Shown: positions 1-25,578 of the stretch, piece after piece
Layout of the letters: every line of letters begins with the position of its first letter
Position numbering within the stretch: position 1 is the stretch's first letter
Origin: a virus
Length of the DNA stretch: 25,578 nucleotides
IMG/VR virus record: IMGVR_UViG_3300031877_000324
Location: 1-25,578 of that record
Strand: one strand, 5' to 3'
Notes under the pieces: model-generated
The model's database searches: none
What the model saw: only the letters and a program-made list of their open reading frames with translations
What the model was told of the DNA's origin: nothing
Translations under genes and position numbers: made by a program

Positions 1-1602
1 TTAAATCACCTGTCGGGCTTCGAGAAGATTCAATCTGTACGGTGTGTAGCTGACGAACCCGCCTATAATTTCATGAGGCATTTCTAAAAAGACGCATTTT
101 ATTAGGTAAGTCTTGTCGATGAACCATCGCGCCTCGGTCTCGCTGAATAAGTCTTCGAGCTGATGTATGTCAGTTTGTGCCGCGGTGTGGTCTGCGCCCT
201 CAATATCAAGTTTTCGCGCGTCTGGAACAGCATGGAGATGGACCCGCGGGTATCCTGCTAGGACTTTCTGCAGATCGGACTCTCTAACTTTTCCGATGCT
301 AATGTTGCGGAAGTCGAATTTGTAGAAGCCAGTGGTAGAGGGTCCTAAGCCCAGGTCTAAGCCTGTAAATTCAAACCACTCGAATAGCACGTCAAATTCA
401 ATTGAGGGCACATCATAATCAGGATAAATTTCATTGTCGCCCTTTACCAAGCTTTTTAGTCCGGCGAAGTTTGTGTCAAGATCTCCTTCGAGCCGAATCT
501 TGTTGAAGATGCAGTTGTCGCTGATGCTTGTTAATTTCACATATACTGTCCGGTATCCTTTCGTTCCATACAGATATGCCTCTTGCTCAGCTGAGCCAGA
601 AAAGTCATCTTTGACCCGCTTCCAATTTATCCCGTCAGCAGACCAGTAGAGTTCCAGACCCGCTTCTCCGCTGACGGGTTTAACGGTGAATCTGGCATCC
701 GCGTTCAGGGGGAAGACTGTTTCAAAACAATAGATGAGGACTTGGCCTGTGTCGAGTTCAATTTGATTCGAGGCAAAAGTGCCGGTGAGCCTGAATTTGT
801 CGTCATTGACCTTGCTTGTCGTGTAATCGTCTTCGTAGAAGTATGAACCCAAGCCGTCGGTAAGGGTCTGAATCTGAGCTCCGGTCAGCAACCAAACATC
901 TGAAGCGAGAACTTCTCCCTGCTCATTTTTCAACTTCATGCCTTCAGCGTAGGGCTTGTGCTTCAGAATAAATCCCGCGTCATAGTTCTCTGCGATCCAG
1001 CTCGTGCCATTGTAGTATTTCAATAAGCCATTAGCGTATGCATCGGTGTCGCTCTTGTAGCCAATTGAGTAGTAGTCAGTGTTACTTTTCTCTCCAGCCC
1101 GCTGAACTATTATGCAATATTGTCTGTTGATTTCCAACTCGGGGGCATAGAAAATGGCCGTGACACTCTTGCTTCCATTAGCGCTCTCATTCGCAAGCCA
1201 CCAGGCGTTCTCGATCTCTTGCGAACACAGATCTACACCATCTGGATCTCCAGAAATGTTGGCTCTCTGGATCGCCAGAATCACGTTGTCCGTGGGAGAT
1301 CCACCGTGCGTGTAGGGATAGAGAGTTACGGAGAAGAGATTCTTTTTTAGCTTACGAATTGACTGCATGGCCTTTTGATAAGTTGTTGCTTTTCCAAACG
1401 AGAGACCTGCATTAACGCTTGTCTGGCTGATTTCGGTTTCAGCCGCGCACTCGCCCGCATGGATTCCGCCGACCGTCTTGGCAGTTATCTTAATTTTTAG
1501 CGGCGCGGCGCAGCTTCCTGCATTCGCTATCGTGATTGGGTCTTTGGTTGTGATCGTCTCGCTTTGCTCTTCCCAAGATCCCGACTCAATAAAATCGGCC
1601 AT
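1..1602 (-). CDS. Distal tail / baseplate structural protein, 533 aa
   Basis: It is the gene immediately after the tape measure, the place of distal tail (Dit) or tail-hub proteins in siphoviruses. The protein is rich in beta strand. The N-terminus (about residues 1-75) and C-terminus (about 390-533) resemble the two parts of a tail-associated domain. They flank a long insertion (about 85-215) with the look of a jelly-roll or carbohydrate-binding-like sandwich (YPYTHGGSPT near 96, then NAWWLANES near 132), and a second sandwich near 265-375. Such insertions often bind cell surfaces. The TAA stop is at bases 1-3, so the gene is complete. Its ATG is two bases beyond the tape measure stop, with GAGG about 12 bases upstream. 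The general tail role is well supported by position; Dit-like identity is inference, and a tail fibre is the alternative. Confidence 0.72.
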   Translation of the reverse strand: MADFIESGSWEEQSETITTKDPITIANAGSCAAPLKIKITAKTVGGIHAGECAAETEISQTSVNAGLSFGKATTYQKAMQSIRKLKKNLFSVTLYPYTHGGSPTDNVILAIQRANISGDPDGVDLCSQEIENAWWLANESANGSKSVTAIFYAPELEINRQYCIIVQRAGEKSNTDYYSIGYKSDTDAYANGLLKYYNGTSWIAENYDAGFILKHKPYAEGMKLKNEQGEVLASDVWLLTGAQIQTLTDGLGSYFYEDDYTTSKVNDDKFRLTGTFASNQIELDTGQVLIYCFETVFPLNADARFTVKPVSGEAGLELYWSADGINWKRVKDDFSGSAEQEAYLYGTKGYRTVYVKLTSISDNCIFNKIRLEGDLDTNFAGLKSLVKGDNEIYPDYDVPSIEFDVLFEWFEFTGLDLGLGPSTTGFYKFDFRNISIGKVRESDLQKVLAGYPRVHLHAVPDARKLDIEGADHTAAQTDIHQLEDLFSETEARWFIDKTYLIKCVFLEMPHEIIGGFVSYTPYRLNLLEARQVI

Positions 1603-1603
1603 T

Positions 1604-2692
1604 TTAAGTCAGCCTCGATTCTGCTCTCTGTATGATTTCCCCGGTCTTGGCGTCGATTACCGCTTCCACCAAGTAATTCAGTTTCTCCCCGGTGAGGGGA
1701 ATGTTGATCTGTATAGGCAGCTTCACCCTGATCCCACCGTCTTCAGATGCTTTTGCTGCTGGCACAACAACCTCGTGGCGATGCAAAAAGGCGAGCCCCG
1801 CCTCCTCGATGATGCCTCCTGCCTGCAAATGTGGACCCCACTCCTTCGGTATGGGTCTCGGAGACGGTGCGGGTGCAGGAGCTGGAACTGTTCCTCCACC
1901 GCCGCCCCCGCCGCCACCAAGTTTACCGAGCCAGTCGAGGAAGTTTTTGATCGCGTTGATTACTGCCATGATGACGCCTATCAGATTGTTGATGAAGCCG
2001 ATTATGCCGTCGATGATGGGCTTTATGGCTGTGTAGATCTTTGTGAAGATATCGATGACTAGGTCGCGGAAGCCCATAAAATTGGTAGCCAAAGCAGCGA
2101 TGAGGGCGGCGATTGCTGCCAGCGCGATAATCAGCCAGCCCAAAGGATTCGTGGCTAGAAAGGCACTGAAAACCCCAATTGCCCCTTGGAGACTTGTGAT
2201 TGCAGTGATGACAGCGGGGATAGCCATCAAAGCGGTCTGCATCTGCGCTTGAGTTAGGTTTTGTTGTGCTAAACTCAATCGCTCAGTTGCGAGAGTTAAG
2301 TCATCTTGACGGGCTTTAAGCATTTCAGCCGCAGCCGCTGCCTCTGGACTATCTTCGCCATACTTTTCTATCGCTTTGTTTAGATCGTCCTGTGCCTTGT
2401 TGACGGCTCGAACCCTATCCTCGTAAGCGTTCTGTGCTTTGTTTGCCGCGTATGTTGCGCTCTCAAGACGATTGAACATGAAGATTAGGCTCATGGCGCT
2501 TGTTGCAAGACCCGCGATGGAAGAGCCGACCTCTTTCAAACTAACTGAAGTTTTTTTGTTCACGGTCTCGATTTGCGTGCTACTCTGTTCAACCGCACCA
2601 GCCATAGCTTTCGCTGAGTTTCCGACCTTCTGCATTTCGTCTGAAGCGTCATCTACCGCTTCAATTAACACGCCTACCTTAACTTCTGCCAT
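1604..2692 (-). CDS. Tail tape measure protein (short), 362 aa
   Basis: Tape measure proteins fill the tail tube, set its length and often help DNA cross the membrane. The N-terminal half is a heptad-rich coiled coil (about residues 5-150). Hydrophobic stretches follow near 155-215 (PLGWLIIALAAIAALIAALA) and 225-255, then a run of ten glycines and a Pro-Ala linker. The C-terminus carries the tape-measure-like motif AGGIIEEAGLAFLHRHEVVV. I chose ATG 2692 over the in-frame GTG at 2701 because GAGGAG lies 8 bases before the ATG but overlaps the GTG. It starts inside the end of the chaperone extension frame (19-base overlap), which suggests coupling. At roughly 1.5 angstrom per residue it implies a tail of only about 55 nm. 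Confidence 0.88.
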   Translation of the reverse strand: MAEVKVGVLIEAVDDASDEMQKVGNSAKAMAGAVEQSSTQIETVNKKTSVSLKEVGSSIAGLATSAMSLIFMFNRLESATYAANKAQNAYEDRVRAVNKAQDDLNKAIEKYGEDSPEAAAAAEMLKARQDDLTLATERLSLAQQNLTQAQMQTALMAIPAVITAITSLQGAIGVFSAFLATNPLGWLIIALAAIAALIAALATNFMGFRDLVIDIFTKIYTAIKPIIDGIIGFINNLIGVIMAVINAIKNFLDWLGKLGGGGGGGGGTVPAPAPAPSPRPIPKEWGPHLQAGGIIEEAGLAFLHRHEVVVPAAKASEDGGIRVKLPIQINIPLTGEKLNYLVEAVIDAKTGEIIQRAESRLT

Positions 2693-2955
2693 TGTCTCCA
2701 CTCCTCTCTAATCTGATCGACAACCGATATCGATCTTTTTTCCTCTCTCTCCATTCTTTTCTTGAGCCATCTATCTGTCCTCGCGCTGACGAGGCTGTCC
2801 AACATCAGTCTCGCGATTGGACTAAGCTCCTCGTCTGGGTCCACGATCTCGCTGGGCAGCTTGTGATATTTTTCAGCCAGTAGGCCCACCGCTAGGCCCA
2901 GTTGACTCTTCGCGAAAAAACCCGAGCTTCTCAGCCGTGTATTTGTCCAGATCAT
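2674..2955 (-). CDS. Tail assembly chaperone extension (gpT-like), made by frameshifting
   Basis: This open frame overlaps the end of the gpG-like gene and ends inside the tape measure start, exactly where lambda-type viruses encode the T part of the gpG-T chaperone. It has no Shine-Dalgarno site; the first ATG (2955) lies inside the gpG-like coding sequence. The useful part begins after the shared Phe-Phe at the slippery run and reads AKSQLGLAVGLLAEKYHKLP, followed by a charged helical tail. A +1 slip on TTT-TTT-C to TTC, or a -2 slip within the six T's, would give a fusion of about 212 aa (133 + 79). The overlap and order are seen directly; its use as a frameshift product is inferred from the conserved siphovirus arrangement. 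Confidence 0.72.
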   Translation of the reverse strand: MIWTNTRLRSSGFFAKSQLGLAVGLLAEKYHKLPSEIVDPDEELSPIARLMLDSLVSARTDRWLKKRMEREEKRSISVVDQIREEWRQWQKLR

Positions 2956-3313
2956 TGAAGATTATAATGCTGTTGAAGAGCACGATCAGATCCATGTCGT
3001 CAATGTCTTTGGCTGAGAGTTCTTCTTCGTCTTGAGCCTCGCCTACAACAATTTTCGGCTTTGTGATGGCCTCGCTGAACATCTCTGCAACTTCTTTGGT
3101 TCTCAGAAGCTCTAACAGTTTAACTTCATCGTTTTGCTGTTCCGCGATCTCATCGAGTAGGTTCATTTTGCCTTTGAAGATCTTCGAGAAAGTCAATAGA
3201 CTTACCTTTCTGATCTCGAAGGTGTGGCCTGATGGGAGCTTGATGTCCTTTCGTGCTCTACGCTTATCTTCGAGGCATTTCCGATACTCTGCAGCGGTTG
3301 TCGTCTTAGACAT
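2873..3313 (-). CDS. Tail assembly chaperone (gpG-like), 146 aa
   Basis: It lies between the tail tube and tape measure genes, the standard place of the tail assembly chaperone that coats the tape measure during tail building. Its 146 aa match the size of lambda gpG (about 140 aa). It is mostly helical and acidic, with a basic N-terminal segment (YRKCLEDKRRARKDIKLPSG) and the acidic stretch DEEELSAKDIDDMDL near residues 96-110. The last 13 residues after Phe132-Phe133 are low in complexity (Gly, Pro, Ser), as expected when the functional extension is reached by frameshift. GGAG lies about 13 bases before the ATG. It starts right after the tail tube stop. Confidence 0.82.
   Translation of the reverse strand: MSKTTTAAEYRKCLEDKRRARKDIKLPSGHTFEIRKVSLLTFSKIFKGKMNLLDEIAEQQNDEVKLLELLRTKEVAEMFSEAITKPKIVVGEAQDEEELSAKDIDDMDLIVLFNSIIIFNDLDKYTAEKLGFFREESTGPSGGPTG
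2914..2923 (-). other. Candidate programmed frameshift site, GGGTTTTTTC
   Basis: On the coding strand the zero-frame codons are GGG TTT TTT CGC and the extension frame reads GGT TTT TTC GCG, one base later. A Phe tRNA on TTT can re-pair with TTC by a +1 slip, and the six-T run also allows a -2 slip. No canonical -1 heptamer would reach the right frame. The site lies 13 codons before the zero-frame stop, inside the gpG/gpT overlap. Confidence 0.6.
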
Positions 3314-3314
3314 T

Positions 3315-4271
3315 TTAAAGAGTCGTCTCCTTGTTCTGTAGTTTGGCTCTTATCGCGTAGGTCGAGGTCGCGTCATAGATTGCTTTGAACTCGACGCCTT
3401 GAACGATGAGGTCGCGCTTGCTCAGAACAGCCTTAGCGGTTGTATAGTAGATTTGCGGGATTTCAAGCTGTAGATAGTATTTGTAGGGATCTTCGATTAC
3501 TGCTCCTTCCCATTTTAGGTCTAAGGCCACGCCTGTAAGGTCGAGTTGAGGCTCTGTCGCAGCGGCAGCGCCATAGAACTTCTCAAGCTGTGCCTCATCG
3601 ACAAACTCGATGTCGAATCGTCCATCGACTGTTCTCAAGCCCGCTGGAAGTTTGCTGATTACACGCGATTGCGGTCGAAACTCATCTCCCTGCAACGCAT
3701 TAGAGATTCTTGCTTCAATGCCGATGATGTCGCCGCAGGCCACTGTGTCAATTTTATAGGTTCCTTGTGTGAAAGTGAAGTCTGGCAGGTTGCTCCAGCT
3801 CGGCGTGCTGAGGCTGACAACCTTCTCTGTCTGACCAATAGCCTCAACAGAGCAACTCAGTTTCTCTTTTCGCACAGATTTCAAAGTAAGCCTTGAGATT
3901 TTGCAGCCCGGATATTGAAGCCCAGTGATATTGTCTAGTCCCTTTTCAACCGTGAAGCTTGGTTGATCCTCAACTGGTGTGATCGTGTGCAAATAAGCAT
4001 CTGTCTCACCTTGTTGCTCCGAATCTACATCGCCTAAACAGAAGAGTAGAAGCTGTCCGATTCCGTTTTCCGGAGCCACAAAGAAGTCGAAGCCACCGCT
4101 GACTTTGACGACACCCGCACTCTGCTTGTAGTAGTCGCGTCCTCTGACCGTTTCGGCCAAGAGGATCTCCTGATCCGCACCGAGACCCTCCTTCACAATG
4201 TCGATGAACTTTGTTGGCGTCACCGGTGTGCCGTAGACTGTTTCTTTCGCGACGCCTAGGTATCTTGCCAT
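3315..4271 (-). CDS. Major tail tube protein, 318 aa
   Basis: This protein should polymerise into the tail tube. The N-terminus, ARYLGVAKETVYGTPVTPT, has the ETxYGTPxTPT opening typical of the phage tail tube family often annotated Phage_tube_2. The rest is beta-rich and compatible with a tube fold plus an extra C-terminal domain (about 205-318). It precedes the tail assembly chaperones and tape measure, which fixes its identity well. The ATG is preceded by a strong CGGAGGT about 11 bases upstream, lying over the stop of the 53-aa gene. I see no damage in it. Confidence 0.9.
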   Translation of the reverse strand: MARYLGVAKETVYGTPVTPTKFIDIVKEGLGADQEILLAETVRGRDYYKQSAGVVKVSGGFDFFVAPENGIGQLLLFCLGDVDSEQQGETDAYLHTITPVEDQPSFTVEKGLDNITGLQYPGCKISRLTLKSVRKEKLSCSVEAIGQTEKVVSLSTPSWSNLPDFTFTQGTYKIDTVACGDIIGIEARISNALQGDEFRPQSRVISKLPAGLRTVDGRFDIEFVDEAQLEKFYGAAAATEPQLDLTGVALDLKWEGAVIEDPYKYYLQLEIPQIYYTTAKAVLSKRDLIVQGVEFKAIYDATSTYAIRAKLQNKETTL

Positions 4272-4280
4272 TTCCGATTT

Positions 4281-4442
4281 CTACCTCCGTTTTTCAATTC
4301 TTGCTTTGACTTTTTTGAAAAGGCCCGTTTTGATTAGGGCCTCTCCAACATGATCTGGAACGTCAACAGGCTTGTCCGGCTCGAAGAAGCCGACGCCATC
4401 CACGCTGACGCCCGAATCTCCTCTCACGTAAACTATTTTCAT
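4281..4442 (-). CDS. Small head-tail region protein, 53 aa
   Basis: A compact gene between the tail completion gene and the tail tube. The product begins MKIVYVRGDSGVSVDGVGFF and continues with a KPVDVPDHVGEALIKTGLF segment. Small proteins of this pattern (two beta strands, a turn, then a helix that includes LIKTGLF) are common in the head-tail region of siphoviruses, though their function is poorly defined. The ATG follows the upstream TAG with no gap, and GGAAGG lies about 9 bases before it. The end carries the tail tube's Shine-Dalgarno site. It is basic at the C-terminus (KVKARIEKRR). I do not assign a precise function. Confidence 0.82.
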   Translation of the reverse strand: MKIVYVRGDSGVSVDGVGFFEPDKPVDVPDHVGEALIKTGLFKKVKARIEKRR

Positions 4443-4862
4443 CTAGATCGCCTTCCATGGCTCAACCGCGATTATTGCCCAGAAGAGGCTGTAGTCTTTG
4501 CCGAGCATGTAGTCAAAATTTCGGTCGATAAAATAGAGGATCTCGCATTTTCCTCCAAGTGTTCTGTCCGCGAGAAGCTTGTCGTGGACATCACCGCAGA
4601 GATCTATCATGTCTGCGGCTCCTTGGGTCGGGCTGGCATCTCGCTCGATGACTACGATCTTGGTTCTGAATCTATGCATGATCTCGGCAACATTTTCGTC
4701 AGCCTCTTCGTCTCTGCTCGGAATAATATAGCATGCTGGAAACTTGTCAGGAGGCAGGGTCGTGAGTTCGCCGATCGTAATGCTCTTAAGCGCAGTCAGC
4801 TCGGTGAGCTTTGTTTTTATCGCATTCAGAATGTCAGAGTGGACTGTTTTTAGTGATGCCAT
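4443..4862 (-). CDS. Tail completion / terminator protein, 139 aa
   Basis: It sits between the HK97 gp10-like gene and the tail tube, the usual slot of the tail terminator (lambda gpU-like or tail completion protein), which caps the tail tube and joins it to the head. The architecture fits: an N-terminal helix (HSDILNAIKTKLTEL), beta strands, the segment FPACYIIPSRDEEADENVAE, then alternating helices and strands. Start and stop are tightly packed: its ATG overlaps the upstream gene's TAA as TAATG. Identity rests on position and predicted fold more than on a motif. Confidence 0.68.
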   Translation of the reverse strand: MASLKTVHSDILNAIKTKLTELTALKSITIGELTTLPPDKFPACYIIPSRDEEADENVAEIMHRFRTKIVVIERDASPTQGAADMIDLCGDVHDKLLADRTLGGKCEILYFIDRNFDYMLGKDYSLFWAIIAVEPWKAI

Positions 4863-5287
4863 TACTCCATCAGCTCGGCCATTATTATCTCAAAGACTGC
4901 CTCGATCTGAGGCTCACTAGCCAAAGCAGACTGCTCGACAAAGTGAGTACCTCTTATGCCCGGATGCATGCCGAAGTGAGGTAGAGTGGGGTTCACAAGC
5001 CTCCGCTCAATTGCGGGAACATACCGGCCTGGACTGGCTGGAGTGCCAAACTCAATGTATGGTGCATATGTTGCGTTTGGTCCGACCTTTGCTGTGTTTC
5101 CCTCAACATCGACTACGACCGATGATCTCAAGGTCCCTGTCCTAACCGGGGCGCGTGACTCAATCTCGCTCTTCACTAATGCTCCGGCCTCTTCGAGCCC
5201 GCGTCTGATCGCCTCTTTAAAGGCATCGGTTTTTTCTTTCCAAGCTCTTAGGAACTCGGAGAGGTCTATGGTTATCTTGACGCTCAT
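4862..5287 (-). CDS. HK97 gp10-like head-tail connector, 141 aa
   Basis: The protein matches the HK97 gp10 family. The helical N-terminus (residues 8-40) is followed by the hallmark APVRTGTLRSSV (about 46-57) and then the NATYAPYIEFGT motif (about 71-82). Members sit at the head-tail joint or act in tail completion. Its ATG overlaps the TGA of the upstream adaptor as ATGA, and its own stop overlaps the next start, so the adaptors are translationally linked. No truncation is visible; 141 aa is normal for the family. Confidence 0.88.
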   Translation of the reverse strand: MSVKITIDLSEFLRAWKEKTDAFKEAIRRGLEEAGALVKSEIESRAPVRTGTLRSSVVVDVEGNTAKVGPNATYAPYIEFGTPASPGRYVPAIERRLVNPTLPHFGMHPGIRGTHFVEQSALASEPQIEAVFEIIMAELME

Positions 5288-5658
5288 TCTTCCGCCTCTT
5301 TCTTGAAATAGAGTTTTTTGACGCCAGGAATCTTTGAGAGCAGCTCCATTGCGCGGTTATGTAGTTGTGTTGCTCTGTCAACCAGGACCTCTTCGCTGGC
5401 TCGACCTACAACGCGCGCTGCTATGTCTTGTTGAAAGAGGTAGGAGGCTGCTAGATCTGTCGCTGCGGCTTGAATTGCAGAGTAGTATTTCTTGCCAGAA
5501 TCCCAGCCTTCCGGATGATTGGTCAAAGCATCGATTACAGCCGATGCATCAGAGATGCATTCGCTTATTATTGTCGAGGCTTCGCTCTCACTGTTGCTGA
5601 CATCTGACTTAGCGAGCTTGGCTCTATGCAACACTTTAGTCTCAGTTGTGTATGCCAT
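5284..5658 (-). CDS. Head-tail adaptor (gp6-like), 124 aa
   Basis: It is the first gene after the major capsid gene, where HK97 gp6-like or lambda gpFII/gpW-type adaptors lie. Adaptors of this kind bind the portal ring after DNA packaging. The product is almost entirely alpha-helical, with helices near 20-45, 56-80 and 88-112, and a basic C-terminus (KIPGVKKLYFKKE). This is the shape expected of gp6-like adaptors, but I see no diagnostic motif. It ends with an ATGA overlap onto the gp10-like gene. An AAGG about 13 bases upstream is the only Shine-Dalgarno-like sequence, and a hairpin lies upstream. Confidence 0.68.
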   Translation of the reverse strand: MAYTTETKVLHRAKLAKSDVSNSESEASTIISECISDASAVIDALTNHPEGWDSGKKYYSAIQAAATDLAASYLFQQDIAARVVGRASEEVLVDRATQLHNRAMELLSKIPGVKKLYFKKEAEE

Positions 5659-5748
5659 GTTCTATCTGCCTTTTTTTGAGCACTTGGTGCGTCATCTAAC
5701 TTTGCGGGAAAGTGCGACCCATAAAAATCGGGTGGGCTTCATCGCCTC

Positions 5749-5779
5749 CCGTAGGCTCTGTTTTCTGAGCTCCCTACAG
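5749..5779 (-). promoter_or_regulatory. Hairpin after the capsid gene
   Basis: On the minus strand CTGTAGG pairs with CCTACGG (one wobble). After a 3-base bulge CTC pairs with GAG around an 8-base loop. It lies just after the capsid stop and before a GGGAGG, within the only non-coding gap of more than 100 bases in the structural block. It may slow transcription or protect the abundant capsid message. There is no T-run directly after it, so it is not a clear terminator. Confidence 0.4.
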
Positions 5780-5789
5780 GCAATCATGC

Positions 5790-6545
5790 TCACGCATGGA
5801 CGCCTGTTAGCTTCCTCAAGGCTGAACTTTGGACGAGAACTGGCTGAAGCCACTGGCGAATCAGGAATGCGGTGTAGCCCATCGGCTCGTTGCGGTATCT
5901 CGCAGCTTCAGTGGGTCCTTCTCCAAGGATTATGGCCGGAGCAGCCAGAGACCCAACGATTGCCACCGTGCTAGTCAACGTGGTATCGCTGATACCTGTT
6001 ACACCTGGCAACCCGGGGATTGTGAAGGTCTTTCCGGATGGCAACTGGACGCCGTAAAGTCCTCTTACTCTGGAGTTGCTGAAGAAGTCCATCCAGACAA
6101 GTGGATCTGCGGCTATGAAGTCAACGGGGAAACCGTTGCCCTCGATTGCGTCCATGACGCCTCCAATGTCATCGAAGGGATTGACGTCGCCGCCCCAGTC
6201 GCTGCCTGCCACGGCGGTTGCTCCCTCGGCTACGGTCTTGATCTGTGAGTTCTCCATCCTTGCAAGTTCTTTCGCAGCGTCGGCAATGTTGACGTTGAGG
6301 ATGTCGTGGGCTGCCTTCTTCACAGCCTCGTCGCTTATGACTACGTGGACTACGTTCTTCCAGAGGTCGAAGTTGGTCCTCGAGTAGGCCTCTGCGCTGA
6401 TCGTAGCCTCAACCAAGGGTGGAACTTTCTCGACGCCTGTCAGCTTCGTTGCCACATCAACACTGGCGACTAGGTTTGGCATGGCGACTACGCGGCAGAT
6501 GTTCCTCAAAACGTATTGGGGTGTCGCGTCCCGGTCGACAGCCAC
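5790..6545 (-). CDS. Major capsid protein, HK97 fold (main part), 251 aa
   Basis: It lies between the cement protein and head-tail adaptors. The sequence has the layout of an HK97-type capsid protein: an N-terminal arm, an E-loop-like part (EKVPPLVEATISAEAYSR near 39-56), then the spine-helix region KNVVHVVISDEAVKKAAHDI (63-82) and NIADAAKELARMENSQ, followed by P- and A-domain sequence (WGGDVNPFDDIGGVMDAIEG) and a C-terminal IRQWLQPVLV. At 251 aa it is short for the family. The only plausible start is GTG 6545, with no Shine-Dalgarno site, and it lies in the closing stem of a three-way-junction element. The frame is open for ten codons further upstream, to a stop within that element. The protein may therefore begin in the 52-codon ORF upstream. 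Confidence 0.85.
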   Translation of the reverse strand: MAVDRDATPQYVLRNICRVVAMPNLVASVDVATKLTGVEKVPPLVEATISAEAYSRTNFDLWKNVVHVVISDEAVKKAAHDILNVNIADAAKELARMENSQIKTVAEGATAVAGSDWGGDVNPFDDIGGVMDAIEGNGFPVDFIAADPLVWMDFFSNSRVRGLYGVQLPSGKTFTIPGLPGVTGISDTTLTSTVAIVGSLAAPAIILGEGPTEAARYRNEPMGYTAFLIRQWLQPVLVQSSALRKLTGVHA

Positions 6546-6607
6546 GGACTTTGACCCGGTGATCAGTCGGGTCGTTTAACCAGTCCTAACAAGACTGGGT
6601 CCGTGGC
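6541..6607 (-). ncRNA. 67-base three-way-junction RNA element at the capsid start
   Basis: The sequence folds into a perfect 9-bp closing stem (6541-6549 with 6599-6607, GCCACGGAC/GTCCGTGGC) and two 6-bp hairpins: 6553-6558 with 6568-6573 (GACCCG/CGGGTC) and 6580-6585 with 6593-6598 (CCAGTC/GACTGG). The linkers on the minus-strand RNA are 0 nt, UUAAAC and AAA. One more A-U pair can extend the closing stem. It begins directly after the TAA of the 52-codon ORF, and its 3' strand holds the capsid GTG. The pairing is seen directly. Its function (start sequestration, intron or bypass element) is unknown. It lacks the hammerhead CUGANGA core. Confidence 0.7.
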
Positions 6608-6766
6608 TTATCTCGCAAGCCCCAAAACCTCGTCGAGAATCACCTTGGCCTCAATCGCCGAGATGTCTTCTTGCGTGATCAGCTGAGCCTCATAGTGGCC
6701 CAGGCTTGAGAGCCTGTAGAATTTATCGCTTCGTGGGTCTCTCCAAACACCATAAAATTCTTGCAT
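6608..6766 (-). CDS. 52-aa protein, possible N-terminal part of the capsid protein
   Basis: The ORF starts at ATG 6766 with a good AAGGTGAT 5 bases upstream. It encodes MQEFYGVWRDPRSDKFYRLS, then a helix-rich segment ending IEAKVILDEVLGLAR. Its TAA abuts the three-way-junction element. It could be a small independent virion protein. Three points suggest instead that it is the N-arm of the capsid protein: the downstream capsid ORF is short and lacks a Shine-Dalgarno site; the ending ILDEVLGLAR would run naturally into the capsid's VAVDRDATPQYVL; and no separate gene is usual at this place. The two frames differ, so joining needs removal or skipping of a length equal to 2 modulo 3. Confidence 0.75.
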   Translation of the reverse strand: MQEFYGVWRDPRSDKFYRLSSLGHYEAQLITQEDISAIEAKVILDEVLGLAR

Positions 6767-6777
6767 CTTCAATCACC

Positions 6778-7188
6778 TTACGGGTGGTGACCCAGCAAAA
6801 CCTTCATCGTTGTGTCAGTGGCACCGGCATCAGCGACACATATTCCTACTATGTCGCTGAAGAGTCCTGGAGTAGTGTAGTCGAACAGTGTTACTTCGCC
6901 AGCGATGGCGCTGATCTCACAGTACTGTCCTTTCTTCGTAGCACCGTTGGCTTTCTTCTGGACCTCGACATAACCCGCAACTACGCAGCGAACCTTGTGG
7001 GTTGTCTCACTTGCGTAGGTGTGAGCCTTCAAGGCCATCATATAGGGTCCGAGATGAGTTGTTGCTGCCGCTAAGATCCCGTTGCCATCGTTGACAATGA
7101 TTTCGCCTTTCTCGATATCCTCGTTGGCCTTAACATCGAATTCCTCGATGATTAAGCCCTCTTCTTTAAGTATATCTCCTGCAGCCAT
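6778..7188 (-). CDS. Capsid cement / decoration protein, 136 aa
   Basis: It lies between the protease-scaffold and capsid genes, where lambda gpD-like or DUF2190-like cement proteins are found. The protein is beta-rich with Gly turns: GEIIVNDGNGILAAA near 28-42, a VAGYVEVQKKANGATKKGQY segment near 70-89, and a final GICVADAGATDTTMKVLLG. The pattern (value reset by default, GxV, GD or KGQYxEI, then a closing VxL strand) resembles DUF2190 cement proteins. It probably stabilises the expanded head. It is separated from the protease stop by one base and followed 11 bases later by the 52-codon ORF. Assignment is by fold pattern and place. Confidence 0.72.
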   Translation of the reverse strand: MAAGDILKEEGLIIEEFDVKANEDIEKGEIIVNDGNGILAAATTHLGPYMMALKAHTYASETTHKVRCVVAGYVEVQKKANGATKKGQYCEISAIAGEVTLFDYTTPGLFSDIVGICVADAGATDTTMKVLLGHHP

Positions 7189-7189
7189 C

Positions 7190-7585
7190 TTACTTCGCCT
7201 CTGGCTTCAAGCGTCCGATCAACCGCAACCTGACCTTATCCTCCGCGGATAGGATTTGGTCTCCAGTATACTTTGTTTTCGGTGCTCCCATGTAGACATC
7301 GCGGTCCTTGAGTTCGCTAGCGTCAGCGATCAGTTGATTCAACATGTCGTCGCTCATGGCAGTGAACTTTTCTATGTCAGCCTTCGTCGGTTCGAGGCCA
7401 ACGCTGGCTCTCAAACCTAGAAGTTGTTGCACCTTTGCGTCGTGGCGCTCCGCCTCCAGCTTTGCTAGGCGGTCTGCCAACTCCTGATTATCCCTCTGCA
7501 GTTTTTCGATCTGGCCTTTGAGCTTAGCGTTCTCCACGATCCAAGTGCTAGCTTCAGCGTTCTCGTCATGAGCCTTTTCGCTCAT
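7190..7585 (-). CDS. Possible internal-start scaffold protein, 131 aa
   Basis: Met377 of the protease fusion begins MSEKAHDENAEASTWIVEN and is preceded by AAGGGGA about 12 bases upstream. From there the protein is almost purely coiled coil followed by a helical tail (AEDKVRLRLIGRLKPEAK). Lambda C/Nu3 and many other phages make the scaffold from such an internal start in the same frame. The Shine-Dalgarno site is plausible but not perfect, so this is an inference. Confidence 0.4.
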   Translation of the reverse strand: MSEKAHDENAEASTWIVENAKLKGQIEKLQRDNQELADRLAKLEAERHDAKVQQLLGLRASVGLEPTKADIEKFTAMSDDMLNQLIADASELKDRDVYMGAPKTKYTGDQILSAEDKVRLRLIGRLKPEAK

Positions 7586-8713
7586 CTTTCTTATTTCCCC
7601 TTTCGGTTCTGTTACTGTTCCTCCAAACTCAGGAGGCTCCTTCCCGAAATCCTCGTAATGCCGCCTTAAGTGGTTGTAGACGTCTCTTCGATCAACGCTC
7701 GGAATGTCGACTCCACCCCTAGTCCCCAAGAGAGCTGCCATCGCTGCGGCTACGCCTCTCCAGACCACTGTGCCATCGGGCTTGTGGTGTGGAAGCTTGT
7801 AGCTTGCTTTGTTCTCTGGGTCTTCGGAATCAAACCAAGCGCAGGCTCTCTTGAGCTGGTCCACATCGTAGTCTGCGGCGTTGAAGTCCCAAGAATCGTC
7901 CTCAGAGGCTTTAGGGCCCTCCTTGAACGGGATCGCTCCTGCTTTGAAGGATGCTTGTTGGCTCGTTTTCCGTTCCTCCAAGCTTTTGGTTAGGGCGACC
8001 GAGAATGTTCTCAGGCCGCTTTCCTGACCCGAAAATGTAGATAGAACCTGAGCGTTCGGGTATGCTCCCTCTGGCACAAATGCCACGTGTTCAAACGCGA
8101 AGTCCTTCAGAAGTGACATTCCGTCGAGTTCTGAGACATCGTAAGCTAAAACTTGAGGGCTGACAAACCTCCATCTTCTGCTTACGATGTTCTCCCAAGC
8201 GTTTGGATCAGAAATCTCTGCGAGTCCTATCGCGTGTCCATCGGTCTTGAACGCGTCTATGAACCGACCTACCTCAACGGTTCCAGAGTGGTCTGGATAG
8301 GCGAGTAGGGGTTTTCCGATCAAGGAATTGAGAGCTCTTTGTAGGGCCTCGTCTGTTACCTGCCACTTGTTCCTATTGAGCAGGGTGTCGATGACGTAGA
8401 TTTTTGCGATGTTTTTTTCGAGCGGCTCGAACACGGCGAGATAGTCGAAGCTGAATACAGCTTGCTTATGTGACTCAAGCCACTCCGTCGCATTGCCCAG
8501 GGTCCAGCTATAAGGAGGCTTCTTCGAGAAGAGGTAGACGTAGATGTCTGTCTTGTCTCCCGAACCCTTAAGTAGTGCCATTCGCGCTTGGATCCCGCGG
8601 CCTAGACTGATCGTGCCTACGACATTGACTTTGCCAGCCTCAGTTTTTCTGAAATCCTCTTCTGAATGCGCCGGATTCTCTAAATGTATCCAGTCTTCGG
8701 TCTCGTATGGCAT
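7190..8713 (-). CDS. Prohead protease-scaffold fusion (Mu gpI-like), 507 aa
   Basis: The protein should cleave scaffold and capsid proteins during head maturation. Residues 1-85 form an N-terminal domain. Residues about 88-225 resemble Mu gpI-type proteases, with a PDHSGTVEVGRF motif (His142) and RFVSPQV (Ser185) as likely catalytic positions. Residues about 278-362 form a separate domain (KLPHHKPDG, WRGVAAAMAALLGTRGGV, HLRRHYEDFGKEPPEF) whose role I do not know. From 377 on there is a long coiled coil (about 390-430) of the scaffold type. Its stop overlaps nothing, and its ATG overlaps the portal stop as TAATG. An internal in-frame ATG may yield the scaffold alone. Protease family membership is inferred from motifs. 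Confidence 0.75.
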   Translation of the reverse strand: MPYETEDWIHLENPAHSEEDFRKTEAGKVNVVGTISLGRGIQARMALLKGSGDKTDIYVYLFSKKPPYSWTLGNATEWLESHKQAVFSFDYLAVFEPLEKNIAKIYVIDTLLNRNKWQVTDEALQRALNSLIGKPLLAYPDHSGTVEVGRFIDAFKTDGHAIGLAEISDPNAWENIVSRRWRFVSPQVLAYDVSELDGMSLLKDFAFEHVAFVPEGAYPNAQVLSTFSGQESGLRTFSVALTKSLEERKTSQQASFKAGAIPFKEGPKASEDDSWDFNAADYDVDQLKRACAWFDSEDPENKASYKLPHHKPDGTVVWRGVAAAMAALLGTRGGVDIPSVDRRDVYNHLRRHYEDFGKEPPEFGGTVTEPKGEIRKMSEKAHDENAEASTWIVENAKLKGQIEKLQRDNQELADRLAKLEAERHDAKVQQLLGLRASVGLEPTKADIEKFTAMSDDMLNQLIADASELKDRDVYMGAPKTKYTGDQILSAEDKVRLRLIGRLKPEAK

Positions 8714-9912
8714 TATTTCTCCTCCAGCTCGCTAGGATCCCAGCCCATTAGGTCCCAAACCTTTCTGAGGTTGCCGCCTATGGGTCCCTGTCCTAGGTTG
8801 CCCCAGAGCTGACTCACCGCTTGGGCTTGCTGGTAGAAGTCCGCCACGCTGATGGGGTTCCAGCGATGCTTGACATAGACGGGAAGAGGGTCGTCTGGTT
8901 TTAACCCAAGAGTTCTTCTAGTTTGTGGATCATACCATTGGTCCTCAATTGCGCGCTTGAAGTATCGCTGAATATTCATTATGGGGCCGTCTCGATATGC
9001 TTCAAGCTCGGCATAGGCTGTGGCTCGGTTCACGGTTTTTTCTCTGCCTATCAGAAAGCGAGGTACTTTGAAGTTGCCGATGATTTCAAAATCCAAGTAG
9101 TCCAGTGTTGTCATTAGACCGGGGAGGTCGGATTTGAGTTCGACTGGAGTGACTGCGACTTTTTGGCTCATAGCGATGTTTTTGCCCGGCTGAATTCCAG
9201 CTATAACATCATCGACCACTTTCTTGGCATCTTCATCGCTGAGGCCCGTGACATCTACGGTCACTATGACCATGGGCGCCCAGAGCTTCTCTGCAGTCTC
9301 CTTCAAATCTGTCCCAAGGATCACATGTCGTGTTGCACATGCATCTAAGACAGGTTCGATGTCGCTGAGCCCTTCCATGTCTGCTTCGAGGCTCAGGTTC
9401 GTGAAAAATAGGACTTGATCTGGGTTGTAGAAGCCTTTTTTACCCTGATAGGTGAATCCCGTCAAATTCCAGTTGGCATCTATGTCGGGTTTAAGCTGTG
9501 TCGATTCAAGCGGTAGCAGGCTAGTAGGTCTGTTTTTCTTGTCTAAGACTATTTCAAACCCGGATCGGCCGAAGATCGATCTCTTAACCTGTGCGATGAA
9601 AAGGACATTGTCAAGGTTCACTGCTTTGTTTAGGGCATCGATTTCGTCCTTGACATAACTAAATTCTTCAACCTTCTTTGCGATTTGCTCCTCTGAGAGA
9701 CCTCCCGGCTCAGCCAGCTCGAGGACCGTCTCAAATCCTTTCGCAGTGGGGTAAAAGGCATTTGCTATGATGCAGTTTCTCACGAGCGAATTTCGTCTGA
9801 ATTCTTTGTAATAGCTGTTGGATATTCCTTCGATAGATGTTGGGGTTATGCTGGTCCAAGACCAATGCGTAGCCAAGGCGGCTTGATAGTTCGCCGGGAC
9901 CTTTCTAGCCAT
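8713..9912 (-). CDS. Portal protein, 399 aa
   Basis: The portal forms the twelve-subunit ring at one capsid vertex through which DNA passes. Place and length fit: directly downstream of the large terminase and upstream of the protease. The N-terminal part (YKEFRRNSLVRNCIIANAFY) is the family's usual helix entering the wing. A segment FIAQVKRSIFGRSGFEIVLD near 105-124 and ESTQLKPDIDANWNLTGFTY near 136-155 are typical of HK97-like portals (the 'GxafxxI...L..l.p..v..' pattern). The long helix and hinge near 285-330 (VPRFLIGREKTVNRATAYAE) correspond to the stem and tunnel loop. GGAG 13 bases upstream precedes the ATG, and the stop overlaps the next start. Confidence 0.9.
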   Translation of the reverse strand: MARKVPANYQAALATHWSWTSITPTSIEGISNSYYKEFRRNSLVRNCIIANAFYPTAKGFETVLELAEPGGLSEEQIAKKVEEFSYVKDEIDALNKAVNLDNVLFIAQVKRSIFGRSGFEIVLDKKNRPTSLLPLESTQLKPDIDANWNLTGFTYQGKKGFYNPDQVLFFTNLSLEADMEGLSDIEPVLDACATRHVILGTDLKETAEKLWAPMVIVTVDVTGLSDEDAKKVVDDVIAGIQPGKNIAMSQKVAVTPVELKSDLPGLMTTLDYLDFEIIGNFKVPRFLIGREKTVNRATAYAELEAYRDGPIMNIQRYFKRAIEDQWYDPQTRRTLGLKPDDPLPVYVKHRWNPISVADFYQQAQAVSQLWGNLGQGPIGGNLRKVWDLMGWDPSELEEK

Positions 9913-9915
9913 TTT

Positions 9916-10053
9916 CTATTTTTCTCCGGGCTCTTTTTTGGCTTTAGAAATAATCGCGATGCCTGGCCTCTTTTCGAGGGGTTCCCAAGTGTCTTTGGAA
10001 ACTGGAAACGACCTCACAATGGGCTTGCTCTTCACGGTTCTTTCCTCGCCCAT
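9916..10053 (-). CDS. Small basic protein between terminase and portal, 45 aa
   Basis: The ORF begins at ATG 10053 with GAGG 8 bases upstream and ends 3 bases before the portal ATG. It begins 10 bases after the terminase stop, so it fits the tight packing of the operon. The product (MGEERTVKSKPIVRSFPVSK, ending KAKKEPGEK) is basic and has no transmembrane segment. I do not recognise it. Tiny genes at this position are common in siphoviruses, and it carries the portal's Shine-Dalgarno sequence (GGAGAAAAATAG) at its end. Confidence 0.65.
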   Translation of the reverse strand: MGEERTVKSKPIVRSFPVSKDTWEPLEKRPGIAIISKAKKEPGEK

Positions 10054-10063
10054 CTCCTAAACC

Positions 10064-11455
10064 TCAATCAAAAGTCTTGGCGATAATGGGACCGGGAGCC
10101 GCTTCGCTTCGAGCGCCATAGATGGCTAAAACAAATGCCCAGAAGCGGTCGTCATTTGTGCCTTCAGGATGGAAAAAGTTGTAATGCCCGGTCTTTGTCA
10201 GTTCGTATCGTTCCACATTTAATTCATCGATTAATTCGCGATCGTATGGAAGCTTCACGTCGCCTTGAAGCATCGCCTGTTTGGCTGGTACGGCCCACTC
10301 TTCTTTATTTTGTTGTGTGAAAGTCACGCCGTCGACATTCGCGATCCCGGAGTTCTTCATGTCTTCGACAACATAGTCGCCGACGCCAGTCTGATCTACA
10401 AGCGTTTTCCGGATTGTTTTCCAGCGGTCGGTCAGAGTTTTTACATAGCCGATGACGCTGGCATATTTTGTTTCGAGCGGGAATCGGTGGCAATGCACAA
10501 GCCTGATAGTTTCGCCCTGTTTGTTGACAACAGCGACCACGCTGTAGTCTTGGTGTTTGCCCAAGTCCACACCGACGAAAAACTCGCCTGTTGGAGCATT
10601 CTCAAACTCGATGAATTCAAGTTCCGCATCAATACACCGGCTTATCAAGTCTTGGGGCAGCCATGCATTCACATCCTCCACAAACTCGGCCTCAAACTCC
10701 ATCGTGAATTGCTGTGGCAGCATGGAGCCCTGCATGTCATCAATGAACTCTTTTTTCATTAAGCCCGCTTCGACTGCTTGTCGCCATGTGATGTGGTGCT
10801 GGCTGAACCGCTCCTTTAACTTTCCCTTGCAGAACTCATAAAATTGTGACTTTGAAGACCAAGGAGTTGAACTTACAATCAATGTCCCATTTGTGGTTGC
10901 CAGCATCGGCATGAGAACGTTGTTGAACATGTATTCGTCATGCGCGAAGAACGCGGCTTCGTCGGCTAGGATAAGGTCGGCGGTGTAGCCTCTGAGCAGG
11001 TTTTCCGAGCAGGGCAAAGCAATTATGATGCTACCGTTTCTAAACGTGATCTTAGTCCGTTGCTTTTTTTCGATGAGCCTGTTTTTGATCTCGCGTTCTA
11101 TGTGGGCAATATGCTCATATACTCGATCCATGACGATCATGCTTTGTCGGAGACCGGGGGCAACGATTAAGGCGAGTTTGTTCGGATGAGTTGCGCAGAA
11201 CCAGATGGCGATGACGGCGATGGTTGTTGTTTTTCCCGACTGACGAGAGAACCTCAAGGAGATCCTGTTGGATCTATCGAGTAGAAGTCTTCGTTGATAA
11301 GGTGTTGGGTTAAATTCTAAGATTTCTTGGCTAAATAATACGGGGCCTTTGGGCAACTCAAAGGCTTCATGTTTAAGCCGCTCTTCCTCTTTAAGCCTTC
11401 GCTTCTGCTTTCTTAAGCGCCTCAATTTCTCGCTCAAGATCTTCGATCTCCACAT
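10064..11455 (-). CDS. terL: Terminase large subunit, 463 aa
   Basis: TerL is the ATP-driven packaging motor and genome-cutting nuclease. Walker A is RQSGKTT (71-77), Walker B is LILADE (161-166), and the coupling motif is SST (195-197). The RNase H-like nuclease domain starts near 290 with GVDLGKHQDYS (Asp297), followed by LVDQTGVGD (Asp354) and a late acidic cluster NDDRFWA (435/436). These are the expected three metal-binding acids. The ATG at 11455 overlaps the end of the upstream gene by 65 bases and has no good ribosome site. A TTG six codons later with GGAG 10 bases upstream is a possible true start. The first 30 residues are very basic and helical. Confidence 0.95.
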   Translation of the reverse strand: MWRSKILSEKLRRLRKQKRRLKEEERLKHEAFELPKGPVLFSQEILEFNPTPYQRRLLLDRSNRISLRFSRQSGKTTTIAVIAIWFCATHPNKLALIVAPGLRQSMIVMDRVYEHIAHIEREIKNRLIEKKQRTKITFRNGSIIIALPCSENLLRGYTADLILADEAAFFAHDEYMFNNVLMPMLATTNGTLIVSSTPWSSKSQFYEFCKGKLKERFSQHHITWRQAVEAGLMKKEFIDDMQGSMLPQQFTMEFEAEFVEDVNAWLPQDLISRCIDAELEFIEFENAPTGEFFVGVDLGKHQDYSVVAVVNKQGETIRLVHCHRFPLETKYASVIGYVKTLTDRWKTIRKTLVDQTGVGDYVVEDMKNSGIANVDGVTFTQQNKEEWAVPAKQAMLQGDVKLPYDRELIDELNVERYELTKTGHYNFFHPEGTNDDRFWAFVLAIYGARSEAAPGPIIAKTFD

Positions 11456-11837
11456 CCTTCAGCAAGGTCCCCGCCTTGTTGATGAGATCACCGAGCAAGC
11501 GATAGGCCCGAATTTTTAGGATCGGTTTGTCTGTGGTATTTATGATCGTTTGGACTACCTGAATCGCATTTTGCAGTCGGCTGTACAAGTCTTCGCGCTC
11601 CAGGCTCACATCGAGAGTGAATCTTAGCGAAAATGATTTCTCTATCGAAAGGCGGTTCATTTTAGGCTCCTTCCCAAACTTTTTCTCAAGTTTTCTGTTT
11701 TGAAAGGCTTCCCAAATCGCTTTTTGTTTCTCCTCCCTCTCCGCTATCTGGGAAAATGCTCGCCAAATTGCCTTTTGAACCAAGTCTCCTTTTTTGACTT
11801 GTAGCTTCATCAATTCGAGGATGCGGCTCTCAGACAT
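11391..11837 (-). CDS. Probable terminase small subunit, 148 aa
   Basis: The gene directly precedes and overlaps the large terminase, the usual place of the DNA-recognising small subunit. The product is highly helical and charged, with an N-terminal helical region (ESRILELMKLQVKKGDLVQK), a middle part (SLRFTLDVSLEREDLYSRLQ) and a C-terminal coiled coil (VEIEDLEREIEALKKAEAKA) suited to oligomerisation. I see no clear helix-turn-helix, so the call rests mainly on order. GGTGA lies 6 bases before the ATG. The start overlaps the end of the transglutaminase-like gene by 8 bases. Confidence 0.6.
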   Translation of the reverse strand: MSESRILELMKLQVKKGDLVQKAIWRAFSQIAEREEKQKAIWEAFQNRKLEKKFGKEPKMNRLSIEKSFSLRFTLDVSLEREDLYSRLQNAIQVVQTIINTTDKPILKIRAYRLLGDLINKAGTLLKDVEIEDLEREIEALKKAEAKA

Positions 11838-12471
11838 AGCGTTTCACCAAGTCAGCATATTTTTTGAGTTTTTCTTCGTCCTCTTCAAAAGATTCTTCAT
11901 TGTAAATCGCGAAGGGGTCATAGGTTACATCCAGCTTGCCACCATAGGCTTCTTCGACAGGTATGAAAGGCGGGGCATCGGGGTGCACCGTTGTCTCTAG
12001 TAGGTAACGGTTCTTTGTGAGTTCAATTTCTGTCCAAGCGTGAAAGCCTAAGAGGTTTTTGGTTTTTGTGTCGAGAACTGCGCCGAGGCGGGTCCAAGCC
12101 TTTATGCCTTTGATTCTCAGAAGCGTGGTGCATAAATTTGCGGTGCATGCACAGAAGCCAGTTTTTGCCGTCCAAGTCTGATTGGGTAGACGCCAACTGT
12201 ATTGTAGGCCAAAAACATAGTGGAACAGAAAGAAGAAGAATTTTGGAAAAAGGTAAATCTTATGAGCGGTAGAGGGCTGGCCAAGTAAGTCGAGTGGGTA
12301 TGTTATTTCGCGGCATATAACATTGAAAATGGCTTTAGCGGTCTCCTCGTCATTTCGTCCGCCGATCGAGTCGGCTAGGTCCTGCATTTGCAGATTATTG
12401 ACCTGAATGAACTCGCAGATGTGATAGTATTCGCCGAAAGTTGTGTAAGGTACAAAACTATCCAAACTCAT
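11830..12471 (-). CDS. Transglutaminase-fold cysteine protease, 213 aa
   Basis: A transglutaminase-like domain is clear. A Cys in TGFCACTANLCTTLLRIKG (Cys107 from this start), a His in GFHAWTEI (His144) and an acid in LLETTVHP (Glu159, where Asp is usual) form the expected order of catalytic residues. Upstream is a hydrophobic, Phe-rich stretch (LFPKFFFFLFHYVFG near 74-88). ATG 12471 is preferred: GGTG lies 9 bases upstream, whereas the longer frame would start at a TTG inside the preceding gene. It lies next to a holin-like gene and upstream of the terminase genes. The related fold in the pseudomurein endopeptidases of methanogen viruses makes a lytic role possible, but a head-maturation or host-directed protease is equally open. 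The acidic C-terminus (NEESFEEDEEKLKK) is of unknown role. Confidence 0.7.
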   Translation of the reverse strand: MSLDSFVPYTTFGEYYHICEFIQVNNLQMQDLADSIGGRNDEETAKAIFNVICREITYPLDLLGQPSTAHKIYLFPKFFFFLFHYVFGLQYSWRLPNQTWTAKTGFCACTANLCTTLLRIKGIKAWTRLGAVLDTKTKNLLGFHAWTEIELTKNRYLLETTVHPDAPPFIPVEEAYGGKLDVTYDPFAIYNEESFEEDEEKLKKYADLVKRYV

Positions 12472-12505
12472 CTGACTGCACCGACCAACAAGTAGGTCAT
12501 TGATT

Positions 12506-12673
12506 CTATTTTTTGCCGAACCAGAAGCCCACGGCAACGCCTGCCAATTCGATCAAGATGTCTGCCTGTGAGTTATGTGTTAAAACCGCCGCGATCGCGC
12601 CGACCGATAAGACAATCGCCAAGATGCCTCGCCAGTCGGCTTCCGAAAGTAACTCTCTTACTTCCTTGAACAT
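12506..12673 (-). CDS. Two-helix membrane protein, holin-like, 55 aa
   Basis: The start is fixed by GGAGG 6 bases before ATG 12673; the longer frame upstream lacks a ribosome site. The product has a short charged N-terminus (MFKEVRELLSEADWR), one membrane helix (GILAIVLSVGAIAAVLTH), a short polar turn and a second hydrophobic stretch (ILIELAGVAVGFWFGKK) ending in two Lys. This two-helix form is that of small class II or III holins and other viral membrane proteins. It is followed 34 bases later by the transglutaminase-like gene, so a paired lysis function can be proposed. No sequence motif proves it. Confidence 0.68.
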   Translation of the reverse strand: MFKEVRELLSEADWRGILAIVLSVGAIAAVLTHNSQADILIELAGVAVGFWFGKK

Positions 12674-12674
12674 A

Positions 12675-12854
12675 CTAGGCCTCCACGTAGTAGATCGTGT
12701 AGTAAGTGTGAAAGTCGGCATCATGGCCCCACTCGTAAAGTCCGAGAAGATTATACTTGAACATATTGTGAGCCCAGACGCCGAGGCAAAGCTTCTCCCC
12801 AGCCTTCAAGTTAATGCCGTCAAAACAAAAGCTTAGGTCGATATTGGCGGTGCC
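12675..12854 (-). pseudogene. Open frame, probable C-terminal half of a split virion gene
   Basis: The frame is open from 12854 to TAG 12675 and reads as genuine protein (NIDLSFCFDGINLKAGEKLC, then WAHNMFKYNLLGLYEWGHD and a final HTYYTIYYVEA), beta-rich like surface or tail proteins. It has no good start codon: the first is a TTG within INL, and the only ATG is near the end. It overlaps the end of the 75-aa ORF by about 20 bases in the -1 frame. I think the two once formed a single gene broken by a small frameshift, or they are joined by recoding. A gene with a rare start is the alternative. It carries the GGAGG of the holin-like gene at its end. Confidence 0.5.
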
Positions 12855-13060
12855 TCAAGAACCGCTATTTTCGAAGCCAAACTTGTCGCCGTCCATGTCG
12901 AGCCAGACTTGGGCATGTAAGGTGGGAAGCTACCTATTGTGTCTTGTATTGCAACTATCTTTACATCTTCGTCAAACGTAAGCGAGTCCGCCTCGTCATC
13001 AGCGAAGACCTCGCTTGGCTTCAGCATTTTATAAAACGTCAAAATTGCTGTTTCAATCAT
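12833..13060 (-). CDS. Virion-like protein fragment, first gene of the late block, 75 aa
   Basis: The ATG at 13060 is preceded by AGGTGA 8 bases upstream, a good archaeal ribosome site. The product begins MIETAILTFYKMLKPSEVFA, followed by an acidic stretch (DDEADSLTFDEDVKIVAIQD) and a beta-rich end (SGSTWTATSLASKIAVLEAP). I do not recognise a family. The sequence continues in another frame (12854 to 12675) in the same style, so the protein is probably the N-terminal part of a larger one. It is the most upstream gene of the structural block. The 250 bases before it contain no convincing TATA box. Confidence 0.55.
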   Translation of the reverse strand: MIETAILTFYKMLKPSEVFADDEADSLTFDEDVKIVAIQDTIGSFPPYMPKSGSTWTATSLASKIAVLEAPPIST

Positions 13061-13311
13061 AGGGTACTCACCTAACCATCAACCTCTTACAAAACCAACA
13101 CCATTTCAGTTCGCAGACGAACCCTCTATCCCGCGTTTTTGGCTTTCAAAGAACCAGCAATAGAGGAGTACAATGGCTGTGTAGAAAAGACCAATGAAAG
13201 TAACCTTCAAAGTTCAAAAAACATGCTAAAAGTCAAATTTGCGCGCGCAGTTAAGTTTCATTTTCCAGTAATGAGGGGCATTTGAGCTTGTCTTAGTTTA
13301 TTAAAATTATT
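13061..13311. other. Non-coding gap between late block and membrane operon
   Basis: No ORF of useful length is present on either strand. A plus-strand GAGGAG is followed by ATG GCT GTG TAG, which is only three codons. The minus strand shows no TTTAWATA box, so the late block's promoter is either weak, dependent on an activator, or further upstream. A GCGCGCGC run occurs near 13240. The last part is AT-rich and follows the membrane protease stop. Confidence 0.5.
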
Positions 13312-14067
13312 CTAATGTAGAGAGAAAATGAAAATAAGATTGAAAAACATATGTCCAAGAATCGAGTATATTATTTTTTGGGTATCGTAAAACCGACTCG
13401 AGATACCGATTAGTATTACGAAATAAGACAAGAACACAAAGGTGAGAACTACATAGAATGGACTTTGAATAAACCTGAATAAGAGAGAAAGAGGTTCCAC
13501 AGTTTCTGGGGCAAAAAAAATTCTGGAGACATGGTTAAGAGTTTGCAAAACTGAACACCCAAATAGACCTATATGTCCACCGTATTTTTTCTCCAGCTCT
13601 ATTTGAAAGAAATATTTATAGAACAATTCTTCTGTGATTGGAGCCACTAAAAGTAATAGAAACAGATTTATAATGTTTTGGAACGAAAAGCTCGTGATTC
13701 TAAATCCAATTGTTTCACTATGGACATACGAAGACAAAATAAGAAATGCAAAAGGGATAACAAAGCATAAGGATGATTCTAATATCTCAGATAACTCAAG
13801 CGGGTATGAGTATATATATTCCAAAGAAATCTTTTTCCTTGCAACAATGAAGGGGACAAGAAGCAAGATATGAAAGAATAAAGACGATACAATAAAGTAG
13901 TTTGGATCTGGTTTAAGATAGTCCAAAGTAATAGAATAGAACAACAAACACATCACCCAATAAACAATCATCCTAGTAAATGTTCGGCTACGAATAATGA
14001 AATAAGTAATTCCAAAAAGAAACATCACTAGACCTGTAATAAGATAAAACATTCCAATAAGAGTCAT
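13312..14067 (-). CDS. CPBP/Abi-family intramembrane metalloprotease, 251 aa
   Basis: This integral membrane protein has about seven or eight hydrophobic segments. The catalytic motifs of the CPBP (CAAX-processing, bacteriocin-processing, Abi) family are visible: APITEELFYKYFF with Glu146-Glu147 and Lys151 in place of the usual Arg, LQTLNHV with His179, and GHMFFN with His239 and Asn243 (HxxxN). The membrane topology around them fits a buried zinc site. The gene starts with a TAATG overlap on the upstream two-helix gene, making a three-gene operon of membrane proteins. Base composition is much more AT-rich than the structural genes, which suggests separate acquisition. The substrate is unknown. 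Roles in host exclusion, immunity or envelope change are all possible. Confidence 0.82.
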   Translation of the reverse strand: MTLIGMFYLITGLVMFLFGITYFIIRSRTFTRMIVYWVMCLLFYSITLDYLKPDPNYFIVSSLFFHILLLVPFIVARKKISLEYIYSYPLELSEILESSLCFVIPFAFLILSSYVHSETIGFRITSFSFQNIINLFLLLLVAPITEELFYKYFFQIELEKKYGGHIGLFGCSVLQTLNHVSRIFFAPETVEPLSLLFRFIQSPFYVVLTFVFLSYFVILIGISSRFYDTQKIIYSILGHMFFNLIFIFSLH

Positions 14068-14327
14068 TAGGCATAATCCCTCTCAAGCCTTTCATAAAAA
14101 TGTGACCTGAAATGTTCATATAGAGCGAGCACGACGGCGAGAGTCCCTAAAATTCCAAAAAATAGTTGATGAGAATCGACTTCTGTTTTAAGAAACATTA
14201 GAAAAAGCGAACATACAAAACCAATCGGCAATCCAAAGGAAAGCTGGAACGTTTTTCCATAGAAGTCTAACCATATCTTTAACTGCCTATCTCTTGATCG
14301 TCGGCCCCTTCTTGACATCTTAATCAT
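14067..14327 (-). CDS. Two-helix membrane protein, 86 aa
   Basis: I place the start at ATG 14327 because it overlaps the stop of the upstream 43-aa gene as ATGA; an ATG three codons later (14318) with GGCGATG upstream is an alternative. The product has a very basic N-terminus (MIKMSRRGRRSRDRQLKIWL), a first hydrophobic helix (FQLSFGLPIGFVCSLFLMFL), a short loop with VDSHQ and a second helix (LFFGILGTLAVVLALYEHF), then a charged tail (RSHFYERLERDYA). Its stop overlaps the CPBP protease start. A frame extending further upstream to 14447 exists but lacks a ribosome site and would override the small upstream ORF. Function unknown; possibly a partner of the protease. Confidence 0.7.
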   Translation of the reverse strand: MIKMSRRGRRSRDRQLKIWLDFYGKTFQLSFGLPIGFVCSLFLMFLKTEVDSHQLFFGILGTLAVVLALYEHFRSHFYERLERDYA

Positions 14328-14455
14328 CGCCAGAAGGTAGAAATAATCATGTTTAATATTAATAAGATAAGGATTATGGTACTTAATATAAAGATTATTA
14401 GAAGGACATTGTAAAAAGTCAATCGCAGGTGCGCGGAGAACTTGCAAGAAACCAT
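14324..14455 (-). CDS. Single-pass membrane peptide, 43 aa
   Basis: A small ORF starting at ATG 14455, about 34 bases downstream of the centre of a good TATA box, so the leader would be only about 8 bases. After a short N-terminus (MVSCKFSAHLRLTF) comes a long Ile/Leu-rich membrane helix of about 25 residues (NVLLIIFILSTIILILLILN) and a short end (MIISTFWR). The stop overlaps the next start as ATGA. The correct start distance, hydrophobicity and overlap support it as a real gene despite its size. Function unknown. Confidence 0.6.
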   Translation of the reverse strand: MVSCKFSAHLRLTFYNVLLIIFILSTIILILLILNMIISTFWR

Positions 14456-14483
14456 TATTCTCTGAGATTTCTTATAGATTCGT

Positions 14484-14494
14484 CATTTATATAG
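14484..14494 (-). promoter_or_regulatory. TATA box for the membrane protein operon
   Basis: On the minus strand CTATATAAATG fits the archaeal TATA consensus. Transcription would begin near 14463, 8 bases before the first ATG of the three-gene operon (14455). It lies within the gap after the 49-aa gene, giving this operon its own promoter. Confidence 0.6.
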
Positions 14495-14530
14495 TTGTCC
14501 TAATATAATGTCAGGTACGCTAATGCTAAA

Positions 14531-14680
14531 TCACCGCGCATATAAGCGCTTGAGTGTGAAATGGCGGTGTGCACGTGACACTAACATTGCCGCCGCGATG
14601 ACTGGTAAACCGATAAGTAATTTTTCCCCGGAAAAACACTCGTCACTCGCAAACGCAACAGAATCTTTAATGTCAATCAT
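14531..14680 (-). CDS. Small membrane protein, 49 aa
   Basis: ATG 14680 overlaps the TAA of the preceding gene as TAATG, implying coupled translation. The product has an acidic N-terminus (MIDIKDSVAFASDECFSGEK), one hydrophobic segment (LLIGLPVIAAAMLVS, residues about 21-35) and a basic His/Arg-rich tail (RAHRHFTLKRLYAR), so it probably crosses the membrane once with the tail inside. I do not recognise a family. Its existence is supported by the overlap and the orderly charge pattern around the helix. Confidence 0.55.
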   Translation of the reverse strand: MIDIKDSVAFASDECFSGEKLLIGLPVIAAAMLVSRAHRHFTLKRLYAR

Positions 14681-14871
14681 TATTCTTTTTTGAGCGCGGG
14701 CGCGACTATGCCTCGAGAGTCTGAAAGGACCTCGCCGCGCGCAATATTGATGATCGGGTAAGAATCGGAGGATACAAATTCGGCGCGTTCTTCATCATGG
14801 TATGCTTCTTTCCAAAGCAACCGAAGTGCATCTCGCTTCAACTTATCCCCTCGATGATGTCGTCTTGGCAT
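14680..14871 (-). CDS. Small charged protein, 63 aa
   Basis: Preceded by AGGAGG about 12 bases upstream of ATG 14871; the Shine-Dalgarno site itself is in a hairpin with CCTCC. The product begins MPRRHHRGDKLKRDALRLLW, a basic helix, then KEAYHDEERAEF and a hydrophobic strand region (SYPIINIARGEVL) ending SRGIVAPALKKE. It could be a small nucleic-acid binding protein, but I cannot assign a family. It overlaps the next membrane protein gene by three bases and lies 160 bases after a zinc-ribbon gene; those 160 bases hold no ORF above 20 codons. Confidence 0.6.
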   Translation of the reverse strand: MPRRHHRGDKLKRDALRLLWKEAYHDEERAEFVSSDSYPIINIARGEVLSDSRGIVAPALKKE

Positions 14872-14882
14872 GCGCGCACAAT

Positions 14883-14896
14883 CCTCCTGACGGAGG
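14883..14896 (-). promoter_or_regulatory. Hairpin covering the Shine-Dalgarno site of the 63-aa gene
   Basis: CCTCC-GTCA-GGAGG on the minus strand forms a 5-bp stem with a four-base loop that includes the whole GGAGG used by ATG 14871. A folded message would hide the ribosome site, so the gene may be controlled by RNA structure, temperature or upstream translation. Confidence 0.45.
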
Positions 14897-15030
14897 CAGT
14901 CGCCAGTTTGGCCGCCGGGGTCCTACTTGCTTATGCTTTAGGAGCCGGTCGGCCTATGGCCAACTTCATCTACTGCAATCAAGATATGGTTTCTACTATC
15001 CGTCGGCCTGCATTAAGATTAGACGAACGA

Positions 15031-15423
15031 TCAATCTACGCCACGCCTTTTCTGCCATTTTTCCAAGATGGCTTTTCCATAGATTCTGGGTCCAGCCGCC
15101 GTTTTTTTGGTGCGGAAGTATTTGTGGGGGTTGAATGTGCCTACAAAAGCTTTGTCTTTGATGTTGCGGTATTTGTTATGTATCCGCCGACAGCTTGAAC
15201 AGCGCTTCGGGTGGCTCTTGTGCCAAGGAAAGACCTGCCCGCAGTCTAGGCAACGGCTAAAATTGATCTTCTTTTCTCCTGGATGTGCCTTCTTCCATCT
15301 TTGATATTCCTCATAAACCTCCTTCTTATTTTCTGCCTGGCATTTACGGCAACGCCTCGGTGGCTTGGTCTCATAAGTGATTTTCTTGCCGCAGTCAACG
15401 CAGGAAGTGTAGAAGTGGCTCAT
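15031..15423 (-). CDS. Double zinc-ribbon protein, 130 aa
   Basis: Four CxxC knuckles form two zinc ribbons: CVDC (8-11) with CRKC (29-32), and CLDC (58-61) with CSSC (74-77). Between them is a charged helical stretch (ENKKEVYEEYQRWKKAHPGE), and the C-terminus is basic (AILEKWQKRRGVD). Such proteins bind nucleic acid or act in transcription; here it could be a viral transcription or replication factor. Start ATG 15423 has GGTGGGGAG upstream and overlaps the TGA of the preceding zinc-ribbon gene as ATGA, which argues against the longer frame. The function is inferred from the fold only. Confidence 0.78.
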   Translation of the reverse strand: MSHFYTSCVDCGKKITYETKPPRRCRKCQAENKKEVYEEYQRWKKAHPGEKKINFSRCLDCGQVFPWHKSHPKRCSSCRRIHNKYRNIKDKAFVGTFNPHKYFRTKKTAAGPRIYGKAILEKWQKRRGVD

Positions 15424-15587
15424 TTGACTCCCCACCTTTCTAGGAAGCTCTGAAGCTCCAACCCGTCCAAAACCACGCAGCCACATCGCCCGCACACGAC
15501 TTCAACTGTCTGGTCTTGCCCATCGCGAACCCAGACAAAAGACTCCGAGTCCTCGTTCCCACAGAGGGGGCATTTGAGAACGCTCAA
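15420..15587 (-). CDS. Small zinc-ribbon protein, 55 aa
   Basis: The ORF starts at TTG 15587, with GGTGG 7 bases upstream, just after the methyltransferase stop. It encodes a zinc ribbon with CPLC (6-9) and CGRC (32-35), joined by a beta-rich part (SFVWVRDGQDQTVEVV) and followed by a helix (GLELQSFLERWGVK). Its TGA overlaps the ATG of the double zinc-ribbon gene. The complete four-Cys pattern and good spacing make it a real gene. Similar small ribbons are common in archaeal viruses and are often of unknown function; DNA or RNA binding is likely. Confidence 0.78.
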   Translation of the reverse strand: MSVLKCPLCGNEDSESFVWVRDGQDQTVEVVCGRCGCVVLDGLELQSFLERWGVK

Positions 15588-15589
15588 GA

Positions 15590-16477
15590 TCAGCCACCGT
15601 CAAGCGTTTGGTTCTTTGGCAACGGGTAGTTTGCGATGATCAGATTCGTGAACTTTGTCCTCCTCTCTCCATGACTCTTGTAGCTCGCGGCCTTCGTCAT
15701 TCGTGCTTCAGTGATGCTGAATTTTGCATAGGCTTCGCGAACCCAGGGATCGTCGTTATAAGTCAGTAGCCATTTTCCCTTGGGTTTTCCCAGAGTCTCC
15801 CGCAAGTCCGTGTGATCTTTAGGCGAGAATTTTCGCTCGTAGTACTGAAGTCCATAGTATGGAGGATCGAGGTAGAAGAAGGTTTCAGGCGTATCCCAAT
15901 TCTTTATGCATCTACGAAAGTCGAGGCATTCAATGTAGCAGTTTTTGAGGCGTTCTGAGATCTGCTCGGTGTCATCCAGTGCGGACCATAGAGTGTGTGG
16001 TGCAGGCTTGCCTGGCTGCCGTTTGTAGCGTATTGACGCGCCGTATGATCCGGAGAAGCTGCAGCGCAGAATATAGTAGAAGCGCACAGCCCTCTCCACA
16101 TGATCCTCCGGCATCGGCTCATCGAGCCATTTTTTGTAGAGTCCTCGGCTGTAAAAGACCCACTTGAACCGCTTTATGAAATCTCTCTGGTTGTCCCGGA
16201 CCACTGAGAAGAGGTTGACGAGGTCGCCGTTCAGATCATTATACACTTCTACCGAGCTTGGAGGCTTATTGAGGAGTAGGTTTGCTGCGCCGCCGAATAC
16301 CTCCACAAATATGCGGTGTGGTGGAATCAATGGAACCAAAGTTTTTAGGAGGCGAAATTTGCCGCCAATGTATGGAAAGAAGCATACCTTCCTGCGTCCA
16401 GGCCTTTTCGCCAGCGCCTTTCTGAGTTGCTCTTCGAGGCCACCAAAAAATTTAAAATCTAATGAAGTCTTATCCAT
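15590..16477 (-). CDS. Dam-like N6-adenine DNA methyltransferase (D12 class), 295 aa
   Basis: This enzyme should transfer a methyl group from S-adenosylmethionine to adenine N6 in a short DNA site. The class-alpha order is plain: PYIGGKFRLL (35-44), motif I FVEVFGGAANLL (58-69), YNDLNGD (79-85), then the target-recognition part (about 100-195) and motif IV DPPYYG (204-209). A Phe/Ser-Gly-rich CSFSGSYGASIRYKR block at 139-153 is typical of Dam/DpnIIA-like enzymes. GGAGG lies 10 bases before ATG 16477. No matching restriction gene is adjacent, so it is probably an orphan that protects viral DNA or marks it. The target sequence cannot be read from this. Confidence 0.9.
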   Translation of the reverse strand: MDKTSLDFKFFGGLEEQLRKALAKRPGRRKVCFFPYIGGKFRLLKTLVPLIPPHRIFVEVFGGAANLLLNKPPSSVEVYNDLNGDLVNLFSVVRDNQRDFIKRFKWVFYSRGLYKKWLDEPMPEDHVERAVRFYYILRCSFSGSYGASIRYKRQPGKPAPHTLWSALDDTEQISERLKNCYIECLDFRRCIKNWDTPETFFYLDPPYYGLQYYERKFSPKDHTDLRETLGKPKGKWLLTYNDDPWVREAYAKFSITEARMTKAASYKSHGERRTKFTNLIIANYPLPKNQTLDGG

Positions 16478-16563
16478 TTTGGGGTTTCCTCCGCGACCCG
16501 TGCCCCGCGATCCAGGTCAAGGCGTGCGCGGCGAACGGGGGAAGCCTCTAAGTCATTCCTCAT
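16459..16563 (-). CDS. Possible leader peptide ahead of the methyltransferase, 34 aa
   Basis: A frame from ATG 16563 to 16459 encodes MRNDLEASPVRRARLDLDRG and ends EETPKWIRLH, with the stop inside the methyltransferase start. ATG 16563 follows the TATA-predicted start site by about 15 bases with no Shine-Dalgarno site. It is rich in Arg codons and could couple or attenuate the downstream gene, but it may be chance. Confidence 0.25.
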   Translation of the reverse strand: MRNDLEASPVRRARLDLDRGARVAEETPKWIRLH

Positions 16564-16630
16564 TTTCGCACTCTTTGAGGAGGAATAGTGGAGGAACTTC
16601 CCTATAAATCTTTCCCCAAATAGTGCGAAA
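16564..16630. promoter_or_regulatory. Inverted-repeat operator in a divergent promoter region
   Basis: TTTCGCACT (16564-16572) and AGTGCGAAA (16622-16630) form a perfect 9-bp inverted repeat 49 bases apart. A minus-strand TATA (TTTATA, 16603-16608) serves the methyltransferase side. A plus-strand TTTTTTAAG (16637-16645) just outside the right arm serves the RHH gene, whose start is 38 bases beyond the TATA centre. The right arm overlaps the BRE region of the RHH promoter and the left arm lies just past the minus transcription start, the expected places for repression of both sides by a dimeric regulator. Confidence 0.55.
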
Positions 16631-16678
16631 GAAAGCTTTTTTAAGCACAAAAAACACATAAGACAGCTAGTGGAACCC

Positions 16679-16837
16679 ATGAAGAAAACATGTATAAGGG
16701 TAGACCTAACGGGCGATCTGGAAAAGAACTTCCTCTACGTCAAGAAGACGCGAGGCATAAAGAACAGCTCCGAAATGATCAGGCTGCTAATCGCCGAGGA
16801 GTATAGAAGACTATCCGGCGCTCCACCCTTCAGATAG
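16679..16837 (+). CDS. Ribbon-helix-helix transcription regulator, 52 aa
   Basis: This short protein has a classical RHH layout: a beta strand (CIRVDLTG, residues 5-12), helix A (DLEKNFLYVKKTRG) and helix B beginning NSSEMIRLLIAEEYRRL, where NSS is the helix-capping motif. Two chains pair to insert the ribbon into the major groove. It is the only plus-strand gene within the minus-strand region and is divergent from the adenine methyltransferase, with an inverted repeat over the shared promoters. This suggests autoregulation and control of the leftward early unit. The start is ATG 16679 with a weak GTGG 7 bases upstream. The length is normal for viral RHH regulators such as those of rudiviruses. 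Confidence 0.82.
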   Translation: MKKTCIRVDLTGDLEKNFLYVKKTRGIKNSSEMIRLLIAEEYRRLSGAPPFR

Positions 16838-16850
16838 CAATACCTATGAG

Positions 16851-17042
16851 TTATTTTCCCAGTCTCAACCGTTCCCTGAAGTCAACGGCTATGCCCTCGT
16901 TCATATCTTCCACGGCCCTATCTGCCTCTTCCAAGACGCGATCGACAGTCCCGGGCTGGCTCTTCAGCCTCTTGATCAAGGATCGGACCCATACAAGCGC
17001 CTCCAAGGCGCCCTTACAGTAGTCGTTCAAAGCAGACCCCAA
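16851..17042 (-). CDS. Small helical protein, probably leaderless, 63 aa
   Basis: A TTG at 17042 lies 24 bases from the centre of a TTAAATA box, so transcription would begin at the start codon and the message be leaderless. The product is helical: SALNDYCKGALEALVWVRSL, then a linker (KSQPGTVDR) and a second helix (VLEEADRAVEDMNEGI) with the end AVDFRERLRLGK. Helical hairpins of this kind occur in archaeal viruses and mobile elements with no known function. It converges with the RHH gene 14 bases away. The rare start codon is the main uncertainty; a TTG five codons later could also serve. Confidence 0.65.
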   Translation of the reverse strand: MGSALNDYCKGALEALVWVRSLIKRLKSQPGTVDRVLEEADRAVEDMNEGIAVDFRERLRLGK

Positions 17043-17062
17043 AAATTAGAGAATTGGTCAGG

Positions 17063-17069
17063 TATTTAA
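17063..17069 (-). promoter_or_regulatory. TATA box for the 63-aa helical protein
   Basis: Minus-strand GTTAAATACC contains TTAAATA, 24 bases from TTG 17042. The spacing fits leaderless transcription. Confidence 0.55.
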
Positions 17070-17077
17070 CGATCCGA

Positions 17078-17210
17078 GGTATATAAGGGGGAGGGGGCTT
17101 CTGTCAAATCGATCGATCGCAATGAGTTGGGACTTCTTTCTCTCTAATTGGCCCTACTGTTTAGTGACTTGGGAAGGCCTACAAACTGGCCTAAGTGTAA
17201 GGATATAAGA
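17078..17210 (+). promoter_or_regulatory. Two TATA-like boxes before the nuclease gene
   Basis: AGGTATATAAGG (17077-17088) and GGATATAAG (17202-17210) match archaeal TATA boxes on the plus strand. The second would start transcription near 17232, 13 bases before ATG 17245. The first would give a leader of about 135 bases. Both lie in the divergent gap between the 63-aa gene and the nuclease. I see no ORF in this gap. Confidence 0.45.
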
Positions 17211-17244
17211 GAAATACCCGATTAATTGCTTTTGGGGGGCGTAT

Positions 17245-18063
17245 ATGTATAGAAAGGAAGTAGGTTCTCCCCTGAATTTTAGAGGGCTGATTTACAGTCC
17301 AATAAATGAACAAGGAGTTGTTTATCTCTTCAGTCTAATTGCAAAAGACTTGAATATTAGGGTTGAAAGTATTCAGCAAGGCTATCCAGACTGTACAGCA
17401 ATTCGATATATCGGTGGTGGAAAATGGGAAAGAGTAAACATCGAGTTTGAATACAAAAGCAGTCAATTTGATCACGATCCTTCTAAATGCGACATTGTTG
17501 TCTGTTGGGAGGACGACCTATCAGAAGATAAAAGAGAGAGATTGAAAGGTTTAGAAATTATCGAATTGAAATCGACTATTAATACCCCAGAAGTACCAGA
17601 CGAAAAATTGACGGAGCCTGAAGAAGCCAAGGGGCGTAAAACTGAATATGATTTAGGATACCATTTCGAGAGGAGTTCCGCGACTGGTAGAGTACAAGAG
17701 CTCTATAGAGAATTAGACAAAGGGATTAGGGACATACATGGATCGGTCTGGGTTAAATACGCAAAAACAAGCATCACCTATTATTCTCCAGAAAAGGTTT
17801 TTGTATTCGTTGGTCTTCGAAAAAGCACCATAAGCTTGACTATCTACACAGATCAAAACAAACTAAAGGACGTTAAAAATATCAAAGACCACGAAAATTG
17901 GGGAAGAATAATCATTGAAAGTAAGAACAAGTTGCCAGTCGCTATTGAAGCCATTAAAAAATCTTACGAATTGATATCTGAAGCGATAAGAAATAATAGA
18001 AACACTGGATGGTATGCTCTAACTCCAAAAGACAAAGGCTTGACCTCTACCGAGTGGAGGTAA
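17245..18063 (+). CDS. PD-(D/E)xK nuclease with DUF5655-like C-terminal domain, 272 aa
   Basis: The N-terminal domain (about 12-95) looks like a restriction-like nuclease: a helix after INEQGVVYLFSLIAKDL, then YPDCTAIR (Asp49), then VNIEFEYKSSQF (Glu69-x-Lys71) and CDIVVCWEDD. These supply the expected D...ExK order. The C-terminal part (about 150-262) has the DUF5655 look: VQELYRELDKGIRDIHG, VWVKYAKTSITYYS, LRKSTISLTIYTDQNKLKD and a last helix VAIEAIKKSYELISEA. Start ATG 17245 is preceded by a GGGGGG run. It stands at the edge of the viral region and may be a defence or anti-competitor enzyme. Domain calls are by eye and the activity is inferred. Confidence 0.75.
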   Translation: MYRKEVGSPLNFRGLIYSPINEQGVVYLFSLIAKDLNIRVESIQQGYPDCTAIRYIGGGKWERVNIEFEYKSSQFDHDPSKCDIVVCWEDDLSEDKRERLKGLEIIELKSTINTPEVPDEKLTEPEEAKGRKTEYDLGYHFERSSATGRVQELYRELDKGIRDIHGSVWVKYAKTSITYYSPEKVFVFVGLRKSTISLTIYTDQNKLKDVKNIKDHENWGRIIIESKNKLPVAIEAIKKSYELISEAIRNNRNTGWYALTPKDKGLTSTEWR

Positions 18064-18154
18064 GCGCGAGAAAGAACTGACTAAATTATATTCTAAAGCT
18101 ATAGAAAATCTCCTGATAGTTCGAACGGACATCAAGTCAAAATGCGGGGGCAAT

Positions 18155-18340
18155 ATGTCATTTCGACTTTGGAATAGTATGGGTGAACAAGTAGCTCAGA
18201 CTGTTCTTAGGCTTGGCGGTAGCGTAATAACGGTGAAGGAGAAGGTATCTACACCCGACACCCGAGTCATTCAGAGACTTTCCAGAGAAATTGCCAGACC
18301 CCGCTGCAAGTCGATGATAATAGTTCCCACACAAGACTGA
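18155..18340 (+). CDS. Small unknown protein, 61 aa
   Basis: ATG 18155 has GGGGG 5 bases upstream. The product starts MSFRLWNSMGEQVAQTVLRL, then GGSVITVKEKVSTPDTRV and a basic end (RLSREIARPRCKSMIIVPTQ). The same frame stays open upstream to about 18044, overlapping the nuclease stop, and that part also reads like protein (KREKELTKLYSKAIENLLIV, positions about 18062-18121). The gene may thus be longer with a non-standard start, or be the remnant of a larger one. It is followed by a T-rich terminator. I do not recognise a family. Confidence 0.45.
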   Translation: MSFRLWNSMGEQVAQTVLRLGGSVITVKEKVSTPDTRVIQRLSREIARPRCKSMIIVPTQD

Positions 18341-18353
18341 TATCCCCGTAAAT

Positions 18354-18367
18354 CCCCTCTTTTTTCT
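18354..18367 (+). terminator. T-rich terminator after the plus-strand unit
   Basis: CCCCTCTTTTTTCT lies 14 bases after the stop of the 61-aa gene. Archaeal terminators are commonly plain T-runs without a hairpin; this one ends the 17245-18340 unit. Confidence 0.5.
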
Positions 18368-18487
18368 AGTCTTAATATGGGTTTCCATCTTTTCTGACAA
18401 TTTTGGAACAGAATTGAAAGCTTAGAAGTGTGGAGTGGAATTTACGCATGAATTCACTAGTAAAAATACGTCACATATATGCTTGGC

Positions 18488-18514
18488 GAGAGTTGGAATC
18501 TCTCCGGGCTACCA
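18488..18514 (+). other. tRNA 3'-end-like sequence, possible attachment site
   Basis: GAGAG-TTGGAAT-CTCTC resembles a T-arm (5-bp stem, 7-base loop; the loop has G where TTC is usual). It is followed by CGGGCT-A-CCA, like an acceptor end with discriminator and encoded CCA but one base short. No anticodon or D-arm lies upstream, so this is not a working tRNA gene. Integrated archaeal viruses leave such 3' tRNA pieces at one end. It lies between the viral plus-strand unit and the restriction-type genes. Confidence 0.35.
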
Positions 18515-18528
18515 CCGCTTAGCGCACG

Positions 18529-20283
18529 CTATCTCCATCTATTCGCACAAAAATCCATGATTTGATTCGTCCTTATGTCGATGTCATTTTTTGTGAAATT
18601 CCGGTTATTAAGGCGGTGACCTAACTGTTTTGTTGTTGGCACACTTGATTGCTGGTATTCGGTGGCCTTTCTTTCTGGTGGAATTAAACCCATTCTTCCT
18701 AACTTCTTGTTTATTCTTCCTTCGAGTAAACATAAGTTGCCAAGCCTATGAACATTGGTATAGTAATCAAAGTTATCCTTAAAGCCGTACGCTTGGACAT
18801 TCAAGGTCGTGTGAAGTTCGGGTTGAAATATATGTTCTTTCTGCAAAATTTTGAAGAGCCCATAATTACGTTCATTGAAAGTGGGGTTTTGACTCTTTTC
18901 GTATTCCCATAATATATAGTCCGTGGCTTCATTGCCATACATGTATCCATTAAGATAACGCCGAAACTCGGTATCTGGCATGAATGTGTTAGTAAAATCC
19001 TTAATATTGTCATGGATTTGCGCAAGATCTGGATTGATCTTTATCTGTGATATGGCATTGTTATACAAACCAGCTCTGGGATCTGTGCCTCTCACTTTAT
19101 AGACCCTTAAATCGAGACTCTCGATGGCATCGAGCATCGGTTTATTAAGCAAGCCCTCTGCTTCTAAGGATATAATTAGGGGATAGACCCTCGTGTTCAA
19201 TCCAAGAAAACCAAATAACTTTCTGAACTGCGTCTCTGTTCCGACTTTATCGGTTATCGTTTTGAAAGCTAGTACAAATTTATTGAAATTCTCTAAGAAC
19301 TCTTGAGCAAAATCACTTAATCGTTGGGTGTTGGTTTTGAGGTGTTCGCATGCTCTTTTCAAAAATTCCTCAAAAACATTCCCTGCTGTTACGTCATAGT
19401 TGTAGGCTGTTGGTGGAGAGTATTCTTTTATTGTGTAGTAGGCAAAGTAATGATAGAAGAATCTTAGAAGTTCGTCCTCGGAAAAACCTTCGCTTCTTAT
19501 ATAATTTATGTGATTTCTTTCGCCAGACTCCTTAATAAAGTCGTAGTTTGCAAAGATGTTTCCAAAAATCGTATTTATTGTATCATCCAAACTATCGTTT
19601 AGGTAACGCGAGGAGTAGAACATTAGAAAGCTCTTTGTTTTGTCAAGCAACGTAAGGGGCTTTCCTCTATCGTTAAGCGTTTCAAATGCTTTTACTGCGA
19701 GTGACTTGTCTTGAACAACAAACTCTAAGGAAAACGTAACGTTTTGGAGATGTTTTGATAAATCATCAAAACGTCCGAAGTCCTCAATTTGATTCTTGAA
19801 AAACTCGAAAGCATTTTTCAATAGCCTATTAGTTTTTATCCTCGGTTGTGGATCTTTCCCATCAACAAGGTCTTTCAAGAATTGGTCGTTAAGGCCACCC
19901 AAAATTACTCTATAGATGTCCCCACACTTGATGAAATTCTTTCGGATTGCTGGCTTTCCCATTTCAGAAAGTGCAAGCAAGAATAAGTATATTGTAGCTA
20001 TTCTCTGCTGTCCATCAACTACATCATATACCTTGAAAGTAGTGTCTTCTTCACTGCAATCCAAAGCTTCTCTCGTCTCCATCAGCGTGATAGGCCCCCA
20101 ATAATGTTCTCTGCCCATCAGTAAACTCTCCTTCAGGTCATCCCAGAACTCTTTGATCTCTTTGAGGTTTTTTTCTCCCCAAGCGTAGTTCCTTTGATAT
20201 TTCGGCACTCGAAATACCTTTCCCGCAAACAACCGATATACATTATGGGCTTGAGCGTATGCTCTTATGGCTGGAGGCAACAT
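18529..20283 (-). CDS. DUF262-DUF1524 protein (GmrSD-type modification-dependent nuclease), 584 aa
   Basis: The N-terminal DUF262 (ParB-like NTPase) motifs are clear: VPKYQRNYAW (27-36), HYWGPI (60-65) and VVDGQQRIAT (88-97), then FETLNDRGKPLTLLD (200-214). The C-terminal DUF1524 domain has the HNH-like set EHIFQ (483-487), VHRLGNLCLLEGRIN (511-525) and the closing RTNQIMDFCANRW. GmrSD enzymes use nucleotides and cut modified phage DNA; SspE in phosphorothioate defence has the same domains. The size and completeness fit an active single-chain enzyme. It starts at ATG 20283 with GTGAGA upstream. A minor 26-codon ORF and a TATA-like AATTAAAT lie in the gap before it. The cognate modification is unknown. 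Confidence 0.9.
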   Translation of the reverse strand: MLPPAIRAYAQAHNVYRLFAGKVFRVPKYQRNYAWGEKNLKEIKEFWDDLKESLLMGREHYWGPITLMETREALDCSEEDTTFKVYDVVDGQQRIATIYLFLLALSEMGKPAIRKNFIKCGDIYRVILGGLNDQFLKDLVDGKDPQPRIKTNRLLKNAFEFFKNQIEDFGRFDDLSKHLQNVTFSLEFVVQDKSLAVKAFETLNDRGKPLTLLDKTKSFLMFYSSRYLNDSLDDTINTIFGNIFANYDFIKESGERNHINYIRSEGFSEDELLRFFYHYFAYYTIKEYSPPTAYNYDVTAGNVFEEFLKRACEHLKTNTQRLSDFAQEFLENFNKFVLAFKTITDKVGTETQFRKLFGFLGLNTRVYPLIISLEAEGLLNKPMLDAIESLDLRVYKVRGTDPRAGLYNNAISQIKINPDLAQIHDNIKDFTNTFMPDTEFRRYLNGYMYGNEATDYILWEYEKSQNPTFNERNYGLFKILQKEHIFQPELHTTLNVQAYGFKDNFDYYTNVHRLGNLCLLEGRINKKLGRMGLIPPERKATEYQQSSVPTTKQLGHRLNNRNFTKNDIDIRTNQIMDFCANRWR

Positions 20284-20434
20284 ACTATCTCACTTTAATG
20301 TCATCCAACAACGGACACTAAGCGCAATCGTTTTGATCTTGGCATTTAATTTTCTAAAAAATCTTTTCATCAATTAAATCATCGTATTCCTTTACCTTAA
20401 GCCAAAAGCGAAAATAGAGGTTGATCTTTTTGGA

Positions 20435-21355
20435 TCACAATCCCTCAAAGGTTTCTTCTTGAAACTGTTCTCTCAATTTATCCAAAATATCACTATTGAT
20501 GCCCTTCATTTTTGCTGCCAATAGATATCGAACAAGATGAAAATATTGATTAGAATGGAAGACAGATGGATGGGGGCCCTCTATTTGCATAGTCTTCTTG
20601 AATTCTTTCAAAACACTTGGATCTACAATATTGCGTCCAACCATGTCTGACAAGATTCTGCACGCGTCTGGAATTGTCAAGTGTAGGCGTTCAGGGTCCG
20701 GGGCATCATTCTTAACATCACTAGGATCTAATTTTTTCAAATCTTCTACTCTCTTCAATCCATTCAAGTGCTTATGGTAAAATTCAATTTCATGCGCACG
20801 ATAAGTAAACCATCTTTTTCCTCTTTCTGTAAGACTGCCCGGAGGGAGGTATACTCCCTCCTTTATTACCCGTTCTTTTGAAACCCAGCCACAAATAAAC
20901 AAATTCCAATTTCTCTGTTTGGGTGTACCTGGAAGTTTTCCGTCACCCGTTGTTTGCAGATGGGCCATTAGGTAAATGTCTGTCTTCAAAGAGTCATCAA
21001 AAACTTGACGGGCAAAAAGATTATGCTTGGCATCACGCGGAGGACCTGTAATTCCCTCATACTTTTCTTTAAATGGAAATTCTCCTCCTCTACATTTTAC
21101 ATCGACTTTAACGCCGCTGGGTAAAATAAAGTCGTATCCTAGGTCTACTCTGGAAGGGATTGGTTTTGGGAAACCTAACTTGCGGGCCACTACTATTTGG
21201 GCCAACATACCATAACTTTGCTGTCTGATGCTCCCTGCTTGTGGTCCCGTCGCAGGACTTTTTTTGACAATATCTGCGGCTTTTTTCCTAAGCTTATAAC
21301 CTTCTTGGCCTCCTAGTGGCTCAACTATTGGAGTTGGGTGAACATAAGTGTACAT
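20435..21355 (-). CDS. PD-(D/E)xK nuclease, possible restriction endonuclease, 306 aa
   Basis: Residues about 40-180 have the restriction-like fold: a helix (QQSYGMLAQIVVARKLGF), then GYDFILPSGVKVDVKCRGG with Asp75, Asp85 and Lys87 (D...DxK), then DIYLMAHLQ and WNLFICGWVSKERVIKEGV, the usual strand and 'yxfxG' region of such enzymes. The usual first-helix Glu is not evident. The C-terminal half is charged and helical (VEDLKKLDPSDVKNDAP, ILSDMVGRNIVDPSVLKEF). A TATA (TTTAAATG) 28 bases before ATG 21355 implies a leaderless message. It lies beside an RHH regulator and a large DNA methyltransferase and may be the cutting partner; this pairing is inferred. Confidence 0.65.
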   Translation of the reverse strand: MYTYVHPTPIVEPLGGQEGYKLRKKAADIVKKSPATGPQAGSIRQQSYGMLAQIVVARKLGFPKPIPSRVDLGYDFILPSGVKVDVKCRGGEFPFKEKYEGITGPPRDAKHNLFARQVFDDSLKTDIYLMAHLQTTGDGKLPGTPKQRNWNLFICGWVSKERVIKEGVYLPPGSLTERGKRWFTYRAHEIEFYHKHLNGLKRVEDLKKLDPSDVKNDAPDPERLHLTIPDACRILSDMVGRNIVDPSVLKEFKKTMQIEGPHPSVFHSNQYFHLVRYLLAAKMKGINSDILDKLREQFQEETFEGL

Positions 21356-21378
21356 AATTTTAGATTAACCTAAGAAGC

Positions 21379-21386
21379 CATTTAAA
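21379..21386 (-). promoter_or_regulatory. TATA box for the 306-aa nuclease gene
   Basis: Minus-strand GGGTTTAAATGG contains TTTAAATG centred 28 bases from ATG 21355, compatible with a leaderless or nearly leaderless transcript. Confidence 0.6.
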
Positions 21387-21489
21387 CCCTCGTTTTCATG
21401 TTCGCACGTGAGGCCATTAGTATTTTTGAATAGTCAATCTTAGACAAAATCACGTGGTCAACATTAGATTTACCGCCTTATCTTAAGGT

Positions 21490-21642
21490 TCACCTCTTGA
21501 CCCTGCGCTTCATGTATTCTCTTATTGCGTTCTCCAATTCATGACTAAGTTTTCGTGCAGAACCTGTTTTATCTATTACAAATTTTGTCCATTCCTTCCA
21601 CAACTCGTTATCTATAGTGATTGAGGTTTTTCTTTTTGACAA
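21490..21642 (-). CDS. Ribbon-helix-helix regulator, 50 aa
   Basis: A small ORF from TTG 21642, with GTGAT 8 bases upstream. The product has a beta strand KTSITIDNELWKEW, a first helix (NELWKEWTKFVIDKTGS) and a second helix (ARKLSHELENAIREYMKRR), the form of CopG/Arc-type RHH proteins with a basic tail. The strand residues (TSIT) would contact DNA. It diverges from the large methyltransferase gene, and tandem and inverted repeats lie over the shared promoters. This is the arrangement of controller proteins in restriction-modification systems, though those are usually helix-turn-helix. The non-ATG start is the main doubt. Confidence 0.7.
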   Translation of the reverse strand: MSKRKTSITIDNELWKEWTKFVIDKTGSARKLSHELENAIREYMKRRVKR

Positions 21643-21675
21643 CTCGATTTCATCACTATTTTTTGAGGGTTAAAA

Positions 21676-21754
21676 CTTTAAATGTTTTGCGGTATTGCAG
21701 CATAGCGGTAAGATTTAAATACGTTATAAAGTATAACAGTATAACGGTATTAAT
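21676..21754. promoter_or_regulatory. Divergent promoters with operator-like repeats
   Basis: The plus-strand TTTAAATA (21714-21721) is a perfect TATA for the methyltransferase, with the start expected near 21743. CTTTAAAT (21676-21683) is the minus TATA for the RHH gene. GTTATA-AAG-TATAAC (21723-21737) is a perfect inverted repeat, and GTATAACA, GTATAACG, GTATTAAT follow as 8-base tandem units (21731-21754) over the start site. GCGGTA occurs at 21689 and 21705. The repeats are well placed for RHH binding. Confidence 0.6.
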
Positions 21755-21826
21755 GCGGGAAAATAGAAATAGATGAAAGAGAAATCCTTAATTAGAAAAT
21801 GGCCATTTATCAGAAGATGAGAAAGA

Positions 21827-23815
21827 ATGCAAGCCGATTGGGATAAAGAAGCATTTTTAGGTTCATGTCTGCATTCTACAATACAGGAACTAGAATCATG
21901 GCCAGAATCAAAAAAGAAACATGCGATCAGGTACATTAACCGGGTTATCGAAAACGATCCCATGCTTAAAAAAATTAGTTTAAAAAAATATTCCAATACA
22001 CTTAAGGAAAAATTCAGAAGTGGATTAAGTCCGATTAGCCAGTTCGATGCTTACTGGCGATTACAACCACCTGTTGCTCGGACGCAATTGGGGCAGTTTT
22101 ATACTCCTGAATTATTGGTTGATCACATTATTTCAACTTGCAATGTGGGTTTTGATTCCCTGCTTCCGAGTCCTTACGTTGCTGACATCGCATGTGGATC
22201 GGGTGTTTTCTTACGAAAAACAATAATTGCGAAGGTAAAAAATGGTAATGGCCCACTTGAAGCCAGAGTAATAAATGCAGTCCGGCATACCATTGGTTTG
22301 GATAAAGAACCTATTGCATGCAGTTTATCAAAATTGTCAATCGCCCTAGTGGCTCTAAATCTGTCTCGTGACACCAGTGATTTGTTATTTCATAGAATTG
22401 TTGATAGTTTGCCCTTACCCCGAGTTTATACGACTGATAGTTTGGAAAAAGAGGAAGAATTGCGCACATACGAAAAACAAGCCAATGATGAACGCACGAT
22501 CTTGGAAATAAAAGGTCGAAGTGGTGAATTTCATTCGGGTTTAGGCGCCATTGTTAGCAATTTCCCATTCTTAGAAGCAAAACGGATGAATAAAATAGAT
22601 CCAAACTTGAAGAGTTGGTTAAAGAAAAGATATCCTCAATTATTTGCCGCCTTCGATTTGTACATCGCCTTTATCTACAGGTCTTTAGAGCTTCTAGCAA
22701 CAAATGGCGTTCTTGGAGTAGTATTACCCAATAAGTTTCTAATAGGCAAGTATGGTTCACATGTCAGAAAATTCTTATTAGAAAACCACAAGATTCTTCA
22801 GATAAGTGACTGTTCTCGAGTAGAAAATTCCTTTAGAAATACGGGAGTCTACCCAATCGCTTTTTTCGTGAGAAAAGGAAAGTCAAAAGATGAAGAAAAG
22901 AACGAGATATTCGGTCTATCTGTAAAAAGTTTGAGTGAATTGAGTACTGCTACCAAAACAGCTATTGATGCAAATCTCTTCCGTCTGACCGGTAAAAATC
23001 ACACCTATTTCGTGCCACCCTCTCACAGAATAGAATTGATAAGAGATTTCTTAACTGACCGCAATTTTCCCAGATTAGGTGAGCTAGTTGATCTTCGCAC
23101 GACAGTATCCTTCCATAAAAAAGGCACTCGTGAACAATTTGTCAAAATTAGGGATCTAGAAAAGATCAAATCAAACAACTTCATTTTCAAATATATAGGC
23201 GGCAAAAGTTATTCCCGAAAAAATGAAGTAGACATGTTTACACTAAACTGGGATGGATATTCAATTGATTATAACCCATCGCATCTCAAAGAACTTGACC
23301 ATACTCTTCCGCCCCTAAAAAACTTTTTACAGCCTAAAGTTATTTTTTGCCAGCATTCTCAACGACTTAGAGCATATTTAGATGTAAACGGTGAATACGT
23401 AACAAAAGATGTTTTTCCAATAGCGTTTCCGAGAAAAGATCCAAAGAAATCGTTAGATGTCACCACTATTTGCGCCTACTTTAATAGCAGTTTATTTACA
23501 ATCTTATACAATTCGATACATCACGGGATAACGATAAGCAGGGGCTTTTATCATTACCTTCCAGCCTTTTTGGAGATTTTGCCAACTGTTAAACCAGATA
23601 GTGACGCTCAAAAGATGTTAGCTGAAAAAGTTCATAGGCTTCAATCCTTATGTTCTCAAGAAAATAATCGAGACAAAAACAGAGAAGTAATCAAAACATA
23701 TGACTCTTTGGATAAGAAGGTTAGTCAAATACACGGCTTAAATGAAAATATTCATGGGGAGCTTCAAAGAGAGATTATTCAAGCAAAAATACCATTTCCG
23801 TGGAAAATAAGCTAG
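21827..23815 (+). CDS. N6-adenine DNA methyltransferase, Eco57I/TaqI-like, 662 aa
   Basis: After a helical N-terminal part (1-75), LGQFYTPELLVDHI (88-101) and motif I VADIACGSGVFL (118-129) bind S-adenosylmethionine. GLDKEPIA (157-164) follows. Motif IV is SNFPF (244-248), where NPPF or NPPY is usual. ATNGVLGVVLPNKFL (291-305) is motif VIII-like. From about 350 the C-terminal half resembles a TaqI-like target-recognition domain (RLGELVDLRTTVSF, a type I/IIG-like segment). There is no nuclease domain, so it is a modification enzyme alone. ATG 21827 has only a weak ribosome site. A 15-codon ORF (MKEKSLIRKWPFIRR) precedes it in the leader. Its low GC differs from the virion genes. Confidence 0.85.
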   Translation: MQADWDKEAFLGSCLHSTIQELESWPESKKKHAIRYINRVIENDPMLKKISLKKYSNTLKEKFRSGLSPISQFDAYWRLQPPVARTQLGQFYTPELLVDHIISTCNVGFDSLLPSPYVADIACGSGVFLRKTIIAKVKNGNGPLEARVINAVRHTIGLDKEPIACSLSKLSIALVALNLSRDTSDLLFHRIVDSLPLPRVYTTDSLEKEEELRTYEKQANDERTILEIKGRSGEFHSGLGAIVSNFPFLEAKRMNKIDPNLKSWLKKRYPQLFAAFDLYIAFIYRSLELLATNGVLGVVLPNKFLIGKYGSHVRKFLLENHKILQISDCSRVENSFRNTGVYPIAFFVRKGKSKDEEKNEIFGLSVKSLSELSTATKTAIDANLFRLTGKNHTYFVPPSHRIELIRDFLTDRNFPRLGELVDLRTTVSFHKKGTREQFVKIRDLEKIKSNNFIFKYIGGKSYSRKNEVDMFTLNWDGYSIDYNPSHLKELDHTLPPLKNFLQPKVIFCQHSQRLRAYLDVNGEYVTKDVFPIAFPRKDPKKSLDVTTICAYFNSSLFTILYNSIHHGITISRGFYHYLPAFLEILPTVKPDSDAQKMLAEKVHRLQSLCSQENNRDKNREVIKTYDSLDKKVSQIHGLNENIHGELQREIIQAKIPFPWKIS

Positions 23816-23878
23816 TCTAGCGCTGCCCATGAATTGCAAATGTTTTGACTAGAATTACGCCCGCGCTTTGAACTAAGG

Positions 23879-23908
23879 TTTATATACATTGACAATTCTG
23901 ACAATTCC
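23879..23908 (+). promoter_or_regulatory. TATA box and tandem repeat before the PUA-nuclease gene
   Basis: TTTATATA (23879-23886) is followed by GACAATTCT and GACAATTCC (23891-23899 and 23900-23908), a 9-base tandem repeat differing at the last base. The repeat ends at the expected transcription start, an operator-like place, and the TTG at 23909 would be leaderless. Confidence 0.55.
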
Positions 23909-24922
23909 TTGTGGTTTCTGAAAATGCTCTTCGGACTTGACCCCATTAAGAATGAAATCAAAATTGTCAGTAGAGTTCGCCTCAAAGACTTTGGTTGGGA
24001 CGAAAGGAAGTTTCAAAGTCTTTTGTTCCAGAATTTAGACAGGGTAATCCAAGAAGAAGAATTAATGCTGATATCACAATCTCGCAGATGGCAAGAAGAA
24101 CCTGACCTGATGGCAATCGACGAAAAGGGTGACCTCTGGATTTTTGAGCTGAAGGCATGGGAGTCTCAAGAATCAAACATTCTTCAAGCATTGAGATACG
24201 GACAAAAATATGGTCAATATGATTATGATGATCTCAACGAGCTCTTCTCTAAGTTTGCTAAGAAACAAATGATAGATGCTTACAAAGATAGATTTCCGGA
24301 TCAGAACATCACAAAAGAACAGTTTAACAAAAACCAACATTTCATAATAGTGACAAATGGGTTAGACATCCGAACGCGAGAAGCAATCATCTATTGGCGA
24401 GAAAGAAAACTCGATGTGAAACCCTGGATATATCGCATTTACAAGACAAAGAACAAAGAACTATTTCTTGAGTTTAACACTTTCAGAATGAAAGATGACC
24501 CCTTTGAAGATATTGAAGAGGGTTACTTTATCGTTAATACAAATATTAGTCACGGCAAAGAAGATGACGAGGATATGCTAAAAGGAAAAAAAGCAGCGGC
24601 CTTTTTTGATCCATGGAAAAAGTCAATAAGAAGGATAAACCCAGGAGATAAGGTGTTCCTATATCGGTCAGGGGAAGGGATCGTCGCAAGAGGTATAGCA
24701 AAAGACAGATACAAGAAGAAGGCATATCATGACGACCCAGATTACGCCGATGAAGAGTATTACGTTGAATTGAAGGATTTCTCGCTCTGTTCACCTCCTT
24801 TGACCCCTTCAGAAATCAATGAGAAAACAGGGATTGACTATAGATTTATGAAGACCTGTTTTGCAATCGATAAAGAATCTGGAGAGAAAATCTGGAGAGA
24901 AATCTCACGAAGAATTGCGTGA
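23909..24922 (+). CDS. NucS-like PD-(D/E)xK nuclease with PUA/EVE-like domain, 337 aa
   Basis: The N-terminal domain (about 20-200) is restriction-like: EEPDLMAIDEKGDLWIFELKAW (63-84) with Asp66, Glu80 and Lys82, then a Tyr-Gly helix (ALRYGQKYGQYDYDD) and HFIIVTNGLD. This resembles DUF91/NucS-like or other self-standing nucleases that use the DxxxxxGxxxxxExK pattern. The C-terminal domain (about 205-337) resembles a PUA/EVE fold: YFIVNTNISHGKEDDEDMLK, INPGDKVFLYRSGEGIVARG, and YVELKDFSL. EVE domains read modified bases, so this may be a modification-dependent nuclease. The TTG start fits a leaderless message; an ATG five codons later is the alternative, without a ribosome site. Confidence 0.75.
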   Translation: MWFLKMLFGLDPIKNEIKIVSRVRLKDFGWDERKFQSLLFQNLDRVIQEEELMLISQSRRWQEEPDLMAIDEKGDLWIFELKAWESQESNILQALRYGQKYGQYDYDDLNELFSKFAKKQMIDAYKDRFPDQNITKEQFNKNQHFIIVTNGLDIRTREAIIYWRERKLDVKPWIYRIYKTKNKELFLEFNTFRMKDDPFEDIEEGYFIVNTNISHGKEDDEDMLKGKKAAAFFDPWKKSIRRINPGDKVFLYRSGEGIVARGIAKDRYKKKAYHDDPDYADEEYYVELKDFSLCSPPLTPSEINEKTGIDYRFMKTCFAIDKESGEKIWREISRRIA

Positions 24923-25095
24923 GGAAATATCGCGGTAAGGGAGACAGGCATAAAGAGACCTCCTTCGGGCGCATCGATCGATTTCAAGATTGGCGACTGG
25001 ATGGCTTTTTTAAGTAGATAACGGGAGCGTGGTAAAGCCGGCGTAGTTTGATTTATATGTCTAGTGATAACCTTTTCTTTGGTGGGGAGGACGCC
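24923..25095. other. Gap between the two nuclease genes
   Basis: The gap is 173 bases and holds no convincing gene. GGCTTTTTTAAGTAG near 25003-25017 could be a T-rich terminator for the upstream gene or a weak TATA. GCATCGATCGAT occurs near 24970. Confidence 0.4.
25052..25059 (+). promoter_or_regulatory. TATA box for the resolvase-like gene
   Basis: TTTATATG is centred about 40 bases before GTG 25096. The transcript would start near 25082, just before the GGGGAGG used for translation. It overlaps an upstream ATG (25057), which would then not be transcribed; this favours the GTG start. Confidence 0.5.
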
Positions 25096-25578
25096 GTGGA
25101 TAGAAACGGCCTAATAAATGAACTTAAGTCTTCGAACCTTTATGCTGAATGCACTCATTGCGGTGAAGAATTCAAACTTTCCGATGCTATCTTGTTTGAT
25201 GGACTTATACGCGTGTTTCCCGAGGATGCTGAAAGCAAGCGGAAAGAAATGCGTGAGGAACTGAAGGAGCAGGAGAGCCAACTAAAGAAACGAAAGATAT
25301 ACGCTGATACCGGTGCTGAAAAAAAGGCGATAGAAGTTGGAATTGGAAAGATAATCGAGAAGATTATTCCCGCGTACAAAATGTTCAAGATACCTATCTC
25401 TGACTGTAGGCCTCTGTTCGAGCCCATCGATTTCGTTGTCTTCAAAGGAATGAGTGAACTGAACATTGATTCCGTGACTTTTCTGGAGATCAAGACAGGG
25501 AGCAGTAAGGTGGTCGGACATGAAAAAATGGTACGCGATGCGATTAACGACAAGAAGGTGTTCTACAAGGCGATATGA
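25096..25578 (+). CDS. Holliday-junction-resolvase-like endonuclease, 160 aa
   Basis: The start is GTG 25096, chosen because GGGGAGG lies 5 bases upstream and TATA spacing fits; longer frames to 25048 exist. The order of parts follows the Endonuc_Holl family: an N-terminal LINELKSSNLYAEC, a CTHC zinc-like pair with EEFKLSDAILFDG, a long charged coiled coil (KRKEMREELKEQESQLKKRK), then the catalytic segment DCRPLFEPIDFVVF and FLEIKTGSS (acidic residue and ExK). Members are predicted DNA junction nucleases; some lie in defence islands. TGA ends exactly at the window edge, so the gene is complete. The enzyme's role here is not shown by the sequence. Confidence 0.8.
   Translation: MDRNGLINELKSSNLYAECTHCGEEFKLSDAILFDGLIRVFPEDAESKRKEMREELKEQESQLKKRKIYADTGAEKKAIEVGIGKIIEKIIPAYKMFKIPISDCRPLFEPIDFVVFKGMSELNIDSVTFLEIKTGSSKVVGHEKMVRDAINDKKVFYKAI

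Follow-up and report, generated by a model that had tools for sequence, protein, structure and literature searches.

A putative small archaeal-type intron containing an RNA three-way junction in the major capsid gene of a tailed virus

Comparison of related genes strongly supports the view that the major capsid gene of a tailed virus is split by an intervening sequence of 86–91 nt, and that a structured RNA element lies inside this insert. The stretch of DNA analysed in full (the window, 25,578 nt) is a virus record, IMGVR_UViG_3300031877_000324; judging from its relatives, the host of the virus probably belongs to the Bathyarchaeia. The insert breaks the reading frame and contains stop codons; it therefore has to be removed or skipped, and we consider it very likely that a single capsid protein is made in this way. 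The reading we favor, with a probability of roughly 0.7, is that the insert is a small structured archaeal pre-mRNA intron spliced by the host tRNA-splicing machinery, where we infer both the splicing at the RNA level and the identity of the enzyme. At the sequence level, the comparison shows that one ancestral ORF is broken at a fixed codon, that the frame is restored at the same point in five genes and that the three-way junction covaries.

Organization of the interrupted capsid gene

The virion operon of the window runs on the minus strand and comprises, in order, the genes for the terminase (11455–10064), the portal (9912–8713), a scaffold/protease-like protein (8713–7190) and a decoration-like protein (7188–6778), followed by a small ORF, the RNA element and the capsid ORF. 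Genes for a transglutaminase-core protein (11830–12537) and a CAAX-protease-like membrane protein (13312–14067) are found on the same strand as the operon, and the virion genes are adjoined by a cluster of the restriction-modification type (15590–24922), whose members include a D12 adenine methyltransferase (15590–16477, minus strand), a GmrSD-like endonuclease (18529–20283, minus strand) and an Eco57I-type methylase (21827–23815, plus strand). The features of the capsid gene, including those of the predicted splice junction, are the following.

6612–6766, minus strand: major capsid exon 1, starting with ATG at 6766 (MQEFYG...EVLGLA plus the AG of a split Arg codon); the 52-codon ORF of the earlier note
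6523–6611, minus strand: 89-nt intervening sequence; preferred placement GCG AG^A ... AC^A CCC
5790–6522, minus strand: major capsid exon 2, the A of the Arg codon followed by PQYVLRNICRVV... to the stop
6541–6607, minus strand: three-way junction (P1, P2, P3) within the intervening sequence, with joining strand J2/3 UUAAAC
6620–6625, minus strand: outer helix, 5' strand UUGGGG, in exon 1; pairs with 6521–6516
6614–6617, minus strand: central 4-bp helix, 5' strand UGCG, in exon 1; pairs with 6528–6525
6613–6611, minus strand: 5' bulge AG^A, 3 nt, directly after UGCG
6529, minus strand: A6529–U6610 pair on the inner side of the 5' bulge, covarying (U-A or C-G in relatives)
6525–6528, minus strand: central helix, 3' strand CGCG, in the intervening sequence
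6524–6522, minus strand: 3' bulge AC^A, 3 nt, directly after CGCG
6516–6521, minus strand: outer helix, 3' strand CCCCAA, in exon 2
6543–6545, minus strand: GTG formerly proposed as the capsid start, in P1; not conserved and probably no start codon

Exon 2 matches the major head protein family phrog_1650 (E 1.8e-11). An intronless relative was modelled with AlphaFold at low confidence (pLDDT 54); the PDB structures most similar to this model, HK97-type capsids and encapsulins, support the identity of the gene as a capsid gene, not the structural details of the model.

Three relatives retrieved by protein search (L002, L003 and L004) are 82–83% identical to the window capsid, the similarity beginning only at the residue before P-Q-Y; all three retain the three-way junction and the small ORF and lack the GTG. 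A fifth interrupted gene, L019, encodes a protein about 50% identical to that of the window (49%). In every other relative checked, the capsid gene is one continuous ORF reading ...EEVLGLA-R-PQY...; these genes number about two dozen and come from viral contigs as well as from genomes of Bathyarchaeia. More specifically, a single ORF of the EVLGLARPQY type spans the junction in three contigs of Bathyarchaeota MAGs (L008–L010; ...IEAQVVLEEVLGLA-R-PQYNLRRACRV...) and in the viral contigs L011–L018, and continuous genes are likewise present in additional viral contigs and in other genomes of Bathyarchaeia. At the junction, G-L-A-R-P is the sequence of most continuous genes, the Arg being kept in most. 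Because the continuous ORF of the relatives runs through both positions, the 52-codon ORF corresponds to their capsid N-terminus (exon 1 is homologous to the N-terminus of the continuous ORFs L008–L018 and L031–L041) and the three-way junction lies inside an interruption of the gene. A search of viral contigs with the DNA pattern EVLGLA-AGAYAR returned only the known interrupted genes and three hits whose translations did not look capsid-like, and no relative was found among GenBank phages. Note that another contig (IMGVR_UViG_3300010319_000008, positions 2–307) carries at its end a stretch with 98% identity to the C-terminus of the window capsid; it comes from a very close relative, the contig ending before the intron position.

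The insert occupies the same codon in the five genes and measures 89 nt in the window, 89 nt in L002, 86 nt in L003, 86 nt in L004 and 91 nt in L019; in the window, both the exon-1 frame and the exon-2 frame run into a stop within it. Exon 1 ends with GCG AGA in all five genes, and exon 2 starts with CCC, the preceding nucleotides being variable (AAA, ACA or CAA). Joining at AG/A CCC gives ARPQY, ARPLY or ARPRY, so that A-R-P is restored in five genes out of five; joining one base later (AGA/CCC) gives an identical product, and the placement of the cut is hence ambiguous by one base. In the window, excision restores LGLARPQY as found in intronless relatives. Divided by three, the length of the insert leaves a remainder of 2 in four genes and of 1 in L019, whose exons still join correctly; because of this difference, the relation between the exon frames is not fixed, as expected for excision and not for frameshifting. 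Programmed −1/+1 frameshifting was rejected since the relative exon frames differ between genes; moreover, a stop in the exon-2 frame precludes any overlap of the frames in the window, L002, L003 and L019. Finally, L002 and L003 differ at codon positions 1/2/3 by 5/1/17 in exon 1, the corresponding figures for exon 2 being 11/8/77; both exons thus evolve as coding sequence under selection at the protein level, which argues against a dead gene.

Fold and covariation of the three-way junction

The three-way fold of positions 6607–6541, described in the earlier note as free of mismatches in its paired parts, was confirmed. On the minus strand, P1 (9 bp) pairs 6607–6599 with 6549–6541, P2 (CCAGTC/GACTGG) pairs 6598–6593 with 6585–6580 and P3 (GACCCG/CGGGTC) pairs 6573–6568 with 6558–6553, the minimum free energy (MFE) being −35.8 kcal/mol compared to −18.7 ± 3.4 in dinucleotide shuffles (z −5.05; none of 200 as good). 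The plus strand of the same segment folds about equally well because the helices are inverted repeats. The conserved unit exceeds these 67 nt: P1 is one pair longer, with A6608–U6540 covarying (A-U or G-C in relatives), and the 89-nt intervening sequence (approximately 6611–6523) has an extra 3' tail, the ends of the unit being set by the capsid gene.

The search for compensatory changes called for at the outset was carried out on a structural alignment of five genes (the window and four relatives; 99.2% of cells paired). Changes on both sides affect 12 of the 26 modelled pairs, compared to 4.9 ± 1.5 in shuffles, and none of 500 shuffles matches this value, although the alignment was made to fit the structure, which biases the counts in favor of the latter. 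Sliding the structures by 1–3 columns removed nearly all of the signal, and an independent hand alignment gave the same picture of covariation. These observations support the conclusion that the three-way junction is a structured RNA element under selection. Together with the junction itself, the joining strand J2/3 between P2 and P3, where UYAAA is conserved, is the best conserved part of the intervening sequence. The 3' tail (window 6540–6523) is alike in the window and L019 (ACCGGGACG) and differs in L002–L004, which carry palindromes (CGCACATGTGCG or CGCACGCGTGCG); it could form a hairpin competing with the central helix.

A covariance model built from the window, L003 and L004 recovers L002 at 7e-19 and L019 at 2e-11. 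It detected no further copy of the element in the virus contigs searched, and none was found in 257 Bathyarchaeia genomes, the latter search, run without a positive control, being weak evidence. As anticipated, the element fits no named RNA family: no Rfam entry, including group I and group II introns, matched at the gathering threshold, the best weak match having an E-value of 1.9.

A BHB-like motif and possible routes to a single capsid chain

Archaeal BHB introns have a 4-bp helix with a 3-nt bulge on either side, each bulge being cut behind its second nucleotide (PMC2738675), and some splicing endonucleases also act on relaxed forms (PMC2738675; PMC12397907); cbf5 pre-mRNA introns, for which relaxed BHBs are used, are likewise cut between bulge nucleotides 2 and 3 (PMC2738675). 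We scanned the five genes for BHB-like motifs with cut sites restricted by frame only. Each gene has several chance solutions, and only one is common to all five, namely that at the junction inferred from the protein comparison. In this shared solution, the central helix is formed by (U/C)GCG from the end of exon 1 and CG(C/U)G from the end of the intron, leaving bulges AG^A and NN^A, an outer helix of 3–10 bp forms between the exons, and covariation (U-A or C-G) is seen in a further pair that lies directly under the 5' bulge. The cuts predicted between bulge nucleotides 2 and 3 coincide with the protein-inferred junction in five genes out of five, within the one ambiguous base. The central helix with the adjacent covarying pair arises in 0.5–1.5% of shuffled introns for each gene, chances that are not to be multiplied as the genes are related. 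The pairing probability in the window is 0.99–1.0 for the outer helix (with 30-nt flanks) and 0.44–0.94 for the central helix, and both helices are present in the MFE folds of the window, L003 and L004, whereas free folding does not favor the central helix in L002 (probability ≤0.25) and L019 (about 0.01). The central helix displays one-sided changes only, CU faces the 3' bulge and the inner helix beside the 5' bulge is only 1–2 bp long: the motif is BHB-like, non-canonical, and its support comes from five genes in two capsid lineages. All six Bathyarchaeia genomes carrying this capsid family contain splicing endonuclease genes, and five of them contain RtcB. Three of the six (G217, G240 and G034) have two endonuclease genes and the other three have one; two genes per genome would be the expectation for a heteromeric enzyme in these three.

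In the splicing pathway that we propose, the exon ends would pair in the pre-mRNA (UUGGGG with CCCCAA), as would the end of exon 1 (UGCG) with the end of the intron (CGCG), placing both splice sites in 3-nt bulges (AG^A and AC^A) that flank the 4-bp helix, with the three-way junction compacting the intron between the two bulges. The host tRNA-splicing endonuclease would then cut each strand after the second bulge nucleotide, and the RtcB ligase would join the exons as GCG-AG/A-CCC, the predicted joint in the window being TTGGGGCTTGCGAG followed by ACCCCAATACG. The product would be one capsid protein with the ancestral ...EVLGLARPQY....

The earlier note had placed the capsid start at a GTG held in the stem and released by ribosomes stopping upstream. 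The element does follow directly on the TAA (6610–6608, minus strand) of the small ORF, and the 3' strand of its closing stem does contain the GTG (6545–6543). A separate small N-terminal peptide and an internally started capsid, whether through such a coupling switch or as a split capsid, might also be reconciled with the own start of exon 1 and with the single ATG or GTG that the window, L003, L004 and L019 each have in the exon-2 frame before PQY. However, when the region from the last in-frame stop to exon 2 is compared, these starts differ in place (an ATG elsewhere in L003 and L004, a GTG elsewhere in L019), and L002 has no ATG, GTG or TTG there. Protein conservation starts at the residue before P-Q-Y and not at the GTG, the AVDRD that follows the GTG in the window being unconserved. 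Furthermore, the two dozen or so relatives lacking the element have a conserved capsid start elsewhere, in one uninterrupted gene encoding one chain, in which the junction falls within a predicted helix (residues 40–54, low-confidence model). As no sequestered start of the downstream gene is conserved, the coupling switch was rejected, and the production of two proteins in any form appears quite improbable. Translational bypassing, which we deem unlikely, would keep a single chain: ribosomes would take off at the GCG (Ala) codon before the stop, slide over the structured gap and land on the GCG preceding CCC CAA TAC, giving LA-T-PQY in the window (tryptic peptide VILDEVLGLATPQYVLR) or LA-K-PQY. 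The in-frame GCG at both ends in the window and L002–L004, the stop close after GCG in the window and L019 (GCG AGA TAA) and a structured gap as in T4 gene 60 (PMC8211752) are in line with this scenario. However, L019 has GTG CAA before CCC and thus no matched landing codon at the junction, its only nearby in-frame GCG lying further upstream, where landing would add HRDVQ; bypassing would also cost the conserved Arg, putting Thr, Lys or extra residues in its place, yet AGA is kept in the five genes. No archaeal case of programmed bypassing was found in the literature searched.

Another question is whether excision would proceed through the BHB-like motif. The three-way junction and UYAAA are the best conserved parts of the insert, whereas a BHB intron needs no such core, and the BHB is imperfect and, in L002 and L019, of low thermodynamic stability; the junction might hence be the core of a different excision system, e.g. 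a new small self-splicing RNA or a substrate of another endonuclease. On the other hand, the cut positions agree with the BHB rule and Rfam gave no intron match; to our knowledge, no self-splicing intron is as small as this insert. We regard such a mechanism as highly improbable. The broader idea of a new short structured element with a three-way-junction core, removed from or skipped in the viral mRNA by a non-BHB route and having entered the same capsid codon in two virus lineages, is doubtful but deserves some weight. Splicing by the host tRNA-splicing machinery thus remains the reading we favor.

Distribution of the putative intron and comparison with known systems

On the capsid tree, interrupted genes occur in two places, the window grouping with L002–L004 (100/100) and L019 lying beside the intronless L014, so that at least two changes are needed. 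The intronless L032 and L033 are nearer to the window (65% identity) than is L019 (49%). This distribution would be explained if the intron either moved between viruses or was lost several times, a pattern that recombination within the capsid gene could mimic. As for the sister branches L019 (intron-bearing, 6139–6242) and L014 (intronless, 6001–6144), their placement suggests intron loss or horizontal gain.

If the proposed splicing is real, it would represent a very rare instance of mRNA splicing in archaea and their viruses, a 2009 paper having listed cbf5 as the only confirmed case of archaeal pre-mRNA splicing; no description of introns in Bathyarchaeia viruses was found in the literature searched. 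Virion production would then depend on archaeal mRNA splicing, which could be studied as a control point of infection, and the intron would be maintained or spread among tailed archaeal viruses related to Bathyarchaeia proviruses. The prediction of the splice is precise to within one ambiguous base. Annotation pipelines call for caution as well: the capsid gene is broken up into a small ORF that escapes notice and a shortened capsid whose start is wrong, and other genes of this kind may be suffering the same misreading.

The closest parallel is provided by the cbf5 introns of Crenarchaeota (PMC2738675). Like them, the capsid intron would be short and non-coding and would interrupt a protein gene where the codon context is conserved, with a predicted BHB-like motif, cuts after bulge nucleotide 2 and a patchy presence among relatives; relaxed BHBs are common on the cbf5 side (PMC2738675). 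Unlike them, it lies in a gene for a major capsid protein, in viruses that have relatives among Bathyarchaeia proviruses, is 86–91 nt long versus 33–39 bp in the cbf5 examples quoted (PMC2738675), and has a covarying three-way junction and CU facing the 3' bulge, its splicing being predicted. Intron-like insertions have also been proposed in protein genes of another archaeal virus, the rudivirus SIRV1, in the form of putative 12-bp introns (Peng et al. 2004, as cited in PMC2738675); according to that citation, these leave the frame open and their splicing was never shown, whereas the 86–91-nt capsid insert is frame-breaking and stop-containing. Finally, the capsid insert resembles the bypassing elements of T4 gene 60 and of Magnusiomyces mitochondria by its structured non-coding gap, the stop near the take-off site and, in four genes out of five, matched codons. 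It differs from them in that L019 has no matched landing codon beside the junction, in that the conserved Arg would be lost and in that the ends of the capsid exons can pair together, as in an intron.
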